In this document: positions 1 through 64,000 of the stretch, in pieces
Layout: every line of letters starts with the position of its first letter
Position numbering within the stretch: position 1 is the stretch's first letter
From: Dysosmobacter sp.
Lineage (GTDB): Bacteria; Bacillota; Clostridia; Oscillospirales; Oscillospiraceae
NCBI GenBank assembly: GCA_026169195.1
Contig: JAPFEH010000038.1
Coordinates: 1 to 64,000 of the forward strand
DNA length: 64,000 nt
Direction of reading: 5' to 3'
Position numbers and translations under genes: made by a program
Notes under the pieces: generated by a model
Seen by the model: only the letters and a program-made list of their open reading frames with translations
Database searches by the model: none
What the model was told of the DNA's origin: nothing

Positions 1-809
1 GTCATGTGGTAGGCGTCACAGGTGGCGCCGTAGCCTGCAATCTCCGCCAGAATGGGCGCGCCCCGGCGGCGGGCATGGTCCAGCTCCTCCAGCAGCAGAA
101 CCGCCGCGCCCTCGCCCATTACAAAGCCGCTGCGCCGTGCGTCGAAGGGGATGGAGGCGCGGGACGGGTCCGTCTCGGTGGTGAGGGCCTTCATGGAGGT
201 GAAGCCGCCGATGGACAGCGGCGTGATGCTGGCTTCCGTGCCGCCGCAGAGCATCACATCGGCGTAGCCGTCCCGAATGTAGTGGAAGGCGTCGCCCACG
301 GCGTTGCTGCCGCCGGCGCAGGCTGTCACCGGACAGGAGCACATTCCGCGGAAGCCTGCGCGGATGGCGACCTGCCCCGCCGCCATGTTACAGATGGCGG
401 TGGGGATATAGAAGGGGGAGACTTTGTCCCAGCCCCGCTCCGCTCCGCGGAAATGCTCGGCCTCCGTGACCGCCTGACCGCCGATGCCGCTGGAAATGAT
501 GACGCCGCAGCGATCCGGATCGGTATCCTCCGGATGGAAGTCTGCCGCCGTCAGGGCCTCCTGCGCGCAGGCCACGGCAAACTGGGTGAAGCGGGCCATC
601 CGCTTGGACTCCTGACGGGTCATACAACAGGCGGGGTCAAACTGTTTGACCTCTGCCGCCAGCTGCACTTTTTGCGCAGAGGCGTCATATTGCGTAATGG
701 GGCCGATGCCGCAGACGCCTGCCTTTACGGCCTGCCAGCTGTCCGGAGCGGTGAGGCCCAGCGGCGTGACTGCACCCAGACCGGTGATTACAACGCGACG
801 ATGATTCAT
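1..809 (-). CDS. fabF: 3-oxoacyl-ACP synthase II (KAS II), 3' part missing
   Basis: Condensing enzyme of type II fatty acid synthesis that extends acyl-ACP with malonyl-ACP. The first 269 residues are in the window; the gene runs off the left edge, where a FabF of about 410 residues would place the two catalytic His. The start has the KAS N-terminus RRVVITGLGAVTPLG, and the nucleophile is Cys164 in VTACAGGSNA, the expected position. An ATG follows GGAGG by a few bases. It is the last visible gene of the acpP-acc-fab operon, 13 bp after fabG. No fabZ dehydratase is in the window; it may lie beyond the edge. Family assignment is sure; KAS II rather than KAS I is by context and overall resemblance. 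Confidence 0.95.
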   Translation of the reverse strand, partial: MNHRRVVITGLGAVTPLGLTAPDSWQAVKAGVCGIGPITQYDASAQKVQLAAEVKQFDPACCMTRQESKRMARFTQFAVACAQEALTAADFHPEDTDPDRCGVIISSGIGGQAVTEAEHFRGAERGWDKVSPFYIPTAICNMAAGQVAIRAGFRGMCSCPVTACAGGSNAVGDAFHYIRDGYADVMLCGGTEASITPLSIGGFTSMKALTTETDPSRASIPFDARRSGFVMGEGAAVLLLEELDHARRRGAPILAEIAGYGATCDAYHM

Positions 810-822
810 GGAAAATCCTCCT

Positions 823-1566
823 TTACATGGACATGCCGCCATCCACCGCCAGAACCTGACCGGTGATATAGGCGGCGTGGTCGCCGGCGAAAAAGGCCAC
901 CGCATGGGCAATTTCCTCCGGCTGACCCAACCGGCCTGCCGGAATCGAGCCAAGCAGAGCGGTGCGGGCGCTTTCCGGCAGGACGGCGGTCATGTCGGTA
1001 TCGATGAAGCCGGGCGCCACCGCATTGACGGTGATGCCCCGGGTGGCCAGCTCCTTGGCGGCGGATTTGGTCAGGCCGATCACGCCGGCTTTGCTGGCGG
1101 CGTAGTTGACCTGTCCGGCGTTGCCCCGCAGGCCTACCACGCTGCTGATGTTGATGACACGGCCGCAGCGCTGCTTCATCATGGTGCGGGCCGCGGCTTT
1201 CAGACAGAGGAACGCGCCTTTCAGGTTGGTGTCCAGCACGGCGGTAAAATCCGATTCTTTCATGGTCAGCAGCAGGCCGTCCCGGGTGATGCCGGCATTG
1301 TTGACCAGAATGTCGATGCGGCCGAAGGCGTTCAGAGCGGTTTCCATCAGAGCCTTGACGTCCTCCGGATCTGCCACGTTGCACTGCACCGGCAGGGCCT
1401 GAACGCCCAGACGGCTGCATTCTGCGGCGGTCTCTTCCGCGCCGGCGCTGTTGCCGGCATAGCAGAAGACAAGGTTTGCCCCGCTGCGGGCCAGCTCCAG
1501 ACAGATGCTGCGGCCAATGCCGCGGCTGCCGCCGGTGACAACGGCGGTTTTTCCCGTGAGATTCAT
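823..1566 (-). CDS. fabG: 3-oxoacyl-ACP reductase
   Basis: NADPH-dependent reduction of 3-oxoacyl-ACP, a short-chain dehydrogenase of 247 residues, the normal FabG length. The cofactor loop TGGSRGIG is at residues 11-18, NNAG at about 90, and the catalytic Ser (INISS), Tyr and Lys (YAASK) follow at about 140-158. The C-terminal DGGMSM is the typical FabG ending. The ATG overlaps the fabD stop in an ATGA junction, so translation is probably coupled. It sits between fabD and fabF as in many Firmicutes. Confidence 0.97.
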   Translation of the reverse strand: MNLTGKTAVVTGGSRGIGRSICLELARSGANLVFCYAGNSAGAEETAAECSRLGVQALPVQCNVADPEDVKALMETALNAFGRIDILVNNAGITRDGLLLTMKESDFTAVLDTNLKGAFLCLKAAARTMMKQRCGRVINISSVVGLRGNAGQVNYAASKAGVIGLTKSAAKELATRGITVNAVAPGFIDTDMTAVLPESARTALLGSIPAGRLGQPEEIAHAVAFFAGDHAAYITGQVLAVDGGMSM

Positions 1567-2510
1567 AGATGCAGCTCCTTTTCCAGCTGCCGGAGCAGCT
1601 CCGGCAGTTTTTTGACTTCTTCGGCCGTTTCCACGGTCAGAACCGGCAGTTCCGGTACGGTTTTGCGGGCAAAGCCGCTGAGGACTTTGCCGGGGCCGAT
1701 CTCCACCAGCGCATCCAGCCCCAGACGGGCCAGAGACCGGAGGGAATCCTCCATGTAAACGCTGCTTTGCACCTGCCGCACCAGAAGCTCCGGAATGGGT
1801 TCCTGCGCGGCGTTTACATCGCCCAGACAGTTGAAAACCACGGGGATCCGGGGTTCGTGGAACGTCATCGCGGCAAAGCGGTCCGCCAGCTCCGCTCCGG
1901 CAGGCGCCATGAGGGGGGTGTGGAACGGTCCGCTGACCTTCAGAGGAAGGCAGCGGCGCGCTCCGGCGCGCTTGGCCAGATCTGCCGCCAGTTCTACGGC
2001 GGCTTTTTCCCCTCCGATGACCAGCTGGCCGGGACAATTGTAGTTGGCGATGACCACCGTGCCGACTTCAGAAGCCTGCCGGCAGGCCGCCGAAAGCGCG
2101 TCCCGATCCAGCCCCAGTACCGCCATCATGGCGCTTTCCACGCCGGCGGCGGCACGCTCCATGGCGCTGCCGCGAAAGGCTGCCAGCTCCACGGCGGTTT
2201 TGGCGTCGAACACACCGGCGGCGTGGAGCGCGGAGTATTCTCCCAGCGAGAGTCCGGCGGCAGCCGCCGGGACGATCCCCAGCTCCCGCAAAACAGCCGT
2301 CAGTCCGGCAGCGAACGCTACCATGCAGGGCTGGGTGTATCGGGTCTGGTTCAGGAGCCCCTCCGGATCCTGAAAGGAGACATGACACAGGTCAAAGGCC
2401 ACCTCGGACTCGTGGTAGACCTGCCGGAAGGCGGGGTATTCCTCGTAAAGATCAGCCCCCATACCGGGATGCTGGCTGCCTTGTCCGGCATATAAAAAGC
2501 CAAGCTTCAT
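1563..2510 (-). CDS. fabD: malonyl-CoA:ACP transacylase
   Basis: Transfers malonyl from CoA to ACP to supply the elongation cycle. The 315-residue protein begins MKLGFLYAGQGSQ, has the nucleophile-elbow motif GLSLGEYSAL and the catalytic His in SGPFHTPLM. Longer in-frame starts upstream lie inside the preceding gene; this ATG overlaps the stop of that gene by 4 nt (ATGA) and matches the family N-terminus, so it was chosen. Translationally coupled on both sides. Confidence 0.96.
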   Translation of the reverse strand: MKLGFLYAGQGSQHPGMGADLYEEYPAFRQVYHESEVAFDLCHVSFQDPEGLLNQTRYTQPCMVAFAAGLTAVLRELGIVPAAAAGLSLGEYSALHAAGVFDAKTAVELAAFRGSAMERAAAGVESAMMAVLGLDRDALSAACRQASEVGTVVIANYNCPGQLVIGGEKAAVELAADLAKRAGARRCLPLKVSGPFHTPLMAPAGAELADRFAAMTFHEPRIPVVFNCLGDVNAAQEPIPELLVRQVQSSVYMEDSLRSLARLGLDALVEIGPGKVLSGFARKTVPELPVLTVETAEEVKKLPELLRQLEKELHL

Positions 2511-3592
2511 TGCGCGGCCCTCCATTCGTTCATCAGTTGTTCCAGTTCCGTTTGCACGGTGGTGAGGGCGGGCTTTGCGCAGACGCTCCCGCCGCAGAAA
2601 AACAGCCCGTTTTCCCAATCTCCGGCTTCGGCAGCCATGAGGGCGCGGGAGATGCAGTAGGGCGTTTGGGCCGGATGGCATGGGGTCAGGCACCGGAGAC
2701 ACTGCTCAGGGCCTGCGCGGTGCCCCTCTGCCAGACGCTGCAGCAGCGGGCTGCGCAGGGCGCGGCCGGGCATGCCCACAGGGCTGGCGGTGATGGTGAG
2801 ATTGCGGGCGGCTGCCCGCAGCAGGATCTGCTTATAGGCGTCGCTGGCGTCACATTCTTCCGTGGTAATGAAGCGGGTGGCAAACTGCGCCCCCGCGGCG
2901 CCCTCTTTCATGTACTGCGCCATATCGGCCCCGTTTTGAACGCCGCCGGCCACAAAAACGGGAATGTCCCGTCCACATTTCTGGCGAAACGGCTCCAGAG
3001 CCGTCAGCACCTCTTGGAGCAGCCGGTGAAGCGGATTGGGGCGGCCAGAGGAAGCGGCCTTGGCCTCCTCCGGTGAAAAGCCCAGATGTCCGCCGGCCAG
3101 CGGCCCCTCCAGAACCATGAAATCAGGAAGCCTTCCGTGCCGCTCCCACAGCCTGCACAGCAGGGCGGCTGCCCGTCCGCTGCTGACGATGGGCGCCAGC
3201 GCGGCGTCGCATTCCGGAACCTGCGCGGCAATGGCAGGCAGGTCCTTGGGCAGTCCCGCTCCGCAGATGATGGCGTCTGCCCCCGCCTTGAGGGCGGTGC
3301 GGACGCTGTCGGCATACTGCGTGGTGGCTACCATCACATTGACGGCCACCAGACCTGCCCCGCGGGCGGCGTTCTTGGCACGGCGGACCTGACGGTCCAA
3401 GGCGCGCAGATTGGCGCCCTGCGGGTCCTGCTGGAAATCCGGTTCCCGGAAGCCGCCCAGTGCGGAGGAAATCGTCCCCATGCCGCCGCAGGCGGCCACT
3501 GCGCCTGCCAGACGGTCCAGACTGATGCCGATGCCCATGCCACCCTGTAAAACCGGAAGGGGCAGACGCTTTCCGTGAATGGTTACAGCCAT
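2507..3592 (-). CDS. FabK-like / nitronate monooxygenase family FMN oxidoreductase
   Basis: A 361-residue flavin-dependent TIM-barrel protein of the 2-nitropropane dioxygenase/FabK superfamily. It has the N-terminal LPVLQGGMGIGIS, the phosphate-binding glycine region PVFVAGGVQNGAD, and GAAGAQFATRF near the C-terminal half of the barrel. It differs from the adjacent FabK in having a Cys-rich C-terminal extension (CLRCLTPC, then further Cys) seen in nitronate-monooxygenase-like proteins of Clostridia. It lies between fabK (10-nt overlap) and fabD (4-nt overlap), so it is made with the fatty acid enzymes. It could be a second enoyl-ACP reductase, a nitronate-detoxifying enzyme, or act on another enone; the sequence does not decide. 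Confidence 0.85.
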   Translation of the reverse strand: MAVTIHGKRLPLPVLQGGMGIGISLDRLAGAVAACGGMGTISSALGGFREPDFQQDPQGANLRALDRQVRRAKNAARGAGLVAVNVMVATTQYADSVRTALKAGADAIICGAGLPKDLPAIAAQVPECDAALAPIVSSGRAAALLCRLWERHGRLPDFMVLEGPLAGGHLGFSPEEAKAASSGRPNPLHRLLQEVLTALEPFRQKCGRDIPVFVAGGVQNGADMAQYMKEGAAGAQFATRFITTEECDASDAYKQILLRAAARNLTITASPVGMPGRALRSPLLQRLAEGHRAGPEQCLRCLTPCHPAQTPYCISRALMAAEAGDWENGLFFCGGSVCAKPALTTVQTELEQLMNEWRAAQ

Positions 3593-4524
3593 GCCGTCTG
3601 CGTCTCCTTCAGAATCTCCCGGCCGCCCTTCGTCAGAGAGGAGAAAATTTCCCGCAGGGGGCGGATCTCATGCAGCATCCCTGCCACCTGACCGGACATG
3701 ACGCTGCCTGTCTCCATGTCTCCCTCAAAGACCGCCCGCCGCAGGCCGCCCAGCGTGACGGTTTCCAGCTCTTCCAGAGAGGCGCCCTGTTTTTCCATCA
3801 AAAGGTAGCGGCGCGCCATTTTGTTTTTCAGAACCCGGACGGGGCCGCCCACGCTGCGGCCGGTGACGGTGGTGTCGCTGTCCTTGGCCTTCAGCAGCGC
3901 CTGCTTGTAGTTGTCGTGAATGGGACATTCCCGGCTTGTCAGCAGGCAGGTGCCCACCTGTACGCCGCAGGCGCCCAGCGCCAGCGCGGCGGCAAACTGC
4001 CGTCCGTCGGCAATGCCGCCGGCAGCAATGACCGGAACATCCACCGCGTCTGCCACCTGAGGGACCAGAGCCATTGTGGTCATCTCGCCCACATGGCCGC
4101 CGGATTCGGTGCCTTCGGCGATGACGGCATCCGCTCCGGCCTGCACCAGACGGCGGGCCAGAACCGTGGCTGCCACCACAGGGATGACCTTGATGCCGGC
4201 GTCTTTCCAAAGCTTCATATATTTTCCGGGATTTCCGGCGCCGGTGGTCACCACCGGAACCTGCTCCTCTACAATGATCCGGGCAAATGCGTCGGCATTG
4301 GGATTCATCAGCATGACATTGACGCCGAACGGCTTTTCCGTCCGTGCCTTGCAGTCACGGATCTCTTGGCGAAGCTGCTCGCCGGAGCGCATGCCGCCGG
4401 TGCCGATGACGCCCAGCGCGCCTGCGTTGGAACAATCGGCGGCAAAGACTCCGGTGGCAATGTTTGCCATGCCGCCTTGGATGATCGGAAATTCCGTTCC
4501 TAAAAATTCGTTGAGCTTAATCAT
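3583..4524 (-). CDS. fabK: enoyl-ACP reductase II (FMN-dependent FabK)
   Basis: Last reductive step of the elongation cycle in organisms without FabI. The 313-residue length is that of FabK. Visible motifs are the N-terminal EFPIIQGGMANIATG, NVMLMNP, the flavin-phosphate region PVIAAGGIADGRQ, and the conserved GTESGGHVGEMTT loop. A longer in-frame start would run back into fabH; the chosen ATG overlaps the fabH stop region by 8 nt and matches the family. No fabI or fabL is seen, so this is probably the main enoyl reductase, with the downstream paralogue as a possible second one. Confidence 0.94.
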   Translation of the reverse strand: MIKLNEFLGTEFPIIQGGMANIATGVFAADCSNAGALGVIGTGGMRSGEQLRQEIRDCKARTEKPFGVNVMLMNPNADAFARIIVEEQVPVVTTGAGNPGKYMKLWKDAGIKVIPVVAATVLARRLVQAGADAVIAEGTESGGHVGEMTTMALVPQVADAVDVPVIAAGGIADGRQFAAALALGACGVQVGTCLLTSRECPIHDNYKQALLKAKDSDTTVTGRSVGGPVRVLKNKMARRYLLMEKQGASLEELETVTLGGLRRAVFEGDMETGSVMSGQVAGMLHEIRPLREIFSSLTKGGREILKETQTAWL

Positions 4525-5482
4525 TGCGTCCTCCCTGTGTGAATTCCACGATGGCGGCGCCCCATGTGAGCCCGCCGCCAAAGCCCACCAGCAGCACGCG
4601 GCTGCCGGGGCCGATGGTCCCCTCTGCCTCCAATTGCGCCAGCAGCAAAGGAATGCTGGCGGCAGAGGTGTTCCCGAATTCCTCCAGATTTTTGGCGTAT
4701 TTTTCCGGCGGAATGGCATATTTCCGCACCACCAGATCAATGATGCGGGCGTTGGCCTGATGGAAAACAAAAAAATCCACATCGTCTGCCCCAAGCCCGT
4801 GGCGGGTCAGCACGGCGTCCATGCATCTGGGGATGGTTTCCACGGCGAATTTGAATACCTGAGTTCCCTCCATGGAAATAAGACTCCGCTTTCCGGAGCC
4901 GGGTCCGGCAACGTGCAGAAGTGTCCGGTCCCCCCGACAGCCGTATACGGCGCCGATGGAGGGCCAGCCCTCCCGACACTCCACCACCGCTGCGGCGGCG
5001 CCGTCTCCGAAGAGAATGGCGGTGCTGCGGTCTTCCCAGTTGATGATGCGGCTGAGGGCTTCCGCGCCCAGCACCAGACCGAATTTCCGAGGGGAGGCGT
5101 TCAGCAGGCACTCCATGGTGTGCAGGGCAAAGAGAAAGCCGGTGCAGGCGGCGTTCAGGTCAAAACAGAGGGTGTCCTCCGGAAGACCGAGGGCCTGCTG
5201 AAGCGTGCAGGCGGCGGAAGGGACCAGATCTTCCGGAGTTACGGTGGCGACAATGCAGACACCGATTTCCTCCGGAGCGACACCCGCGCGGGAAAGTGCG
5301 GCGCGGGCTGCCTGAACGCAAAGCTCCGCCGCGGATTCGTCTCCGCAGTGATGCCGGCGGCGGATGCCGGTGCGGCTGGTGATCCATGCGTCGGAGGTCT
5401 CCATCCGCCGGGAGAGATCCTCGTTGGTGACAACGTGCCGGGGGACACAGGATCCGGTGCCCCGGAGTTTGATTCCGTTCAT
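4517..5482 (-). CDS. fabH: 3-oxoacyl-ACP synthase III (KAS III)
   Basis: Starts fatty acid synthesis by condensing a short acyl-CoA with malonyl-ACP. The protein has 321 residues. The Cys-His-Asn triad is visible: FDLNAACTGF (Cys112 region), VFHQANARI (His) and GNTSAAS (Asn). The N-terminus TGSCVPRHVVTNEDL is typical. Starts with ATG overlapping the accA stop by 4 nt. Its position between accA and fabK ties malonyl-CoA production to initiation. Confidence 0.97.
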   Translation of the reverse strand: MNGIKLRGTGSCVPRHVVTNEDLSRRMETSDAWITSRTGIRRRHHCGDESAAELCVQAARAALSRAGVAPEEIGVCIVATVTPEDLVPSAACTLQQALGLPEDTLCFDLNAACTGFLFALHTMECLLNASPRKFGLVLGAEALSRIINWEDRSTAILFGDGAAAAVVECREGWPSIGAVYGCRGDRTLLHVAGPGSGKRSLISMEGTQVFKFAVETIPRCMDAVLTRHGLGADDVDFFVFHQANARIIDLVVRKYAIPPEKYAKNLEEFGNTSAASIPLLLAQLEAEGTIGPGSRVLLVGFGGGLTWGAAIVEFTQGGRND

Positions 5483-6297
5483 ACGTCTTCCCTTCTGGAC
5501 AGCTGGCCCATGCTTCTGAATTTTTCATACCGATCGGCGGCTAGGGCGCTTCCCTTCTGGCGGTTCAGCTGGGACAGGTGGAGGAGAAGGCTCCGCTCCA
5601 CCTCCCGAAAGGCAATCTCCGGAGCCAGATGGGCGCCGCCCGCCGGCTCGGGGATCACATCGTCAATGACGCCCATGGCCTTCAGTTCCGGTGCCGTCAT
5701 CTTCATCAATCCGCAGGCCTCCTCGTGCCGGGAGGCATCTTTCCACAAAATACTGGAGAAGCCTTCCGGCGAGAGAATGGCGTAGACTGCGTTTTCCAGC
5801 ATCAGCACCCGGTTGGCCACGGCCAGCGCCAACGCGCCGCCGCTGTTTCCTTCGCCGGTGATCACGGCGATCACAGGAACGGTCAGCCGGCTCATTTCAT
5901 AGAGGTTTCTGGCAATGGCCTCCCCCTGACCGTGCTCTTCCGCCTGCATACCGGGATACGCGCCGGAGGTGTCGATCAAGGTAATGATGGGGCGGCGGAA
6001 CTTTTCCGCCTGCTGCATCAGCCGCAAAGCCTTGCGGTAGCCTTCCGGATTGGGCATTCCGAAGTTGACCTTCAGGTTTTCCTCCAGCGTTTTTCCCTTG
6101 CGGGTGCCGATGACCGTGACGCTTTGCCCGTGAAATCGGGCGATCCCGCCCAGAATGGCAGGATCCTCCCCGCAGACGCGGTCGCCCCGCAGCGCAAAAA
6201 AGTCGGGGAACAACGCCTGCAGATAATCTTCCATGTTGGGCCGCTGCGGATGGCGGGCAATGGATACCCGCCGGGCGGCGGTCAAAGGTTCAGCCAT
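5479..6297 (-). CDS. accA: acetyl-CoA carboxylase carboxyltransferase subunit alpha
   Basis: Alpha half of the carboxyltransferase that moves CO2 from carboxybiotin to acetyl-CoA. The 272 residues are a little shorter than the E. coli protein, as usual in clostridia. Visible motifs are RPNMEDYLQALFPDF at the N-terminus, LIDTSGAYPGMQAEE and the crotonase-fold oxyanion segment ITGEGNSGGALALA. ATG 5 nt after AAAAGGAGG, overlapping accD by 8 nt. Confidence 0.96.
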   Translation of the reverse strand: MAEPLTAARRVSIARHPQRPNMEDYLQALFPDFFALRGDRVCGEDPAILGGIARFHGQSVTVIGTRKGKTLEENLKVNFGMPNPEGYRKALRLMQQAEKFRRPIITLIDTSGAYPGMQAEEHGQGEAIARNLYEMSRLTVPVIAVITGEGNSGGALALAVANRVLMLENAVYAILSPEGFSSILWKDASRHEEACGLMKMTAPELKAMGVIDDVIPEPAGGAHLAPEIAFREVERSLLLHLSQLNRQKGSALAADRYEKFRSMGQLSRREDV

Positions 6298-7147
6298 GAC
6301 GTCCTCCTTTTCCGTGGAGCATCAGCAGCTGCCCCAAAACCTCGCGGAGTCTGGCGCGGGGGACGATGGCGTCCACAAAGCCGTGCTCCATCATGAATTC
6401 CGCGCGCTGAAAGCCCTCCGGCAGCTGCTGCCCGATGGTTTGCTCAATGACCCGCGGGCCGGCAAAGCCGATGAGCGCGCCGGGTTCTGCCAGAATGATA
6501 TCGCCTAGAGAGGCGAAGCTGGCGGTTACGCCGCCGGTGGTGGGATCGGTCAGGACGGAAAGATACAAGAGTCCCTTTTCACTGAAACGGGCCAGAGCCG
6601 CGCTGGTTTTTGCCATCTGCATCAGGGAGAGGATCCCTTCCTGCATCCGTGCCCCGCCGCTGGCGGAGAAAATGATGAGAGGCAGCCGGTTCCGGCCGGC
6701 GTATTCCACGGCAAGCGTCAGCTTTTCTCCCACTGCGGCGCTCATGCTGCCCATGAGAAACCGGCTGTCCAGCACGGCTGTCACGCACCGCTGCCCCTGA
6801 ATGGCTCCGACAGCGGTGACCACCGCCTCGGAAAGTCCGGTGCGGCGGCGGGCGGTTTGCAGCTTTTCGGGATATCCGGGGAAGGACAGCGGATTCTCAG
6901 CGGGAAGCTTGGGATCCAGTTCCCGAAAGGAACCGGCGTCCAGCAGAAAACCGAGGCGGTAGTAAGCGCCCACAGGCCAGTGATATCCGCATTTCGGGCA
7001 GACGGAGAGATTGTCCGCGACCTCCCTGCGGGGGCTTTCCTGACCGCAGCCGGGACAGGTGATGATCTGTTCCGGCGGCAGATAGGTGCCCCGCAGCGCC
7101 TTCATCGCCAGCAGGCGGGCGCGGCGTTTTTGAAAAATGTTGTTCAA
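6290..7147 (-). CDS. accD: acetyl-CoA carboxylase carboxyltransferase subunit beta
   Basis: Beta half of the carboxyltransferase. The 285-residue protein carries the N-terminal zinc ribbon (CPGCG about residue 35 and CPKCG about 20 residues later), then the crotonase-like domain with FSASGGARMQEG and DPTTGGVTASFA. The start is a TTG placed behind GGAGG and overlapping the accC stop (TTGA), an unusual initiation codon that probably makes its translation dependent on accC. Confidence 0.95.
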   Translation of the reverse strand: MNNIFQKRRARLLAMKALRGTYLPPEQIITCPGCGQESPRREVADNLSVCPKCGYHWPVGAYYRLGFLLDAGSFRELDPKLPAENPLSFPGYPEKLQTARRRTGLSEAVVTAVGAIQGQRCVTAVLDSRFLMGSMSAAVGEKLTLAVEYAGRNRLPLIIFSASGGARMQEGILSLMQMAKTSAALARFSEKGLLYLSVLTDPTTGGVTASFASLGDIILAEPGALIGFAGPRVIEQTIGQQLPEGFQRAEFMMEHGFVDAIVPRARLREVLGQLLMLHGKGGRHG

Positions 7148-8535
7148 GAAAGCTCCTCCTTCTGTTCCAGCCTGCGGTTAAAATCCAGCAGCTGAGGCAG
7201 ATGTTCGTCCAGAAATCCGGTGGTGCAGCTGCCGCGGATGAAGATGGGGTGATACAGGATCTGGTAGGAAAGCTCCGCGTTTGTGGGGAATCCCTCCAGA
7301 GTGAATTCCTCCAGACAGCGCCGCATCCTGCGGATGGCCTCCAGACGGGTGGGGGCGTGGACCAGCAGCTTTGCCGCCAGAGAATCATAATAGGGGGACA
7401 ACACGCACCCGTTATACAGGGCGGAGTCCACACGGACGCCGCTGCCGCCGGGGAAATGGAGAAAGTCCACCGTGCCGGGGGCGGGGCGAAAATCATGAAG
7501 CGGATCTTCCGCGTTGACGCGGCATTCGATGGCATGACCGGTGAAGGTCACATCCTCCTGACGGATGGACAAGGGCAGACCGGATGCGATCCGCAGCTGC
7601 TCCCGCACCAGATCCACACCGGTAATCAGTTCGGTGACGCCGTGCTCTACCTGAATGCGGGTATTCATTTCCATGAAATAAAAATGCACGCCATCGCTGT
7701 CCAGCAGAAATTCCACCGTGCCGGCGCTTTCGTATCCCACCGCCTGCGCCGCCTTAACGGCTGCACGGCCCATTTCCTCACGCAGCAGGGGCGTCAGGCA
7801 CCGGGCGGGCGCCTCTTCGATCAGCTTTTGGTTGCGGCGTTGAACGGAGCAGTCCCGATCTCCCAGATGGATCACATTGCCGTGGCGGTCCGCCAACACC
7901 TGAAATTCGATGTGCCGCGGCTGAAGCACCAGCTTTTCCAGATACAGCTGTCCGCAGCCGAAGCAGGCGAGAGCTTCTGCCTGCGCCTGCTGATAAGCGG
8001 AGAGGATCTGGTCCGGACGGTCGCAGCGCCGGATGCCCCGTCCGCCGCCGCCGGAAGAGGCTTTCAGCAAAACGGGATAGCCCACCTGCTCGGCGATGGT
8101 CAGCGCCTCCTCCGCGGAGGAAAGCGGCCCCTCCGAGCCGGGTGTGACGGGAATACCGGCCTGACGCATCAGATCCCGGGCGGCGGATTTTGAGCCGGCC
8201 TTGCGGATCGCGGCGCCGGAAGGGCCGATGAAGACCAGTCCCTCCGCCGCGCAGGCATCGGCGAAATCCGGATTTTCCGACAAAAAGCCATATCCGGGAT
8301 GTACGCCGTCACAGCCTGTGGCTCTGGCCACTTCCAGCAGGGCGTTTTGATTGAGATAGCTGTCCGCCGCCGGAGCGGCGCCGATGCACACCGCTTCCGT
8401 AGCCAGCTGGACGTGCAGGGCTTCGCTGTCGGCCTGAGAGTAGACAGCTACGGTTTCGATCCCGGCTTCCCGGCAGGCCCGCAGGACCCGCAGCGCAATT
8501 TCGCCCCGGTTGGCGATCAAGACCCGCTTCAGCAT
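7144..8535 (-). CDS. accC: acetyl-CoA carboxylase biotin carboxylase subunit
   Basis: ATP-grasp enzyme that carboxylates the biotin of AccB. Its 463 residues are close to the usual 445-450. N-terminal domain FKRVLIANRGEIA-type start, ATP-binding glycine loop KASSGGGGRGIR at about 160, and the active-site segment MEMNTRIQVEHGVTE, where the usual VEHPVTE has Gly in place of Pro. Overlaps the end of accB by 7 nt and accD by 4 nt. Confidence 0.97.
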   Translation of the reverse strand: MLKRVLIANRGEIALRVLRACREAGIETVAVYSQADSEALHVQLATEAVCIGAAPAADSYLNQNALLEVARATGCDGVHPGYGFLSENPDFADACAAEGLVFIGPSGAAIRKAGSKSAARDLMRQAGIPVTPGSEGPLSSAEEALTIAEQVGYPVLLKASSGGGGRGIRRCDRPDQILSAYQQAQAEALACFGCGQLYLEKLVLQPRHIEFQVLADRHGNVIHLGDRDCSVQRRNQKLIEEAPARCLTPLLREEMGRAAVKAAQAVGYESAGTVEFLLDSDGVHFYFMEMNTRIQVEHGVTELITGVDLVREQLRIASGLPLSIRQEDVTFTGHAIECRVNAEDPLHDFRPAPGTVDFLHFPGGSGVRVDSALYNGCVLSPYYDSLAAKLLVHAPTRLEAIRRMRRCLEEFTLEGFPTNAELSYQILYHPIFIRGSCTTGFLDEHLPQLLDFNRRLEQKEELS

Positions 8536-8939
8536 GGCCGGTACCGGAAGAGCGGTTCCCCGAAGGCTGCCAGAGAGCCGCTTTCCTTCAGAACCGCTTC
8601 GATGATGCAGTCGCAGGGAGCGGGGACCTCGCTCATCAGCTTCATGGCTTCGATCAGGCAGACCGTCTGGCCCTTTTTGACCTTGTCACCCACAGCCACG
8701 AAGGGCGCGGCCTCCGGAGAGGGGGCGGAGTAATAAGTGCCCACCAGAGGCGCTTGGATCACGGGAGACTCCGCTTCCGGCGGTACAGGAGCAGCTGCGG
8801 GAGCGGTGGGGACAGCGGGGACAGCGGCCGGAGCATCCCGACGCAGCTCCAGAGAAAAATCCCCTTGCGAGAGCTTCATGCCGGAAAGCGAGCTGCGCTC
8901 AAAGCGGGCCATCAATTCATAAAGTTCCTGATTTGTCAT
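8529..8939 (-). CDS. accB: acetyl-CoA carboxylase biotin carboxyl carrier protein
   Basis: Carrier of the carboxybiotin for acetyl-CoA carboxylase, 136 residues. It has the family layout: N-terminal helical segment (MTNQELYELMARFE), an Ala/Pro-rich hinge around residues 50-70, and a C-terminal biotinyl domain with the biotinylation motif IEAMKLMSEV. The ATG at 8939 was chosen over a start seven codons upstream because GGAAAGG sits at the right distance and MTNQEL aligns with other AccB N-termini. Confidence 0.96.
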   Translation of the reverse strand: MTNQELYELMARFERSSLSGMKLSQGDFSLELRRDAPAAVPAVPTAPAAAPVPPEAESPVIQAPLVGTYYSAPSPEAAPFVAVGDKVKKGQTVCLIEAMKLMSEVPAPCDCIIEAVLKESGSLAAFGEPLFRYRPC

Positions 8940-8963
8940 GTTTTCTGCCTTTCCAAACAATAT

Positions 8964-8991
8964 CCGCCGGCGGCACGGCTGCCGCCGGCGG
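8964..8991 (-). terminator. GC-rich hairpin between acpP and accB
   Basis: A perfect 12-bp stem (CCGCCGGCGGCA with a 4-nt loop) fills the only sizeable gap in the operon, 6 bp after the acpP stop. The downstream side in the minus direction is only weakly T-rich (ATATTGTTTGG), so it may be a leaky terminator or a 3' stabiliser of acpP mRNA. Either would give more ACP than carboxylase; that role is inference. Confidence 0.6.
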
Positions 8992-8997
8992 TATTTG

Positions 8998-9228
8998 TCA
9001 GTTTTTGTGAGATTCCAGATAGGCCATGATATCGCCCACGGTTTTCATGCCGGGGAGCGCTTCGTCGTCGATGGAGACGCCGACGGACTCCTCCAGCGCC
9101 ATGACCAGCTCCACGGAAGCCAGAGAATCTGCGCCCAGATCCTCCGCCAGCCGGGCCTCCAGAGTCACCTCTTCCACATCGCAGCCCAGAGTTTCTGCGA
9201 TGACACCGCGTACCTGTTCAAAATTCAT
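8998..9228 (-). CDS. acpP: acyl carrier protein
   Basis: Carrier of growing acyl chains, 76 residues and strongly acidic. The phosphopantetheine attachment serine is in the canonical LGADSLASVELVMALE. First gene of the operon: promoter, palindromic leader and a GAAAGGA ribosome site precede it directly. Confidence 0.98.
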   Translation of the reverse strand: MNFEQVRGVIAETLGCDVEEVTLEARLAEDLGADSLASVELVMALEESVGVSIDDEALPGMKTVGDIMAYLESHKN

Positions 9229-9252
9229 AGTTGTCTGATCCTTTCTAGTTTT

Positions 9253-9296
9253 ATTAAAATATTTTAATTAAAATTATTTAACTAAATTATTTTAAT
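9253..9296 (-). promoter_or_regulatory. AT-rich palindromic operator cluster of the fatty acid operon
   Basis: Positions 9253-9268 are a perfect 16-bp palindrome, ATTAAAATATTTTAAT. The same half-site recurs at 9267-9274 and, inverted, at 9289-9296, giving overlapping inverted repeats. They occupy the transcription start and early leader, immediately after the -10 box, which is where a repressor would act. MarR-type FabT and related lipid regulators bind AT-rich palindromes of similar size, but no regulator gene is in this window, so the binding protein is unknown. Confidence 0.65.
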
Positions 9297-9299
9297 GAA

Positions 9300-9328
9300 A
9301 TTATATGCAGGCAGTACGCAAATGTCAA
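9300..9328 (-). promoter_or_regulatory. consensus sigma-A promoter for acpP-acc-fab
   Basis: On the minus strand: TTGACA (9328-9323), a 17-bp spacer, and TATAAT (9305-9300), identical to the vegetative consensus. The start of transcription is predicted near 9293, about 65 bases before the acpP ATG. Confidence 0.85.
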
Positions 9329-9377
9329 ATGAATTTTTTATGAACAAAGTGTGAAGAGACGGGAGGACGGGAAACGA

Positions 9378-9416
9378 AAAAGCGCGTCTCCGGATTTTAT
9401 CCGGAGACGCGCTTTT
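9378..9416 (-). terminator. intrinsic terminator of the SLH protein gene
   Basis: Perfect 17-bp inverted repeat (AAAAGCGCGTCTCCGGA arm) with a TTTTA loop, starting about 20 bp after the stop at 9437; the A-run on the plus strand gives a U-tract in the minus transcript. It isolates this gene from the acpP promoter. Confidence 0.9.
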
Positions 9417-9436
9417 CAGAAATCTGCTTTCGGGAA

Positions 9437-12421
9437 TTACTTGCGGTACTGCTCCATCCGCCAGACAATGGCAGAGACCTGACCGCGGGTCAGCGTATTG
9501 TTGGGCTTGAAGGTGCTGGTGCCGTTGTTGAAGTAGCCTTCCACGATCCCGGCTTCGTACAGGGCCTGCACGCTGCGGTCGGAAGTGTCGGTGAAGGGCT
9601 TCAGGCTGGAAACCTTGGAGGTATTCAGCTTCAAGGCGCCTGCCGCCAGCTGGGAAACCTGCAGACGGGTGATGGGCTTGCCCAGATTGACGTTGCTGCT
9701 GGTGATGATGCCGTCCGCCCGGGCTTTCGCCAGATACCCGCTGAAGGGGCTGTTCTTCACGGTGGGAGCCTGCTCGGGATAACCGGCCGCCAGCATGATG
9801 AGCTTCAAAGCTGCGCCGTAGGAGATCTTGCTGTCGGGCTTGAAGCTGCCGTTGCTGTAACCGTCGATCACACCGGCGGAGGACAGCTCGGACACGTACT
9901 TATAGCACCACGTAGAGGCGCTCACGTCCTTGAACTTCTTCTGGCTGCTGACCACGCCCAGAGAGAATTTGCCCACGCCCAGAGAATTTCCGCTGCTGTC
10001 GCAGACCGCATAGGGGATCTCCACATTGCCGGTGAAGCTGGCGGTGGGGACAAAGCGCAGCTGGCTGATGGTCCAGCCGCTGCCGGCATAGCTGTAAACC
10101 GTAGAGGTGTCCGCCTTGCGGCTGGTGCCGGTGCCCACATACACGGCGCCCTGTGCGGAGGAAGGCAGGCTCAGCAGGCGGATGCCGTAAAATCTGCTGC
10201 TGCCGATGCTGCTGGATACAGCCTGCAGGATCTGGGGGGCGGGGAATGTGGTGGAGGAACCCTTGGTGATCACACCGTAAACTTCGGGTACGGCTTTGGA
10301 TGTGACGCTGATGGTTACCGTTCCGGATACCACGGCGCTGCCGGTACCATAGGCCGTAAAGGGAATGGAGACGGCATAGTTAGAGCCGGAAGGCACATAG
10401 GTCAGCTCGGAGAGCGCGTACTGGGTCAGGGCGCTGGGGCTGAGGTAGAAGCTGTACTGCCCGCAGGTGGAGGCCGTCAGCTGCTTGCGGGTGGCAGAGC
10501 CGTATTTGCTGGCGCCATAGTAGTTGTAATACAGGCCGCCGGTCACAGGCACGCCAATGAGCTTGACATACTGCAGCGTACTGCCGGGATACTTGGACTG
10601 CAGGAAGCTGGAAAAGTCATTGGCCTTGATCTGCACCTTGTTGGCGCCGGTGGTCTGATAGAGGATGCTGGTGGTTCCGGAAACCTGCGGAGCCACAGCG
10701 CCGTCTTTCGGGTTGATGACTACAGTGCCGTCCACATATTTCGAAGAGGAATAATAGGCGCGGAATTCCAGCGTCACAGAGGTCAGGAAGGTGCTGGCTG
10801 CGACGAAGCTCAGATCTTCCAGCGCATAGGCGTATTTTTCCTTGCTGCCGATATCGTCTTCATCGTAGTAGAACTTGCAGCCGTCCAGAGAGCCGGCGGT
10901 GAAGGACTCGGAGGAGGAGCGGCCGTAATTGACATAGAGGGTGCCGTTATAGGAATTCAGGTTTTTGGAATCGGTGAAGACCAGATATTCGAAGTCGTAG
11001 TTCCGATATTCCTCCTGAAATACATCGTTGAAGTCCTCGGGATCCATTTCCGCCTGTGCGCCGGGCTTCAGGTCAATGGTGATGTCCCCCTTGCCGGAGC
11101 TGCCCTTGCCGTCGCCGATGGTGATGGTCAGGGTGCCCTCCAGCGTATCGGGGTTCCGGGAGCTGTCACCGTACAGGGTGAAGTCCAGTGTGACGGTTTC
11201 ATCATCGGCATCATCGTCCACGAGGTAGTACATATCCTCTAAGAGATAGTCATAATCCTCGTCGTCAATATCGTCCTCGTCATAATAGAAGGTGTAGTCG
11301 TCCAGATCACGCTCTTTGATGGAGTAACGGTCGTCGGAGTAATCATAGGCATACAGCGTGCCGCAGTCATCCAGATTCTCGGAATCGTCAAAGACCACAT
11401 GGGAGAAATCATCATCGGAGGAACTGTCGTAGTAGTCTTCGAAAAGGTCTGCAAAATCCTCTTCGTTAAAGACGACCTTGTCTCCGGCATCGCCTTCGTA
11501 GGAAATATCGCCCTTCTTGGAGCCTTTACCCTCACCGATGGTGATGGTCAAAACGGCGTCGACTTCACCGCCTTCATCGCCGTACATGGTGAATTCCAAT
11601 ACGACTTCCTCATCGTCGGAGTCATCATCTGCCTCATAGGTCAGATCTTCAATGAGATAATCGTCATCGTCATTGGAAGAGTAATAGTACTTGTCGTCGG
11701 TCAGATCATCCTCATCGACAGTCACATATTTCTCATTATAATAATCATACACGCTCAGAGTGCCGTTATAGTCCAGATCGGTGGAATCGGTAAACTCGAT
11801 GTATTCGAGATCGTCATCTTCCCAATCCTCTTCTTCGTCATAGAGATCGGCAAGCTCATCCGCATCAAATTCCAGTTCATCGCCGGCCTCGACTTCCCAC
11901 TCGATCTCCACATCGCCGCTGCTGGAACCGCCATCAATCTCAATTTCCATGATGCCGTCCACAGAATCATCATCATCATCTTCACCATACAACGTGAATT
12001 CCAGAGTCAGCGTGCCGTCATCGGCATTATCGTCAGCAACAAAGGTCAGTCCGTCTAATTCGTATTCATCATATTCTGTTACGTCAGATGAGTAATAGTA
12101 AAATACGGCGTCATATACATCTGATTCATCAAGATCATCGCTCCAATATTCGTCGCAATCAGTTGCTTCGAAATGGCCGTATTCATCAAAATCATCCGTG
12201 TCGGTAAATTCCAGATAATAAAAGTCGCTGTAATCATCGTCATAGTCAAAAGCATCTTCATAAATGGACTTAAATTCGGAACGGCTGAAGCTGACCTCGT
12301 CTCCAGCTTCGACAGTTTCTTCGAGGTCTGCGCTGGCCGCAAAGGACACGGGAACCATACTGATGACCATGACCATGGCCAGCAGGAAGGCCGGCAGCTT
12401 CACTTTCAATAATCGGTTCAT
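9437..12421 (-). CDS. large SLH-domain surface protein with acidic repeats
   Basis: 994 residues, exported by an N-terminal signal peptide (LLKVKLPAFLLAMVMVISMV, cleavage near SFAAS). The body is made of about six degenerate repeats of 100-130 residues, each with a LEYIEFTD-like strand, a GTLY.Y segment, a LTFVADD-like strand, an LEFTLYG strand and a closing TITIG strand, so probably beta-sandwich modules. Repeats 1-3 are extraordinarily rich in Asp, Glu and Tyr; repeats 4-6 become neutral and Ser/Thr-rich. Three SLH domains end the protein (FKDVSASTWCYKYVSEL, a middle one, and FTDTSDRSVQALYEAG), anchoring it to cell-wall polymer. The ATG at 12421 follows GGAGGG; a TTG two codons earlier is less likely. 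Function beyond surface attachment is unknown. Confidence 0.9.
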   Translation of the reverse strand: MNRLLKVKLPAFLLAMVMVISMVPVSFAASADLEETVEAGDEVSFSRSEFKSIYEDAFDYDDDYSDFYYLEFTDTDDFDEYGHFEATDCDEYWSDDLDESDVYDAVFYYYSSDVTEYDEYELDGLTFVADDNADDGTLTLEFTLYGEDDDDDSVDGIMEIEIDGGSSSGDVEIEWEVEAGDELEFDADELADLYDEEEDWEDDDLEYIEFTDSTDLDYNGTLSVYDYYNEKYVTVDEDDLTDDKYYYSSNDDDDYLIEDLTYEADDDSDDEEVVLEFTMYGDEGGEVDAVLTITIGEGKGSKKGDISYEGDAGDKVVFNEEDFADLFEDYYDSSSDDDFSHVVFDDSENLDDCGTLYAYDYSDDRYSIKERDLDDYTFYYDEDDIDDEDYDYLLEDMYYLVDDDADDETVTLDFTLYGDSSRNPDTLEGTLTITIGDGKGSSGKGDITIDLKPGAQAEMDPEDFNDVFQEEYRNYDFEYLVFTDSKNLNSYNGTLYVNYGRSSSESFTAGSLDGCKFYYDEDDIGSKEKYAYALEDLSFVAASTFLTSVTLEFRAYYSSSKYVDGTVVINPKDGAVAPQVSGTTSILYQTTGANKVQIKANDFSSFLQSKYPGSTLQYVKLIGVPVTGGLYYNYYGASKYGSATRKQLTASTCGQYSFYLSPSALTQYALSELTYVPSGSNYAVSIPFTAYGTGSAVVSGTVTISVTSKAVPEVYGVITKGSSTTFPAPQILQAVSSSIGSSRFYGIRLLSLPSSAQGAVYVGTGTSRKADTSTVYSYAGSGWTISQLRFVPTASFTGNVEIPYAVCDSSGNSLGVGKFSLGVVSSQKKFKDVSASTWCYKYVSELSSAGVIDGYSNGSFKPDSKISYGAALKLIMLAAGYPEQAPTVKNSPFSGYLAKARADGIITSSNVNLGKPITRLQVSQLAAGALKLNTSKVSSLKPFTDTSDRSVQALYEAGIVEGYFNNGTSTFKPNNTLTRGQVSAIVWRMEQYRK

Positions 12422-12604
12422 AGACAACCCTCCATCAAATCTTCAAAGTGGGATGTTGGCATGTCCCCATCCAAAAGGACAATACTCCTGCCTATAACAT
12501 AGCGGAAAGCGTCCCGACAGTCATGAACAATTTATGAACATCTGCGGCTTTTGGTTTCGTTGGAAGAAAAAGACATAAAAAGGACGGGGAAATACAGGTT
12601 TCTC

Positions 12605-12633
12605 TTTACAAAGCGGAACAGTTCCTATATAAT
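12605..12633 (+). promoter_or_regulatory. sigma-A promoter of prfB
   Basis: TTTACA at 12605-12610, 17-bp spacer, TATAAT at 12628-12633; transcription is predicted to begin about 30 bases before the prfB ATG. Confidence 0.8.
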
Positions 12634-12671
12634 ACTATGGCTAATGAAATTCGGAAAATGGAGAATATGCC

Positions 12672-13796
12672 ATGGCTTTGATCGAATATGATACCTATAA
12701 GCAAAAGCTCCGGGATCTGGAACCCGAGCTGGAAAAGCTCGCCGCGGCGCTGGACATCGAATCCGCCCGGCAGGAGGCTGCCCGTTTGGAGGACGAGACC
12801 GCGCAGGACGGCTTCTGGAACGATCTGGAGCGTTCTCAGAAGGTGCAGATGCGGCTCAAGCAGCTGCAAAACAAGGTGGCCCGGCAGGAAAAGCTGGTTG
12901 GTGCGTGGGAGGATCTGACCGCTCTTTGCGAAATGGGGCAGGAGGAAGATGACCCCGAACTGCTGGAGGAACTGAAAACGGAATACGCCAAGCTGGAGGA
13001 AAAGGTGGAGGAAACCCGGATGACCACCCTGCTCTCCGGAGAATATGACAACTCCAACGCCATTTTGCAGTTCCATGCCGGCGCCGGCGGAACCGAGGCG
13101 CAGGACTGGGCGCAGATGCTTTACCGGATGTATACCCGCTGGGCGGAGCGCCACGGCTTTGTTTACAAAATTCTGGACTACGAAGACGGCGACGAGGCCG
13201 GCATCAAGTCTGCCGCCATCTCCATTGAGGGCGAGAATGCCTACGGCCTTTTGAAAAGTGAAAACGGCGTCCACCGGCTGGTTCGCGTCTCCCCCTTTGA
13301 CGCCAATGCCCGCCGCCAGACCTCCTTTGCCGCCATTGAGGTCATGCCGGAGCTGGAGAATGACGATTCCATCGAGATTCGGGACGAGGACATCGAAATG
13401 CAGGTCTATCGCGCTTCCGGTGCCGGCGGCCAGCACGTCAACAAGACGTCCTCCGCGGTTCGGCTGACCCATAAGCCCACCGGCATTGTGGTGGCTTCCC
13501 AGCAGGAGCGCAGCCAGTTCCAGAACAAGGACAACTGTATGAAAATGCTGCGGGCAAAGCTGCTGGAGCTGAAGGCCCAGCAGCACGCGGAGAAGATTTC
13601 CGACATCAAGGGCGTTCAGCTGAAGATCGAATGGGGCAGCCAGATCCGCTCCTATGTCTTCATGCCATACCAGATGGTGAAGGATACCCGCACCGGCTAT
13701 GAGACCGGCAATATCGACAACGTGATGGACGGCGATCTGGACGGGTTCCTGAACGCCTACCTGACGCAGCTTGCCACCGGAGAACTGAAAAAGTAA
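12672..13796 (+). CDS. prfB: peptide chain release factor 2
   Basis: Recognises UGA/UAA stop codons and triggers peptide release. 374 residues with the SPF stop-codon reading motif (VSPFDANARR) and the catalytic GGQ loop (GAGGQHVNKTSSAV). The whole protein is in one continuous frame from an ATG with GGAG 8 nt upstream. In many bacteria prfB needs a programmed +1 shift at an early UGA; no such shift is needed here. Confidence 0.96.
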   Translation: MALIEYDTYKQKLRDLEPELEKLAAALDIESARQEAARLEDETAQDGFWNDLERSQKVQMRLKQLQNKVARQEKLVGAWEDLTALCEMGQEEDDPELLEELKTEYAKLEEKVEETRMTTLLSGEYDNSNAILQFHAGAGGTEAQDWAQMLYRMYTRWAERHGFVYKILDYEDGDEAGIKSAAISIEGENAYGLLKSENGVHRLVRVSPFDANARRQTSFAAIEVMPELENDDSIEIRDEDIEMQVYRASGAGGQHVNKTSSAVRLTHKPTGIVVASQQERSQFQNKDNCMKMLRAKLLELKAQQHAEKISDIKGVQLKIEWGSQIRSYVFMPYQMVKDTRTGYETGNIDNVMDGDLDGFLNAYLTQLATGELKK

Positions 13797-13965
13797 ATGC
13801 ACCTGAAAAAAGGCGCGGCTGAAACGGGCCGTTCCCGTCAGGACACATGGGCGCGGAGCGTGCCGGAGCAGGCTGTAGGGCGGCTCCATGGTGTCTGAAG
13901 GGAGCGGGTTTCCGGAGCACCGCGTCCTTTTTGCGCAAAAGATGAACAGAGAAAGGAACAAAAGA

Positions 13966-15366
13966 ATGAGCGAACAAATCTCCGCCGCGGGTGCGGCACC
14001 GCAGGAAAATAAAATGGGCGTGATGCCCGTGGGGCGTTTGCTGGCGGGCATGGCGGTCCCCATGATGATCTCCATGCTGGTTCAGGCGCTGTATAATGTG
14101 GTGGACAGTGTGTTTGTTTCCCGCATCAGTGAGAATGCCTTCAATGCCGTGGGGCTGGCCTTTCCCCTCCAGAGCCTGATGATCGCCGTGGGCGCCGGAA
14201 CGGCTGTGGGCATCAATGCCCTGCTGTCCCGCTCTCTGGGAGAGAAAAAACAGGAGATGGCGGATCGGGCGGCCGGAACGGGAATTTTTCTCTCCTTGTG
14301 CAGCGCCGTGGCGTTTGCCCTGATCGGGGTGTTTCTCTCCCGCCCGTTCTTTCTGGCGCAGGCCAAGAGTGTGCCGGAGATCGTGGAAATGGGAACGGCA
14401 TATACCAGCATCTGTCTGGGGCTCTCTGTGGGGCTGTTCGGGCAGTTTTGCTTTGAGCGGCTGCTGCAGTCCACCGGTCGCACCACACTGTCCATGCTGA
14501 CCCAGCTGGCCGGCGCCGTGACCAACATCGTGCTGGACCCCATCTTTATTTTCGGACTGCTGGGGATGCCCGCCATGGGCGTTGCGGGCGCTGCCGTTGC
14601 CACCGTGCTGGGGCAGTTTGTGGGCGCCGCACTGGCCATTTTCCTGAACCTGAGATATAACGCGGATATTCACCTCAGCTTCCGGCTGATCCGTCCGGAC
14701 AAATGTGCGGTCAGGGAGATCTATCGGGTGGGGATCCCCTCCATCGTGATGCAGTCCATCGGCTCTGTGATGACCTTTGGCATGAACAAGATCCTGTTTG
14801 TGTTCACCCCGACGGCCACCGCGGTCTTTGGAGCCTACTTCAAGATCCAGAGCTTCATTTTCATGCCCATCTTCGGACTCAACAACGGCATGGTGCCCAT
14901 CATTTCCTATAACTACGGCGCCGCCCGTCCGCAGCGGGTGTGGAAAACGGTGCGGCTGACGATTTTTACCGCGGTTGCCATTATGTTTGTGGGCTTTCTC
15001 GCGTTCCAGACAGCGCCTGCCACGCTGCTGTCCCTGTTCGAAGCCTCGGAGGAAATGACAGCCATTGGCGTTCCGGCGCTGCGGATCATCAGCATCTCCT
15101 TCCTGCTGGCAGGCTTTTGCATCATTGCCGGATCGGTGTGTCAGGCGATCGGAAATCCAATTTACAGTATGATCGTCTCCGTGTGCCGTCAGCTGGTAGT
15201 GCTGCTGCCGGTGGCGTGGCTGCTGTCCCGGACGGGGCGGCTGGAGCTGGTGTGGTGGGCGTTCCCCATCGCGGAGGTGGCTTCCCTGACGCTCAGCGCC
15301 ATTTTCCTGCGCCGCACGGTTCACAGCGCCAATGCCCGCATGAAGAAGGCACGGGAGGAACTGTAA
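13966..15366 (+). CDS. MATE family efflux transporter
   Basis: Membrane antiporter of 466 residues with about 12 hydrophobic segments and the usual MATE signature near the start (MAVPMMISMLVQALYNVVDS) and its pseudo-repeat (YRVGIPSIVMQSIG) in the second half. Members export cationic drugs or metabolites in exchange for Na+ or H+; the substrate cannot be read here. The ATG at 13966 has AAAGGA 8 nt upstream and is preferred over an in-frame start 26 codons earlier. There is a 169-bp gap after prfB with no clear terminator. Confidence 0.9.
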   Translation: MSEQISAAGAAPQENKMGVMPVGRLLAGMAVPMMISMLVQALYNVVDSVFVSRISENAFNAVGLAFPLQSLMIAVGAGTAVGINALLSRSLGEKKQEMADRAAGTGIFLSLCSAVAFALIGVFLSRPFFLAQAKSVPEIVEMGTAYTSICLGLSVGLFGQFCFERLLQSTGRTTLSMLTQLAGAVTNIVLDPIFIFGLLGMPAMGVAGAAVATVLGQFVGAALAIFLNLRYNADIHLSFRLIRPDKCAVREIYRVGIPSIVMQSIGSVMTFGMNKILFVFTPTATAVFGAYFKIQSFIFMPIFGLNNGMVPIISYNYGAARPQRVWKTVRLTIFTAVAIMFVGFLAFQTAPATLLSLFEASEEMTAIGVPALRIISISFLLAGFCIIAGSVCQAIGNPIYSMIVSVCRQLVVLLPVAWLLSRTGRLELVWWAFPIAEVASLTLSAIFLRRTVHSANARMKKAREEL

Positions 15367-15375
15367 CAATATAAA

Positions 15376-15409
15376 AAACGACCGCTCCGGACCATTCCGG
15401 AGCGGTTTT
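15376..15409. terminator. bidirectional terminator between MATE and M23 genes
   Basis: CCGCTCCGGA stem with a CCAT loop (15382-15405), flanked by an A-run on the left and TTTT on the right, so it can serve both convergent genes. Confidence 0.85.
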
Positions 15410-15413
15410 GCTT

Positions 15414-16118
15414 TCACTGGTTCAGATAGTCTTCCGGATCGATGGCGTCCCCGTCATGCTCTACGGAAAAATGCAGGTGCGGGCCCTGTGCGGCTTCGGC
15501 GGGAGCCGTACCCACGGTGCCGATGATCTGGCCGGCGGATACGCTGTCGCCCACCTCCACGGCAGGGCTGTCTTGAAGACTTGCGTAGGTGGTCTGATAG
15601 CCGCCGTTATGGCGAAGCACCACGGTGGTGCCCATGAGGGGATCGGAGCCCACGGAAAGCACGGTTCCGGCGCTGGCAGCCAGCACGGAGGTCCCCTCCT
15701 CCGCGGAGATGTCCATTCCGGTGTGGACCCGCCAGTCCTCCAGCGTGGGGTTATACGTCAGCTGATCGACGGAAAAAGCGGCCAGAATCTCCCCCTGCAA
15801 AGGAGATACGATGATGCGGGGGGCTTCCGCCGCTACGGGGGTGTCATCCGGAACCGGCAGTTCCGGCATGGAAGCGGTTTCCTCCGCCGGCGGCTCCGGT
15901 GTGATGACGGCTGCCGGCTCCGGAGAAGGCTCCTCCCGAATCACCGGCACGGGAGCCGATACAGCGGTATCTGCCGGCGCCTCTGCCTGTTCAGGTGCGT
16001 TTGCATTCCGCTCCGTCAGCAGAAAATAGCCGCTGATGCCTGCGGCCAGAAGACACACAGCCAGCGTTGCATAGAATCCGATGCTGCCCCGGACAGCATC
16101 CCATTTGCGATTGTCCAT
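15414..16118 (-). CDS. membrane-anchored M23 peptidase
   Basis: 234 residues. One N-terminal membrane helix (about 18-38), a Pro/Ala/Glu-rich linker of about 70 residues, and a C-terminal LytM/M23 domain. Zinc ligands are visible in HTGMD and GPHLHF, so the metal site looks intact and the enzyme could cut peptidoglycan cross-bridges. The architecture recalls SpoIIQ, but no sporulation neighbours are present and the promoter is of the vegetative type, so I leave it unnamed. The ATG at 16118 follows GGGAGGAAGG; an upstream in-frame start has no such site. Confidence 0.88.
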   Translation of the reverse strand: MDNRKWDAVRGSIGFYATLAVCLLAAGISGYFLLTERNANAPEQAEAPADTAVSAPVPVIREEPSPEPAAVITPEPPAEETASMPELPVPDDTPVAAEAPRIIVSPLQGEILAAFSVDQLTYNPTLEDWRVHTGMDISAEEGTSVLAASAGTVLSVGSDPLMGTTVVLRHNGGYQTTYASLQDSPAVEVGDSVSAGQIIGTVGTAPAEAAQGPHLHFSVEHDGDAIDPEDYLNQ

Positions 16119-16174
16119 GGTACCTTCCTCCCTTACGTTTTGGGTCATGGAAAGTATGGACAGCTTTTTCCTTC

Positions 16175-16202
16175 CTTATACAAAAAAGAGACGCTTTGTC
16201 AA
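16175..16202 (-). promoter_or_regulatory. sigma-A promoter of the M23 gene
   Basis: Minus strand TTGACA (16202-16197), 16-bp spacer, TATAAG (16180-16175). It begins right at the U-tract of the gpmI terminator. Confidence 0.7.
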
Positions 16203-16250
16203 AAAGATCCCCGATTGTCCCGCGGCATTTGCGCCGCGGGACAATCGGGG
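16203..16250 (-). terminator. intrinsic terminator of gpmI
   Basis: Perfect 18-bp stem (16209-16226 with 16233-16250, arm CCCCGATTGTCCCGCGGC) starting 9 bp after the gpmI stop, followed by TTTTT in the minus transcript. Confidence 0.9.
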
Positions 16251-16258
16251 ATGCATGC

Positions 16259-17782
16259 TTATTTGACGATCAGGGTCTTGCCGTCCATTTCCGGAGGACA
16301 GGCCAGCCCCATCACATCCAGAATGGTGGGGGCGATATCCGCCAGCCGTCCGCCGCTGCGCAGCTCCGTTCCGGCGCCGCAGAGGATAAAGGGCACCAGA
16401 TTGGTGGTGTGGGCGGTCATGGGGCTGCCGTCAGGCTCCGTCATCTGCTCGGCGTTGCCGTGGTCGGCGGTGACCATGGCGATGCCGCCCATTTTCAGTG
16501 TGGCGTCTACCACACGGCCGACACACTCGTCCACGGTCTCCACTGCCTTTACGGCAGCGTCATACACGCCGGTATGGCCCACCATATCGCAGTTGGCGAA
16601 GTTGAGAATGATGACGTCATAGGCGCCGGATTCAATGCGCTCCACGCACTTGTCGCAGACCTCATAGGCGCTCATTTCCGGCTGGAGGTCATAGGTGGCG
16701 ACCTTGGGAGATGCCACCAGCACCCGGTCCTCTCCGGGGAACTGGGTCTCGCTGCCGCCGTTGAAGAAGAAGGTCACATGAGCATATTTCTCCGTTTCGG
16801 CGATCCGCAGCTGGGTCAGGCCCATTTGGCTCAGGTACTCACCCAGACCGTTGTGCACGCTGATGCGGGGGAATGCGACCTCGACATTGGGCATGGTGGC
16901 ATCATATTCCGTGTTGCACACAAAGGTCACGGGGAAAAACTGGCGGGTGAACCCGTCAAAAGCGGGGTCCACCAGCGTCCGGGTGATCTCTCTGGCCCGG
17001 TCGGGGCGGAAATTGAAGAAGATCACGCTGTCGTTGTCGGAGATGGTCCCCTCGCTGTCGCAGACGACCGGCTCCACAAATTCATCGGTGATGCCGGCAG
17101 CGTAGGAATCCTTGACAGCCTCAATAGGCAGAGGATTGCTGTGAGCACTTTCGCCGTAGACCATGGCATCATAGGCCTGCTCCACCCGATCCCAGCGCTT
17201 GTCGCGGTCCATGGCATAGTAGCGGCCCATGACGGTGGCGATTTTTCCGACGCCCAGCGCGCGGCAGGTCTCCACGGTTTGCGCCACAAATCCGGCGCCG
17301 GAGGTGGGAGACACGTCCCGTCCGTCCAAAAAGGCGTGGATATAGACCTTTTCCAGCCCCTTGCTTTTGGCAAGCTTCAGCAGGGCGAACAGGTGCTCCA
17401 GATGAGAGTGGACGCCGCCGTCGCTGAGCAGGCCCATCAGATGCAGAGCGGTGCCCCGCTCTTTGCAGGCATCCATGGCATGGTTGTAGGCGGGGTTGGA
17501 GAAAAAGTCGCCGTCAGCAATGGACTTGGAGATGCGGGGCAGGTCCTGAAACACCACGCGCCCGCCGCCGATGTTGGTATGGCCCACTTCGCTGTTGCCC
17601 ATTTGCCCCGCAGGCAGACCTACGTCCAGTCCGGAAGCGGACAGCTCCGTGTGGGCGAATTCCTGAAAAAATTGATCCAGACGGGGGGTATTGGCGGCCA
17701 GAACAGCGTTCCCGGCGGTACTGCCGCCGCGGGCGATGCCGAAGCCGTCCATAATAATTAAGGTAGTGGGTGTTTTGTTCAT
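16259..17782 (-). CDS. gpmI: 2,3-bisphosphoglycerate-independent phosphoglycerate mutase
   Basis: Interconverts 3- and 2-phosphoglycerate in glycolysis using two Mn ions. 507 residues, the family norm. The metal/nucleophile region is at the N-terminus (LIIMDGFG then GNSEVGHTNIG, where the Ser is phosphorylated), with the metal-binding C-terminal part VTADHGNAE. The ATG at 17782 has GAGG 6 nt upstream; a GTG six codons earlier lacks a site. Follows tpiA by 84 bp and probably shares its transcript. Confidence 0.96.
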   Translation of the reverse strand: MNKTPTTLIIMDGFGIARGGSTAGNAVLAANTPRLDQFFQEFAHTELSASGLDVGLPAGQMGNSEVGHTNIGGGRVVFQDLPRISKSIADGDFFSNPAYNHAMDACKERGTALHLMGLLSDGGVHSHLEHLFALLKLAKSKGLEKVYIHAFLDGRDVSPTSGAGFVAQTVETCRALGVGKIATVMGRYYAMDRDKRWDRVEQAYDAMVYGESAHSNPLPIEAVKDSYAAGITDEFVEPVVCDSEGTISDNDSVIFFNFRPDRAREITRTLVDPAFDGFTRQFFPVTFVCNTEYDATMPNVEVAFPRISVHNGLGEYLSQMGLTQLRIAETEKYAHVTFFFNGGSETQFPGEDRVLVASPKVATYDLQPEMSAYEVCDKCVERIESGAYDVIILNFANCDMVGHTGVYDAAVKAVETVDECVGRVVDATLKMGGIAMVTADHGNAEQMTEPDGSPMTAHTTNLVPFILCGAGTELRSGGRLADIAPTILDVMGLACPPEMDGKTLIVK

Positions 17783-17866
17783 AAAAACCTCGTTTCGCAC
17801 AAACCCGCCCCATTTTTCCGCCCGCAGGCAGAATGTTTAAAATGGAAGACGGCTCCCCATGCGGTG

Positions 17867-18640
17867 TTACTCCTGATTGGCAGCGTTGATGATATCCACG
17901 AACTGCTCGGGCTTCAGGGCGGCGCCGCCAATCAGACCGCCGTCGATATCGGGCTGGGAGAGCAGCTCGGCGGCGTTCTTGGGATTCATGGAGCCGCCGT
18001 ACTGAATGGTCACGCTGCGGGCGACCCGGGCGCCGTACAGGCTGCGGATGGTGGCGCGGATGTTGGAGCAGACCTCGCCGGCCTGCTCGGCAGTGGCGGT
18101 TTTGCCGGTGCCGATGGCCCAGATGGGTTCATAGGCGATGATGCAGCGGCGCAGCTTGTCAGCGGGAACATCGAACAGGGCGCTCTTGACCTGCAGGGCG
18201 ATCCACTCGTTGGTGATGCCGGTCTCCCGCTGCTCCAGACTTTCGCCCACGCAGATAATGGGGTTCATGCCGGCATTCAGCACAGCGTGGACCTTCTTGT
18301 TGACGGTGGTGTCGGTCTCGCAGAAGTACTGGCGGCGCTCGCTGTGGCCCACAATGACGTACTTGACGCCCAGATCCTTGAGCATATCAGCGGAAACCTC
18401 GCCGGTATAGGCGCCTTTTTCCTCAAAATAGACATTTTCAGCGCCCACGGAAATGCGCAGGTCCTTGAACGCCTTCAAAGCGGTGGAGATATTGCAGGCG
18501 GGGACGCAGATCAGAGTCTCGCACCACTTGGCGCGGGGCATGATCTTTTTCAGCTCCTCGGCAAACTTTTTGGTTTCGGTAGCGGTCATGTTCATTTTCC
18601 AGTTACCGGCGATGACGGTCTTGCGATATCTGCGGTTCAT
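17867..18640 (-). CDS. tpiA: triosephosphate isomerase
   Basis: Interconverts dihydroxyacetone phosphate and glyceraldehyde 3-phosphate. 257 residues with AGNWKMN (Lys), IVGHSERR (His) and the catalytic Glu in AYEPIWAIGTGKTA, plus the phosphate loop YGGSMNP. ATG behind AAAGGAG. Sits between pgk and gpmI. Confidence 0.98.
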   Translation of the reverse strand: MNRRYRKTVIAGNWKMNMTATETKKFAEELKKIMPRAKWCETLICVPACNISTALKAFKDLRISVGAENVYFEEKGAYTGEVSADMLKDLGVKYVIVGHSERRQYFCETDTTVNKKVHAVLNAGMNPIICVGESLEQRETGITNEWIALQVKSALFDVPADKLRRCIIAYEPIWAIGTGKTATAEQAGEVCSNIRATIRSLYGARVARSVTIQYGGSMNPKNAAELLSQPDIDGGLIGGAALKPEQFVDIINAANQE

Positions 18641-18753
18641 GTTCTTCTGTCTCCTTTATGTTCTGTCAAATGGTACAAGCAGTTCGTGCATATGAAGAGG
18701 AGAGGACCGGCGGAGATCCACCGGCTCTTCTGATCTGTATAAAAACCTATTCA

Positions 18754-18782
18754 TTTATAGCGGAAATATGCGTATCTGTCAA
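18754..18782 (-). promoter_or_regulatory. sigma-A promoter of tpiA-gpmI
   Basis: Minus strand TTGACA (18782-18777), 17-bp spacer, TATAAA (18759-18754). The predicted leader of about 105 nt holds an imperfect GC-rich hairpin around 18697-18730 of unknown role. A GC hairpin at 18851-18873 just after pgk may weakly end the pgk transcript. Confidence 0.75.
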
Positions 18783-18882
18783 GGGTTTTGGCATATTTCC
18801 GTGCTGAAATCTTTGGTTTTTGCGCCAAAAATTCTGACGGGGCAGCTGTGCCGCCGCCGCGCGGATGCGGCGGCAAGGGAGA

Positions 18883-20154
18883 TTATTTGTCCAGCAGGCA
18901 GGCCACGCCGGGAAGCTCCTTGCCCTCCATAAACTCCAGACTGGCGCCGCCGCCGGTGGAGATGTGGGTCATCTTGTCGGCATAGCCCAGCTGCTGCACG
19001 GCAGCGGCGGAATCACCGCCGCCGATGATGGTGATGGCGTCGGTTTTGCTGAGGGCCTCCGCCACGGCCTCGGTGCCCTTGGCAAAGGCGGGGAATTCGA
19101 AAACGCCCATGGGACCGTTCCAGATGACGGTGCCGGCGTCCTTCACGGCATCGCAGTACAGGCTGACCGTTTCGGGGCCGATATCCAGACCCTGCCAGCC
19201 GTCCGGGATCTGACCGGCCTTGACGACCTGACTGGCGGCATCAGGAGCGAATTTGTCGGCGCAGACAGTGTCCACCGGAAGCAGGAGCTTCACGCCCTTG
19301 TCGGCGGCCTTCTGAAGCATTTCCAGCGCGTATTCCATCCAGTCGGCTTCCAGCAGGCTGTCGCCCACCTGTCCGCCCTGTGCCGCGGAGAAGGTGTAGG
19401 CCATGCCGCCGCCGATGATGATGGTATCGGCGATTTCCAGCAGATTGTTGATGACGCCGATTTTGGAGGAGACCTTGCTGCCGCCCAGAATCGCAACCAG
19501 CGGACGCTTGGGATTTGCCAGTGCGCCGCCGATGACCTCCAGCTCTCTCTGGATCAGGAAACCGCTGACCGCAGGCAGATACTGTGCCACGCCGGCAGTG
19601 GAGGCGTGGGCGCGGTGGACGGCGCCGAAGGCGTCGGATACATAAAGCTCTGCCATGCCGGCCAGCTTTTCTGCCAGAGCGGGGTCGTTTTTGGTCTCTC
19701 CCTTTTCAAAGCGGGTGTTTTCCAGAAGCAGGACCTGACCGGGCTGCAGGGCGGCGGCCTTGGCCTGCGCGTCGGGGCCGACCACGTCGTCTGCCATCAG
19801 GACCTCGCGTCCCAGCAGCTCGCTGAGCCGGGCAGCCACAGGCTTCAGACTCAGCGCGGCCAGAGACTGCTTCCACGCCTCTTCCGTAAGGGAGGCGGGA
19901 TCCTTCCCCTTTTCGGTCTGCTTTTTCACATAGGTTTCAAAGGTGGCGGCGGGCTTGCCCATGTGGGAGCAGGCGATGACAGCCGCGCCCTGATCCAGCA
20001 GATACTGAATGGTGGGCAGGGCTGCGCGGATCCGCTTGTCATCCGTGATGACGCCGCTGCCGTCTTTGGCCATGGGAACATTGAAGTCACAGCGCAGCAG
20101 GACTTTCTTGCCGGCTGCATCCACATCGCGGACGGTTTTCTTGTTGTAGTTCAT
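18883..20154 (-). CDS. pgk: phosphoglycerate kinase
   Basis: Makes ATP from 1,3-bisphosphoglycerate. 423 residues, about 25 more than the usual bacterial enzyme, the extra residues being around 85-125 in the N-domain (region rich in Lys/Glu after SHMGKP). Visible: [18 protein letters not shown], the hinge/ATP segment [14 protein letters not shown] and the C-terminal [12 protein letters not shown] 6 nt after GGAGG. No gapA is in the window. Confidence 0.97.
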
Positions 20155-20320
20155 AGAACATCCTCCATTGTAGTTCGTGTTCGAAGATCTGAGCGGGAAA
20201 CGCTGGTCAAAGGTGCCTGCCGCGAAATGCAGGCATTTTGCGGCGATTCCGGAGGCAAAGCCTGCCGGTCATCAGATGTTTGCGGGGCAAGGATGCTGGC
20301 TCGGGTCAGACTGGAATGCT

Positions 20321-20812
20321 TCACGCCTGCGCCATTTCGCCGGTATCCAGCAGGCCGGGAAAGCCGGTCTGCCGCAGGGCTTCATAGACGCAGACCGCCA
20401 CCGTGTTGCTGAGGTTCAGGCTGCGGGCTTCCGCAACCATGGGCAGGCGGATACAGCGGTCCCGGAAGGCCTCCCGGAATGAGAGAGGAAGGCCCGCCGT
20501 CTCTTTTCCGAAAAAGAGCCAGCTGTCAGGGGTGAATGCAGCCTCCTGATAGGAACGGGGGGCTTTGGTGGTGGTGAGCCAAGCCTGCGCTGCGGCTTCC
20601 GGATGGCGGGCGAACAGGTCCGCCAGACTTTCGTAGTCAAAGACCTCGACCAGATGCCAGTAATCCAGACCGGCCCGGCGGACCGCCTTTTCAGAGATGT
20701 CGAAGCCCAGAGGCCGGACCAGATGCAGACGGCTGCCGGTGGCGGCACAGGTGCGGGCAATGTTGCCGCAGTTTTGGGGGATCTCCGGCTCCACCAGTAC
20801 GATATTGAGCAT
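20321..20812 (-). CDS. trmL: tRNA (cytidine/uridine-34 2'-O)-methyltransferase
   Basis: SPOUT-fold methyltransferase of 163 residues that modifies the wobble base of some leucine tRNAs in characterised relatives. Motifs: LVEPEIPQNCGNIARTCAATG at the N-terminus (split here as VEPEIPQNCGN and ARTCAATG), LFFGKETAGLP in the knot, and RSLNLSNTVAVCVYEALRQ at the end. The ATG at 20812 has AAAGGAGG at good distance and is preferred to a start seven codons earlier. Confidence 0.93.
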   Translation of the reverse strand: MLNIVLVEPEIPQNCGNIARTCAATGSRLHLVRPLGFDISEKAVRRAGLDYWHLVEVFDYESLADLFARHPEAAAQAWLTTTKAPRSYQEAAFTPDSWLFFGKETAGLPLSFREAFRDRCIRLPMVAEARSLNLSNTVAVCVYEALRQTGFPGLLDTGEMAQA

Positions 20813-21130
20813 GGATCCGTCCTCCTTTTGCATGAATAGTCCCTATTGTAATCCTTTACCTGCGCAAATTCAACCATATTATGTGGAAAAGACGCCTTTT
20901 TTATATAAAATGATGAGAAAAAAACGGATGTTTCCATGGAGACGAGAGGAAAATGCCTTGTTTTCTGTATTTTTCTGGAACTCCCTGTTGGCTCTGACAA
21001 AAAAATAACAGAAAATCACGGAGATTTGGAGGAAATTTCTTTGATAAATTCGCCGGAAATACTGGATTTCCAAGAAATATTTGATATAATAATCCTGCAA
21101 TATGTTTTATGGAAAAGGAGGGGAGAACCT
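20813..21130 (+). promoter_or_regulatory. divergent intergenic region with extended -10 promoter
   Basis: A 318-bp AT-rich gap between trmL and the GlmU-like gene. It holds TGATATAAT (21082-21090), an extended -10 box with no good -35, about 40 bp upstream of the GTG start of the next gene. An AAGGAGG site precedes that start. No convincing coding frame or structured RNA was seen here. Confidence 0.6.
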
Positions 21131-21604
21131 GTGATAAGCGTGGAACGCGCCGTCATTTTTATGGAGGAGACCATTTCTCCGAAGAGTGAAAAACCGCTGA
21201 TGCTGGAAGCCATTCTCTCTTGCCCGATCTTGACACGGATGAGCAATCAGTTGCTGGCTGATGGTGTGAAGCGGTTTTTTGTCGTTTGCGGGCCGGAATT
21301 TGCAGCAGAAGCCAGAGCCTGCTTTCCGGCGGAGGCGGATGTGACCGTTTCCGAGCTGCAAAGCGATCTGACGGCATTTCTCAACACACCGGATCAGGTG
21401 CTGGTGCTCAATCGCTCTGCCGTTCCCATGCCGGAGGCAGGGCCGGGATTTGCCTATGCCGCACCCGGCTATGAATTGCAGGAGGCGTGGAAGGTGCGCA
21501 TGACCAATGCGGTGCAGGCGGCGGAGCTGGTGCCCGGCTGGCTTCCGGTTTTCGGACCGGCGACCATTGCAGAGCTGGAACCGGTGCTGCGGGAGCGCAC
21601 ATAA
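21131..21604 (+). CDS. degenerate GlmU-like nucleotidyltransferase N-terminal domain
   Basis: 157 residues. Position directly upstream of prs-pth-mfd is where many Firmicutes carry glmU. The protein resembles the first half of a GlmU pyrophosphorylase domain (RAVIFM strand, KPLMLEAILSC, then GVKRFFVVCG like the IIVVVGH strand), but the LAAGxGTRMxS catalytic loop is absent and there is no left-handed helix acetyltransferase domain. It is therefore unlikely to make UDP-GlcNAc. GTG start with AAGGAGG 9 nt upstream. Could be a vestigial or repurposed domain; the homology is my reading of the pattern and needs a profile search. Confidence 0.6.
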   Translation: MISVERAVIFMEETISPKSEKPLMLEAILSCPILTRMSNQLLADGVKRFFVVCGPEFAAEARACFPAEADVTVSELQSDLTAFLNTPDQVLVLNRSAVPMPEAGPGFAYAAPGYELQEAWKVRMTNAVQAAELVPGWLPVFGPATIAELEPVLRERT

Positions 21605-21681
21605 CCGGCCGGAGTCCGGCGGAGGTTTTTCAATAGAGAAACAATACAATTTATATAGAATACAGAAAGAGGGCGTTTGGA

Positions 21682-22641
21682 ATGATTTCTCATGGTAAGG
21701 ACGTTAAGGTTTTTTGCGGTAATTCGAATCCAAAGCTGGCGGATCAGATCTGCAAGCTGATGGGGACCAAGCTGGGCGAGTCGGAGGTGAAGTCCTTCGC
21801 TGACGGAGAGGTGTCGGTATCTTTGTACGAGACCGTTCGCGGAAGCGATGTGTTTGTCGTGCAGTCCACCTGCAAGCCGGTCAATGACAACCTGATGGAG
21901 TTGCTCATTATGATCGATGCGCTCAAGCGCGCCTCTGCCGGCCGCATTACCGCGGTCATTCCTTATTTCGGTTATGCCCGTCAGGACCGGAAGGCCAAGG
22001 CCCGCGATCCCATCTCCGCCAAGCTGGTGGCGAATATGATCACCGCCGCCGGTGCGGACCGCGTGCTGACCATGGATCTCCATGCCGCGCAGATTCAGGG
22101 ATTCTTCGACATCCCCGTGGATAATCTGCTGGGCAACCCTGTGTTTGTGGATTACTATGCCAAGAAGTTCGGCGAAAAATGCGAGGACATGGTGGTGGTC
22201 TCTCCCGATGTGGGCTCTGTGGCCCGCGCCCGTGCCTTTGCGCAGAAGCTGCACATGAACCTTGCCATCGTGGACAAGCGCCGCCAGAAGGCCAACCAGT
22301 GCGAGGTCATGAACGTGATCGGCGACGTGAAGGGCAGAGACTGCATCCTGTTTGACGACATGGTGGATACCGCCGGCAGCCTGTGCAACGCAGCCAAGGC
22401 CATTGTGGAAGTGGGCGGCGCCAACCATGTGTACGCCTGCGCGTCCCACGGCGTCCTGTCCGGCCCCGCCATTGAGCGCATCAACAACAGCGTGATCACC
22501 GAGGTGGCATTTCTGGATACCATCCCCGCAGTGGACCCGAACCTCAGCGATAAGATCACCTATCTGACGGTGGCGCCCATGTTTGCTGAGGCCATTGAGC
22601 GCATCTATCAGGAGGTTTCCATCTCCAAGCTGTTCCGCTGA
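21682..22641 (+). CDS. prs: ribose-phosphate pyrophosphokinase
   Basis: Makes PRPP from ribose 5-phosphate and ATP for nucleotide, His and Trp synthesis. 319 residues, normal length. Visible: CGNSNPKLA start, VIPYFGYARQDRK, the metal/ATP motif TMDLHAAQIQGFF, the catalytic flexible-loop region DKRRQKANQ and the PRPP-binding signature LFDDMVDTAGSL. Starts 77 bp after the GlmU-like gene. Confidence 0.98.
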   Translation: MISHGKDVKVFCGNSNPKLADQICKLMGTKLGESEVKSFADGEVSVSLYETVRGSDVFVVQSTCKPVNDNLMELLIMIDALKRASAGRITAVIPYFGYARQDRKAKARDPISAKLVANMITAAGADRVLTMDLHAAQIQGFFDIPVDNLLGNPVFVDYYAKKFGEKCEDMVVVSPDVGSVARARAFAQKLHMNLAIVDKRRQKANQCEVMNVIGDVKGRDCILFDDMVDTAGSLCNAAKAIVEVGGANHVYACASHGVLSGPAIERINNSVITEVAFLDTIPAVDPNLSDKITYLTVAPMFAEAIERIYQEVSISKLFR

Positions 22642-22672
22642 TCCGGGACATTCGATTTTTGATTATCAATGA

Positions 22673-22712
22673 CCCGCAAAGGCTGGAAAGGATTCTTTCC
22701 AGCCTTTGCGGG
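22673..22712 (+). terminator. 18-bp hairpin between prs and pth
   Basis: Perfect stem (22673-22690 with 22695-22712, loop GATT) but followed only by TTGTTGG, and GGAAGGAG of pth comes 10 bp later. It looks like a leaky terminator or RNA-stabilising element within the prs-pth transcript. Confidence 0.6.
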
Positions 22713-22731
22713 TTGTTGGAAGGAGCGATTT

Positions 22732-23322
22732 ATGCTGTTCGGCAATCGAACCTCAGCCGTGGACTGGCTGATCGTGGGTCTGGGAAATCCCGGACAGAAA
22801 TATGAACATACCCGGCACAATATGGGATTTTTGACGGTGGACCTGCTGGCGGAAAAGGCCGGCGTTCCGCTGAACAAGGTCAAGTTCAAGTCTGCCTATA
22901 ATCTGCTGACCTTTGCCGGAGTCAGGTGTCTGGTGATGAAACCACAGACCTATATGAATCTTTCCGGTGAAGCGGTGCAGGAGGCCGTCCGGTTTTACAA
23001 AATTCCGGCGGATCACGTGCTGGTGATCTATGATGATATTTCTCTGCCCGTGGGCAAACTGCGGGTGCGGCCCACCGGCTCTGCGGGAGGCCACAACGGA
23101 ATCAAAAATATCATTGCCCATCTGGGCACGCAGGACTTTCCCCGCATCAAGATCGGCACCGGCGCCCCTGCCGGCGGCGGAGCGGAGATGGTGGACTGGG
23201 TGATCGGGGTCCCCTCTCAGGCGGAGCGGAAGGTGCTGGCGGAGAGCTTTGAAAAGGCGGTGGAGGTGGCAGAGTGCATTCTCAGGCAGGGCTGTCAGCA
23301 GGCCATGAACCGGTTTAATTAA
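22732..23322 (+). CDS. pth: peptidyl-tRNA hydrolase
   Basis: Releases peptides from stalled peptidyl-tRNA. 196 residues. Motifs: VGLGNPGQKYEHTRHNMGF with the catalytic His, KPQTYMNLSGEAV, DDISLPVGKLRVRPTGS and GGHNGIKNII. The ATG at 22732 has GGAAGGAG upstream, preferred to an in-frame ATG inside the preceding hairpin. Confidence 0.97.
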   Translation: MLFGNRTSAVDWLIVGLGNPGQKYEHTRHNMGFLTVDLLAEKAGVPLNKVKFKSAYNLLTFAGVRCLVMKPQTYMNLSGEAVQEAVRFYKIPADHVLVIYDDISLPVGKLRVRPTGSAGGHNGIKNIIAHLGTQDFPRIKIGTGAPAGGGAEMVDWVIGVPSQAERKVLAESFEKAVEVAECILRQGCQQAMNRFN

Positions 23323-23433
23323 GGGCGGGCATTTCATACCCGCGCGGCGAATAGAGTAGATGGAGACCCCGGTCTGAGCGGGGGAGCAGGAAGCGGACAC
23401 TGTGAATTTCCATATTTTGACAAGGAACGGACA

Positions 23434-26400
23434 ATGGAAGCATTTTTAAGACAACTGAATACGATCTCAGAGGTGGCGGAGCTGGTCCGGCGGGTGGAAG
23501 ACGGCGCCTGTCCGGCGGCTGTGACCGGTCTCCAGCCGGTGCAGCAGGCCTGTGTCGGTGCTGCCGTGGCACAGGGAACAGACCGTCCGGCGGTGTTTGT
23601 CTGCGGAGATGAACGGGAAGCCAGACAGCTGGCGGGGGATCTGGAGACATTGCTGGGGAAACGTCCGGTGCTGCTGTTGAGTCGGGAATGGCAGCTGCGC
23701 CCCGGCGCCGTGTCCTCCCGGGACTGGGAACGGAGCCGGCTGGCGGCGCTGTATGCCATGGCACAGGAACAGGCCGAGGTGGTCATTGCCACCGCGGATG
23801 CCCTGATGGCCAGAACCCTGCCGCCGGAACTGCTGCGGACATTGACCATCCGGCTGGAGGCGGGCGGGCGCACGGATCTGAAGCTGTTGGCGCAGCGGCT
23901 GCTGGAGGCGGGATATACCCGCTGCGATCAGGTGGAGGGCGTGGGACAGTTTGCCCTGCGGGGCGGGATTCTGGACGTGTTTTCCCCGTTGATGGACCAG
24001 CCGGTCCGCTGTGAGTTTTTTGACGATGAAATCGACTCCATGGGGACCTTTGATCCCGGTACGCAGCGCCGGACAGCCAACGTGGATACGGCGCTGCTGC
24101 TGCCTGCGGCGGAAGTGCTGCCCCGCGCTGCGGAGGGCGGCATGGAAGGACTGGGAAGCACCCTTTTGAAGCAGGCGGACCGGCTGTCCCGGAAATCCGG
24201 TGCGGGGAGCGCCGCGGCGCGGCTGCGGGAAGACGGCGAGCAGCTGAAAAACGGTGTGGAGCCCGGAGGCATGGACCGCTATCTGGCGGCAGTTTATCCG
24301 GAGGGGACCGCAGGTGTGCACTATCTGCCTCCCGCGGCGGTTGTATTTTTGTGTGAGAGCGGCCGTGTGGATGAGCGGGTGCGCAGTTCCCTGCTGACTG
24401 CCAGACAGGATCTGGAAAGCCTGCTGGAAGCGGGACTGATGGCGGGAGACTATGCCAAGCTGCTGCTGACGGCGGAGGAGCTGTACGCCGCATTGGAGGA
24501 GTTTCCCGTCATCATGGCGACCTCGCTGCCCACCTCCCGGTACCCCATGAAGCCGAAGGGGCTGTTGGGCATTACGGCGCGGCAGCTGAGCTCCTATGGC
24601 GGCAGTCTGGAAACAGCCGTGGCGGATGTGGAGCAGTATCGTGCCGGCGGCAGCGGGGTTTTGATGCTGTGCGCCGGTGAGAGCCGGGCAAACAATCTAT
24701 ACCGGCTTCTGGAGGATCGGGGGATTCCTGCAGTGCTGGATCTGCGCAATACCGCCGTTCCGAAGGACGGAGAGATCCGGATCGCGCTGGGGGCGCTGTC
24801 GGCGGGATGCGAATGGCCGCAGCTGCATCTGGCAGTGATGACGGAAGGCCAGCTGACGGCGCCGGCGGTCAGAAAGCGGGCCAAGCTGAAAAAAGAGTCC
24901 AACCGCCAGAAGATCCAGTCCTATACGGATCTCTCTCCCGGCGATCTGGTGGTCCATACCCATCACGGCATCGGCCGTTTTGCGGGGATCCGGCGGATGC
25001 CGGTGGACGGAGTGGAAAAGGACTATATCAAAATTGATTATGCGGGGGGAGACTGCCTGTATGTCCCCGCGACCCAGCTGGATCAGGTCAGCAAATATAT
25101 TGGCGGCGGAGAGGATCAGGAGCGGACCCGCCTCAATAAGCTGGGCGGCACCGAATGGGCAAAGCAGAAGACGCGGGCGAAAAAGGCCGCGAAGGATCTG
25201 GCAAAGGGCTTGATCGCGCTGTATGCGCAGCGCCAGCGGCAGCCGGGATTTGCGTTTTCGCCGGACTCTCCATGGCAGGTGGAATTCGAGGAGGCCTTCC
25301 CCTATGCTGAGACCGACGACCAGCTGCGGGCCATTGCAGAGATCAAGAAGGATATGGAGCGGCCGCGTCCGATGGACCGCCTGCTGTGCGGCGATGTGGG
25401 ATACGGTAAGACGGAGGTGGCGCTTCGGGCCGTGATGAAATGTGTGCTGGACGGCAAGCAGGCTGCCATTCTGGTGCCGACCACCGTGCTGGCCCAGCAG
25501 CACTATGCCACGGCGTGCAGCCGTTTCCGGGATTTTCCGGTGAAGATCGAGGTGCTCTCCCGCTTTACCAGTCCGGCGGAATCCAAGCGCATTTTAGACG
25601 CTGCCAGACGGGGCACTGTGGATGTGCTGGTGGGAACCCACAGGCTGCTGCAAAAAAATATGGAATTCAAGGATCTGGGACTACTGGTGATCGACGAGGA
25701 ACAGCGCTTCGGCGTGACCCATAAGGAGCGGCTGAAGGAGATGAGCCGTCAGGTGGATGTGCTGACCCTTTCCGCGACCCCCATTCCCCGAACGCTGAAC
25801 ATGGCGCTTTCCGGCCTGCGGGATATGTCCACCATTGAAGAACCGCCCGCGGACCGGCAGCCGGTCCAGACCTATGTGCTGGAACAGGACTGGGGCATTC
25901 TGGAGGACGCCATGCGCAAGGAGCTGAGCCGCGGCGGACAGGTGTACTATCTGCACAACCGGGTGGAGAGCATCGACCTGACCGCCTCCCGCATTCAAAA
26001 GCTTCTGGGACCGGAAGTCCGGATCGTCACAGGCCACGGCAAAATGAGCGAGCGGGAGCTGTCTGCCGTGATGCAGGCCATGGTAGACGGTGAGGCGGAT
26101 ATTCTGGTCTGCACCACCATCATTGAAACCGGCATCGACATTCCCAATGTCAACACGCTGATTATTGAAGACGCCGATAAGATGGGGCTTGCCCAGCTGC
26201 ATCAGATCCGGGGGCGCATTGGCCGCAGCACCCGGCGGGCATACGCCTATCTGACGTTCCGCAAGGGCAAGGTCCTGCAGGAGACGGCAGCGAAGCGGCT
26301 GGCTGCGATCCGGGAATACGTGGAATTCGGCTCCGGCTTCCGCATTGCCATGCGGGATCTGGAGATCCGCGGCGCGGGGAATCTCCTTGGACCGGAGCAA

Positions 26401-26940
26401 TCCGGATATCTCATGACGGTGGGATATGATCTGTACCTCAAGCTGCTGGAAGAGGCCGTGCTGGAGGAAAAGGGCGAAGAGCGGCAGATCGAAACGGAGT
26501 GCGCGGCAGACCTGACGGTCAATGCCAACATTCCGGAGCGGTATGTGCCCTCTGCGCAGCAGCGGATGGACCTGTACCGGCGCATTGCCGCCATCCGCAC
26601 CGACGAGGACGCCTCCGACCTGCTGGACGAGATGATGGATCGCTATGGCGAAGCGCCCGCATCCGTGCTGGCGCTGCTGGATGTGGCGCTGCTGCGGGCG
26701 GCTGCTGCCAAGGCGGGCGTCTCTGATATCTCCCAGAAGAAGGATGTTTTGAAGTTTACGCTGGCGGTGTTCCGTCCGGAGGCATTGGTGCGGGTCTGCG
26801 GTCTGGCGAAGTATAAATACCGGCTTACGCTGGCAGCGGGAGAGACGCCGGCTCTGACGCTGAAGCTCAAGCCCGGAGCGGACGTGCTGGAAACGGCGCT
26901 GACGCTGGTGGAGGACCTGAAGCTGGCGGGAGAATCTTGA
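23434..26940 (+). CDS. mfd: transcription-repair coupling factor
   Basis: DNA translocase that removes RNA polymerase stalled at lesions and recruits UvrA. 1168 residues with the full order: UvrB-homology N-terminal modules (about 1-330), RNA polymerase-interacting domain (LSPGDLVVHTHHGIGRFAG at about 490), the SF2 motor with Walker A GDVGYGKTEVALR and DEEQRFG, TLSATPIPRTL, the ETGIDIPN and QIRGRIGRS motifs, and the C-terminal TRCF domain. Follows pth by 111 bp of unassigned sequence. Confidence 0.98.
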   Translation: MEAFLRQLNTISEVAELVRRVEDGACPAAVTGLQPVQQACVGAAVAQGTDRPAVFVCGDEREARQLAGDLETLLGKRPVLLLSREWQLRPGAVSSRDWERSRLAALYAMAQEQAEVVIATADALMARTLPPELLRTLTIRLEAGGRTDLKLLAQRLLEAGYTRCDQVEGVGQFALRGGILDVFSPLMDQPVRCEFFDDEIDSMGTFDPGTQRRTANVDTALLLPAAEVLPRAAEGGMEGLGSTLLKQADRLSRKSGAGSAAARLREDGEQLKNGVEPGGMDRYLAAVYPEGTAGVHYLPPAAVVFLCESGRVDERVRSSLLTARQDLESLLEAGLMAGDYAKLLLTAEELYAALEEFPVIMATSLPTSRYPMKPKGLLGITARQLSSYGGSLETAVADVEQYRAGGSGVLMLCAGESRANNLYRLLEDRGIPAVLDLRNTAVPKDGEIRIALGALSAGCEWPQLHLAVMTEGQLTAPAVRKRAKLKKESNRQKIQSYTDLSPGDLVVHTHHGIGRFAGIRRMPVDGVEKDYIKIDYAGGDCLYVPATQLDQVSKYIGGGEDQERTRLNKLGGTEWAKQKTRAKKAAKDLAKGLIALYAQRQRQPGFAFSPDSPWQVEFEEAFPYAETDDQLRAIAEIKKDMERPRPMDRLLCGDVGYGKTEVALRAVMKCVLDGKQAAILVPTTVLAQQHYATACSRFRDFPVKIEVLSRFTSPAESKRILDAARRGTVDVLVGTHRLLQKNMEFKDLGLLVIDEEQRFGVTHKERLKEMSRQVDVLTLSATPIPRTLNMALSGLRDMSTIEEPPADRQPVQTYVLEQDWGILEDAMRKELSRGGQVYYLHNRVESIDLTASRIQKLLGPEVRIVTGHGKMSERELSAVMQAMVDGEADILVCTTIIETGIDIPNVNTLIIEDADKMGLAQLHQIRGRIGRSTRRAYAYLTFRKGKVLQETAAKRLAAIREYVEFGSGFRIAMRDLEIRGAGNLLGPEQSGYLMTVGYDLYLKLLEEAVLEEKGEERQIETECAADLTVNANIPERYVPSAQQRMDLYRRIAAIRTDEDASDLLDEMMDRYGEAPASVLALLDVALLRAAAAKAGVSDISQKKDVLKFTLAVFRPEALVRVCGLAKYKYRLTLAAGETPALTLKLKPGADVLETALTLVEDLKLAGES

Positions 26941-26956
26941 ATCAAATCTGTGTTTG

Positions 26957-26986
26957 GCGGCGCCGGAGATCTCCGGCGCCGCTTTT
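26957..26986 (+). terminator. intrinsic terminator of mfd
   Basis: A 26-bp perfect palindrome (26957-26982, centre GGAGATCTCC) followed by TTTT, 16 bp after the stop. Confidence 0.85.
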
Positions 26987-27054
26987 CTGATGGCATATCT
27001 CCCCTTCCTTCTGCATATAGATGAAGGACAACCTTGGGGGAGGAGCATGGAGCC

Positions 27055-28026
27055 ATGAAACGATGGAAACGCTGTTTGATCCTGCTGCTGTGTCTGCTGC
27101 TGACAGGCTGCAGCCGGAACATGCCGAATCAGAGGGAAGCGGAATCCGCTCTGGAAAAAGCCTCCGGTCTGGAGGAAACCGCGGTGCTGATGACGGTGGA
27201 TGGACGGGACGTGCCGGCGTGGCGATACCTCTATTGGCTGGTCTGGACCTGCGATCAGCTGCAGCAGCGTCATGCAGAGAGCGGAACGGCATTGGATTGG
27301 GACGCACCGGTTTCCGGAGGGACTCTGGCACAGTATGCAAGAGAACAGGCTCTGGCAGACACGGCGCTTTACGCCGTTGTGGAAAATCTGGCGCAGGAGA
27401 CGGGATATGTGCCGGCGCGGGAGCAGGGGGCGGATGCGGCGCTTCCGGAGCTGGGCTTTTCGCCGGAGCAGTTGGAAGAGCTGGAAGCGGTGGGGCGGAT
27501 GTACGGCTGGCTCTATGAACAATACTGTGAAGGAAAAGGCCCGCTGGTTCCCACGGAGGAGGAACTGCGGGATTATGAAGCGGCCGGCGCCTTTGTGACG
27601 CTGGACCGGATCCTGATTCCCGCCGGAGAGGATCGGGAAGCGGCGCGGCAGCGGGCGGCGGAGTGTTTTTCGCGGCTCAACAGCGCTGACGATCAGGCGG
27701 CGGTCTTTTCCGCGCTGGCGGCGGAGGGCGGGGACCGGCAGGGGCCCCGCACGCTGCGGCGGGACGCCGGGGAACTGCCATCGGAGCTGCTGGCGGCCGT
27801 CTGGGACTTGCAGCCGGGCCAGTGTTCCGGAATTCTGGAAACGCAGGAGGGATTTTCCATCCTGCGGCGGATGGAAACAAAACCGGATGCGCTGCGGGAA
27901 TCCTATTTTGACGATTCCCTGCTGTCCTTGGCGGAGACGGCGGAAATTACGGCAGCCCCGGCTTACGAGACCTTGGATCCGGCTGCCTTCTATCGGGCCT
28001 GGACGCAGGAACAGAGCAGCCCGTGA
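27055..28026 (+). CDS. PpiC/SurA-like peptidyl-prolyl isomerase lipoprotein
   Basis: 323 residues with a lipoprotein signal (LLLCLLLTGC, Cys19 lipidated), so attached to the outer face of the membrane. The middle has long helical segments as in SurA/PrsA chaperones. The region from about 185 to 285 (LDRILIPAGED, then GELPSELLAAVWDLQPGQCSGILETQEGFSILRRM) has the pattern of a parvulin domain, including the L.PG..S..... G..I shape. A role in folding exported proteins is likely by family, not proven. ATG at 27055 chosen because it gives a clean signal peptide. Confidence 0.8.
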   Translation: MKRWKRCLILLLCLLLTGCSRNMPNQREAESALEKASGLEETAVLMTVDGRDVPAWRYLYWLVWTCDQLQQRHAESGTALDWDAPVSGGTLAQYAREQALADTALYAVVENLAQETGYVPAREQGADAALPELGFSPEQLEELEAVGRMYGWLYEQYCEGKGPLVPTEEELRDYEAAGAFVTLDRILIPAGEDREAARQRAAECFSRLNSADDQAAVFSALAAEGGDRQGPRTLRRDAGELPSELLAAVWDLQPGQCSGILETQEGFSILRRMETKPDALRESYFDDSLLSLAETAEITAAPAYETLDPAAFYRAWTQEQSSP

Positions 28027-28051
28027 TCCGGTCGGTCTCTGAAATTGTTAA

Positions 28052-28074
28052 GTTTTCGTCAATCTGACGAAAAC
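28052..28074. promoter_or_regulatory. inverted repeat upstream of thlA
   Basis: GTTTTCGTCA, loop ATC, TGACGAAAAC: 10-bp perfect arms. It lies 26 bp after the lipoprotein stop without a T-run, so it may be a protein binding site or a weak terminator. Confidence 0.45.
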
Positions 28075-28084
28075 CGGGAATGTT

Positions 28085-28102
28085 TTGTCAAAGATTTAAC
28101 AA
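28085..28102. promoter_or_regulatory. Rex-box-like operator of thlA
   Basis: TTGTCAAAGATTTAACAA matches the Rex consensus TTGTTAA-N4-TTAACAA at 13 of 14 fixed positions. Rex is the NADH/NAD-sensing repressor that controls fermentation genes, including thiolase, in clostridia. The site lies 25 bp upstream of the thlA -35 box. Confidence 0.65.
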
Positions 28103-28127
28103 AAAAATAAAAGCGGGCAGAATTTCA

Positions 28128-28156
28128 TTGACGCAGGCCAGAAAACCATCTATAAT
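28128..28156 (+). promoter_or_regulatory. sigma-A promoter of thlA
   Basis: TTGACG at 28128-28133, 17-bp spacer, TATAAT at 28151-28156. The predicted untranslated leader is about 130 nt, ending in TTGGAGGACCACC before the ATG. Confidence 0.85.
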
Positions 28157-28293
28157 CAAAATCGTGAGGAATGAGGTCAAGCAGATTGTCAAAAAATTGG
28201 CAATTTATTCAGAGGCTTCTTTCCCGCTGAACACTGTTTGCCAAAGCGGCGGAACTGCCGCCGCGTCAAAAAACAAAAAATTGGAGGACCACC

Positions 28294-29550
28294 ATGAAAG
28301 ACCTGTACATCGTCAATTGCTGCAGAACCGCTATCGGCTCCTTCGGCGGATCCCTGAAGAACACCCCCGCTGCCGATCTGGGTGCCATTGTTGTAAAAGA
28401 AGCCCTGAACCGCGCCGGCGTGAAGCCCGAGCAGGTGGATGAGGTCATGTTTGGCTGCATCCTGACCGCTGCACAGGGTCAGAACGTTGCCCGTCAGGTC
28501 TCCATCAAGGCCGGTATCCCCTATTCCGTTCCCGCATACACGGTGGGCATGGTCTGCGGCTCCGGCATGAAGTCCGTGATCGAAGGCGCCCGTTCCATCC
28601 TTGCCGGCGATGCGGACGTGATCGTCTGCGGCGGCACGGAGAACATGAGCGCTGCTCCCTTCGCCTCCATGGATGCCCGCTGGGGCGCCCGCATGGGCGA
28701 CAAGAAGCTGGTGGACACCATGATCAAGGACGGCCTGTGGGACGCTTACAACAACTATCACATGGGCACCACCGCTGAGAACATCAACGACATCTGGGGC
28801 ATCACCCGCGCTGAGCAGGACGCCTTTGCCGCTGCTTCCCAGCAGAAGACCGAGGCCGCACAGGCTGCCGGCAAGTTTGAAGACGAGATCGTTCCCGTTC
28901 CCGTCAAGGTGAAGAAGGAAATCGTGGAGTTCAAGCGCGACGAGTTCCCCAAGGCCGGCGTGACCGCCGAGGGCATTGCCAAGCTGCGCGGCGCTTTCCC
29001 CGTTGGCCCTGAGTCTCCCAATCCAGAGGTTGTCCACACCTTCGAGGTCACCGGCGCGCAGGATGCTCCCGATAAGGGCACGCAGCGCGTGACCGCCGCC
29101 AACGCCTCCGGCATCAATGACGGCGCGGCTGCCATCATTCTGGCTTCCGGCGAGGCTGTGGAGAAGTACGGTCTGAAGCCCATGGCCAAGCTGATCGGCT
29201 GGGGTCAGGGCGGCGTCGATCCCAAGATCATGGGCGTCGGTCCCGTTCCCGCTTCCCGCGCTGCCATGAAGAAGGCCGGCGTGACCATCGACGATATCGA
29301 TCTGGTGGAAGCCAACGAGGCCTTCGCCGCTCAGTCCATCGCTGTGGCACGTGAGCTGGGCTTCGACATGAGCAAGGTAAACGTCAACGGCGGCGCCATC
29401 TCTCTGGGCCACCCTGTCGGCGCTTCCGGCGCCCGTATCATCGTGACCCTGATCCACGAGATGCTCAAGCGTCCTGAGGCCAAGAAGGGTCTGGCGACCC
29501 TGTGCATCGGCGGCGGCATGGGTACCGCTGTCGTGGTGGAGAAGTGCTGA
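28294..29550 (+). CDS. thlA: acetyl-CoA C-acetyltransferase (thiolase)
   Basis: Condenses two acetyl-CoA to acetoacetyl-CoA, the entry to butyrate formation. 418 residues, about 25 longer than the usual 393; the extra stretch lies between AKLRGAF and AANASGINDGAA (about residues 232-255). Catalytic residues are in MVCGSGMK (Cys near 89), SLGHPVGASG (His) and LCIGGGMG (second Cys). Its codon use is strongly biased (CTG, GGC, GTC, ACC), suggesting high expression. It stands alone with its own promoter and terminator; the other butyrate genes are not in the window. Confidence 0.95.
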   Translation: MKDLYIVNCCRTAIGSFGGSLKNTPAADLGAIVVKEALNRAGVKPEQVDEVMFGCILTAAQGQNVARQVSIKAGIPYSVPAYTVGMVCGSGMKSVIEGARSILAGDADVIVCGGTENMSAAPFASMDARWGARMGDKKLVDTMIKDGLWDAYNNYHMGTTAENINDIWGITRAEQDAFAAASQQKTEAAQAAGKFEDEIVPVPVKVKKEIVEFKRDEFPKAGVTAEGIAKLRGAFPVGPESPNPEVVHTFEVTGAQDAPDKGTQRVTAANASGINDGAAAIILASGEAVEKYGLKPMAKLIGWGQGGVDPKIMGVGPVPASRAAMKKAGVTIDDIDLVEANEAFAAQSIAVARELGFDMSKVNVNGGAISLGHPVGASGARIIVTLIHEMLKRPEAKKGLATLCIGGGMGTAVVVEKC

Positions 29551-29590
29551 ATAGCTGAATATTGCAGGAAGTGTAATACTTCCTGTCAGT

Positions 29591-29626
29591 AAAAAAGAGC
29601 GGACCGCGTATGCGGTCCGCTCTTTT
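29591..29626. terminator. bidirectional terminator between thlA and ferredoxin
   Basis: AAAAGAGCGGACCGC with a GTAT loop and the exact complement, A-run on one side and T-run on the other. It abuts the ferredoxin stop. Confidence 0.9.
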
Positions 29627-29811
29627 CAGCGTTTGATTGAGATGGCATTGACAGGGCAGCCGTTGGCGGCATTGGAGACCTTGGGGTCCCGGCTGCCTGC
29701 CGGCTGGCAGATCACAACGGAATGTGCGCCTTCCACCCGAAATGCGTGGGGAGCGGCGTAAGCGCACATGCCGCAGCCGATGCAGCGGCTGGTATCAACA
29801 GTAATGGTCAT
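29626..29811 (-). CDS. single-cluster ferredoxin
   Basis: 61-residue electron carrier. Three Cys in RCIGCGMCAYAAP and a fourth in NGCPVNAISI bind one [4Fe-4S] cluster, the layout of monocluster clostridial/Thermotoga-like ferredoxins. ATG at 29811 with GAGGAGGAG upstream; an earlier in-frame start has no ribosome site. May serve the ferredoxin-linked oxidoreductases of this organism, including the VOR-type enzyme 21 kb away, but nothing here proves the partner. Confidence 0.88.
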   Translation of the reverse strand: MTITVDTSRCIGCGMCAYAAPHAFRVEGAHSVVICQPAGSRDPKVSNAANGCPVNAISIKR

Positions 29812-29941
29812 GGGGCTCCTCCTCTGTTTTTTCTCCATCATACTATATTTTCCGAAGAAGTCCAAGAGGTGCGGAAACCTTTTGTGGCTTTTTTTCGTCT
29901 AAAATCAGGACGGACTGGGGAAAATTGTTTCCAAAATGACG

Positions 29942-29970
29942 TTTACTTTGAGACGCGTCTGTGCTATGCT
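29942..29970 (+). promoter_or_regulatory. promoter of the glycosidase/SLH gene
   Basis: TTTACT (29942-29947), 17-bp spacer containing the palindrome AGACGCGTCT, then TGCTATGCT with an extended -10 (29965-29970). Confidence 0.6.
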
Positions 29971-30017
29971 GATAGGCGTTATGTATACTGACCGATTTGA
30001 ACCGATGGAGGCTGCCT

Positions 30018-33000
30018 ATGAAAAATTGTTTCCAAAAAGCATTGTCCCTGCTGCTGGCATTGACGCTGGTGTGCGCCCTGACACTGCCTGCTGCCGCTTC
30101 GGAGGCATTGGGAGAAGATCTGGCCGGACGGGAGATCCTTTTGAATGAGGAGACCCAGCTCTCCACCAACGTGTTTTGGAGTACGGCGTACTCTGATCTG
30201 CGCAGGGAGAATTTGATCACCTACACCCCCAACAAGGATGTGACGCCCATCGTCACCTTCGGCGGTGCGTTGACACAGCGGTCTACCGTTACAGCCGCGG
30301 CCCGGGAGCTGGAGAAGCAGGGCTATCGGGTGGTAGCCGGCATCAACGGTGATTTTTATAATGTGGGGACCGGACTGCCCATCGGCATCGTGGTGACAGA
30401 GGGACAGCTTCGCAGCAGCGATGCCGGATATTATGCGATCGGTTTCCGGAAAGACGGCAGCGCCATTCTGGGAAAGCCCGCTGTCAAGGCAACGGCGGAT
30501 CTGGGCTACGGCGTGGATGACGGCTTTGGAAATCAGACCCGGTATGTGCGTACCGTTGCCGGAGTCAATAAAGCCAGAGTTTCCACCGGCGGGATTTATC
30601 TGTATACCTATGACTTCAATGACCGCCATACCACCGGCAATACAGAGCCGGGGATCGACGTGGTCTGCTCCATTGAAGATGGAGAGGTTGCCATTGGCGG
30701 GACGGTCACCTTGCGGGTGGAACGGGTGCTGGAGGCTGCCAAAGCTACGGATATCCGGCCCGACGAAGTTGTGCTGTCGGTCAATCTGAAGTCTGATGCC
30801 TATCATGTAGATGCCCTTCGGGGGCTTTCTGAAGGCGGGGAGATCACGCTGCAATTCACTCCTGCCGACAAAGCGTGGGCAGATGTAGAGTATGCCGTAG
30901 GCGCCCTGTATGCTTTGGTGGAAAACGGACAGGTGGTTTCCGGACTGCAGGCGGGAGCGAATCCCCGCACGGCTGTGGGACAGAAAGCGGATGGAACGCT
31001 GATTTTCTACACCATTGACGGCCGCCGCTCCGGCCATTCCATCGGCGCGTCCATGGAGCAGGTGGCAAAGCGGCTGATCGAATTGGGCTGCGAGACCGCA
31101 CTTTGTCTGGACGGCGGCGGCTCGACCACCTTGTCCGTTACGGAGCCGGATGAGCTGGAGGCAAAGGCTGTCAACACCCCCTCCGGCGGCAGTGAACGGG
31201 CTGTGACCAATCAGGTGTTTCTGGTTGCGGACGGGGAACCCACCGGACGGCTGTCTCATTTCTATGTAAATCCGGACAATACCTATGTGCTGGCGGGCAG
31301 CAAGGTCAACATCTCCGCTGCCGCAGTCGATACCAATTACATTCCCATGGAGGAGGAGTGTGAGCTTTCTGCCTCGGACGGTGAACTGGACGGGCACGTG
31401 CTGACAACGCCCTCCGGCGGCGGAGAGATCACCGTGACTGCCAGACAAGACGGGAAAAAAGGCTCTGCGGTGGTACATGCCATCGAAACGCCGGATGATG
31501 TGGCGATCCGCAACGGCAGCGGCACCATTCTTACGGAATTGTCGGTGGCCCCCGGTTCCACCACAACGCTGACGGCCACAGCCGCATATCGCCACCTGCC
31601 CTTGAAGGCGGATCCGGAGTGCTTTACTTGGACAGTCAGCGGAGAGATCGGAACGGTGGATGAGCAGGGAATCTTTACTGCGGGAACACCGGGCCAAGGT
31701 ACCATTACCGTCTCTGCCGGAGGAAAAAGCGCGTCTGTTTCTGTTACGGTGTCCCAGCTGGCGCTCAAGACCGTGGAGGACTTTGAGCAGAAGGAGACGG
31801 TGTTCAGCGGCGGCAGCGGCAGCGGCCTGAGCATCCAGCGTGAGCGTGCTGCGGATCTGGTCCGTATGGGACATGGCGCTGCCCGCGTTGCGTATACGCT
31901 GGAAGGAACAGATGACAGAACCGCCAGATGGAATCTGGATCAGCCCATTACAGTCAGCCCCAACGTATACAGCAGTCTGACCTTGTGGGTCTATGGCGAT
32001 CAATCCGGCAATACGCTGTCTCTCGTGTGCAGTGACGCAGAGAGCGGGGAGCGGATCGTGCCTGCTGCACTGCTGGACTTCACGGGTTGGAAACAGGTCT
32101 CCGTGGAACTGGGCACGGGCTTTGCGGTCAGCGGACTGCAGGTCAGCGGACCGGAGCCGCTGGTGTATGATGACGGCATGGGGAACATGATCGAGGAGTA
32201 TCCTGACAGCGTTCTGAACGGAACCATCTATCTGGATCAGATGGTGGCCTCCTTCGGCGGGGCTGTGGACCAGACGCCCCCTGTGGTGAAGCTGTCCGTT
32301 CAGGACACGAAGCTGACGGCAGTAATCACCGACCAAATGGATGGAACGCTGCCGGAATCTGCCGTTTCCGTGACTTGGGACGGTGCGGAGCAGGACTTCT
32401 CTTATAACGCTGCTTCCGGTGCGCTTTCAACGTCTCTGGTCTCCGACGGCCGTCCGCACCGGATCACTGTGACGGCGCGGGATGCGTCCGGAAACATCGG
32501 CAGAGCCTCTTATGATGTTCCTGTGGCAGGAGATTATCAGCTTTCCTTTACCGACACCAAGGGGTATTGGGGCGCCAATTACGTGGAGTTCCTGTATACC
32601 TCCGGAATCACGACCGGTTACAGCGACGGCAGCTTCCGTCCGGGACAGAATATCACCCGCGCCCAGTTTTCCGTGATGCTCTACCGCTATCTGGGGCTGG
32701 ACGCTTCCCGGTATGAGGATGTGGAGCTGCCCTTTGCAGATAACAGCAAAATCGCCGATTACGCAGTACCTGCGGTGAAGGCCCTGTATACAGAAGGGAT
32801 CATCAACGGCACTGCCGGCAGGGACGGACAGCTGTATTTCAATCCCAATGATTCCCTGACACGGGCGCAGGCGGCGACGATGATCGGCCGCACACAGACC
32901 AAGGGATACGCGCTGGCAGAGCTGAATTTCACGGATGCCGGAAAGATCCCCGCCTATGCTGCGTTTTATATCCGCACCATGGCTGCGCAGGGGGTGATCG

Positions 33001-33083
33001 GCGGCTATTCCGATGGCAGCTTCAAGCCGAACAGTCCCATTACCCGCGGACAGATGGCAAAAATTCTGTATAACCTGATGTGA
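30018..33083 (+). CDS. secreted phosphodiester glycosidase-domain protein with SLH anchor
   Basis: 1021 residues. Signal peptide (ALSLLLALTLVCALTLPAAA). Residues about 60-410 are a NAGPA-type phosphodiester glycosidase domain: VAGINGDFYN near the start and the hallmark CLDGGGSTTLSV near its end. Next come Ig-like/BIG-type modules (about 415-580, GTITVSAGGKSASVSVTVS), a carbohydrate-binding-like module (about 590-760), a further Ig-like stretch, and three SLH domains (FTDTKGYWGANYVEFLY, then LPFADNSKIADYAVPAV, then FTDAGKIPAYAAFYIRTM). Related domains uncover mannose 6-phosphate in animals and trim wall phosphodiesters in bacteria, so action on teichoic-acid-like glycans is plausible. ATG chosen behind GGAGG. 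Confidence 0.88.
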   Translation: MKNCFQKALSLLLALTLVCALTLPAAASEALGEDLAGREILLNEETQLSTNVFWSTAYSDLRRENLITYTPNKDVTPIVTFGGALTQRSTVTAAARELEKQGYRVVAGINGDFYNVGTGLPIGIVVTEGQLRSSDAGYYAIGFRKDGSAILGKPAVKATADLGYGVDDGFGNQTRYVRTVAGVNKARVSTGGIYLYTYDFNDRHTTGNTEPGIDVVCSIEDGEVAIGGTVTLRVERVLEAAKATDIRPDEVVLSVNLKSDAYHVDALRGLSEGGEITLQFTPADKAWADVEYAVGALYALVENGQVVSGLQAGANPRTAVGQKADGTLIFYTIDGRRSGHSIGASMEQVAKRLIELGCETALCLDGGGSTTLSVTEPDELEAKAVNTPSGGSERAVTNQVFLVADGEPTGRLSHFYVNPDNTYVLAGSKVNISAAAVDTNYIPMEEECELSASDGELDGHVLTTPSGGGEITVTARQDGKKGSAVVHAIETPDDVAIRNGSGTILTELSVAPGSTTTLTATAAYRHLPLKADPECFTWTVSGEIGTVDEQGIFTAGTPGQGTITVSAGGKSASVSVTVSQLALKTVEDFEQKETVFSGGSGSGLSIQRERAADLVRMGHGAARVAYTLEGTDDRTARWNLDQPITVSPNVYSSLTLWVYGDQSGNTLSLVCSDAESGERIVPAALLDFTGWKQVSVELGTGFAVSGLQVSGPEPLVYDDGMGNMIEEYPDSVLNGTIYLDQMVASFGGAVDQTPPVVKLSVQDTKLTAVITDQMDGTLPESAVSVTWDGAEQDFSYNAASGALSTSLVSDGRPHRITVTARDASGNIGRASYDVPVAGDYQLSFTDTKGYWGANYVEFLYTSGITTGYSDGSFRPGQNITRAQFSVMLYRYLGLDASRYEDVELPFADNSKIADYAVPAVKALYTEGIINGTAGRDGQLYFNPNDSLTRAQAATMIGRTQTKGYALAELNFTDAGKIPAYAAFYIRTMAAQGVIGGYSDGSFKPNSPITRGQMAKILYNLM

Positions 33084-33084
33084 G

Positions 33085-33121
33085 AAAAAGCGGGCTCCGG
33101 CTTTCACGGAGCCCGCTTTTT
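33085..33121 (+). terminator. terminator of the glycosidase/SLH gene
   Basis: Stem AAAAGCGGGCTCCG / CGGAGCCCGCTTTT with a 7-nt loop, directly after the stop. Confidence 0.88.
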
Positions 33122-33322
33122 GTTGTGCGGCTGCAGCGGCGCTGCCGCAATAGAAGCCATGCGAGGGACCGGCAGGAAAGAGAAGGGGGCTTTGGGTGGG
33201 GGATTTTTCTAAAAAAAGTTATGTTTTTTAGAAAAACCGCCTTTTTCCTCTTGCTTTTCACAAAAACACCGTGCTATACTAACACTGTTCGTGCTTGAAA
33301 AAATTGACGGAGGTGCCGCCCC

Positions 33323-33871
33323 TTGCAAAAACGCAGCCACAAACTTTTGGCATCCGCCCTGCTGCGCAGTCATCAGGGTTTTTGTTCCAGACGGTATGAG
33401 TGGGCCTTTCTATTTGGATCCTTTCAGCCGGACTGCAATCCCTTTACATATCTGAAGGGCTCCCGGCGGGCAAAGCGGCTTGGCGGGCACAATTTTTCCA
33501 ATTCCCAGCCTTATATTAACGAACGGATCCGCCGTCTCAACCAGCGCAGCCGGTGGAGCATGTGGCAGTATTATACACTGGGGAAACTGACCCATTATCT
33601 GGCGGACGCCTTTACGTATCCGCATAATGAAAACTGGCCGGATACCATGATGGACCATCACCGGTATGAAACGGATCTGCGCCGGTCTCTGGCGGATCAT
33701 CTGGACCGGCAGGCTCTGCGCCGCCGTCAGCGCAGTCAGGATCTGGTGGAAGCCATAGATCAGCTGCATTTGCAGTATATGAACTCCCGCTCGAATCTGG
33801 AGCAGGATATCCGCTATATTTTGGAGGCCACAGGGCTTTTGATGGCCGGCTGCCTGCCCAACGCTGCCTGA
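33323..33871 (+). CDS. zinc-dependent phospholipase C-like protein
   Basis: 182 residues, no clear signal peptide. The His/Asp pattern HNFSN, KLTHYLADAFTYPHN and MDHHRYE resembles the metal-binding helices of the zinc phospholipase C / S1-P1 family, which is often annotated for small clostridial proteins of this type. Catalytic function is not established. ATG or TTG starts are close together; ATG-equivalent start follows GGAGG. A -10 like TATACT lies about 35 bp upstream. Confidence 0.7.
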   Translation: MQKRSHKLLASALLRSHQGFCSRRYEWAFLFGSFQPDCNPFTYLKGSRRAKRLGGHNFSNSQPYINERIRRLNQRSRWSMWQYYTLGKLTHYLADAFTYPHNENWPDTMMDHHRYETDLRRSLADHLDRQALRRRQRSQDLVEAIDQLHLQYMNSRSNLEQDIRYILEATGLLMAGCLPNAA

Positions 33872-33929
33872 GTTGGCATTTTGCCGGGAAAGTGTCCTTC
33901 TATACGGGATATTTTGTAAGAACTCACAG

Positions 33930-33958
33930 TTTTCATTTGCACCGTAAGGTGCTATGCT
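33930..33958 (+). promoter_or_regulatory. promoter of the aromatic amino acid operon
   Basis: TTTTCA (33930-33935), 17-bp spacer holding the dyad GCACC-GTAA-GGTGC, TATGCT (33953-33958). Transcription is predicted to start about 25 bp before the leader peptide ATG. Confidence 0.6.
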
Positions 33959-33989
33959 TTAAACAATCAAAGAAAAAGGAAGTATCTCC

Positions 33990-34088
33990 ATGATCCGTTC
34001 CACCCGTACTTTTGCATACCGTTATTTCGGCTTTACCTATTTTTATGGTAAGGCTTATTTCGGTTTGGCTGAAAGCACCCGGGTGTAA
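33990..34088 (+). CDS. Phe/Tyr-rich leader peptide of the aro operon attenuator
   Basis: A 32-codon open frame with AAAAAGGA 9 nt before its ATG. Residues 8-24 read FAYRYFGFTYFYGKAYF: five Phe and five Tyr in 17 residues, and no Trp. The amino acids match the end products of the operon that follows (pheA and tyrA branches). Codons 24-28 contain the 5' strand of an antiterminator, and an intrinsic terminator follows 34 nt after the stop. The frame is too short and too skewed to be a normal protein; its expected role is to report Phe-tRNA and Tyr-tRNA charging by ribosome stalling. Confidence 0.9.
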   Translation: MIRSTRTFAYRYFGFTYFYGKAYFGLAESTRV

Positions 34089-34139
34089 GTGTTGGTCTTG
34101 TCAGAGACTACCGGTATACCAAGGCCCGCAGCCAAATCG
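34030..34139 (+). promoter_or_regulatory. pause hairpin and antiterminator of the aro attenuator
   Basis: Two mutually exclusive pairings can be drawn. GCTTTACC (34030-34037) pairs with GGTAAGGC (34047-34054) inside the Phe/Tyr codons, a likely pause hairpin. CGGTTTGGCTG (34061-34071) pairs over 11 bp, with one G-U, with CAGCCAAATCG (34129-34139), which takes away the 5' arm and loop of the terminator. A ribosome stalled on Phe/Tyr codons would leave 34061-34071 free and favour read-through; one that reaches the stop would hide it. Confidence 0.8.
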
Positions 34140-34154
34140 GCTGCGGGCCTTTTT
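34121..34154 (+). terminator. attenuator terminator before aroF
   Basis: GGCCCGCAGCC (34123-34133) and GGCTGCGGGCC (34139-34149) form an 11-bp stem with a 5-nt loop followed by TTTTT. It lies between promoter and aroF, 30 bp before the aroF ATG, so it controls rather than ends the operon. Confidence 0.92.
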
Positions 34155-34183
34155 GCATGAAAATTTTAAGGAGGACGTTACGT

Positions 34184-35197
34184 ATGATCGTCATTTTGAA
34201 GCATAACCCCAACCGTGACCAGCTGGAGAGCCTGATCAACTGGCTGCAGGAAAAAGGCATTATCATTCATACCAGCATCGGTGAGGCCCACACCATTCTG
34301 GGACTGGTGGGAGATACCTCCAAGCTGGATATGGATTTGATCGCCGCTCTGGATATCGTGGAGGACGTGAAGCGGGTTCAGGAACCTTACAAAAACGCCA
34401 ACCGCAAGTTCCATCCGGAAGACACGGTCATTCCGGTGGGCAATACCCGGATCGGCGGCGGCACCCTGACCATCATGGCAGGCCCCTGCTCCGTGGAATC
34501 GGAAGAGCAGGTGGTGGCGATCGCCAAGGCCGTCAAGGCCAGCGGCGCCACCATGCTGCGGGGCGGGGCCTTCAAGCCCCGGACCTCTCCCTACTCCTTT
34601 CAGGGGCTGGGGGCCACGGGACTGGAATATTTGAAGGTTGCCCGTCAGGAGACCGGACTGCCCATTGTCACCGAGCTGATGGATCTGAGCCAGCTGCCGC
34701 TTTTCAAGGATGTAGACGTCATTCAGATCGGCGCCCGCAATATGCAGAACTTTGACCTTCTCAAAGCGGTGGGGCATCAGGACAAGCCTGTGATGATCAA
34801 ACGGGGCATGTCCGCCACCTATGAAGAGTGGCTCATGAGTGCGGAATATGTCATGGCGGGCGGCAACGAGAACGTGATCCTCTGTGAGCGGGGCATCCGG
34901 ACCTTTGAAAGCTACACCCGCAATACGTTGGATCTGGCTGCCATCCCTGTGCTGCGCAGGCTGACCCACCTGCCGGTCATCATCGATCCCAGTCATGCCA
35001 CCGGCAAGAGCTGGCTGGTGGAGCCTCTGGCGCTGGGCGCGGTGGCAACGGGCTGCGACGGATTGCAGATCGAAGTCCACAACGACCCTGCCCACGCCCT
35101 GTGCGACGGGCCGCAGTCTTTGAAGCCGGAGCAGTTTGACGCTCTGACCGCCAAGCTGCTGAAGCTCCACCAGACGATGAAAACATTGGAGGAATGA
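34184..35197 (+). CDS. aroF: 3-deoxy-7-phosphoheptulonate synthase (DAHP synthase)
   Basis: First step of the shikimate pathway: PEP plus erythrose 4-phosphate. 337 residues of the type I-beta/KDO8PS-like class: an N-terminal ferredoxin-like regulatory domain (about 1-70, MIVILKHNP...) as in Thermotoga DAHP synthase, then the TIM barrel with MAGPCSVESEEQ, GGAFKPRTSPYSFQG, QIGARNMQN, KRGMSATYEEW and the metal ligands in IIDPSHATGK. The N-terminal domain of this class binds Tyr/Phe in studied relatives, so enzyme feedback may add to attenuation. ATG behind AAGGAGG. Confidence 0.95.
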   Translation: MIVILKHNPNRDQLESLINWLQEKGIIIHTSIGEAHTILGLVGDTSKLDMDLIAALDIVEDVKRVQEPYKNANRKFHPEDTVIPVGNTRIGGGTLTIMAGPCSVESEEQVVAIAKAVKASGATMLRGGAFKPRTSPYSFQGLGATGLEYLKVARQETGLPIVTELMDLSQLPLFKDVDVIQIGARNMQNFDLLKAVGHQDKPVMIKRGMSATYEEWLMSAEYVMAGGNENVILCERGIRTFESYTRNTLDLAAIPVLRRLTHLPVIIDPSHATGKSWLVEPLALGAVATGCDGLQIEVHNDPAHALCDGPQSLKPEQFDALTAKLLKLHQTMKTLEE

Positions 35198-35199
35198 GC

Positions 35200-36036
35200 A
35201 TGAAAATCGGAATTGTCGGTCTGGGACTGATCGGCGGGTCCATGGCAAAGAGCATCAAAGCCCGCACAGCCCACACGGTCTACGGTGCGGATCTGGATCA
35301 CGAGACCATGATGCTGGCCAGAATGTGCGGGGCCATCGACGGGCCGCTGACAGAGGAGGCCCTGCCGCAATGCCAGCTGCTGCTGGTCGCCATTCGTCCC
35401 GCAGCAGCAGTGGAGTGGATCCGCACCCATGCCGGCAGCATCGGCAAATCTGCCATTGTTGTGGACCTTTGCGGTGTGAAGCGGACGGTGGTGAATGAAA
35501 TCACCCCCATTGCCCGGCAGTTTGGATTTTCGTATATCGGCGGACATCCCATGGCAGGCAGCGAACGAAGCGGGTTTACCGCCGCCAGCGACAGCCTGTA
35601 TGCGGGAGCGTCCATGATCCTGACGCCGGACAAGCGGACAGATATGCAGCTGCTGGAAACGCTCAAGGCCTTTTTCCTTGACATCGGCTTTGCAAATCTG
35701 ACCTTCTCGGATCCGGAGGAGCATGACCGGATCATCGCCTTTACCTCCCAGCTGGCGCATATCGTTTCCAGCGCTTATGTCAAGTCTCCCGAGGCGCAGC
35801 GCCGCAGGGGATTTTCAGCCGGCAGCTTTCAGGACATGACCCGGGTGGCCCGGCTGGACGAGGCCATGTGGACGGAACTGTTTCTGGATGATGCCGACTA
35901 TCTTACCAAAGAGCTGGACGTGCTGATCGGGCACCTGAATCAATATGCGGAGGCTCTGCGGAATCGGGACGGCGATACCCTTCAGGCGCTTTTGAAAGAG
36001 GGACGGGAAATGAAAGCCACCGCAGGCGGAAATTGA
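35200..36036 (+). CDS. tyrA: prephenate dehydrogenase
   Basis: Oxidative decarboxylation of prephenate to 4-hydroxyphenylpyruvate, the Tyr branch. 278 residues: NAD-binding GIVGLGLIGGSMAKS at the start, GGHPMAGSERSGF in the catalytic core, then the helical dimerisation domain (FTSQLAHIVSSAY). No C-terminal ACT domain, so feedback by Tyr is not obvious. The second ATG (35200) is chosen because GGAGGA lies 7 nt before it; the first overlaps the aroF stop. Confidence 0.93.
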   Translation: MKIGIVGLGLIGGSMAKSIKARTAHTVYGADLDHETMMLARMCGAIDGPLTEEALPQCQLLLVAIRPAAAVEWIRTHAGSIGKSAIVVDLCGVKRTVVNEITPIARQFGFSYIGGHPMAGSERSGFTAASDSLYAGASMILTPDKRTDMQLLETLKAFFLDIGFANLTFSDPEEHDRIIAFTSQLAHIVSSAYVKSPEAQRRRGFSAGSFQDMTRVARLDEAMWTELFLDDADYLTKELDVLIGHLNQYAEALRNRDGDTLQALLKEGREMKATAGGN

Positions 36037-36120
36037 CCGCTTTCCGGCAAGCCCCTCTGCGGGACGGCAGCCGCCTGCCGGCTGTGCGCCGTTCGATAGT
36101 TTTTCACAGGAAGGAGAGGC

Positions 36121-37191
36121 ATGATGTCCTCCATACAAACGATCCAAGTTCATACCCTGCCATCCTACGAGGTGACCATCGGAAGCGGTCTGCTGGCGGA
36201 TTGCGGTCAGCGGCTGCGGCGGGTGCTGCCCCTCTGCCGTGTGGCAGTGATTGCGGACAGCACGGTGGCTCCTTTATATTTGGAGCAGGTTTGCAGCAGT
36301 CTGCAGGCGGCCGGATTTTCCGTTTGCAGCTACTGTTTTCCCGCCGGAGAGCGCCACAAGAACATGACCACGTTTGCCGCCATTCTGGAATTTCTGGCGC
36401 AGCAGCACCTGACCCGCTCAGACTGTGTGGCGGCGCTGGGGGGCGGCGTGACCGGAGATATGGCGGGGTTTGCCGCTGCCTGCTATCTGCGGGGGATCCG
36501 GTATGTCCAGCTGCCCACCACGCTGCTCTCCGCCGTGGATTCCTCCGTGGGGGGGAAAACGGCCATCGATCTATCGGCGGGAAAAAATCTGGCGGGGGCC
36601 TTTTTGCAGCCTGCCGCCGTGATCTGTGATACGGACTGCCTCCGCTCCCTTCCGGCAGCGATGTTTGCAGATGGCGCGGCGGAGGCCGTCAAGACCGGAG
36701 TCTTGTCGGATGCGCAGTTCTTTTCCGACTTGGAGGACGGCGCGCTGACCAAAGCGCCGGAAGCGGTCATCGCCCGGTGTGTCCGGTATAAAGCCGGTGT
36801 GGTAGAGCGGGATGAAACCGAGCAGGGCGAACGGAAACTTCTGAATCTGGGGCACACCGTGGGCCACGCTATTGAGCGGTGCAGCGGCTATGCCATCCCC
36901 CACGGTCACGCCGTGGCGACGGGGCTGGCGGTTCTTGCGCGAAGCGCGGAAGCATTGGGATGGACGGAGGAGCCGGTGGCGGCCCGTATTGCCGCCTGTC
37001 TTGCAGAAAACGGCCTGCCCACTGGAACGGCGTATTCTGCCGAAGCCCTCGCGGATGCCGCCCTTGCGGATAAAAAGCGGATGGGGGACACCATCACGCT
37101 GGTGGTTCCCAAACGGATCGGCCGGTGTGAGCTGAAAAAAATTCCGGTGACGGAGCTGCTTCCTGTCATTCGGGCAGGACTGGAGGAGTGA
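36121..37191 (+). CDS. aroB: 3-dehydroquinate synthase
   Basis: Second shikimate step, NAD- and zinc-dependent cyclisation of DAHP. 356 residues. Motifs: FPAGERHKN, LGGGVTGDMAGFAAA, PTTLLSAVDSSVGGKTAID, the zinc-site region LLNLGHTVGHAIE and IPHGHAV. ATGATG start behind GGAAGGAG, 84 bp after tyrA. Confidence 0.97.
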   Translation: MMSSIQTIQVHTLPSYEVTIGSGLLADCGQRLRRVLPLCRVAVIADSTVAPLYLEQVCSSLQAAGFSVCSYCFPAGERHKNMTTFAAILEFLAQQHLTRSDCVAALGGGVTGDMAGFAAACYLRGIRYVQLPTTLLSAVDSSVGGKTAIDLSAGKNLAGAFLQPAAVICDTDCLRSLPAAMFADGAAEAVKTGVLSDAQFFSDLEDGALTKAPEAVIARCVRYKAGVVERDETEQGERKLLNLGHTVGHAIERCSGYAIPHGHAVATGLAVLARSAEALGWTEEPVAARIAACLAENGLPTGTAYSAEALADAALADKKRMGDTITLVVPKRIGRCELKKIPVTELLPVIRAGLEE

Positions 37192-37193
37192 AC

Positions 37194-38438
37194 ATGGACA
37201 TTCGCATTACGCCGGCAGCCCTGACCGGAACGGTGACGCCGCCGCCCAGCAAATCCATGGCCCACCGGCTGCTGATCACGGCTGCCCTGAGCGGCGGCCG
37301 CAGCGTGATTTCGGGCTTGGCAGACTCTCAGGACATTCTTGCCACCCGCCGCTGTCTCACCGCGCTGGGCGCCCGGATCGACGATGTAGCTCCGGGCACG
37401 GTGGAGGTACGGGGTTTGGGCAGCGCCATCGTGGAGGCCGGTCCCGCCCCGATTCTGGACTGCGGGGAGTCCGGCTCGACACTCCGCTTTTTGATTCCCG
37501 TGGCGCTGCTGGTGAACGGTCAGGCAGAATTTGTCGGCCACGGCCGGCTCATGGAGCGGCCATTGAAGCCCTATGAGACTCTGTTTCGGGAGAAGGGCAT
37601 CGTCTGGAAGCTGGAAAACGGCGTTCTGGATCTGGACGGCGGGAAGGGGTATGACGATTACGCCCTTTCCGCCGGAGCGTACCGCCTGCCGGGGAACGTA
37701 TCCAGTCAATTCTTCACGGGGCTGCTCTTTGTCCTGCCCCTTTTGGACGGGGACTCCATGCTGATTCCCACCACACCGCTGGAGAGCATCGGCTATCTCA
37801 ACATGACACGGGAGGCCCAGCAGCGGGCAGGGGTGGTCAGCGATTGGCAGGGGGACACGCTCCTGATCCCCGGAAACCAGCGCTACCAGCCCTTTGAAGC
37901 GGAGACGGAGGCGGACTGGTCTCAGGCGGCATTCTGGTACGCCGCTGCATTTTTGGATCATTCCGTGACGCTGTCCGGACTGAACCCCGCTTCTTCACAG
38001 GGCGATCAGGTCATCAGTGAACTTTACTGGAAGCTGGCGCGTCCCGGCGATACGGAGATCGACCTCTCCGGTTGTCCGGATCTTCTGCCGCCGCTGGCGG
38101 TCATGGCGGCGGTACGGTCCGGAACCACCCGCTTCGTGAATGCCGCCCGCCTGCGGATGAAGGAGAGCGACCGTCTCGCCACCACCGCCGCGCTGCTGAA
38201 GGCGTTGGGAGGACGGGTGGTGGAACGCCCCGACGGTCTGGATGTGCAGGGAGGCACCCGTTTTTCCGGCTGCACCGTGGACGGCGCCAATGACCACCGG
38301 ATCGTCATGGCGGCTGCCATCGCCGCCACCCGCGCGTCCCGTCCCGTTACCATTTCGGGAGCGGAGGCCGTCAACAAATCCTATCCCTCCTTCTGGGAGG
38401 AATATCAGCGTTTGGGAGGTGTCATCCATGTCCTCTGA
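37194..38438 (+). CDS. aroA: 3-phosphoshikimate 1-carboxyvinyltransferase (EPSP synthase)
   Basis: Joins PEP to shikimate 3-phosphate. 414 residues. PPSKSMAHRLLI at the N-terminus, CGESGSTLRFLIPVAL (the LxxGNAGTxxR-equivalent region with an ES for NA change typical of class II-like clostridial enzymes), RLRMKESDRLA and GANDHRIVMAAAI. The ATG at 37194 follows GGAGGAGTGAAC; a GTG two codons earlier overlaps the aroB stop. Confidence 0.96.
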   Translation: MDIRITPAALTGTVTPPPSKSMAHRLLITAALSGGRSVISGLADSQDILATRRCLTALGARIDDVAPGTVEVRGLGSAIVEAGPAPILDCGESGSTLRFLIPVALLVNGQAEFVGHGRLMERPLKPYETLFREKGIVWKLENGVLDLDGGKGYDDYALSAGAYRLPGNVSSQFFTGLLFVLPLLDGDSMLIPTTPLESIGYLNMTREAQQRAGVVSDWQGDTLLIPGNQRYQPFEAETEADWSQAAFWYAAAFLDHSVTLSGLNPASSQGDQVISELYWKLARPGDTEIDLSGCPDLLPPLAVMAAVRSGTTRFVNAARLRMKESDRLATTAALLKALGGRVVERPDGLDVQGGTRFSGCTVDGANDHRIVMAAAIAATRASRPVTISGAEAVNKSYPSFWEEYQRLGGVIHVL

Positions 38439-39519
38439 GTTCGGCCGTGTTTTGCGGGTATCCGTGTTCGGCCAGTCCCATGGACGGGCCATCGGCGTGA
38501 ACATCGACGGCCTGCCTGCCGGAGAGCCTGTGGATGAAGAGATGCTGCAGGCGTTTCTGAATCGCCGGAAGCCCGGCGGGAGTCCGCTGTCCACCGCCAG
38601 AAAGGAGGCGGACCGGCCCGTGTTCCTGTCCGGATTGGAAAATGGCAGGACCTGCGGCGCGCCGCTGTGCGCCATCATAGAAAACAGCGACCAGCACTCC
38701 GCAGATTATCAGGAGCTCTTTGACCTGCCCCGCCCCGCCCATGCGGATTATACGGCTTGGGTCAAGTGGGGCGGTCAGGCGGATATGCGGGGCGGCGGAC
38801 ACTTTTCCGGCCGCCTTACGGCGCCGCTTTGTATTGCCGGAGGCATTGCCAGACAGATTCTGGCCCGACGGGGGATTTTTCTAGGAGCGCACCTGAGCGC
38901 TGTGGGCACGGAGGAAGACCGGCGCTTTCCGCTGCATCCCACGGCCGCTTTGTTTGACGAGATCGCCGCAAAACCCTTTCCGGTGCTGGATGATGCGGCG
39001 GGAGAGCGGATGCAGGCTCTGATTCTGGAAGCCCGTCAGGCCGGCGATTCCGTGGGCGGCATTGTTGAATGCGCCGTTGTGGGGCTGCCTGCCGGCCTGG
39101 GCGATCCCATGTTTGACGGCATGGAAAACCGTCTGGCGGCGGCACTGTTCGGGATTCCGGCTGTCAAAGGCGTGGAGTTCGGCGCGGGCTTCGCGTCTGC
39201 CCGTCTCCGTGGATCGGAAAACAACGACCTCTTTGCGGTGGAACACGGACAGATCGTCACGGAGAGCAACCGGTCAGGCGGAATTCTGGGAGGCATCACC
39301 ACAGGGATGCCCGTGACCATGCGGGTGGCGGTAAAGCCCACGCCGTCCATTTCCCGACCGCAGCAGACGGTCCGGCTTTCCGCCATGGAACCGGCGGAGC
39401 TGACCATTCGCGGCCGGCATGACCCCTGTATCGCCCACCGGGCCGTTCCGGTGGTGGAAGCCGTCGCTGCGGCAGTAGTACTGGATTTGTTGTTGGAGGG
39501 ACATCATGGAACTTTCTGA
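38428..39519 (+). CDS. aroC: chorismate synthase
   Basis: FMN-dependent final common step giving chorismate. 363 residues. Motifs: RVSVFGQSHGRAIGV, RKPGGSPLSTARKE, ADYTAWVKWG, GGGHFSGRLTAPL, GVEFGAGFASA, NRSGGILGGITTGMP and RGRHDPCIAHRAVPV. The ATG overlaps the end of aroA by 11 nt. Confidence 0.97.
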   Translation: MSSEFGRVLRVSVFGQSHGRAIGVNIDGLPAGEPVDEEMLQAFLNRRKPGGSPLSTARKEADRPVFLSGLENGRTCGAPLCAIIENSDQHSADYQELFDLPRPAHADYTAWVKWGGQADMRGGGHFSGRLTAPLCIAGGIARQILARRGIFLGAHLSAVGTEEDRRFPLHPTAALFDEIAAKPFPVLDDAAGERMQALILEARQAGDSVGGIVECAVVGLPAGLGDPMFDGMENRLAAALFGIPAVKGVEFGAGFASARLRGSENNDLFAVEHGQIVTESNRSGGILGGITTGMPVTMRVAVKPTPSISRPQQTVRLSAMEPAELTIRGRHDPCIAHRAVPVVEAVAAAVVLDLLLEGHHGTF

Positions 39520-40642
39520 GATTCGAACCAAGATTGATGCTGTGGATGAGCAGCTGCTGAAGCTGTTTCTGGAGCGGATGTGTCTGGCGGAGGAGGTTGC
39601 CGCTTATAAAAACGAGCATCATCTGCCCATTCTCAATAAGGAGCGGGAGCGGGCTGTGCTGGCAAAGGTAACGGAACAGGCAGGAGACAAGGAACGCTAT
39701 GCCTATCACCTCTTTTCCACCCTGTTTGAGCTGGCGCGTTCCAGACAGGCGGAGCTGATTTCCGCGCCGACCCGTGTGGCCGCGCAGGTGGAGGCCTCGC
39801 TGGCTGCCGGTGATCCGGTTTTTCCGCAGACAGGTCTGGTGGCCTGTCAGGGCGTGGAGGGCGCCAACAGTCAGGTGGCCTGTGACCGGCTGCTGCCCCG
39901 CGGCAATCTGGTGTATGTGAAGACCTTTGACGCGGTGGTTGCCGCCGTGGAGTCCGGACTTTGCAAATTCGGCGTGCTGCCCATCGAAAACAGCTCCAAC
40001 GGCTCCGTCCGGGCAGTCTATGAGCTGCTGCGGGATCACCGGCTCTCTGTGGTGCGTTCCACCCGTCTGTGCATCCGCCATGAATTGCTGGCGCTGCCGG
40101 GCGTCAGGATGGAGGAAATTACGGAAATCTATTCCCATGAGCAGGCCATCGGCCAGTGCGGAAAGTTTTTGAACGGGCTCAACGGCGTGCGGGTGATCCC
40201 CTGCGACAACACTGCGGCGGCAGCCAGCATGGTTGCGGAAAGCGGGAATCGCCACGCAGCTGCCATTTCCTCCCATCCCTGCGCGGCGCTGTACGGACTG
40301 GAGTGCATTCATGAGGGGATTCAGGACAGCGATAACAACTATACCCGCTTTTTCTGCGTAACGAAGGATCCGGTCATTTATGCCGGCGCCAACCGGATCA
40401 GCCTGATTCTGGGCTGCGACAACAAGCCGGGCGCGCTGTATGAGATCCTGTCCAAGCTGGCGGCGCTGAATATCAACATGACCAAGCTGGAATCCTGTCC
40501 GGTCAGCGGACGGAATTTTGAATTCATGTTCTTCTTGGAGCTGGAGGCTTCCGTGCAGGAGCCGGGTGTGCTTTCCATGCTGCAGGAAATGGAGCGCAGC
40601 TGCGCCAGCTTCCATCTTCTGGGCAGCTATGCGGAAGTGTGA
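39506..40642 (+). CDS. pheA: bifunctional chorismate mutase / prephenate dehydratase
   Basis: P-protein of 378 residues: chorismate mutase (about 1-88, IRTKIDAVDEQLLKLFLERM, with the KNEHHLPILNKERE helix), prephenate dehydratase (about 105-285, GVEGANSQVA, LPIENSSNGSV, catalytic TRFF as NYTRFFCVT) and a C-terminal ACT domain (about 297-370, NKPGALYEILSKLAALNIN) expected to bind Phe. The second Phe-binding motif reads ESCP rather than ESRP. Overlaps aroC by 14 nt. Confidence 0.95.
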   Translation: MELSEIRTKIDAVDEQLLKLFLERMCLAEEVAAYKNEHHLPILNKERERAVLAKVTEQAGDKERYAYHLFSTLFELARSRQAELISAPTRVAAQVEASLAAGDPVFPQTGLVACQGVEGANSQVACDRLLPRGNLVYVKTFDAVVAAVESGLCKFGVLPIENSSNGSVRAVYELLRDHRLSVVRSTRLCIRHELLALPGVRMEEITEIYSHEQAIGQCGKFLNGLNGVRVIPCDNTAAAASMVAESGNRHAAAISSHPCAALYGLECIHEGIQDSDNNYTRFFCVTKDPVIYAGANRISLILGCDNKPGALYEILSKLAALNINMTKLESCPVSGRNFEFMFFLELEASVQEPGVLSMLQEMERSCASFHLLGSYAEV

Positions 40643-40645
40643 GCC

Positions 40646-41953
40646 ATGCCTGAAAAGATCTATGGACTGCTGGGCCGCAAACTGGGTCACAGCTGGTCCG
40701 TGCCGATCCATACGGCGCTGGGCTGCGGAGACTACCGCCTTTATGAGCGGGAGCCGGAGGAGCTGGAGGCGTTTCTCCGGAACGCTGACATTGGCGGACT
40801 GAATGTTACCATTCCCTATAAGCGGGCGGTGATGCCCTGCTGCGACGTGATCGATCCCGTGGCGCAGGCCATCGGCAGCGTCAATACCCTGACCCGCCGG
40901 CCGGACGGAAAGCTGTATGCCTTCAACACCGATGCCGCAGGCTTTCGCTATATGGCAGAGCGGGCCGGCATTTCCTTTGCGGGGAAAAAGGCGGTCATTC
41001 TGGGCACCGGAGGCGCCTCGCTGACGGCGCAGGCGGTGGCGCGGAGCATGGGAGCCGGAGCGGTGGCGGTCATCTCCCGCTCCGGACCGGATCACTATGG
41101 AAATCTGAGCCGCCATGCTGACGCAGAGATCGTGGTCAACACCACTCCGGTGGGGATGTTCCCCGACACCGGAGCTTCTCCGGTGGACCTGACGGTGTTT
41201 CCCAAGTGTGCCGGTGTGCTGGATGTGATCTACAATCCCCGCCGCACCGCGCTGCTGCTACAGGCAGAGAAGCTGGGAATTCCCTGCTCGGACGGTCTTC
41301 CCATGCTGGTGGCACAGGCCAAAGCCGCAGAGGAGCATTTTTTTGAACGGACGATTCCGGACAGCGAAAACGAGCGTATTCTGGCACAGCTGCGGCGGGA
41401 GACCGGAAACATCATTTTAATCGGAATGCCCGGCTGCGGCAAGAGCACCGTGGGAAAGGCCCTGTCAGCCCTGACAGGGCGGGAGGCCATCGATCTGGAT
41501 GAATGGATCGTGGAAAAGGCCGGACGGACGATTCCGGAGATTTTTGCGTCAGGCGGCGAGGCGGAATTCCGCGCCTTGGAGCGGGAGGCTGTGACTGAGA
41601 CCGGAAAGCTCTCCGGAAAAATTTTGCTGACCGGCGGTGGTGTGGTGAAGGATGCGCGCAACTATGCGCCGCTCCATCAAAACGGGCGGATCTATCATCT
41701 GGTGCGGGATCTGGCGCTGCTGCCCACAGAGGGGAGACCGCTGTCGCAAAACGCGGACCTTGCGGCGATGTGGGCAGAGCGGTCACCGCTGTATGCGGGG
41801 TTCCGGGATGCTGTGATCGACAATTCCGGCGCGGTGGAGGATACCGCTGCCGCCATTTGGAGGGATTTTTGTGAAGATACTGGTGCTCAACGGCCCGAAC
41901 ATGAACCTGCTGGGCATCCGCCAGCCGGAGATTTACGGCAGGACGACGTATGA
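40646..41953 (+). CDS. fused shikimate dehydrogenase - shikimate kinase
   Basis: 435 residues joining two pathway steps. The N-terminal part (about 1-250) is AroE: LGHSWSVPIHTALG, the substrate site NVTIPYKRAVM, NTDAAGF and the NADP loop LGTGGASLTAQA. The C-terminal part (about 255-420) is AroK: Walker A LIGMPGCGKSTVGKAL, DLDEWIVEKAG, and GGGVVKDARN. Both sets of key residues look intact, so it should convert 3-dehydroshikimate to shikimate 3-phosphate. The last 28 residues overlap aroQ in another frame and are low-complexity, so they may be dispensable. Confidence 0.93.
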   Translation: MPEKIYGLLGRKLGHSWSVPIHTALGCGDYRLYEREPEELEAFLRNADIGGLNVTIPYKRAVMPCCDVIDPVAQAIGSVNTLTRRPDGKLYAFNTDAAGFRYMAERAGISFAGKKAVILGTGGASLTAQAVARSMGAGAVAVISRSGPDHYGNLSRHADAEIVVNTTPVGMFPDTGASPVDLTVFPKCAGVLDVIYNPRRTALLLQAEKLGIPCSDGLPMLVAQAKAAEEHFFERTIPDSENERILAQLRRETGNIILIGMPGCGKSTVGKALSALTGREAIDLDEWIVEKAGRTIPEIFASGGEAEFRALEREAVTETGKLSGKILLTGGGVVKDARNYAPLHQNGRIYHLVRDLALLPTEGRPLSQNADLAAMWAERSPLYAGFRDAVIDNSGAVEDTAAAIWRDFCEDTGAQRPEHEPAGHPPAGDLRQDDV

Positions 41954-42308
41954 AGACCTGTGCGGCATGATCCGCGCGGAAGCGGAGCGGCTTGGAATAC
42001 AGGTGTCCTTTTTTCAATCCAACCATGAAGGGGCGCTGGTGGATGCCATTCATCAGGCGTATTTTGACGGGGTGGACGGCATCGTCTTCAATCCCGCCGC
42101 CTACACCCACACCAGCGTGGCGCTGCTGGACGCCGTGAAGTCCGTGGGCATCCCCACGGTAGAGGTCCACATCTCCGATCCGGACCAGCGGGAGGAGTTC
42201 CGACACGTGTCCTATATCCGCGCCGCCTGCACCGCCACCATCCGGGGGCATGGTCTGGAGGGATATCTGGAGGCGCTGCGGCTGCTGGCGGAAAAAAGCT
42301 CCGGTTGA
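41871..42308 (+). CDS. aroQ: 3-dehydroquinate dehydratase, type II
   Basis: Third shikimate step. 145 residues of the dodecameric type II class: LVLNGPNMNLLGIRQPEIYG with the catalytic Tyr loop, SNHEGALVDAIH, NPAAYTHTSVALLDA, EVHISDPDQREEFRH and GHGLEGYLEAL. GTG start with GGAGGGA 5-7 nt upstream, lying 83 nt inside the end of the aroE/K gene. Last gene of the operon. Confidence 0.96.
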   Translation: MKILVLNGPNMNLLGIRQPEIYGRTTYEDLCGMIRAEAERLGIQVSFFQSNHEGALVDAIHQAYFDGVDGIVFNPAAYTHTSVALLDAVKSVGIPTVEVHISDPDQREEFRHVSYIRAACTATIRGHGLEGYLEALRLLAEKSSG

Positions 42309-42446
42309 GCCGTTTGCCATTTCGGAGCTGCTGCCGTTTTTTGGAAAGGCATCTCCGGTTGTCTTTGCGGAGGGAGACTGCCGCAGGGACCGCCCTTATC
42401 CGGAGCGGCGCTGAACAGGCCGCAGGCCCCTGCACCGGACTGGAAA

Positions 42447-42486
42447 ATGAAAACAACCGCAGGCTATGGCCTGCGGTTGTTTTCAT
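42447..42486 (+). terminator. terminator of the aromatic operon
   Basis: Perfect 18-bp stem (ATGAAAACAACCGCAGGC arm, loop TATG) ending in a T-rich arm, 138 bp after aroQ. The stretch 42309-42446 contains no recognisable gene. Confidence 0.8.
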
Positions 42487-42571
42487 TTATACGGATGGAT
42501 CTTGCTGAGAACTCATGACCATGCTTCCGCATTCTGCCGTCTGCGGATCGTTTTTGGGGAGAGACCGTCTC

Positions 42572-43636
42572 TTACTTCAGGGCCTCATAGGCAGTCAATG
42601 CCTCACGGATCGCTGCCTTGTCGCTGTCCTTCACGGTGAGGTCATGCCAGTAGTCATCCCCCTCAAAGCGGATGATGGTTTCCTTCGAGTTTGCAATTGC
42701 CCGCAGCATCTTGATGTCGGCATCATATACATCCACATCAATGTACTCCCAGACATCGCCGCCGCCGTTGTCATGAACCATATCGAAATAGTTGAAACTC
42801 TTGTTGAAGCGTTCCTCGTCAGCGGCAACGGTGACATGATCGAAAAACACCCAGTCATCGCCGGTGTAGTTATAGACCATCCGCAGCCAGACCCGGTTGG
42901 CATCCCGACCGATGTAGGGCAGGAGGAAGCAGCGCTGATCCGCAGCCCAGCTGCCGTTGGAATAGAACTTCCATGCGGAGGGATAGTAGAAGCTCATGCC
43001 CCGCACCTTGTCCTCGTTCTTGCGCATCTTGCTCAGCAGATTCTCTGCCTGCTGCTGCTTCAGCGTCTCCAGAGTCTGCGCCGCGGTCTCCAGCGCTGCG
43101 GCATTCGATACCTTGGCGGCATCTTCAGAGGGGAGCGTTTTCAGCATGTTCTGCGCGGCTTGAATGGCTTCGCCGTCCTCCAGCGTCACCTCGCCGATGG
43201 CGTCGATCAGCTCGGTGGCTTTCTGGATCCGCAGATCACGGATGGCCGTCTCGGCGGCAGTCAGCCGGTCTGCATTGGTCACAGCGGCCTGCACCTCGGC
43301 AGAAGCGCCGTCATAGGCGGTACGGGCGGCGGCAATGACATCACCGCTGTCCAGCGTGACGGTGCCGATGGCGTTGATCGCATCCTCCACAACCAGAGCC
43401 TCATAGGCGGTGCGGGCATAGGTCAGCTCACCAGCGCCTTCCACCTGCTTGCGATCTTCCTCGGTCAGACCGGCCAGCGCGTCCTCGGCCTCGGCAATCC
43501 GGCTCTCACTGTCCAGCGTTACCTCCCCGATGGCGGTGATCTGATCGTCTACGCTCTGGGCAGCCTCGCTTTTGCCGCAGGCGGACAGGGACAGAATCAT
43601 CACCCATACAAGCGTCAGCGACAACAACTGTTTCAT
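42572..43636 (-). CDS. lipoprotein with three helical repeats
   Basis: 354 residues. Lipoprotein signal ending LSLSACG (Cys20). Residues about 28-190 hold three repeats of about 53 residues, each starting AIGEVTLDSG-like and followed by a helix pair (IAEAEDALAGL, VIAAARTAYDGA, AIQAAQNMLKTL), resembling the small helical repeats common in clostridial surface proteins. The C-terminal 130 residues (from about 215, MSFYYPSAWKFYSN) form a separate, probably beta-rich domain with many aromatic residues that I do not recognise. Convergent with aroQ; 81 bp downstream of the XRE gene on the same strand. Confidence 0.8.
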   Translation of the reverse strand: MKQLLSLTLVWVMILSLSACGKSEAAQSVDDQITAIGEVTLDSESRIAEAEDALAGLTEEDRKQVEGAGELTYARTAYEALVVEDAINAIGTVTLDSGDVIAAARTAYDGASAEVQAAVTNADRLTAAETAIRDLRIQKATELIDAIGEVTLEDGEAIQAAQNMLKTLPSEDAAKVSNAAALETAAQTLETLKQQQAENLLSKMRKNEDKVRGMSFYYPSAWKFYSNGSWAADQRCFLLPYIGRDANRVWLRMVYNYTGDDWVFFDHVTVAADEERFNKSFNYFDMVHDNGGGDVWEYIDVDVYDADIKMLRAIANSKETIIRFEGDDYWHDLTVKDSDKAAIREALTAYEALK

Positions 43637-43717
43637 CTCGTCTTCCTCCTGTCAATACACATATTTTTTATTTGCAGCGCGGCCAGCCACGCCGACAAAT
43701 CCGGTTACGGAGTGTAA

Positions 43718-44143
43718 TTAAAGCAAGGTCTGCTCCTGTTCAGCGAAAAGCTTGTCATTGATTTCCTCCAGCGGCAGCTGATGGACAAGGCCGTAGCTGA
43801 TAATGGCATCCCGTCTGGTGCGGGGGTACAGCTGCGCATACGACCCCTGTGTCAAAATGCGCTGCGTCTCCTCCAGCGTGGCGCCAAGCCCGATGCAGAT
43901 GCACAGCAGCCGGTCCCGCGAGGGATTCCGCCGCCCTGCGAACACCTGATGCAGATAAACCTCACTGATGCCGGCACGGCGAGCCAGCTCTGCCTTGGTC
44001 AGATCCTTCTTCGCGTAAAGCTGTGCCAACAGCTCCGTTACGCCTTTCTCGGAAAAGAAGGGCTCGTTGGCATGGAGATAGGCATCAAAGCTGGGTTTGC
44101 TCATCAGCTCATGGATCAGATCATCCGTTGATTTCCGGTTCAC
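43718..44143 (-). CDS. XRE-type helix-turn-helix protein
   Basis: 141 residues with a central Cro/CI helix-turn-helix (about 48-80, LTKAELARRAGISEVYLHQVFAG) and flanking helices. GTG start at 44143 with GGAGG 8 nt upstream; open sequence further upstream lacks a start site. Divergent from the kinase gene, with the shared promoter region between them (44144-44298, with an AT-rich core around 44229-44245), so it may regulate the kinase operon and the lipoprotein. Confidence 0.82.
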   Translation of the reverse strand: MNRKSTDDLIHELMSKPSFDAYLHANEPFFSEKGVTELLAQLYAKKDLTKAELARRAGISEVYLHQVFAGRRNPSRDRLLCICIGLGATLEETQRILTQGSYAQLYPRTRRDAIISYGLVHQLPLEEINDKLFAEQEQTLL

Positions 44144-44298
44144 GTTTCCGCCTCCGTTTCCCTGATGCTGCGCCGGCGCGGCAGGGCGAAACCGGCAAGA
44201 TCCGGGTTGCCCTCTGCGCGCCGCCGGTATATACTTAACATATAACACTTTTGTGTGCGAAACAATATGCTGACAGCATAGTATCGAGGGTTTTTGTC

Positions 44299-45000
44299 AT
44301 GTTTTATGATTGGTTTCTGGATGCTCTCCGGCAGGACTATGAGCTGATGCGCGTCATCAAAGAGAGCGCCCGCGGCAGCATCCGCCTGCTTCGACACCGA
44401 AAGACCGGAAAAAAGTTCATTCTCCGGCAGTTTTGCGGAAGCCCGGAGGTTTACCGGAAGCTGCTCCTGATCTCCTGCGCCAATCTGCCGGACATCTACG
44501 AAGTATCCACTAAGGGCAGCGAGACGCTGGTGCTGGAGGAGTACATCGAAGGTGACACCCTTGGGCACCTGCTGCAAGGCGCGCTGTTTTCCACGTGGGA
44601 GACCCGTGATATCGTCACGCAGGTCTGTCAGGCGCTGTGGGTCCTCCATTCCATGGAGGCTGTTCACCGGGACATCAAGCCTGAAAATATCATCCTGCGG
44701 GGGCGGGATGCGGTTTTGATTGATTTTGACGCCGCCCGCATCCATAAGCCGACTCTGGAGACGGATACCCGGATTCTGGGGACGGTCGGCTTTGCCGCGC
44801 CGGAGCAGTACGGCATCTCCCAGTCCGATCCCCGGGCGGATATTTACTCTCTGGGCGTCCTCATTAACGTGATGCTCACCGGCGAGCATCCGTCCCGCTG
44901 TCTGGCCTCCGGTCGGATGGGCCGCATTGTGGAGCGGTGCACCCGGGTGAATCCGGCCAAACGGTATAAAAATGTTCTTCGGTTGATGGAGGCATTCTGA
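44299..45000 (+). CDS. short atypical Ser/Thr protein kinase-like protein
   Basis: 233 residues, only a kinase fold with no PASTA or membrane part. The catalytic loop VHRDIKPENIILR and the APEQYG segment with DIYSLGVLINVML are standard. However the metal-binding DFG reads DFD (LIDFDAAR), the glycine-rich loop is replaced by ESARGSIRLL, and the beta-3 Lys aligns with Arg (FILRQF). It may be a weak kinase or a pseudokinase. The ATG at 44299 has GAGGG upstream. One base from the next gene, so the two are coexpressed. Confidence 0.82.
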   Translation: MFYDWFLDALRQDYELMRVIKESARGSIRLLRHRKTGKKFILRQFCGSPEVYRKLLLISCANLPDIYEVSTKGSETLVLEEYIEGDTLGHLLQGALFSTWETRDIVTQVCQALWVLHSMEAVHRDIKPENIILRGRDAVLIDFDAARIHKPTLETDTRILGTVGFAAPEQYGISQSDPRADIYSLGVLINVMLTGEHPSRCLASGRMGRIVERCTRVNPAKRYKNVLRLMEAF

Positions 45001-45001
45001 T

Positions 45002-46267
45002 ATGAAAGATGCAAAAGCAGCTCCGGAAAAACAAAATCCCTGTCCCTTTTGCGGTTCCTCCCTTCCGGACGGCGCCGCCTTCTGTCCCCGCTGTGCCCGC
45101 AGTATCCGGCCCCGGGAACGGCAGAAGGCGCTCAGACCCCTGCGGAAAAAAGTTTTGCAGCTGACGGCGTTGTTGACTGCCGCGGCCGCGGTGGCAGGGG
45201 CCATCTGGCTTTATGTCCGGCCTCAGACGGTGGAGGGAGAGGGCGGCGTGGACTACACCGATCAGGATGGCAGCTATCAGGTAATCATGGCCCGGTCGGA
45301 CGGCACCTATGAACCGCAGAAGGAGTTTCATCAATCGGCCGAGCAGGGGCAGGAGTATCGGACTCCCCTGTGTATTACCTTCTATGACAGCGCGACCGGA
45401 GAAAACGTGAGCCACGCCATGCGCAGCAAGATCGAATATGCCACGGTTGCCATCGAGCCGCTGGAGCAGACCGACCGGCCCTGGCAGAATACAGAGCCTG
45501 CATATAACAATGCCCGCCCGATGTGCGCGCTGACCACCTTTCTCAACTTCTGGCTGGAAAGCGGCGATGCCCGCCTGACATGGACGCTGCATATGAAAAA
45601 CGGCGACACGCTCCGGATGCACACACAGCTGTTCATCGAAGAGATCCCCACCGTCCACTATCATCCGGATACCACACCCATGCATACCATTGAGGAGCTG
45701 CAGGAGCTGATCGACCGCATCAGCGCCACGGTTCCCAAAGATACCATCGTCTATATCCACCTGCCGGCAGTGACCTATGATGGAGGCTTGTCCATCAACA
45801 ACCGTCCGGTCAACCTGCTGGGCAGTGAGGAGGGGCGGACCGTCTTTACCGGCAACACCCAGATCGTCATCGACGGCGGGTTTATCTCTTACTTTGACAA
45901 TCTGGATTTCCTTGGGGACGGCATCGGCATCGGCCTGTCGGCCTCCGCCCGGGTCCATCTGACCAATTGTACGATCTCCGGCTGGAAGACCGGTGTGCTG
46001 GCCTATGGCCGCACATGGGTCAACGCCATGGACTGCTGCTTCAAGGATAATCAGGTGGGATTTCATTTCAATGCCGCCGACAGCACCCCGACGCACAGCA
46101 CCTATTCCAACAACAAATTTACAAACAACGGAACAGGGATGCTGCTGGAGAGCGTCCCCACCGACATTTCATTAAAATTTCACCACAGCGTATTTACGGG
46201 GAACGGCACGGACATTGACAACCGATGCGGTCAGGAGCTGGATATTTCGCAGGCCATTTTCCAGTGA
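45002..46267 (+). CDS. zinc-ribbon membrane protein with beta-helix domain
   Basis: 421 residues. An N-terminal zinc ribbon (CPFCG about residue 14, CPRC about 29), one membrane helix (about 53-72), a 130-residue region of unknown fold, then a right-handed parallel beta-helix (about 230-420, with NNRPVNLLGSEEGRTVF and repeated short GNG/TNC turns) as in pectate-lyase-like and NosD-like proteins. The orientation would put the zinc ribbon inside beside the kinase and the helix outside. Coupled to the kinase gene. Confidence 0.8.
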   Translation: MKDAKAAPEKQNPCPFCGSSLPDGAAFCPRCARSIRPRERQKALRPLRKKVLQLTALLTAAAAVAGAIWLYVRPQTVEGEGGVDYTDQDGSYQVIMARSDGTYEPQKEFHQSAEQGQEYRTPLCITFYDSATGENVSHAMRSKIEYATVAIEPLEQTDRPWQNTEPAYNNARPMCALTTFLNFWLESGDARLTWTLHMKNGDTLRMHTQLFIEEIPTVHYHPDTTPMHTIEELQELIDRISATVPKDTIVYIHLPAVTYDGGLSINNRPVNLLGSEEGRTVFTGNTQIVIDGGFISYFDNLDFLGDGIGIGLSASARVHLTNCTISGWKTGVLAYGRTWVNAMDCCFKDNQVGFHFNAADSTPTHSTYSNNKFTNNGTGMLLESVPTDISLKFHHSVFTGNGTDIDNRCGQELDISQAIFQ

Positions 46268-46286
46268 CCGCTTCCCTCCAAACAAA

Positions 46287-46316
46287 CAGGCTCCCTTCCG
46301 AACGGAAGGGAGCCTG
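46287..46316 (+). terminator. hairpin after the beta-helix gene
   Basis: CAGGCTCCCTTCCG with the reverse complement, 20 bp after the stop; the T-run after it is poor. Confidence 0.6.
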
Positions 46317-46418
46317 TCAGCAGTCTGGCCCGATTCATGGGGAGCAGCGCAGGGGGCGGCTGCGGCAGACGCACATCCTCCCTCTGCGGCCTTTGATCCA
46401 TGCTGCAAGGCGAAAAAG

Positions 46419-46451
46419 AAGGAACGCTGCGCACAGCGCAGCGTTCCTTTT
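46419..46451. terminator. terminator shared by cstA
   Basis: AAGGAACGCTGCGC, loop ACA and its complement, followed by TTTTTT on the plus strand and by a T-rich CTTTTTCG on the minus side; it lies 45 bp after the cstA stop. Confidence 0.85.
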
Positions 46452-46492
46452 TTCAACGGAGACTGGCAAAACTCCGCTGGTTTTGCAGGGAA

Positions 46493-48205
46493 TCAGTTGG
46501 CAGCGGCCTTCTTCTTTTTACCGAAGATCGTCTGGACGCCTTCCACGGCCAGAATCAAAGCCAGAACCACCAGCAGGACACCCACGACGGCCTGAACATA
46601 GGGACCCCAGTCGGCGCCGCCGGCAGTGATCGCGCCGATCTGCGTCTTGGTGTTGATGAGCAGAGAGGCGATGGTGACGGCCAGCATGAAGAACATGGGG
46701 ATCCAGCACATGGCGCTCTTCTTGCCCACGTTGCCCAGCCATGCAGCCACAGCCAGCAGGCCCAGAGCAGCCAGCAGCTGGTTGGCAGAGCCAAACAGTG
46801 CCCAGATCTTTTCATAACCGTTCAGGCCCAGCATAACGCCCAGAACCACGGTGATCACAGTGGCAACATAGGGGTTGGAGAGGACCTTCTTGTAGCCGGT
46901 AACGTTCTCGGGAGTCTCGCCCTTGGAGGAGTCGATCCAGAACTCCTGGAACATGAAGCGGCCCAGACGGGTGGCGGTGTCCAGAGAGGTCAGGCAGAAG
47001 GTGGAATAGGTCAGCACCAGCAGGGTGAACAGCACGCTGTACACCGTGCCGCGGCTGGGATCGATCATGCTGGCGATACCGCCGCCGAAGATGGCGGTGG
47101 CGCCGTTGAAGGCCAGATCCGTGCCCTTGAAAGAGTAGGCGTGGGCCACAGCGCACAGAGTCAGCAGAGCCAGCAGGCACTCGATCAGCATACCGCCGTA
47201 AGCGATGGGCTTGGCATCGGTTTCCTTATCCAGCTGCTTGGAGGTGGTGCCGGAGGAAACCAGAGAATGGAAGCCGGAAATGGCGCCGCAGGCGATGGTG
47301 GTGAACAGAACGGGGAATACGGGAGCGGTGGAATCAGCGCCCTGCAGCAGGGGCATCGTATCCAGAGAAGGATTGCCCATGAACACGGCGACCACAGCCA
47401 GAGCCAGCATGGCATACAGCAGGAAAGAGCTCAGGTAGTCACGGGGCTGCAGCAGGATCCACACAGGGGTGACGGAAGCGACCAGAATGTAAGCGCCGCA
47501 GATCCACATCCAGACCTTGTAGGACAGATAGATGGGATGGAAGTTCAGGCCGATGGCGATGATGACCACGATGGCGATCACGCCCACCACGGAAGCCACA
47601 GCCACGGGGGCATTCTTGCGGTAGACGCAGAAGCCGAAGATAATGGCGATGACGATGAACAGCAGGGACACCATAGCGACCTGCGCGTTGGAGGTGGAAG
47701 CGGCCTTATCCAGAACGCCGTCCACATACGTAGCGCCAAAGGTGCCTGCCACGATGGAAGCGAATGCGGCAACCACCAGAATCAGGGTCAGATAGGCGAA
47801 GATGATGAACAGGCGCTTGGCCCGGACGGACATGTTGGCGGAAATAATCTCGCCGATGGACTTGCCGCCGTGCCGCACAGAAGCGAACAGTGCGCCGAAG
47901 TCGTGGACACCGCCGAAGAAGATACCGCCGATGACGATCCACAGGGTGCAGGCCAGCCAGCCAAAGCCCATACCGGCAGCGCTGATGGGACCGGTGATGG
48001 GACCGGCGCCGGCGATGGAGGAGAAGTGGTGGCCCATCAGAACGGGGGCCTTTGCGGGAACGTAGTCAACGCCGTCCTCCATGGTGTGTGCGGGAGTTTC
48101 GCCGCCTTCACCAACGCCCCACTGCTTGCACAGCCAGCGGCCGTAGAAAACGTAGCCGGCGAGCAGGCAGATCGCGCCAATGATGACAAGTACTAATCCA
48201 CTCAT
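46493..48205 (-). CDS. cstA: CstA-family carbon starvation / pyruvate transporter
   Basis: 570 residues with about 15 hydrophobic segments. The CstA core is recognisable: GHHFSSIAGAGPITGP near residue 60 and TIACGAISGFHSLVSSGTTSKQL in the middle. Family members import pyruvate or are linked to peptide use during starvation. Preceded 17 bp upstream by a small gene and driven by the promoter in front of it. Confidence 0.94.
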   Translation of the reverse strand: MSGLVLVIIGAICLLAGYVFYGRWLCKQWGVGEGGETPAHTMEDGVDYVPAKAPVLMGHHFSSIAGAGPITGPISAAGMGFGWLACTLWIVIGGIFFGGVHDFGALFASVRHGGKSIGEIISANMSVRAKRLFIIFAYLTLILVVAAFASIVAGTFGATYVDGVLDKAASTSNAQVAMVSLLFIVIAIIFGFCVYRKNAPVAVASVVGVIAIVVIIAIGLNFHPIYLSYKVWMWICGAYILVASVTPVWILLQPRDYLSSFLLYAMLALAVVAVFMGNPSLDTMPLLQGADSTAPVFPVLFTTIACGAISGFHSLVSSGTTSKQLDKETDAKPIAYGGMLIECLLALLTLCAVAHAYSFKGTDLAFNGATAIFGGGIASMIDPSRGTVYSVLFTLLVLTYSTFCLTSLDTATRLGRFMFQEFWIDSSKGETPENVTGYKKVLSNPYVATVITVVLGVMLGLNGYEKIWALFGSANQLLAALGLLAVAAWLGNVGKKSAMCWIPMFFMLAVTIASLLINTKTQIGAITAGGADWGPYVQAVVGVLLVVLALILAVEGVQTIFGKKKKAAAN

Positions 48206-48222
48206 TGATTTTCTCTCCCTTC

Positions 48223-48744
48223 TTATTTTCTCTTAGAGGGGGAAAAATTTCCCTCCAAGAGCTTACGCGCTTCCTTACCGGCTGGATTGGAAAGGAAGCT
48301 GGTTGTCGAAATTTCCATTGCTGCTATGTGATACTCCATCCAGCCGTGGAGTGCCAGCCGAAAATATTTCTGGAAGCGGGTCTTTTTGATCAGGACCTTT
48401 GCCTCCGGATCGATGGTATCTGCCAGAATCACCAGCGTTACAAAGGAGGACATATGCTCTTTGCTGGGCTGAATATGGCTCATTCCCGCCTGACGGGACA
48501 GTGCGATCTGCTGTTCGAGATCGGAAACGGTCAGGCGGTCTGTCAGATAAAAATAGACGTATTCATGATTTTCCACCGCGCTGAGCACATGCTTTTTGCT
48601 GATCAGGTAATTTTCATCTCGCAGGAAGAAAAAGGCTGCTGCGGGAAAGGCGCCGCCCTCCACCGTCACATCACGGAAAATATCATAATGGTGTGAGTAG
48701 GCGTTCAACAGCTTCTCCAGCCGCTCCTGCCGGGTCATCTCCAT
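48223..48744 (-). CDS. uncharacterised protein cotranscribed with cstA
   Basis: 173 residues, soluble, no signal peptide or membrane helix. N-terminal MTRQERLEKLLNAYSHHYDI, a middle aromatic stretch (YVYFYLTDRLTVSDLE) and a basic C-terminus. I do not recognise a catalytic motif. Lying 17 bp before cstA under the same promoter, it may be an accessory to the transporter. Confidence 0.75.
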   Translation of the reverse strand: MEMTRQERLEKLLNAYSHHYDIFRDVTVEGGAFPAAAFFFLRDENYLISKKHVLSAVENHEYVYFYLTDRLTVSDLEQQIALSRQAGMSHIQPSKEHMSSFVTLVILADTIDPEAKVLIKKTRFQKYFRLALHGWMEYHIAAMEISTTSFLSNPAGKEARKLLEGNFSPSKRK

Positions 48745-48799
48745 AGGCTTGCTGCTCCTCCCTGATTCAAACGATGAAAAACCTTGTTTTGTACTTATT

Positions 48800-48828
48800 A
48801 TTATACACGTTCCCTAGGCCTTTGTTAA
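48800..48828 (-). promoter_or_regulatory. sigma-A promoter of the cstA operon
   Basis: Minus strand TTAACA (48828-48823), 17-bp spacer, TATAAT (48805-48800). Upstream of it are two direct copies of AATTTGTG around 48841-48862. Confidence 0.75.
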
Positions 48829-48989
48829 GAGGGTTCACGAAAATTTGTGTACAATTTGTGAATGACCTGTTAAAACTTGGTCATTCTGAAAAGGAACTGA
48901 CTCGTTTTGACAAAAGATATCACCTAATTAACCATGTTTTTTAAAACGGATTTGTGCAATATGCTGTAAGAGGGTGGCGACTCCGCCGG

Positions 48990-49673
48990 TCACTCCTGCA
49001 AAGTATTGATCAGATGTTTGATATGGATGCTCATGGCGTGGCGGGCGCCGGACTCGTCCCGCTTCATCAAAAACTCCAGCAGCATCCGGTTATCGCTCAG
49101 AGCTACGTCCTGCATATGCTGCCGGTTTTGGGAGATCTGGAGAATCTCGTTGACGGCGCTGTTGATGATGGGATACAAACGGCGCATATATTCGTTGTGA
49201 GAAGCCTTGATGATGGCCCAGTGAAATTCCTGATCCGCCAGCGGCCAGTCCCCGCCGGCCGCGGCGATCTGTTCCATGCGCTGGGCTTTCTTCTGGATTT
49301 GACGAAGCTCCTCATCCGTTCCCCGCCGACAGGCAAGAGCTGCGGTAGCCGGCTCAAAAATCAGGCGCATCTCGAACAGATCCTTTGCCCGGACCCGGGA
49401 CCGCATCCCCGCCAGACTGGTCAGATCCAGTCCTGCCGCCGGCAGCTCGTCCGCCACAAACGTTCCTTTTCCGCGCCGGATCTCCAGAATCCCCTGCGCC
49501 ACTAAAAAGGAAATGGCTTCCCGCAGGGTGGTGCGGCTCACCTGAAGCTCTTCGCTGAGATCGTTTTCATTGGGCAGCTTGCTGCCCGGCGGATAGCGCT
49601 GCTCCTCCACAATCATTTCATACAGCCGGTCGGAAGTCTGCTCTGACAGTTTCAGACGTTTTTTCTCCGCCAT
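48990..49673 (-). CDS. GntR family (FadR subfamily) transcriptional regulator
   Basis: 227 residues. N-terminal winged helix (about 8-75, PPGSKLPNENDLSEELQVSRTTLREAISFL) followed by a helical FCD ligand domain (about 90-215) with the metal-type His residues (DQEFHWAII, and HIKHLI at the end). Divergent from the VOR operon, whose start region has repeated boxes fitting this class, so it probably regulates that operon and itself. ATG chosen behind GAGGAGG. Confidence 0.88.
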   Translation of the reverse strand: MAEKKRLKLSEQTSDRLYEMIVEEQRYPPGSKLPNENDLSEELQVSRTTLREAISFLVAQGILEIRRGKGTFVADELPAAGLDLTSLAGMRSRVRAKDLFEMRLIFEPATAALACRRGTDEELRQIQKKAQRMEQIAAAGGDWPLADQEFHWAIIKASHNEYMRRLYPIINSAVNEILQISQNRQHMQDVALSDNRMLLEFLMKRDESGARHAMSIHIKHLINTLQE

Positions 49674-49745
49674 ACAGGCGCCTCCTCTCAGGAGTATTGA
49701 ACCTGCGAGACAAGAGAACGTCGTTATTTTCCACAGAAACGACTC

Positions 49746-49774
49746 TTGACAGCAGGACATTCTCGGTATACAAT
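49746..49774 (+). promoter_or_regulatory. sigma-A promoter of the VOR operon
   Basis: TTGACA (49746-49751), 17-bp spacer, TACAAT (49769-49774). Confidence 0.82.
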
Positions 49775-49777
49775 GAC

Positions 49778-49809
49778 ATCATACCACATAAAGTGAAATC
49801 ATACAACAT
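49778..49809. promoter_or_regulatory. two direct repeats at the VOR operon start, putative GntR sites
   Basis: ATCATACCACAT (49778-49789) and ATCATACAACAT (49798-49809), 11 of 12 identical and 20 bp apart, at the predicted transcription start. On the minus strand they read TGGTATGAT / TTGTATGAT, compatible with the TNGTNNNACNA type of FadR-family boxes. Confidence 0.55.
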
Positions 49810-49831
49810 ATTTTTCGAAGGGGGTTTTCCC

Positions 49832-50512
49832 TTGCGTGCCACATCCTTTTGTTCGCACCGTATTTCGATTGTGACCGGCCACTATGGCACCGGAAAAACG
49901 GAGTTTGCAGTCAATCTGGCGCTGGCGATGGCACAGGAAGGCGATCAGGTCATGATTGCCGATCTGGACATCGTAAACCCCTATTTCCGGTCCCGTGAGC
50001 GGAGGGCGCTGCTGGAGGAGGCCGGCGTCCGGCTGATCTCCTCATCTCAGGCCTGCTCGGATGCCGATGTACCTGCGCTGCCGGCGGAGCTGCTGACCAT
50101 TCTGGAGAACCGCGGGATCCGCGGCGTGCTGGATATCGGCGGAGATCCTGTGGGCGCACGGGTTCTGGCCCGGTTCCAGCCGAAAATCGTTCAGGAAGAC
50201 TATCAGCTCATTTATGTACTCAACGCCAACCGTCCGGAGGTGCGTTCGGCAGAGACCGCCATCACGTATCTTCGGGGGATCGAAGCCACCACGGGCCTTA
50301 CCTGTACCGGAATCGTCAATAACACCCATTTGTGCGGTGAGACCACTGAGGAGGAGATCCGCAAAGGCGCGGCTCTGGCAGAACAGGTATCCAAGGAAAC
50401 CGGAATTCCCGTTCTCTGCCATGTTGCCGAGGAGCGCTTCGTTTCAGCATTGTCCGACCTGCCGGAAACCGTGTTTCCGATTACCATTAAAATGAAAAAG
50501 CCGTGGGAATGA
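49832..50512 (+). CDS. P-loop ATPase of the MinD/CobQ type in the VOR operon
   Basis: 226 residues. Walker A GHYGTGKTEFAVNLA near residue 15, a DLDIVNPYFRSRE switch-like motif, and VLDIGGDPVGARVL as Walker B region; the fold is that of the MinD/ParA/CobQ family. A TTG start with GAAGGGGG upstream is used because frames further upstream run through the promoter. It is 33 bp before the ferredoxin subunit. Role unknown: assembly or maturation of the oxidoreductase are possibilities. Confidence 0.8.
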   Translation: MRATSFCSHRISIVTGHYGTGKTEFAVNLALAMAQEGDQVMIADLDIVNPYFRSRERRALLEEAGVRLISSSQACSDADVPALPAELLTILENRGIRGVLDIGGDPVGARVLARFQPKIVQEDYQLIYVLNANRPEVRSAETAITYLRGIEATTGLTCTGIVNNTHLCGETTEEEIRKGAALAEQVSKETGIPVLCHVAEERFVSALSDLPETVFPITIKMKKPWE

Positions 50513-50545
50513 CCGCGGCACAAGGGGAAGGAGGACTACACCATT

Positions 50546-50758
50546 ATGTCTGCGAAAGTCACATTCAATTCCGACCGCTGCAAAGGGTGCGAGCTGTGCA
50601 CCACCGTGTGTCCCAAGCACATCGTCATCATCGACCATGAGACGATCAACCGGAAGGGATATCATCCTGCCACCGTGTCGGACATGGAAGCGTGCATTGG
50701 CTGCGCCAGCTGCGCCAAGATCTGCCCGGATTCCATCATTACTGTTGAAAAATTCTGA
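50546..50758 (+). CDS. 2-ketoacid:ferredoxin oxidoreductase delta subunit (ferredoxin-like)
   Basis: 70 residues carrying two [4Fe-4S] clusters: CKGCELCTTVCP and CIGCASCAKICP. It transfers electrons from the TPP enzyme to soluble ferredoxin. First of the four subunit genes, in the order D-B-A-C. Confidence 0.93.
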   Translation: MSAKVTFNSDRCKGCELCTTVCPKHIVIIDHETINRKGYHPATVSDMEACIGCASCAKICPDSIITVEKF

Positions 50759-50775
50759 GAAGGAGGTCGTTTATC

Positions 50776-51846
50776 GTGGCAAAAGAACTTTGGAAAGGCA
50801 ATGAAGCCATCGCCGAGGCTGCGATCCGCGCCGGCTGCGACTGCTTCTTCGGTTATCCCATTACTCCGCAGAGCGAGGTCCCTGAGTATATGTCCGTCCA
50901 CCTGCCGGAGCACGGCGGCGTGTTTGTGCAGGCGGAGTCTGAGGTGGCCGCCATCAATATGGTTTACGGCGCTGCCGGCGCCGGTATGCGGGCTATGACA
51001 TCCTCTTCTTCTCCGGGCATCAGCTTGAAGCAGGAGGGCATCACCTATATTGCAGGCGCCGAGCTGCCTGCCGTCATCGTCAACTGCATGCGCGGCGGCC
51101 CCGGCCTTGGAACCATCCAGCCGGGTCAGGGCGACTATTTTCAGGCCACCCGCGGCGGCGGCAACGGCGATTACCGCACGCTGGTCCTCTCTCCGTCCAA
51201 TGTGCAGGAGACGGTGGACTTTGTGCAGGAGGCCTTTGATATTGCCGACCAGTACCGCAACCCCGTCATGATCGTCTGCGACGGCTTGATCGGTCAGATG
51301 ATGGAGCCGATCGAGTGGAGAGAGATCCCCAAGCGGAAGCTGCCTCCCAAGGATTGGGCTGCCGGCGGCCGCAAGGGACGGGATCACCACAACGTGATCA
51401 ATTCTCTGTACATGGACCCTGAAGTCTGCGATGAACATAACCGTCATCTGGATGAAAAGTATGCGGAGATTGCCAAAAATGAAGTCCGCTGGGAAGAGGT
51501 GCAGTGCGAGGATGCCGAAATTGTCATCACCGCTTACGGCACTCCCGCCCGGATCGCGCTGACTGCGCTGGACGCTCTGCGGGCTGAGGGGATCAAGGCG
51601 GGATTGTTCCGTCCCATCACCCTGTGGCCCTACCCTGAGAAGGCACTGCATGAACTGGCTGCCAAGGAGCATGTGAAGGCGTTCTTGGATGTGGAGATGA
51701 GCTCCTCCGGCCAGATGATCGACGATGTCCGTCTGGCCGTGGAGGGCCAGAAGCCCATCTCTTATCTGGGCCACGCCGGCGGCGTGATGCCCACCGTGGA
51801 AGAGATGATCGAAGCGGCCAAGAAGGCCTTGAAGGAGGTCAAGTGA
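50776..51846 (+). CDS. vorB: 2-ketoacid:ferredoxin oxidoreductase alpha subunit (VorB/KorA type)
   Basis: 356 residues with the pyrimidine-binding domain (FGYPITPQSEVPEYM, QAESEVAAINMVYGAAGAG, SSSPGISLKQEG) and transketolase C-like domain (GTPARIALTALDALRAEG). The family splits into 2-oxoglutarate and branched-chain ketoacid enzymes; VorB naming is favoured by the neighbouring branched-chain aminotransferase but is inference. GTG start behind AAGGAGG. Confidence 0.9.
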   Translation: MAKELWKGNEAIAEAAIRAGCDCFFGYPITPQSEVPEYMSVHLPEHGGVFVQAESEVAAINMVYGAAGAGMRAMTSSSSPGISLKQEGITYIAGAELPAVIVNCMRGGPGLGTIQPGQGDYFQATRGGGNGDYRTLVLSPSNVQETVDFVQEAFDIADQYRNPVMIVCDGLIGQMMEPIEWREIPKRKLPPKDWAAGGRKGRDHHNVINSLYMDPEVCDEHNRHLDEKYAEIAKNEVRWEEVQCEDAEIVITAYGTPARIALTALDALRAEGIKAGLFRPITLWPYPEKALHELAAKEHVKAFLDVEMSSSGQMIDDVRLAVEGQKPISYLGHAGGVMPTVEEMIEAAKKALKEVK

Positions 51847-51847
51847 T

Positions 51848-52597
51848 ATGGCGATCGTATATCAAAAGTCCGCTGGACTGACTGACGCGGAACTGCACTA
51901 TTGTCCCGGCTGCCACCACGGCATCATCCACAAGCTGGTGGCGGAATCTCTGGTGGAACTGGGTCTGCTGGACGATGCCATCGGCGTGTGCCCGGTTGGC
52001 TGCTCCGTGTTTGCGTATAATTATTTTACCTGCGATATGCAGGAGGCTGCGCACGGCCGTGCTCCCGCTGTGGCCACCGGCATTAAGCGCACACATCCCG
52101 ATCAGGCCGTGTTTACCTATCAGGGCGACGGCGATCTGGCCTCCATCGGCGCGGCGGAGATCGTTCATGCCGCCATGCGCGGTGAGAAGTTCACCACCAT
52201 CTTTGTCAACAACGCGATTTACGGCATGACCGGCGGTCAGATGGCGCCCACCACGCTGATCGGTCAAAAGGCCACCACCTGCCAGTCCGGCCGTACCGCC
52301 GAGCAGGCCGGTATGCCCATCCGCATGGCGGAAATGCTCTCTACGCTGGACGGCTGTGTCTACGCGGAGCGTGTTTGCGTCACGGATATTGCCAACATCA
52401 ACAAGGCCAAGCGGGCCATTAAGAAGGCGTTTGAAAAGCAGATGAACCGGGAAGGCTTCACCTTCATTGAGGTTCTGTCCACCTGCCCCACCAACTGGGG
52501 TATGACGCCGCTGAAGGCCAACCAGTGGCTCAAGGACAATATGGCTGCCTACTATCCTCTGGGTGTCATTAAGGATTCCGGTGCGGAGGTGAAATAA
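51848..52597 (+). CDS. 2-ketoacid:ferredoxin oxidoreductase beta subunit
   Basis: 249 residues, the TPP-binding subunit: CPGCHHGIIHK at the start with the cluster/thiamine Cys, GDGDLASIGAAEIVHAA (TPP-Mg motif GDGD) and NNAIYGMTGGQMAPTTL. Starts 1 bp after the alpha subunit. Confidence 0.93.
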   Translation: MAIVYQKSAGLTDAELHYCPGCHHGIIHKLVAESLVELGLLDDAIGVCPVGCSVFAYNYFTCDMQEAAHGRAPAVATGIKRTHPDQAVFTYQGDGDLASIGAAEIVHAAMRGEKFTTIFVNNAIYGMTGGQMAPTTLIGQKATTCQSGRTAEQAGMPIRMAEMLSTLDGCVYAERVCVTDIANINKAKRAIKKAFEKQMNREGFTFIEVLSTCPTNWGMTPLKANQWLKDNMAAYYPLGVIKDSGAEVK

Positions 52598-52598
52598 G

Positions 52599-53135
52599 AT
52601 GAAAAAAGAAATCATCATTTCCGGTTTCGGTGGTCAGGGTGGTCTGGCCATCGGCAAGAATCTGGCGGAAGCCGGTATGGACGAGGGACTGAATGTCACA
52701 TGGGCCCCCTCCTATGGTCCTGAGATGCGGGGCGGTACCGCGAACTGCTCGGTGGTCCTGTCCGACAAGCCGGTAGGTTCTCCGGTATTTGCCCATTCCA
52801 CAGAACTGATCGCCTTGAATGAACCTTCGTTGGAGAAGTTTGAGGCTGGCGTCCTCCCCGGCGGAACCGTGTTTGTCAACAGTGATGTGGTCACGGACAA
52901 GGTTTCCCGCTCTGATTTGACGGCGTACTACGTCCCCTGCTCCAAAATCGCAGAGGAGGTAGGCAATCCCAAGGTCAGCAACATGGTCATGCTGGGAGCC
53001 TATGTGGCAGCCACGAAGGTTTTGAAGCCTGAGACCATCGAAAAGATGATCGAAACCATGTTTGCCGGCCCCAAGGCCAAGTTTATTCCGCTGAACATTG
53101 AAGCCTTCCGGCGCGGCATGGCCTGCGTCCGGTAA
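52599..53135 (+). CDS. 2-ketoacid:ferredoxin oxidoreductase gamma subunit
   Basis: 178 residues: IIISGFGGQGGLAIGKNLAEAG and SYGPEMRGGTANC, both typical of the gamma/catalytic-C domain, with a C-terminal helical end. Completes the four-subunit enzyme that oxidises a 2-ketoacid to acyl-CoA and CO2. Confidence 0.93.
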   Translation: MKKEIIISGFGGQGGLAIGKNLAEAGMDEGLNVTWAPSYGPEMRGGTANCSVVLSDKPVGSPVFAHSTELIALNEPSLEKFEAGVLPGGTVFVNSDVVTDKVSRSDLTAYYVPCSKIAEEVGNPKVSNMVMLGAYVAATKVLKPETIEKMIETMFAGPKAKFIPLNIEAFRRGMACVR

Positions 53136-53448
53136 GGGACATCTTCTCATAAGCTTACCAAAACATCCGCAGCGGACCGGCTTTTCCGGTCCGCTGCGGG
53201 TGTTTTTCAGAGAAAAGGGCGGGAAATCTGTCCTTGTTTGAAAAACACTTGCCCGCTGCAGGGATATTCTGTGCATTTTGCCGCTTGACTTTGGACACGT
53301 ATCAGCGTATAAAAGGAGATAAGATTGGCGAACCTGTTGCCGTGCTGCCGCGGAACACGCCACGGAAGCCTGACTTTCGCCTCTCCCGCTGTACGGGAGT
53401 GCGCGGAAGTCTTTTTTTCTTATATTTGAGATGAGGAGAGAGTTTGAA
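53136..53448 (+). promoter_or_regulatory. VOR terminator, ilvE promoter and ilvE leader
   Basis: A 313-bp gap. The VOR operon ends at a 14-bp hairpin with CCGCAGCGGACCGG arm (53167-53207, TGTTTTT tail). The ilvE promoter follows: TTGACT (53285-53290), 17-bp spacer, TATAAA (53308-53313). The leader then runs about 130 nt and contains a terminator-like hairpin. No T-box motif was found. Confidence 0.8.
53372..53418 (+). terminator. terminator-like hairpin in the ilvE leader
   Basis: A 9-bp outer stem (53372-53380 with 53403-53411) and a 6-bp inner stem (CTCCCG/CGGGAG) followed by TTTTTTT, located between the ilvE promoter and its start codon. TTCGCC in its 5' arm could instead pair with GGCGAA at 53327-53332. 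Confidence 0.7.
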
Positions 53449-54525
53449 ATGCTGGATATCAAGATGACTGCAACGACTGCCCCCAAAGCAAAGCCTGCGG
53501 ATGAAAACAAGCTGGGCTTCGGCAAGATCTTTACGGATCATATGTTTTTGATGGACTATACCGCCGGAGAAGGCTGGCACGATCCCCGCATCGTTCCCTA
53601 TGCCCCCTTCCCCATGGACCCCGCCACAGTGGTATTCCACTACGCGCAGGAGATCTTCGAGTGTCTGAAGGCCTACCGCACTGCGGACAATAAGATTCAG
53701 CTGTTCCGTCCGGACTGCAACGCCCAGCGGATGCAGGACTCCGCTGACCGCCTGTGTATCCCTCAGATTCCGGCAGAGGACTTTATTCAGGCTGTAAAGG
53801 CGCTGGTAGAGGTTGACAAGGATTGGGTCCCCCGCATTGACGGCGCTTCTTTGTATATCCGGCCCTTTGTGTTTGCCTCGGATGTGGGCTTGGGTGTCCA
53901 TGCCAGCAAGCACTACACCTTCTGCATCATCTGCTCTCCCTCCGGTGCTTATTACGCAGAGGGCATTGATCCCGTCCGTATCTATGTGGAGGACGAATAT
54001 ATTCGCGCCGCCCCCGGTTTGACCGGCTTTACCAAGTGCGGCGGCAACTACGCCGCTTCCATCAAGGCCGGCGAATTGGCAGAGGAGCAGGGCTTTGCGC
54101 AGGTTTTGTGGCTGGACGGCGTGGAGAAAAAGTATGTGGAGGAAGTCGGTTCCATGAACATCATGTTCAAGATCGACGGTAAGATCTATACCGCTCCCTG
54201 CACCGGAACCGTGCTGCCCGGCGTTACCCGCCGCAGCTGCATCGAGCTGCTGCGTGACTGGGGCTACGAGGTGGTTGAGGATAAGATTGCCATTACAGAT
54301 ATCATGAAGGCCGGACATGAGGGCCGTCTGGAAGAGGTCTTTGGTACCGGAACCGCAGCGGTGGTCTCTCCTGTCAAGGAACTGGACTGGAAGGGCGACA
54401 AGGTCTTTATCAGCGAGGGAAAGATCGGCCCTGTTACACAGAAGCTGTATGATACCATGACCGGCATGCAGTGGGGCAAGCTGCCGGATACCAAGGGATG
54501 GATCGTCCCGGTCTGTCAGGGCTGA
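53449..54525 (+). CDS. ilvE: branched-chain amino acid aminotransferase
   Basis: PLP enzyme exchanging amino groups between Val/Leu/Ile and 2-oxoglutarate. 358 residues of the longer (BCAT type II) subfamily: FHYAQEIFECLKAYR, YIRPFVFASD, the PLP-lysine region TKCGGNYAAS and EEVGSMNIMFKI. ATG behind GGAGAG; an earlier in-frame codon is upstream of the ribosome site. Producing branched ketoacids for the VOR enzyme next door would fit, though BCAT also serves synthesis. Confidence 0.95.
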   Translation: MLDIKMTATTAPKAKPADENKLGFGKIFTDHMFLMDYTAGEGWHDPRIVPYAPFPMDPATVVFHYAQEIFECLKAYRTADNKIQLFRPDCNAQRMQDSADRLCIPQIPAEDFIQAVKALVEVDKDWVPRIDGASLYIRPFVFASDVGLGVHASKHYTFCIICSPSGAYYAEGIDPVRIYVEDEYIRAAPGLTGFTKCGGNYAASIKAGELAEEQGFAQVLWLDGVEKKYVEEVGSMNIMFKIDGKIYTAPCTGTVLPGVTRRSCIELLRDWGYEVVEDKIAITDIMKAGHEGRLEEVFGTGTAAVVSPVKELDWKGDKVFISEGKIGPVTQKLYDTMTGMQWGKLPDTKGWIVPVCQG

Positions 54526-54590
54526 GGATGCCCGCGCGGCAGGTCCATAGAAAAAACCGCCGCCAGACATTGAGGAATGATACAAATGCG

Positions 54591-54632
54591 AAAAAGTACC
54601 CGCCTGATTTTCAACAGGGCGGGTACTTTTTA
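54591..54632 (+). terminator. terminator of ilvE
   Basis: AAAAAGTACCCGCC with GGCGGGTACTTTTT, slightly bulged, 65 bp after the stop. Confidence 0.88.
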
Positions 54633-54689
54633 TGGCAGAGTTGGGGGGTATAATGGAAATTTACGGTGGTCTGGTATATGGAAATGGAC

Positions 54690-55325
54690 TCACGTTAAGG
54701 AAAGGATCAATTCTTGAACTTCATTGAAAAATCTTGATAGGTGGAATCCGTCTGCGACTGCATGATGAATGTTCATGGTAAGTGGGAGTATCCATTTACC
54801 GTTTTCCTGCTCATATTTTCCCCAAGTAACTACAGGGGCAAGAAATTTACCGTCATCAAAAACATGAACGTCAAAGTGCTTGTATCTTACCCATGGCAGA
54901 CAGGAAACATCAAAGAAATTCAGAGGTTGATTCTTCAAAACAGCACGTTCATTTTTGTGCCGTTCTCTGTCGGATGCAATCCTATCACAGAATTCAAAAA
55001 GATCGTCCGAATACTCTGTGACCATCTTGGTAAAATTTTCATCGTCACTGTGAAAGTCAGTATAGGACGGTGATAGAAAGTCCCACTTGATCAGATTGCC
55101 GTCCTTGTCCCAACTGTACTTGAATTCATCGTGAGCGTTGATGACTTTTGATATGACCCACAGCATCAAGGGGTAAAAGCCGACAGCGTGCTCCTTTGAA
55201 TATGCTTTCAGGTTTGTCACATCAATATCGACGGTCAAACTCATGACGATCCGCATATTATCCATATAAAACCGGAACAGATCCCCTCTGCTCCATTTGT
55301 TCAAATCTATCATTGTATAATTCAT
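54690..55325 (-). CDS. chloramphenicol acetyltransferase-like protein (type A CAT fold)
   Basis: 211 residues with the CAT layout: N-terminal WSRGDLFRFYMD, FYPLMLWVISKVINAHDEF, WDKDGNLIKWDFLSPSY, a FDVSCLPWVRYK strand and the catalytic motif NIHHAVADGFHLSRFF with the active-site His (usual HHAVCDGFH; here Ala for Cys). It could acetylate chloramphenicol or another acceptor; drug resistance is not shown. Base composition is visibly more AT-rich than its neighbours, which fits transfer. The upstream region has only a weak ribosome site. Confidence 0.88.
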   Translation of the reverse strand: MNYTMIDLNKWSRGDLFRFYMDNMRIVMSLTVDIDVTNLKAYSKEHAVGFYPLMLWVISKVINAHDEFKYSWDKDGNLIKWDFLSPSYTDFHSDDENFTKMVTEYSDDLFEFCDRIASDRERHKNERAVLKNQPLNFFDVSCLPWVRYKHFDVHVFDDGKFLAPVVTWGKYEQENGKWILPLTMNIHHAVADGFHLSRFFNEVQELILSLT

Positions 55326-55600
55326 AGTCGGTCCCTAACCTTTTTATTTTCTGCCGGATATGCTTTGTCATGGATAGACATTCACTTCAAACACTGGCGT
55401 CTCCGCAGAATCCTAAGGTGCGAAAAGCAACCATGCCTGAATAGATAGAGAATTTGGAATCCTGCCTTTAGACCGGCAAAACGGCGTAAACAAAAACCAG
55501 CTGCTAGGAAGAGGAACGCCTCTTTCCGTACCGGCTGGTTCTTGTGCACAGTTTATTGGTATGAACCCAAACCAAAGGCTCCTTCTGTTATAGGGAAGGT
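55326..55600. other. intergenic region with a terminator for the zinc-ribbon gene
   Basis: Contains a composite hairpin (55495-55540: AACCAGC outer stem, GGAAGAGG inner stem) with a U-rich tail in the minus direction, about 60 bp after the zinc-ribbon gene. No coding frame with support was seen. Confidence 0.65.
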
Positions 55601-56041
55601 TCAGGTTTTGGCTTCGATTTTTGCGCCGCATTTGGGACAGGTAATGACAATTTTTCCCTTACCCACCGGTACGCGGCAGATCGTTCTGCAGTTTTTGCAG
55701 GTGAAGTATTTATGCTCCTTATCGGCGTGGCGGGCTTTGGCGCCGGCGCTGCGGCTTTTCATGCCGTACCACCAGTTGACCCACTTCTGATTTTCCATCC
55801 TGCGTTTGGGCAGGTTTTTGGAAAAGGTCCGGAAGACCAGCGCTGCCAGCAGCACCCACATCAAAAGATTGACAATGCCGGCGACCATCAGCGCCAGCGT
55901 GGACTTCCGCAGGATGGCGGGGACAATCATCCCGATCAGCCACACGATGAAATACAGCCAGAAAATAGCCCTGTTCAATTGATCCATGCCGTTGCGGCCA
56001 TACATGAACCGGGTCACGGCGCATCTGAGTTTATACAGCAT
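55601..56041 (-). CDS. small membrane protein with C-terminal zinc ribbon
   Basis: 146 residues: two hydrophobic helices (about 25-45 and 52-72), a basic loop, and a C-terminal zinc ribbon (CKNCRTICR then CPKCG). ATG at 56041 with AAAGGAG 8 nt upstream. Function unknown; such zinc-ribbon membrane proteins are widespread in Clostridia. Confidence 0.82.
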   Translation of the reverse strand: MLYKLRCAVTRFMYGRNGMDQLNRAIFWLYFIVWLIGMIVPAILRKSTLALMVAGIVNLLMWVLLAALVFRTFSKNLPKRRMENQKWVNWWYGMKSRSAGAKARHADKEHKYFTCKNCRTICRVPVGKGKIVITCPKCGAKIEAKT

Positions 56042-56222
56042 GTTGAAAACTCCTTTTGACGGCAATGCCGTCCAACTTCCTCTTGTTGTATTCTACTCGC
56101 AAACACCGGCGCAAACAACACCCTATGTCCAAAATTTACAAAATGGTCATTTATTTTCGGGGACTGCTATGCTATATTGGCTTATTGATGTAAAAATAAA
56201 ATAAAGGAAGTGCGATTGAATC

Positions 56223-58106
56223 ATGGCAAAGAAGCAATTCAAAGCGGAATCCAAACGGCTGCTGGATCTGATGATCAATTCCATTTACACCCACAAGGAA
56301 ATTTTCCTGCGGGAGATCATTTCCAACGCCAGCGACGCCTGCGATAAGCTGTGCTATCAGGCTTTGACCGATGACTCCGTGGGCATGAAGCGCAAGGATT
56401 TTAAGATCGACCTGACGGTCGATCCGGAAAACCGGCTGATCACCGTCAGCGACAACGGGATCGGAATGGACAAGGAGGATCTGGAGAAAAATCTGGGTGT
56501 GATCGCGTCTTCCGGCTCCTACCGCTTCAAGCAGGAAGTGGGGGACGATGCCAAGGACACGGATGTGATCGGCCAGTTCGGCGTGGGCTTTTATTCCGCC
56601 TTTATGGTTTCGGACCACATCACTGTGGTGACGAAAAAGTACGGCGCGGACACCGCCTATATGTGGCAGTCGGATGGAGCGGACGGCTATACGATCACGG
56701 AATGTGACAAGGAGACCGTAGGCACAGACATCATCATGCATGTGAAGCCTGACACGGATGATGAGAAGTACAGTGAGTTTTTGGAGTCTTGGCGGCTGCA
56801 GGAGCTGGTTCGGAAATATTCGGACTACATCCGCTTCCCCATTCGCATGGAAGTTTCCAAGACCCGCAAAAAGGAAGGCTGCTCCGAGGAACAGCCGGAG
56901 TATGAGACCTATCGGGAAGTGGAGACCCTGAACTCCATGGTGCCCATCTGGCAGCGGCGGAAGGCCAATGTGAAGCCGGAGGAATACAACAAATTTTATC
57001 GGGATAAGTTCCATGACTACACGGATCCCCAGCGGGTCATCACGGTGTCCGCAGAGGGTTCGGTCACTTACAAGGCGCTGCTGTTCATTCCCGGTGCGAC
57101 CCCGTATGATTACTACACCAAAGAGTATGAAAAGGGATTGCAGCTTTACTCCAACGGCGTTTTGATTATGGACAAGTGCGCGGATCTGCTTCCGGAGCAT
57201 TTCCGGTTTGTGCGCGGCGTGGTGGATTCCCCCGATCTGAGCCTGAATATCTCCCGGGAACTGCTGCAGCATGACCGGCAGCTGCAGGTGATCGCTTCCA
57301 ATCTGGAAAAGAAGATCAAAAACGAACTGGTGAAAATGCTGAAGGACGATCGGGAGGCCTACGAGACCTTCTGGAAAAACTTTGGCAGGCAGATCAAATA
57401 CGGTGTCACCGCCGGCTATGGCGCCAAAAAGGATTTTCTCAGTGATCTGCTGATGTTTTATTCCTCCACAGAGAAAAAACTGGTGACTCTGGAAGAATAT
57501 ACAAGCCGGATGAAGGAAGATCAGGCGTATATTTATTATGCCGCAGGTGAAACGCTGGACAAGGTGGACAAGCTTCCCCAGACGGAGCTGCTGAAGGAGC
57601 GCGGAATCGAGATCCTGTACTTTACAGAGGATATTGACGAATTCTGCGCACAGATCATCCGCAGTCAGGACGAGAAGGAACTGCGCTCTGTTCTGGATCA
57701 GGAGATCGAGGAAGGCGCGGAAAAGAAAGCCGAGGAAGCGGCAGATGCCCACAAGGCCGCCTTTGATTTTGTCAAGGAGGCTTTGGGAGACTGTGTGAAG
57801 GAGGTCAAGGCATCCTCCCGCCTCAAGTCCCATCCGGTATGCCTGACTGCCGGAGAAGGCCTCAGCTTCGAGATGGAAAAGTATTTTCATGCGGTCCAGC
57901 CGGACAGCCCGATCAAGGCAGACCGCATTCTGGAGCTGAATGTGGAACATCCGGTTTTTGCCGCTCTGGAAGCCGCTGTCACAGAAGATCCGGAAAAGGC
58001 AAAAAAATATGCACAGCTGCTGTATGCACAGGCGCTGCTGATCGCAGACCTGCCCTTGGAGGACCCCTCCGGCTATACGGATCTGGTGTGTGAACTGATG
58101 AAATAA
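56223..58106 (+). CDS. htpG: molecular chaperone HtpG (Hsp90)
   Basis: 627 residues, normal length. ATPase domain with FLREIISNASDACDKL, DNGIGM and GQFGVGFYSAFMVSD; middle domain with SLNISRELLQHDR; C-terminal dimerisation domain. No CIRCE element is present upstream, so HrcA control is not indicated. The ribosome site is GGAAGTG, rather distant. Confidence 0.97.
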   Translation: MAKKQFKAESKRLLDLMINSIYTHKEIFLREIISNASDACDKLCYQALTDDSVGMKRKDFKIDLTVDPENRLITVSDNGIGMDKEDLEKNLGVIASSGSYRFKQEVGDDAKDTDVIGQFGVGFYSAFMVSDHITVVTKKYGADTAYMWQSDGADGYTITECDKETVGTDIIMHVKPDTDDEKYSEFLESWRLQELVRKYSDYIRFPIRMEVSKTRKKEGCSEEQPEYETYREVETLNSMVPIWQRRKANVKPEEYNKFYRDKFHDYTDPQRVITVSAEGSVTYKALLFIPGATPYDYYTKEYEKGLQLYSNGVLIMDKCADLLPEHFRFVRGVVDSPDLSLNISRELLQHDRQLQVIASNLEKKIKNELVKMLKDDREAYETFWKNFGRQIKYGVTAGYGAKKDFLSDLLMFYSSTEKKLVTLEEYTSRMKEDQAYIYYAAGETLDKVDKLPQTELLKERGIEILYFTEDIDEFCAQIIRSQDEKELRSVLDQEIEEGAEKKAEEAADAHKAAFDFVKEALGDCVKEVKASSRLKSHPVCLTAGEGLSFEMEKYFHAVQPDSPIKADRILELNVEHPVFAALEAAVTEDPEKAKKYAQLLYAQALLIADLPLEDPSGYTDLVCELMK

Positions 58107-58121
58107 CCATTGCTTTCCTTG

Positions 58122-58162
58122 AAAATGCCTCCCGATGCACTTTGCATCGGGAGGCATTTTTT
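58122..58162. terminator. bidirectional terminator between htpG and tctA
   Basis: Perfect 17-bp stem AAAATGCCTCCCGATGC, loop ACTTT, with A- and T-runs on both sides. Confidence 0.9.
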
Positions 58163-58176
58163 CTTGGGAGCCGCAA

Positions 58177-59703
58177 TCAGGCCTGTGCCTTTTTGGCTTT
58201 TGCTTTCCGGAGGATGCTCTTGACCACAGGGGTCAGCACCAGCACCAGAAACACAGCCAGCAGCACCAGCTTCAGGGGGGAGTCTACAAAAATTTCCAAG
58301 CTGCCCTGAGAAGCGATAAAGGCCTTGCGCATATTTTTCTCCAGCATGGGGGCCAGCACGAAGGCCAGCAGCATGGGAGCGGTGGAGAAGCCGTTTTTGT
58401 CCAGCAGATAACCCACGATGCCGGAGAGGAACATAATCAAGACGCCGTACATGGAGTTGGAGGTGGAATAGGCGCCCACAATGCACACGCAGGTGATGAT
58501 GGGGATCATGTATTTGACAGGTACGCTGAGGATCTTGATGAGGAAGGGGATCACCAGAATGGCCACCAGCAGGGTAAAGACATTGGCCACATACATGGAG
58601 GAGATCAGGCCCCAGCAGAACTCGGGGTTCGTGTCAAACAGCAGGGGACCGGGGTTCAGACCCCACATCATAAGGCCGCCCAGCAGCACGGCGCCGGTGC
58701 CGGAGCCGGGGATGCCCAGCGCCAGCAGGGGTGCAAACGCGCCGGCGGCAGCGGCGTTGTTGGCAGCTTCGGAAGCGGCGATGCCTTCCACAGCGCCGGT
58801 GCCCATAGGAACTTCACTTTTAAATTTTTTCTGAATGGCATAGCCCATCATTGCGCCGGTGGTGGCGCCGGAGCCGGGGAGCACCCCGATGAAGGTGCCG
58901 GAGACGCCGGAGCGCAGAATGGGAGGCAGAATGCGGCGGAATTCATGGAACGACAGGATCGAACCGCGGATGGACAGCTTGGTCTGCCTGCTGTCCTCGC
59001 TGGCCCGCTTTTTTTCATCGGCTTCCCGCTCATTGATGAGCTTGATGACCTGCGCAAAGCCCACACAGCCGATGATGAAGGGGGTAAAGGGCACGCCGCC
59101 CAGCAGGTACATGCTTCCGAAGTCGTAACGGGGCGCGCCGGAGAGGGTATCCATACCGATGGAGGCCACCAGAATGCCCAGCATGGTGATGACGATGCCC
59201 TTGATGGGGTTCTCGCCGATCAGCCAGCTGATAGAGGTCATGGCGATCAGCAGGATCAGGGTCATCTCGGCGTAGCCAAACATCAAGCCGATCTTGGCAA
59301 GGCCGGAAGCGGTGATGGTGAGGATCAGAATGCCGATGGTGCCGCCCAGAAAGCTGGCGAGGTTCGCCGTCATCAGCGCTTTGCCGGGCTGGCCTTTTTT
59401 CGCCAGAGGATACCCGTCCAGAGCGGTGCAGATGGCGGGAGAGTCGCCGGGGATGTTCAGCAGGATGGCGCTGAAGGAGCCGCCGTACATGTTGGAATAA
59501 TAAAGTGCGCCCAGCATGATGATGGCGGTGGTGGGATTGAACTTGTAGGTCAGGGGCAGCAGCAGCGCGCAGCCAGCCAGAGAGCCGATGCCGGGCATGG
59601 CGCCCACGATGAGACCCAGAACTGCGCCCAGCAGGCAGGCGCCGATGTTTTCAGGGGCAAGGGCCACGGAAAAACCGGCCAGCAGAGATGCGAAATTTTC
59701 CAT
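58177..59703 (-). CDS. tctA: tripartite tricarboxylate transporter, large membrane subunit
   Basis: 508 residues with about 12 membrane segments. The two family glycine motifs are visible: GLIVGAMPGIGSLAG near residue 25 and IGVLPGSGATTGAMMGYA near 300. In TctABC systems it forms the pore. ATG at 59703 with AAGGAGG upstream. Forms an operon with tctB; the substrate-binding TctC protein is not in the window. Confidence 0.95.
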   Translation of the reverse strand: MENFASLLAGFSVALAPENIGACLLGAVLGLIVGAMPGIGSLAGCALLLPLTYKFNPTTAIIMLGALYYSNMYGGSFSAILLNIPGDSPAICTALDGYPLAKKGQPGKALMTANLASFLGGTIGILILTITASGLAKIGLMFGYAEMTLILLIAMTSISWLIGENPIKGIVITMLGILVASIGMDTLSGAPRYDFGSMYLLGGVPFTPFIIGCVGFAQVIKLINEREADEKKRASEDSRQTKLSIRGSILSFHEFRRILPPILRSGVSGTFIGVLPGSGATTGAMMGYAIQKKFKSEVPMGTGAVEGIAASEAANNAAAAGAFAPLLALGIPGSGTGAVLLGGLMMWGLNPGPLLFDTNPEFCWGLISSMYVANVFTLLVAILVIPFLIKILSVPVKYMIPIITCVCIVGAYSTSNSMYGVLIMFLSGIVGYLLDKNGFSTAPMLLAFVLAPMLEKNMRKAFIASQGSLEIFVDSPLKLVLLAVFLVLVLTPVVKSILRKAKAKKAQA

Positions 59704-59716
59704 ATGATGTTCCTCC

Positions 59717-60178
59717 TTATGCCAACAGCCCGCCCAGCAGTCCGGTGGGGAACCGGACCTGCAGCCAGCCGGTAAAAACGCCCAGCGCAATGGCGGCAAT
59801 GATGATCTCAACGGTGATGATGACCTTCCACGGGGCGTGCTCGACGAATTTCAGCCAAAGAAAAATATAAATGAGGCAGCTGGGGACCAATCCGATCAGG
59901 TAGGTGGCCAAAATGATACCGGCAGCACCCAGAATGACCAGAAACTCACCCTTGCAGTAGATGACGTCCTTGGCGTTTTTTGCGGTCAGGCTTTGATAGA
60001 GGCAGACAGCGCTGGTAATCAAGAGGATCGCGGCGATGATAATGGGGAAGAAGCCGGGGGTGGGCTGATCGCTCCAAAAGCCGTAGTTTACAAAGCCGGT
60101 CACCAGAAAGACCAGCGCGACGACGCCCGTAATGAGGGGAATGACGGCTTGAGCGTTAAAATGTTTTTTTGTTTGCAT
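59717..60178 (-). CDS. tctB: tripartite tricarboxylate transporter, small membrane subunit
   Basis: 153 residues with four membrane helices and the TctB pattern (WSDQPTPGFFPIIIAAILL). ATG behind GAAAGGAG, first gene after the sigma-54-type promoter. Confidence 0.9.
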   Translation of the reverse strand: MQTKKHFNAQAVIPLITGVVALVFLVTGFVNYGFWSDQPTPGFFPIIIAAILLITSAVCLYQSLTAKNAKDVIYCKGEFLVILGAAGIILATYLIGLVPSCLIYIFLWLKFVEHAPWKVIITVEIIIAAIALGVFTGWLQVRFPTGLLGGLLA

Positions 60179-60234
60179 AGAAAACTCCTTTCAAAACAGC
60201 ACACAACTGCGTGGGCGTGAATGTAAAGATATCT

Positions 60235-60251
60235 AGCAAAAAACGAGCCAA
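60235..60251 (-). promoter_or_regulatory. sigma-54-type promoter of tctBA
   Basis: Minus strand TTGGCTCG-TTTT-TTGCT: a GG and a GC separated by exactly 10 bp, matching the -24/-12 consensus TGGCACG-N4-TTGCW with one change. Transcription would begin near 60224. Confidence 0.75.
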
Positions 60252-60417
60252 TTCTGCAGGTAGTTTCTGGATAATCCCTGCCAAACCACGCCTTTTTATG
60301 CAAACCGCTAAATTTTTAACATATTTTTTTCCTAATCAAACAAATGACAGAAATCGCTCTTTTTCGGGCCGTTAACGGGGCGGAAATTTTTCTTTATGTC
60401 TTCTAAACATCAAAAAA

Positions 60418-60443
60418 TGTTTCATTTCCAGTGAAATGAAACA
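60418..60443. promoter_or_regulatory. enhancer-like palindrome upstream of tctBA
   Basis: Perfect 11-bp inverted repeat, TGTTTCATTTC, loop CAGT, then its complement, about 205 bp upstream of the predicted start. Further half-sites occur at 60447-60454, 60499-60505 and 60510-60527. The distance and TGTTTC/GAAACA type fit a binding site for a sigma-54 activator. Confidence 0.7.
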
Positions 60444-60678
60444 AAAATGAAACGTATAAAGGGGGAGCGGTTTCAATAATGAACGGATGTGTTACATATG
60501 TTTCAAAAATGTTTCGCTCGAAATGTGTCCGGCGTTGTGGCGCGGAAACATCAAATCGTGCAGTCTGCTTCAAGGAATCTCCACAACCGAGGGAGATTGC
60601 CGGCGCTGAGGGCAGGCGGATTCAAATAGGGGAAATCACCATTCCTGTAAAACCGCAGGAAAGGCGGGCAGCATAAAA

Positions 60679-60715
60679 CCCCCGAACGTGCTTGCTTTAT
60701 CAGCACATTCGGGGG
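60679..60715 (-). terminator. hairpin downstream of the Phd/Doc pair
   Basis: CCCCCGAA and TTCGGGGG with an inner GTGCT/AGCAC stem, one mismatch; followed by TTTTATGC in the minus direction, so it may end a transcript coming from the toxin genes. Confidence 0.55.
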
Positions 60716-61030
60716 CTTCGGTTATTCCCATTCGATGGCAGGCATATGGCTTCTACTATATACAGTGTCTATTATAATCTAACAAATACTACATCTGTAC
60801 ATATTATATGGATTATCAGGGTTTACTGGATCGTTTGTGGTCAAAACGAGGTCACGGAACCGTTGCTCGAGATCTTATGCTCACTTCATACTTCTCACAT
60901 AAAAAGACATTTCTTTCCAATCATTATAGCGCAACAGCATGAGGCATACAAGAAGAATTTTCATGAATGTATATGAAATAAAACATAGCAAATCGGGGCT
61001 GAGAATAATTATGATCCCGTTTGTAAAAGC

Positions 61031-61408
61031 CTACACCTCATGCTCCAGAACCCATCGCAGCAACTCTTCGTAGGTCATACTGCCAGCGGCAATACCTAAG
61101 CCGGCCTGCACAACATCCTCGTTGCTGCAGTTCAAGTGAATCCCATTAACTTCTAAAAAAGTAAGCATCACATACATTCCGATGCGCTTGTTTCCGTCTA
61201 CAAAGGCGTGGTTAGAAATTAGAGTGTAGCCTAAACGAGCACCTTTTTCCTCTTTAGTAGGATATAGTTCCTTACCTCCAAAGGTAGCGTAAATGCCATC
61301 CAAAGCAGACTCCAATAGTCCCTCATCCCGAAGGCCAATACTTCCACCGGTCGCCTCTGCCAACAGTTTGTGTAGTAGCAAGACCTTGTCCTTAGAAAAA
61401 TATATCAT
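61031..61408 (-). CDS. doc: Doc-type Fic-domain toxin
   Basis: 125 residues. The Fic core HAFVDGNKRIGMYVML matches the Doc variant (HxFxDxNKR). In P1 Doc this fold phosphorylates EF-Tu. N-terminal LLHKLLAEATGGSIGLRDEGLLESAL is typical of Doc relatives, which help unload it. Overlaps the antitoxin by 4 nt (ATGA). Confidence 0.93.
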   Translation of the reverse strand: MIYFSKDKVLLLHKLLAEATGGSIGLRDEGLLESALDGIYATFGGKELYPTKEEKGARLGYTLISNHAFVDGNKRIGMYVMLTFLEVNGIHLNCSNEDVVQAGLGIAAGSMTYEELLRWVLEHEV

Positions 61409-61647
61409 TTAGCAAGTTCCTCAAAGGCTGGTCGAAACCGTTTCAAGACCCGAGCGGCTATAACATCGATTTTTTCATCGTCTGTCATCTCCACAATGGG
61501 GGATGCATCCAAATCAATGAGCATATACTTGGGGCGGTTGTTCTTAAAAATTACAGCCTGCCCCTTCTGCTCTGCCAACCGCGTAACCTTGGAAAAATTT
61601 CGATTCGCTTCGGTCATAGAAACGACAGCGTTTGTATCAATGGTCAT
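61405..61647 (-). CDS. phd: Phd/YefM family antitoxin
   Basis: 80 residues: N-terminal DNA-binding Phd fold (VVSMTEANRNFSKVTRLAEQKGQAVIFKNNRP) and an acidic C-terminal tail that would wrap the toxin. Start ATG with AGAGGTG upstream; a GTG three codons earlier is possible. Confidence 0.92.
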   Translation of the reverse strand: MTIDTNAVVSMTEANRNFSKVTRLAEQKGQAVIFKNNRPKYMLIDLDASPIVEMTDDEKIDVIAARVLKRFRPAFEELAK

Positions 61648-61748
61648 CGTAATCACCTCTGATTCTATTATAACAGAAAGTAGGTATAAAACAACCTATT
61701 TTTATTTATAAATAAATGAGCAAACTATTTTACGACGGATCCTATTCT

Positions 61749-62564
61749 TTACATTGTGAATAAGTAGCTGCATTTACACATCTGCTCCCGGATCACATGG
61801 TCAGCACGCTGAAGGATCACTGCTTCATAGACTTCATCCAGACATTGAAACAGTTCCGGAATATCACTGACCGAAAATAAAAAATGGAGGTCACTGCCAT
61901 AGAGCGTCGTTGCTGCTTCCATTTGTTCTGTGAAATCGGGACTGAATGGTTTGGACTTCACTCTGCGGATGCAGGAGTAAATGTCGGCATCAATGGGATA
62001 GTCGTTCATGTCGGCAAGGAAAGAGAGCCCATTATCAAAGATGGGGCACAACCGGAATGTTCCGGTCTCTTCGTTGCGGATGACTGTAAGATTATTGGTG
62101 TGTCTGTCTTCGTTGAGCAGGAAGGCATCCAATTCCATGATCGTGCTGAGATATCGTCCAAAATTCTGAAGCCCCGTAACTTTTTCAACGAAGTCGACCG
62201 TATACTGGATCTTCGCTTTGACAGCCCCCATTTGTCCTATGGCCTGGGCAAGCCCTACACCCTGATATGCACGATGCAGCCGCTCGAGAGAGATCAGCGT
62301 CTCTGACGGCTTCCTGAAGTTCCGACTGATGCAGCTGGCAATCGGTTTCAGCTCTGTTTTGATGATCATTGGTTCGTATGTCACAAAATTGTCCAGTGTG
62401 GATCTGCTCAGCATTCTGGAAACCACGACCTCAGACAAACTCTCATAACCCATGTGATCTGCCTTATACCAGGTATCATCAATTTGCCATTTGGGTTGGT
62501 CGCCTTTTGAAGTATGCCCAGAACGCTCAACCTGACATCCGGTATTCAATTCAATGCATTGCAT
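61749..62564 (-). CDS. HipA-like kinase-fold protein
   Basis: 271 residues, core kinase part of HipA only. Visible: a phosphate-loop-like HTSKGDQPKW, the ATP lysine in DTWYKAD, the catalytic NEDRHTNNL and the metal motif IFDNGLSF. The N-terminal domain of full HipA is missing. It overlaps the upstream regulator by 14 nt. Toxicity is inferred from family only. Confidence 0.85.
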   Translation of the reverse strand: MQCIELNTGCQVERSGHTSKGDQPKWQIDDTWYKADHMGYESLSEVVVSRMLSRSTLDNFVTYEPMIIKTELKPIASCISRNFRKPSETLISLERLHRAYQGVGLAQAIGQMGAVKAKIQYTVDFVEKVTGLQNFGRYLSTIMELDAFLLNEDRHTNNLTVIRNEETGTFRLCPIFDNGLSFLADMNDYPIDADIYSCIRRVKSKPFSPDFTEQMEAATTLYGSDLHFLFSVSDIPELFQCLDEVYEAVILQRADHVIREQMCKCSYLFTM

Positions 62565-63162
62565 CTGTAGGCACCTCCTTGGGAAAGCTTTTAAAGGTCA
62601 GATACATATCGTCTTCAGCAGTTCGCCCACCGGTCACTTCTGCAATTGCCAACGGATCATAGCCGCCGGACAAGCCCAAACCATTTATGATCTGCTTGGC
62701 ATATTTGCGGCTTTTGGGGAAACACCGCTCTTCCAAAAAATACTCAAAATCTTCCCATGTCGGAGATTCATTGACTCCAAAGGCCCTGTGGAGCATATCG
62801 TCGGATCGATTGATAATTGCGATCTTCTCCTGTTCAAAGTCCACATAGATAACAGTACAAGTCTTTTTGCCCAGACGGAAATCGATGCGCATGGTATAAT
62901 CCTTGCTTGGGCGCGCATTTAGATATTGGCTGATCACAGGCCGGCTGACGCCGAAATGTCTGGCGATCGCCGGTATTGTCGCTCCTTCGGTTCTCATAGT
63001 GTCGATTATATCCATATCATCGATGGAAAGGGCGCGCTTCCGTCCTGCATTCCGTGTTTGCTTTTTCTTCCACTTTGCAGCCAGTTCTCTGATTTTCGTT
63101 TCTTCGGTTGTACCAAAGAGTTCTTTGCACAATGCCTTGTAATCCGTCTCTGCCACAGGCAT
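62551..63162 (-). CDS. helix-turn-helix partner of the HipA-like protein
   Basis: 203 residues. A resolvase-type helix-turn-helix in residues about 35-85 (RNAGRKRALSIDDMD, then TIPAIARHFGVSRPVISQYL), and a C-terminal domain of about 110 residues (from MRIDFRLGKKTCTVIYVDFE) that I do not recognise. A start at 63174 is possible, but it lies in the palindrome and has no ribosome site; 63162 has GGAAAG near it. Likely binds its own start region and forms a unit with the kinase. Confidence 0.78.
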   Translation of the reverse strand: MPVAETDYKALCKELFGTTEETKIRELAAKWKKKQTRNAGRKRALSIDDMDIIDTMRTEGATIPAIARHFGVSRPVISQYLNARPSKDYTMRIDFRLGKKTCTVIYVDFEQEKIAIINRSDDMLHRAFGVNESPTWEDFEYFLEERCFPKSRKYAKQIINGLGLSGGYDPLAIAEVTGGRTAEDDMYLTFKSFPKEVPTDAMH

Positions 63163-63674
63163 CCCTCTTTCCATAAGTAAAATAATTAAATTATTTACTT
63201 ATAGTGTAAGAGTGTCCTGAAAATCTGTCAATAGACTTCTTGTTGTCTTTTATAATGCACAGGGCTCCGGCAGAATAGTACCGCCGGAGCCCTGATTTTT
63301 TCTGTCTGTGGCTTTTCTGTGGTCAAAGCTCTGATCGAAAATTTTAAACGCGCCAAAAAATCATAAAAAGCGGTTTTTGTGAAGCTGATATCTGAATTCA
63401 AACCGGATACCTCATCCTTACCAACGCCGGTTTGGCACTTTTCTAAACTTTTTAATTGCCTTTTATTGTTTTCCACTCGAATTACACACTTTCTGCCACT
63501 CTTTATCCGTTCTGCCTCTGTACATTCCACCGCTATCTGTGGCTTGTTCTGTGATCAGCTCACACATTCACCCGGCGCACTCCTTCTTTATATACCTGAC
63601 AGAAGATTCCTCAAATTCCCTTATTCCCACATTTAGCAAGGCACAGATTCAGTTTTCACCCCAATAACAGTCCT
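63163..63674. other. 512-bp gap with palindrome and orphan terminator
   Basis: Holds a 30-bp near-perfect palindrome (63173-63202, arms ATAAGTAAA / TTTACTTAT) at the start of the HTH gene, and a hairpin at 63261-63302 (CAGGGCTCCGGC arm, then ATTTTTT) pointing in the plus direction with no plus-strand gene before it. A frame on the minus strand at about 63228-63530 has no recognisable features. Confidence 0.6.
63173..63202. promoter_or_regulatory. palindrome at the HTH/HipA promoter
   Basis: 9-bp outer arms and TAATT/AATTA inner arms, overlapping the region just before the HTH start codon; a probable autoregulatory operator. Confidence 0.6.
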
Positions 63675-64000
63675 TTAGGCATCAGATTTTCGCCATGGAT
63701 CTTCCAGTCTCCCACCCTTCAGGAGGCAGATCGATGTGCAAAACCGCTCGCACAGGACGCGGTCATGGGAGATAAAGAGATAGCCCATCTGCCGCTCCTG
63801 CTGGATCTCTCTCAGCAAGTGGATAATCTGTGCCTGAGAGATCACATCCAGCATAGAGGTCGGCTCATCCAACACCAGAAAGGACGGCTCGATCAGCATC
63901 GCCCGGGCCAACGCCAGCCGCTGGAGCTCGCCGCCGCTGAGCTCCGCCGGAAACCGCTCCAGGTGCTCTTCATAAATACCGTAGCGTTCCAAATAGTCAC
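63675..64000 (-). CDS. ABC transporter ATP-binding protein, C-terminal part
   Basis: The last 108 or so residues of an ATPase of the oligopeptide/nickel type: signature LSGGELQRLALARAML, Walker B FLVLDEPTSMLD and switch His FISHD. The gene continues beyond the right edge with Walker A outside the window. The truncated C-terminus is short, suggesting a DppF/NikE-like subunit. Confidence 0.9.
   Translation of the reverse strand, partial: DYLERYGIYEEHLERFPAELSGGELQRLALARAMLIEPSFLVLDEPTSMLDVISQAQIIHLLREIQQERQMGYLFISHDRVLCERFCTSICLLKGGRLEDPWRKSDA

Follow-up and report, generated by a model that had tools for sequence, protein, structure and literature searches.

A Phe/Tyr-rich leader peptide frame and putative transcription attenuator upstream of a shikimate operon in Dysosmobacter sp.

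The aro operon and its leader region

We analyzed a stretch of DNA of 64,000 nucleotides (the window) in which a short leader region precedes an operon with the gene order aroF-tyrA-aroB-aroA-aroC-pheA-aroEK-aroQ (Table 1). Profile matches covered all seven steps of the shikimate pathway, as a preliminary description of this DNA had claimed, together with tyrA and pheA. No second gene of the aroF type was matched in this genome. The start given for aroC is that of the family match, which begins at residue 71 of a frame opening at 38242, and is not an assigned start codon. In the aroE-aroK fusion, shikimate dehydrogenase matches fell within residues 1-257 and shikimate kinase matches within residues 242-410. 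The aroQ frame overlaps aroEK by 83 bases, an overlap that looks real because the family match spans the aroQ frame from residue 1-2. On the other side of the leader, a zinc-dependent phospholipase C-like gene on the same strand ends at 33871, and the leader terminator starts 250 bases further downstream.

The likely leader promoter presents a -35-like TTTTCA (33930-33935), a 17-nt spacer and an extended -10-like sequence, TGCTATGCT, with its hexamer at 33953-33958. In 67 of the 70 genus rows (see below), a -10-like hexamer from a listed set lay 40-140 nt 5' of the SFT-like codons, a count made without a chance control and including one row (L098) where the element was misplaced inside the frame. 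A simple promoter and terminator scanner listed neither the leader promoter nor the leader terminator. In our reading, the promoter was missed because it matched 8 of 12 consensus bases, the scanner limit being 9, and the terminator because the scanner rule needs T's after the stem, and here the stem pairs into the T run.

The leader frame reads MIRSTRTFAYRYFGFTYFYGKAYFGLAESTRV, stops at TAA (34086-34088) and is separated from aroF by 95 bases. It has the 32 codons, the putative ribosome site and the five Phe, five Tyr and no Trp codons of the preliminary description. The aromatic codons are F8, Y10, Y12, F13, F15, Y17, F18, Y19, Y23 and F24, so that codons for end products are enriched (10 of 32 are Phe or Tyr) in front of an operon with both tyrA and pheA. 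The 11-bp antiterminator described earlier was recovered with all 11 pairs, one of them G-U; its second arm, segment 3, is drawn from the 5' arm and loop of the terminator. The five T of the terminator were also present (34150-34154), but its stem is longer than the 11 bp first described, with 13 pairs. The region 33960-34165 has a folding energy of -72.2 kcal/mol, whereas 200 shuffles averaged -51.2 (z -4.65). As in attenuators of the pheL/trpL kind, an intrinsic terminator lies between the leader and the first gene, and an antiterminator that uses codons 3' of the control codons excludes it.

Table 1 Features of the leader region and the aro operon
Feature	Position	Strand	Basis or remark
Likely leader promoter	33930..33958	+	Sequence inspection
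Shine-Dalgarno-like AGGAAG of leader peptide, purine-rich	33977..33982	+	Sequence inspection
Leader peptide frame	33990..34088	+	
Control codons 8-19 (F8 to Y19)	34011..34046	+	Folding of shortened transcripts
1:2 (anti-antiterminator/pause) hairpin core, 34029-34037 with 34047-34055	34029..34055	+	Folding; encoded by GFT and GKA codons
Antiterminator 5' arm (segment 2), codons 24-28 (FGLAE)	34061..34071	+	Pairs with segment 3, 34129-34139
Intrinsic terminator, stem 34121-34133 with 34139-34151, overlapping TTTTT 34150-34154	34121..34154	+	Folding, covariation
Shine-Dalgarno AGGAGG of aroF	34169..34174	+	Sequence inspection
aroF, DAHP synthase with ferredoxin-like domain	34184..35197	+	Profile match
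tyrA, prephenate dehydrogenase	35194..36036	+	Pfam; NCBIfam matches below their cut-offs
aroB, 3-dehydroquinate synthase	36121..37191	+	Profile matches
aroA, EPSP synthase	37188..38438	+	Best NCBIfam match 267.8 bits, below cut-off of 287.25
aroC, chorismate synthase	38452..39519	+	Family match
pheA, chorismate mutase, prephenate dehydratase and ACT	39506..40642	+	Pfam; NCBIfam matches below cut-offs
aroE-aroK fusion	40646..41953	+	NCBIfam matches shown are below their cut-offs
aroQ, type II 3-dehydroquinate dehydratase	41871..42308	+	Profile match

Conservation and covariation of the leader

An aroF match was present in 76 of 86 genomes of the genus, and 75 upstream regions were examined, leaving out that of G020 (166 nt upstream). 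The leader motif was found 5' of aroF in 70 of these 75 regions, own genome included. Among the five others, L148 was incomplete, L154 and L156 carry a different Phe/Tyr-rich frame, and in L149 and L151 no such frame was found. Phe/Tyr-rich frames are more frequent in these upstream regions than expected by chance: a frame with at least eight Phe/Tyr codons in 20 occurred in 67 of the 74 regions of at least 300 nt, in none of their 74 reverse complements and in 0.6% of dinucleotide shuffles. All 70 motif-bearing leaders had at least two Phe and at least two Tyr codons in the control window (Tyr ranging from 2 to 5), and one had a Trp codon there. Tyr was at codon 10 in every one of them and at codon 12 in 65, and Phe and Tyr replaced each other at codons 18, 19 and 23. 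In all 70, insertions and deletions from codon 4 to codon 27 left a net difference of 0, 3 or 6 bases, and by a loose rule all had a Shine-Dalgarno-like 4-mer 5' of an in-frame ATG. The absence of a conserved frame or pairing from close relatives had been named beforehand as the finding that would speak against a leader; in this comparison both were conserved and the leader reading stood.

The third bases of the pairing codons were nearly fixed (TTT 70/70, ACC 69/70, GGT 69/70, AAG 69/70 and GCT 70/70). Outside the core helices, codon 10 was nearly fixed too (TAC 68/70) and codon 13 largely so (TTT 63/70); these two positions weaken the argument from third bases, synonymous constraint being judged here informally.

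Compensatory changes, which the preliminary description had proposed to look for in both stems, were strong in the terminator and appeared at the family level in the antiterminator, as measured against shuffles that ignore relatedness among the leaders. Over the 70 genus rows, 8 of the 13 terminator pairs changed on both sides, a number that none of 500 shuffles reached, and one outer pair was open in 50 rows. In the family set, 11 of the 13 pairs changed on both sides (5 of 500 shuffles as high), involving 69 cells (0 of 500). The antiterminator was paired in 95.1% of the genus cells, with three pairs changed on both sides, a number that 33 of 500 shuffles reached. Its pairing in the family set amounted to 86.7% of cells, versus at most 47.1% when slid, with double changes in 29 cells, a count that none of 500 shuffles equalled; its 5 double-changed pairs and 15 further pair types in that set were no excess over the shuffles (4.6 and 15.3). 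The 1:2 hairpin core, paired in 99.7% of cells over the genus rows, was uninformative for covariation because its sequence is nearly invariant. In a divergent set of leaders (201 of 267 loci passed, giving 134 representatives), segments of the same leader paired at -15.2 kcal/mol versus -11.5 for mismatched ones, none of 20,000 permutations giving a value as low as the former, and 60 of the 134 beat 95% of their own shuffles.

Beyond the genus, Phe/Tyr-rich frames were found 5' of aroF in 69 of 84 family upstream regions (of 85 loci, L172 was too short) and, in the rest of the class, in 23 of 37 families, L305 with 199 nt being excluded. At the class level, 14 of the 37 families scored below 7 of 20, and 8 of the 37 reverse strands reached 7. 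For both the class and the family, the loci are a sample from a larger group (300, 291 genomes). Covariance-model searches of further genomes from the class gave 17 matches, of which 14 lie directly 5' of aroF. A strict motif was failed by 8 of 25 family loci and by 60 of 70 further named loci, which were kept out of alignments A2 and A3; A2 had 24 rows including the window and omitted four of the ten matching named loci (L014, L060, L074 and L079), and A3 consisted of 34 chosen loci. The cultured strain O. valericigenes Sjm18-20 has a leader too, at locus L011.

Folding models, proposed mechanism and alternatives

Folding of the finished transcript with a ribosome at each codon did not discriminate between states, the terminator always winning. 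The full terminator being favored in all modelled states, control must be kinetic, with a discriminating interval of a few bases. In transcripts ending at 34144, a ribosome placed at codons 5-20 gave the antiterminator a probability of 0.89-1.00; the value was 0.11 without a ribosome and 0.00 for a ribosome at codon 23 or beyond. In transcripts ending at 34140-34142 the antiterminator formed without a ribosome as well (0.98), and with the end at 34147 its probability was at most 0.01 in every modelled ribosome state. Stalls modelled at codons 8-19 left the antiterminator arm available, and Y23 and F24 lie outside this predicted control window. Stalls at codons 5-7, ahead of the first aromatic codon, yielded the same fold as stalls at Phe/Tyr codons, so the predicted window is not confined to the latter. 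With a stalled ribosome, the modelled antiterminator probability was above 0.5 in 56 of the 70 genus leaders and 0.5 or less in 14; without a ribosome it was above 0.5 in 22, and no leader had a probability higher by more than 0.05 in that state. The models thus fit a read-through dependent on translation and charging in a narrow interval only.

Very probably, in our view, the leader works by ribosome-mediated transcription attenuation in the manner of pheL/trpL, and it would read charged tRNA-Phe and tRNA-Tyr. On sequence and modelling grounds, Phe/Tyr-leader attenuation is strongly supported by conservation, frame-keeping indels, third bases, covariation and folding. The preliminary interpretation as a whole is partly supported. 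The frame and its helices, the way these are conserved and covary, and the succession of folds come directly from computation; we infer translation, dependence on charged tRNA, a joint role of Phe and Tyr and the size of the effect. In the proposed sequence of events, transcription from the promoter at about 33930-33958 would produce a leader RNA encoding the Phe/Tyr-rich peptide. If charged tRNA-Phe or tRNA-Tyr were scarce, the ribosome would stall within codons 8-19, leaving segment 2 free to pair with segment 3; the terminator would then come too late and the aro operon would be transcribed. With both charged tRNAs ample, the ribosome would translate through segment 2 as far as the stop codon, and terminator formation would follow. 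In the absence of a ribosome, the GFT/GKA hairpin and outer pairs would tend to sequester segment 2 and favor the terminator. Both tRNA pools would, in this scheme, exert control at once.

T-boxes or TRAP are the textbook control of aromatic genes in Firmicutes and frequent there, and the genome has 16 T-box matches, which would suit control of the operon by a riboswitch, a T-box or a protein-binding RNA. None of the 16 lies on the contig of the window (C70), however; a scan of the full window with Rfam 15 gave nothing at the gathering score, T-box included, and the helices 5' of the terminator sit in codons of the frame, all of which makes such control highly improbable. At a lax threshold, the strongest Rfam match over the leader was the trpB motif (34074-34160), with 26.7 bits versus 59; the weak trpB, Thr_leader and Trp_leader matches cover the terminator with or without the frame end, and we rejected them as below the gathering score. 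T-box riboswitches resemble the proposed attenuator as transcription antitermination devices that read tRNA charging for amino-acid genes, but a T-box binds tRNA directly and needs no translation, and no T-box match was found at the leader. We give as little credence to a terminator that simply ends the upstream transcript behind an incidental short frame. The phospholipase C-like gene does end upstream on the same strand, yet the terminator is 250 bases away, past a promoter-like element common to most genus rows, its arm shows covariation with part of the frame, and the frame keeps its phase across the genus leaders.

An arrest peptide of the TnaC kind, whose nascent chain would sense free Phe or Tyr and stall the ribosome, could find backing in the C-terminal GKAYFGLAE, highly conserved in the genus. 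That conservation is explained by RNA pairing, as these codons form part of the 1:2 hairpin and the antiterminator arm; across the family, moreover, the peptides diverge but stay rich in Phe/Tyr, pairing with the terminator arm is retained, and stalling at high amino acid would presumably raise rather than lower expression of a biosynthetic operon. We regard this reading as very unlikely. Less easily set aside, although still improbable, is the same attenuator sensing one amino acid, probably Phe, with the Tyr codons as passengers or modulators. The AroR leader peptide of Corynebacterium glutamicum, which lies 5' of an aroF-containing operon and likewise has Phe and Tyr codons, is described as raising transcription on Phe limitation, with no effect of Tyr availability (Neshat et al. 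2014, as cited in PMC11802643); that account names only a Phe-Tyr-Phe run, and the organism belongs to the Actinobacteria. In the genus leaders, Tyr codons are no less conserved than Phe codons, and the operon has tyrA beside pheA; both points count against sensing of a single amino acid.

Related systems and wider distribution

The leaders of E. coli pheL-pheA and trpL, which act by ribosome-mediated transcription attenuation, share with the one studied here the end-product codons, the alternative 1:2, 2:3 and 3:4 helices (predicted in the present leader) and a terminator 5' of the first structural gene. They differ in that here Phe and Tyr would be read jointly, for the full shikimate pathway and both branches, in a Clostridia-type host. 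The earlier suggestion that such a leader may be undescribed was too strong, since related Phe/Tyr or Phe aro leaders and Firmicutes His leaders have been published. Two candidate uORFs with Phe and Tyr codons were tied to shikimate metabolism genes in a study of five genomes (PMC6429828, Fig. 6 legend); compared by description, they could be members of one regulatory family with the present leader, from a different lineage, as Clostridium novyi is among the five. The uORFC-13-1 motif, with 24 representatives from Acholeplasma and environmental sequences only, has a uORF that contains Phe codon(s), is preceded by a possible promoter and RBS and lies directly 5' of an intrinsic terminator and aroF, and attenuation was proposed for it (PMC8632094); its description names at least one Phe and mentions no Tyr codons. 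Leader-peptide attenuators outside the Proteobacteria have also been predicted in Firmicutes, with His codons, at his operons or hisS-like genes of other lineages (PMC9413887, PMC2965389).

T-box matches slightly below the curated cut-off precede pheS and tyrS in the genome studied here, which would allow a comparison of two ways of reading tRNA that concern identical amino acids. Trp codons in the leader go with trpC (10 of 15 leaders versus 20 of 77, p 0.0049, ignoring descent), an association with p 0.057 within the leader's own family and p 0.38 with one locus per other family, so we treat it only as a lead. IGPS was not found in this genome, and trpA was represented only by a 72-residue match with a stop. 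IGPS exceeded the cut-off in 15 of 86 genus genomes, and genus-mates with IGPS can have a Trp-free leader (G082, L147), which weakens the idea that the leader is Trp-free simply from lost Trp synthesis. Tentatively, leader-peptide attenuators may be widespread at DAHP synthase genes across Clostridia, each responding like an OR gate to several tRNA pools, with codons tuned to the end products made (Phe/Tyr after loss of Trp synthesis, Phe/Tyr/Trp in some lineages keeping it) and the matching tRNA synthetases left to T-boxes, at least in this genome. If so, ribosome-mediated attenuation would be common for aromatic biosynthesis in Oscillibacter-like and other Clostridia, and one leader would set the complete shikimate pathway and the Phe and Tyr branches. 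With the 70 genus leaders and the wider set, dual sensing can be put to a direct test, and they offer material for an RNA family unmatched in Rfam 15.

A search of the genome for a second leader copy (model R1) gave, besides the leader, seven matches at E values of 10 or less, including one on the opposite strand across the terminator of the leader itself. By eye, no leader-like frame accompanied L261, L262, L263 or L265, and we rejected them as second leaders; L261, L262 and L265 are terminator-like hairpins, and L264 is the L261 hairpin on the opposite strand.

The leader frame and the operon behind it

The frame preceding aroF would translate to MIRSTRTFAYRYFGFTYFYGKAYFGLAESTRV, and its features (see the table) very probably make it a ribosome-mediated transcription attenuator; we consider it rather likely that both Phe and Tyr count in its control. 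The genome is 2.37 Mb long in 90 contigs, with a completeness of 95.6%, and in similarity searches the named close relatives of its aroF included several Oscillibacter, O. valericigenes among them. As the preliminary description claimed, a whole shikimate operon lies behind the leader: all seven of the seven steps and both branch enzymes, TyrA and PheA (chorismate mutase, prephenate dehydratase and ACT), were identified downstream on the same strand, in the order aroF-tyrA-aroB-aroA-aroC-pheA-aroE-aroK fusion-aroQ, with genes overlapping or at most 84 bases apart. aroF is the sole DAHP synthase of its type in the genome, in a search that excluded type II synthases.

Features of the leader, the operon and its surroundings in the window
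Feature	Position	Remarks
Large protein	29997-33083	Upstream of the operon; SLH and phosphodiester glycosidase (NAGPA) domains
Leader frame	33990-34088	32 codons, rich in Phe and Tyr
1:2 core (pause/anti-antiterminator hairpin)	34029-34037 with 34047-34055	In the GFT and GKA codons; predicted folding
2:3 antiterminator	34061-34071 with 34129-34139	Predicted folding
3:4 terminator	34121-34133 with 34139-34151	Runs into TTTTT; predicted folding
aroF start	34184	95 bases past the leader stop
tRNA-Met call (ARAGORN)	38104-38189 (-)	Antisense within aroA; likely spurious
Shikimate dehydrogenase and shikimate kinase	40646-41953	Single fused frame

Conservation and pairing of the leader RNA

The genus, family and class sets compared here are database groupings, the class being placed as Clostridia from named records. 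aroF was matched in 76 of the 86 genus genomes, and 75 upstream regions were examined, our own leader counted. A [SG]F[TAR]...GKA-like motif was present in 70 of them; L148 was truncated, L154 and L156 had another Phe/Tyr-rich frame instead, and no Phe/Tyr-rich frame was found in the aroF upstreams L149 and L151. The aromatic run proved to be conserved: in the stretch before GKA all 70 leaders had at least two Phe and at least two Tyr codons, while Trp appeared there in 1/70 and anywhere in the leader in 5/70. In the 70-row genus alignment the net indel between codons 4 and 27 was 0, 3 or 6 bases, and Phe and Tyr replaced each other at codons 18, 19 and 23. Codons of the 1:2 core were all but fixed to the letter (TTT 70/70, ACC 69/70, GGT 69/70, AAG 69/70, GCT 70/70), whereas Tyr17 was TAT in 36 rows and TAC in 23; judged from counts, codons 10 (TAC 68/70) and 13 (TTT 63/70) were also rather fixed, though outside the core.

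Compensatory changes were compared with shuffles that ignore kinship among rows. In the genus, 92.5% of terminator cells were paired, with double changes at 8 of 13 pairs and in 45 cells (3.6 and 8.4 in shuffles, 0/500 as high); 95.1% of antiterminator cells were paired, with modest double changes at 3 pairs (equalled in 33/500 shuffles) and in 4 cells (6/500). The 1:2 core carried no covariation signal because it is nearly invariant. In a wider family set (24 rows) the terminator had double changes at 11 of 13 pairs versus 8.3 in shuffles (5/500) and in 69 cells versus 23.3 (0/500). The antiterminator of this set had 86.7% of cells paired, against a maximum of 47.1% on sliding, and 29 doubly changed cells versus 14.5 (0/500 as high), but its 5 doubly changed pairs and 15 further pair types were not above shuffles (4.6 and 15.3). 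The compensatory changes sought in both stems were thus strong in the terminator; in the antiterminator they were modest within the genus, and beyond it present by cells and not by pair count.

An alignment-free test drew on 267 upstreams, named and unnamed; in 201 of them a terminator lay behind a Phe/Tyr-rich frame, and 134 divergent leaders, of which 16 belong to the genus set, served as representatives. The segment past the first aromatic codons paired with the 5' arm and loop of its own terminator at a mean of -15.2 kcal/mol, versus -11.5 kcal/mol with the arms of other leaders (0/20000 permutations as low). Since base composition alone could cause better own pairing, a further comparison set each segment against 100 shuffled versions of itself; 60 of the 134 leaders paired better than 95% of these, about 7 being the number expected. 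An earlier representative set gave -15.2 versus -11.4 kcal/mol, with 63/128 beating 95% of their own shuffles.

Predicted effect of ribosome position

The leader stretch folded far more stably than its shuffles (z -4.65). For the folding of incomplete transcripts, the ribosome was taken to cover the RNA up to 14 bases past the first base of the A-site codon. At RNA end 34141 the modelled antiterminator probability was 0.99-1.00 with the ribosome at codons 2-20, 0.68 at codon 21, 0.45 at codon 22 and 0.00 from codon 23; with the ribosome absent it was still 0.98 at ends 34140-34142. End 34144 separated the predicted states: 0.11 without a ribosome versus 0.89-1.00 at codons 5-20, with 0.09-0.68 at codons 2-4, 0.33 at codon 21, 0.01 at codon 22 and 0.00 for codon 23 onwards. 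At end 34147 the probability was at most 0.01 whatever the ribosome state. Since the modelled states separate at 34144 and not at 34147, control by the leader would have to be kinetic. Known attenuators are likewise under kinetic control. The predicted antiterminating zone takes in 8 of the 10 aromatic codons (codons 8-19), with Y23 and F24 outside. Modelled across the 70 leaders of the genus, the antiterminator probability was above 0.5 in 56 when a ribosome was stalled and in 22 when none was present; removing the ribosome lowered it by more than 0.05 in 48 and raised it by as much in none.

T-boxes, Trp synthesis and leaders beyond the genus

The same genome had 16 T-box matches, seven of them above cut-off. 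Fifteen loci were fetched (L184-L198), and the downstream gene was tested at ten: glyS, leuA, a TrpB-like enzyme, ilvC, tyrS, pheS, hisS, a MetN-like transporter (match below cut-off), an aminotransferase and an O-acetylhomoserine sulfhydrylase. As tyrS (89.4 bits, E 4e-20) and pheS (88.9 bits, E 5e-20) stand behind matches just below the cut-off of 93, T-boxes seem to serve these synthetases. From sequence, the Phe and Tyr tRNA synthetases would then seem to be under T-boxes and the aro operon under a translated leader.

The Trp pathway seems to have been lost in this genome: a search found no IGPS, and the only trpA match spanned 72 residues with an internal TAG (L322, contig C39), alternatively explained by gaps in a genome 95.6% complete. 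It looks lost in most of the genus too, where IGPS was above cut-off in 15/86 genomes and, at E 0.001, in 9 of the 42 most complete.

Across the family, 69 of 84 aroF upstreams contained a frame in which 7 or more of 20 codons were Phe or Tyr (reverse complements 4/84, shuffles 3.9%). The class was sampled at one genome per family in 37 other families: 23 reached 7 in 20, a level also reached by 8 of the 37 reverse complements and by 6.6% of shuffles, and 20/37 upstreams scored above their own shuffles at a level of 0.04 or lower. A covariance model built on 34 rows matched in 18 of 291 class genomes (E 1e-5, strict filters); outside the window, 14 of 17 matches directly precede aroF, and the other three had no aroF in the fetched stretch. 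The model misses part of the leaders, many family leaders having other tails and six a GWARF motif. In other family genera a KVKVIRAAK-like tail replaces GKAYFGLAE (L203, L208, L212, L214, L224, L225, L229, L233, L236, L255), a second leader type, perhaps with the same segments in another sequence.

The preliminary description had suggested that such a leader may be undescribed. Titles and abstract beginnings searched did not name it for Oscillibacter or its family, and no catalogue entry for its wide spread was found in this search; its kind, however, is already in print. Published reports describe two candidate Phe and Tyr uORFs tied to shikimate genes, from a study of five genomes with Clostridium novyi among them (PMC6429828), uORFC-13-1 before aroF of Acholeplasma (PMC8632094), the AroR leader before C. 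glutamicum aroF, reportedly responding to Phe and not Tyr (PMC11802643), predicted His leader peptides of Firmicutes (PMC9413887, PMC2965389), a leucine-rich attenuator peptide of S. aureus (PMC5794164) and a trpB motif that, per its authors, could be an attenuator (PMC11109978); for Actinobacteria, a study reports having found no RNA element at phenylalanine or tyrosine operons (PMC1262725). With near relatives in print, the leader hence belongs to a known kind, and is distinguished by its rich dual Phe/Tyr content, whole-pathway operon and wide spread.

Some leaders also carry Trp codons. Six own-family aroF upstreams (L237, L238, L243, L246, L252, L253) share a GWARF motif with a Trp codon and have 6-7 Phe/Tyr per 20 codons, with trpC present in 2 of the 6 genomes. 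In other families of the class (L297, L304, L307, L316, L317, L319) the Trp codon stands among the Phe and Tyr codons in a W[SGF][FY]-like pattern, and these leaders possibly sense Phe, Tyr and Trp. The association with trpC (IGPS) was weak: the gene was present for 10/15 Trp-codon leaders versus 20/77 others (p 0.0049; within the family 0.057, in other families 0.38; kinship ignored).

Three contigs labelled Thermoguttaceae, Lentisphaerae and Kiritimatiellae (L032, L057, L070) carry an aroF 64-68% identical to the window's, with a Phe/Tyr-rich leader and a matching terminator upstream, pointing to either transfer or mislabelled bins.
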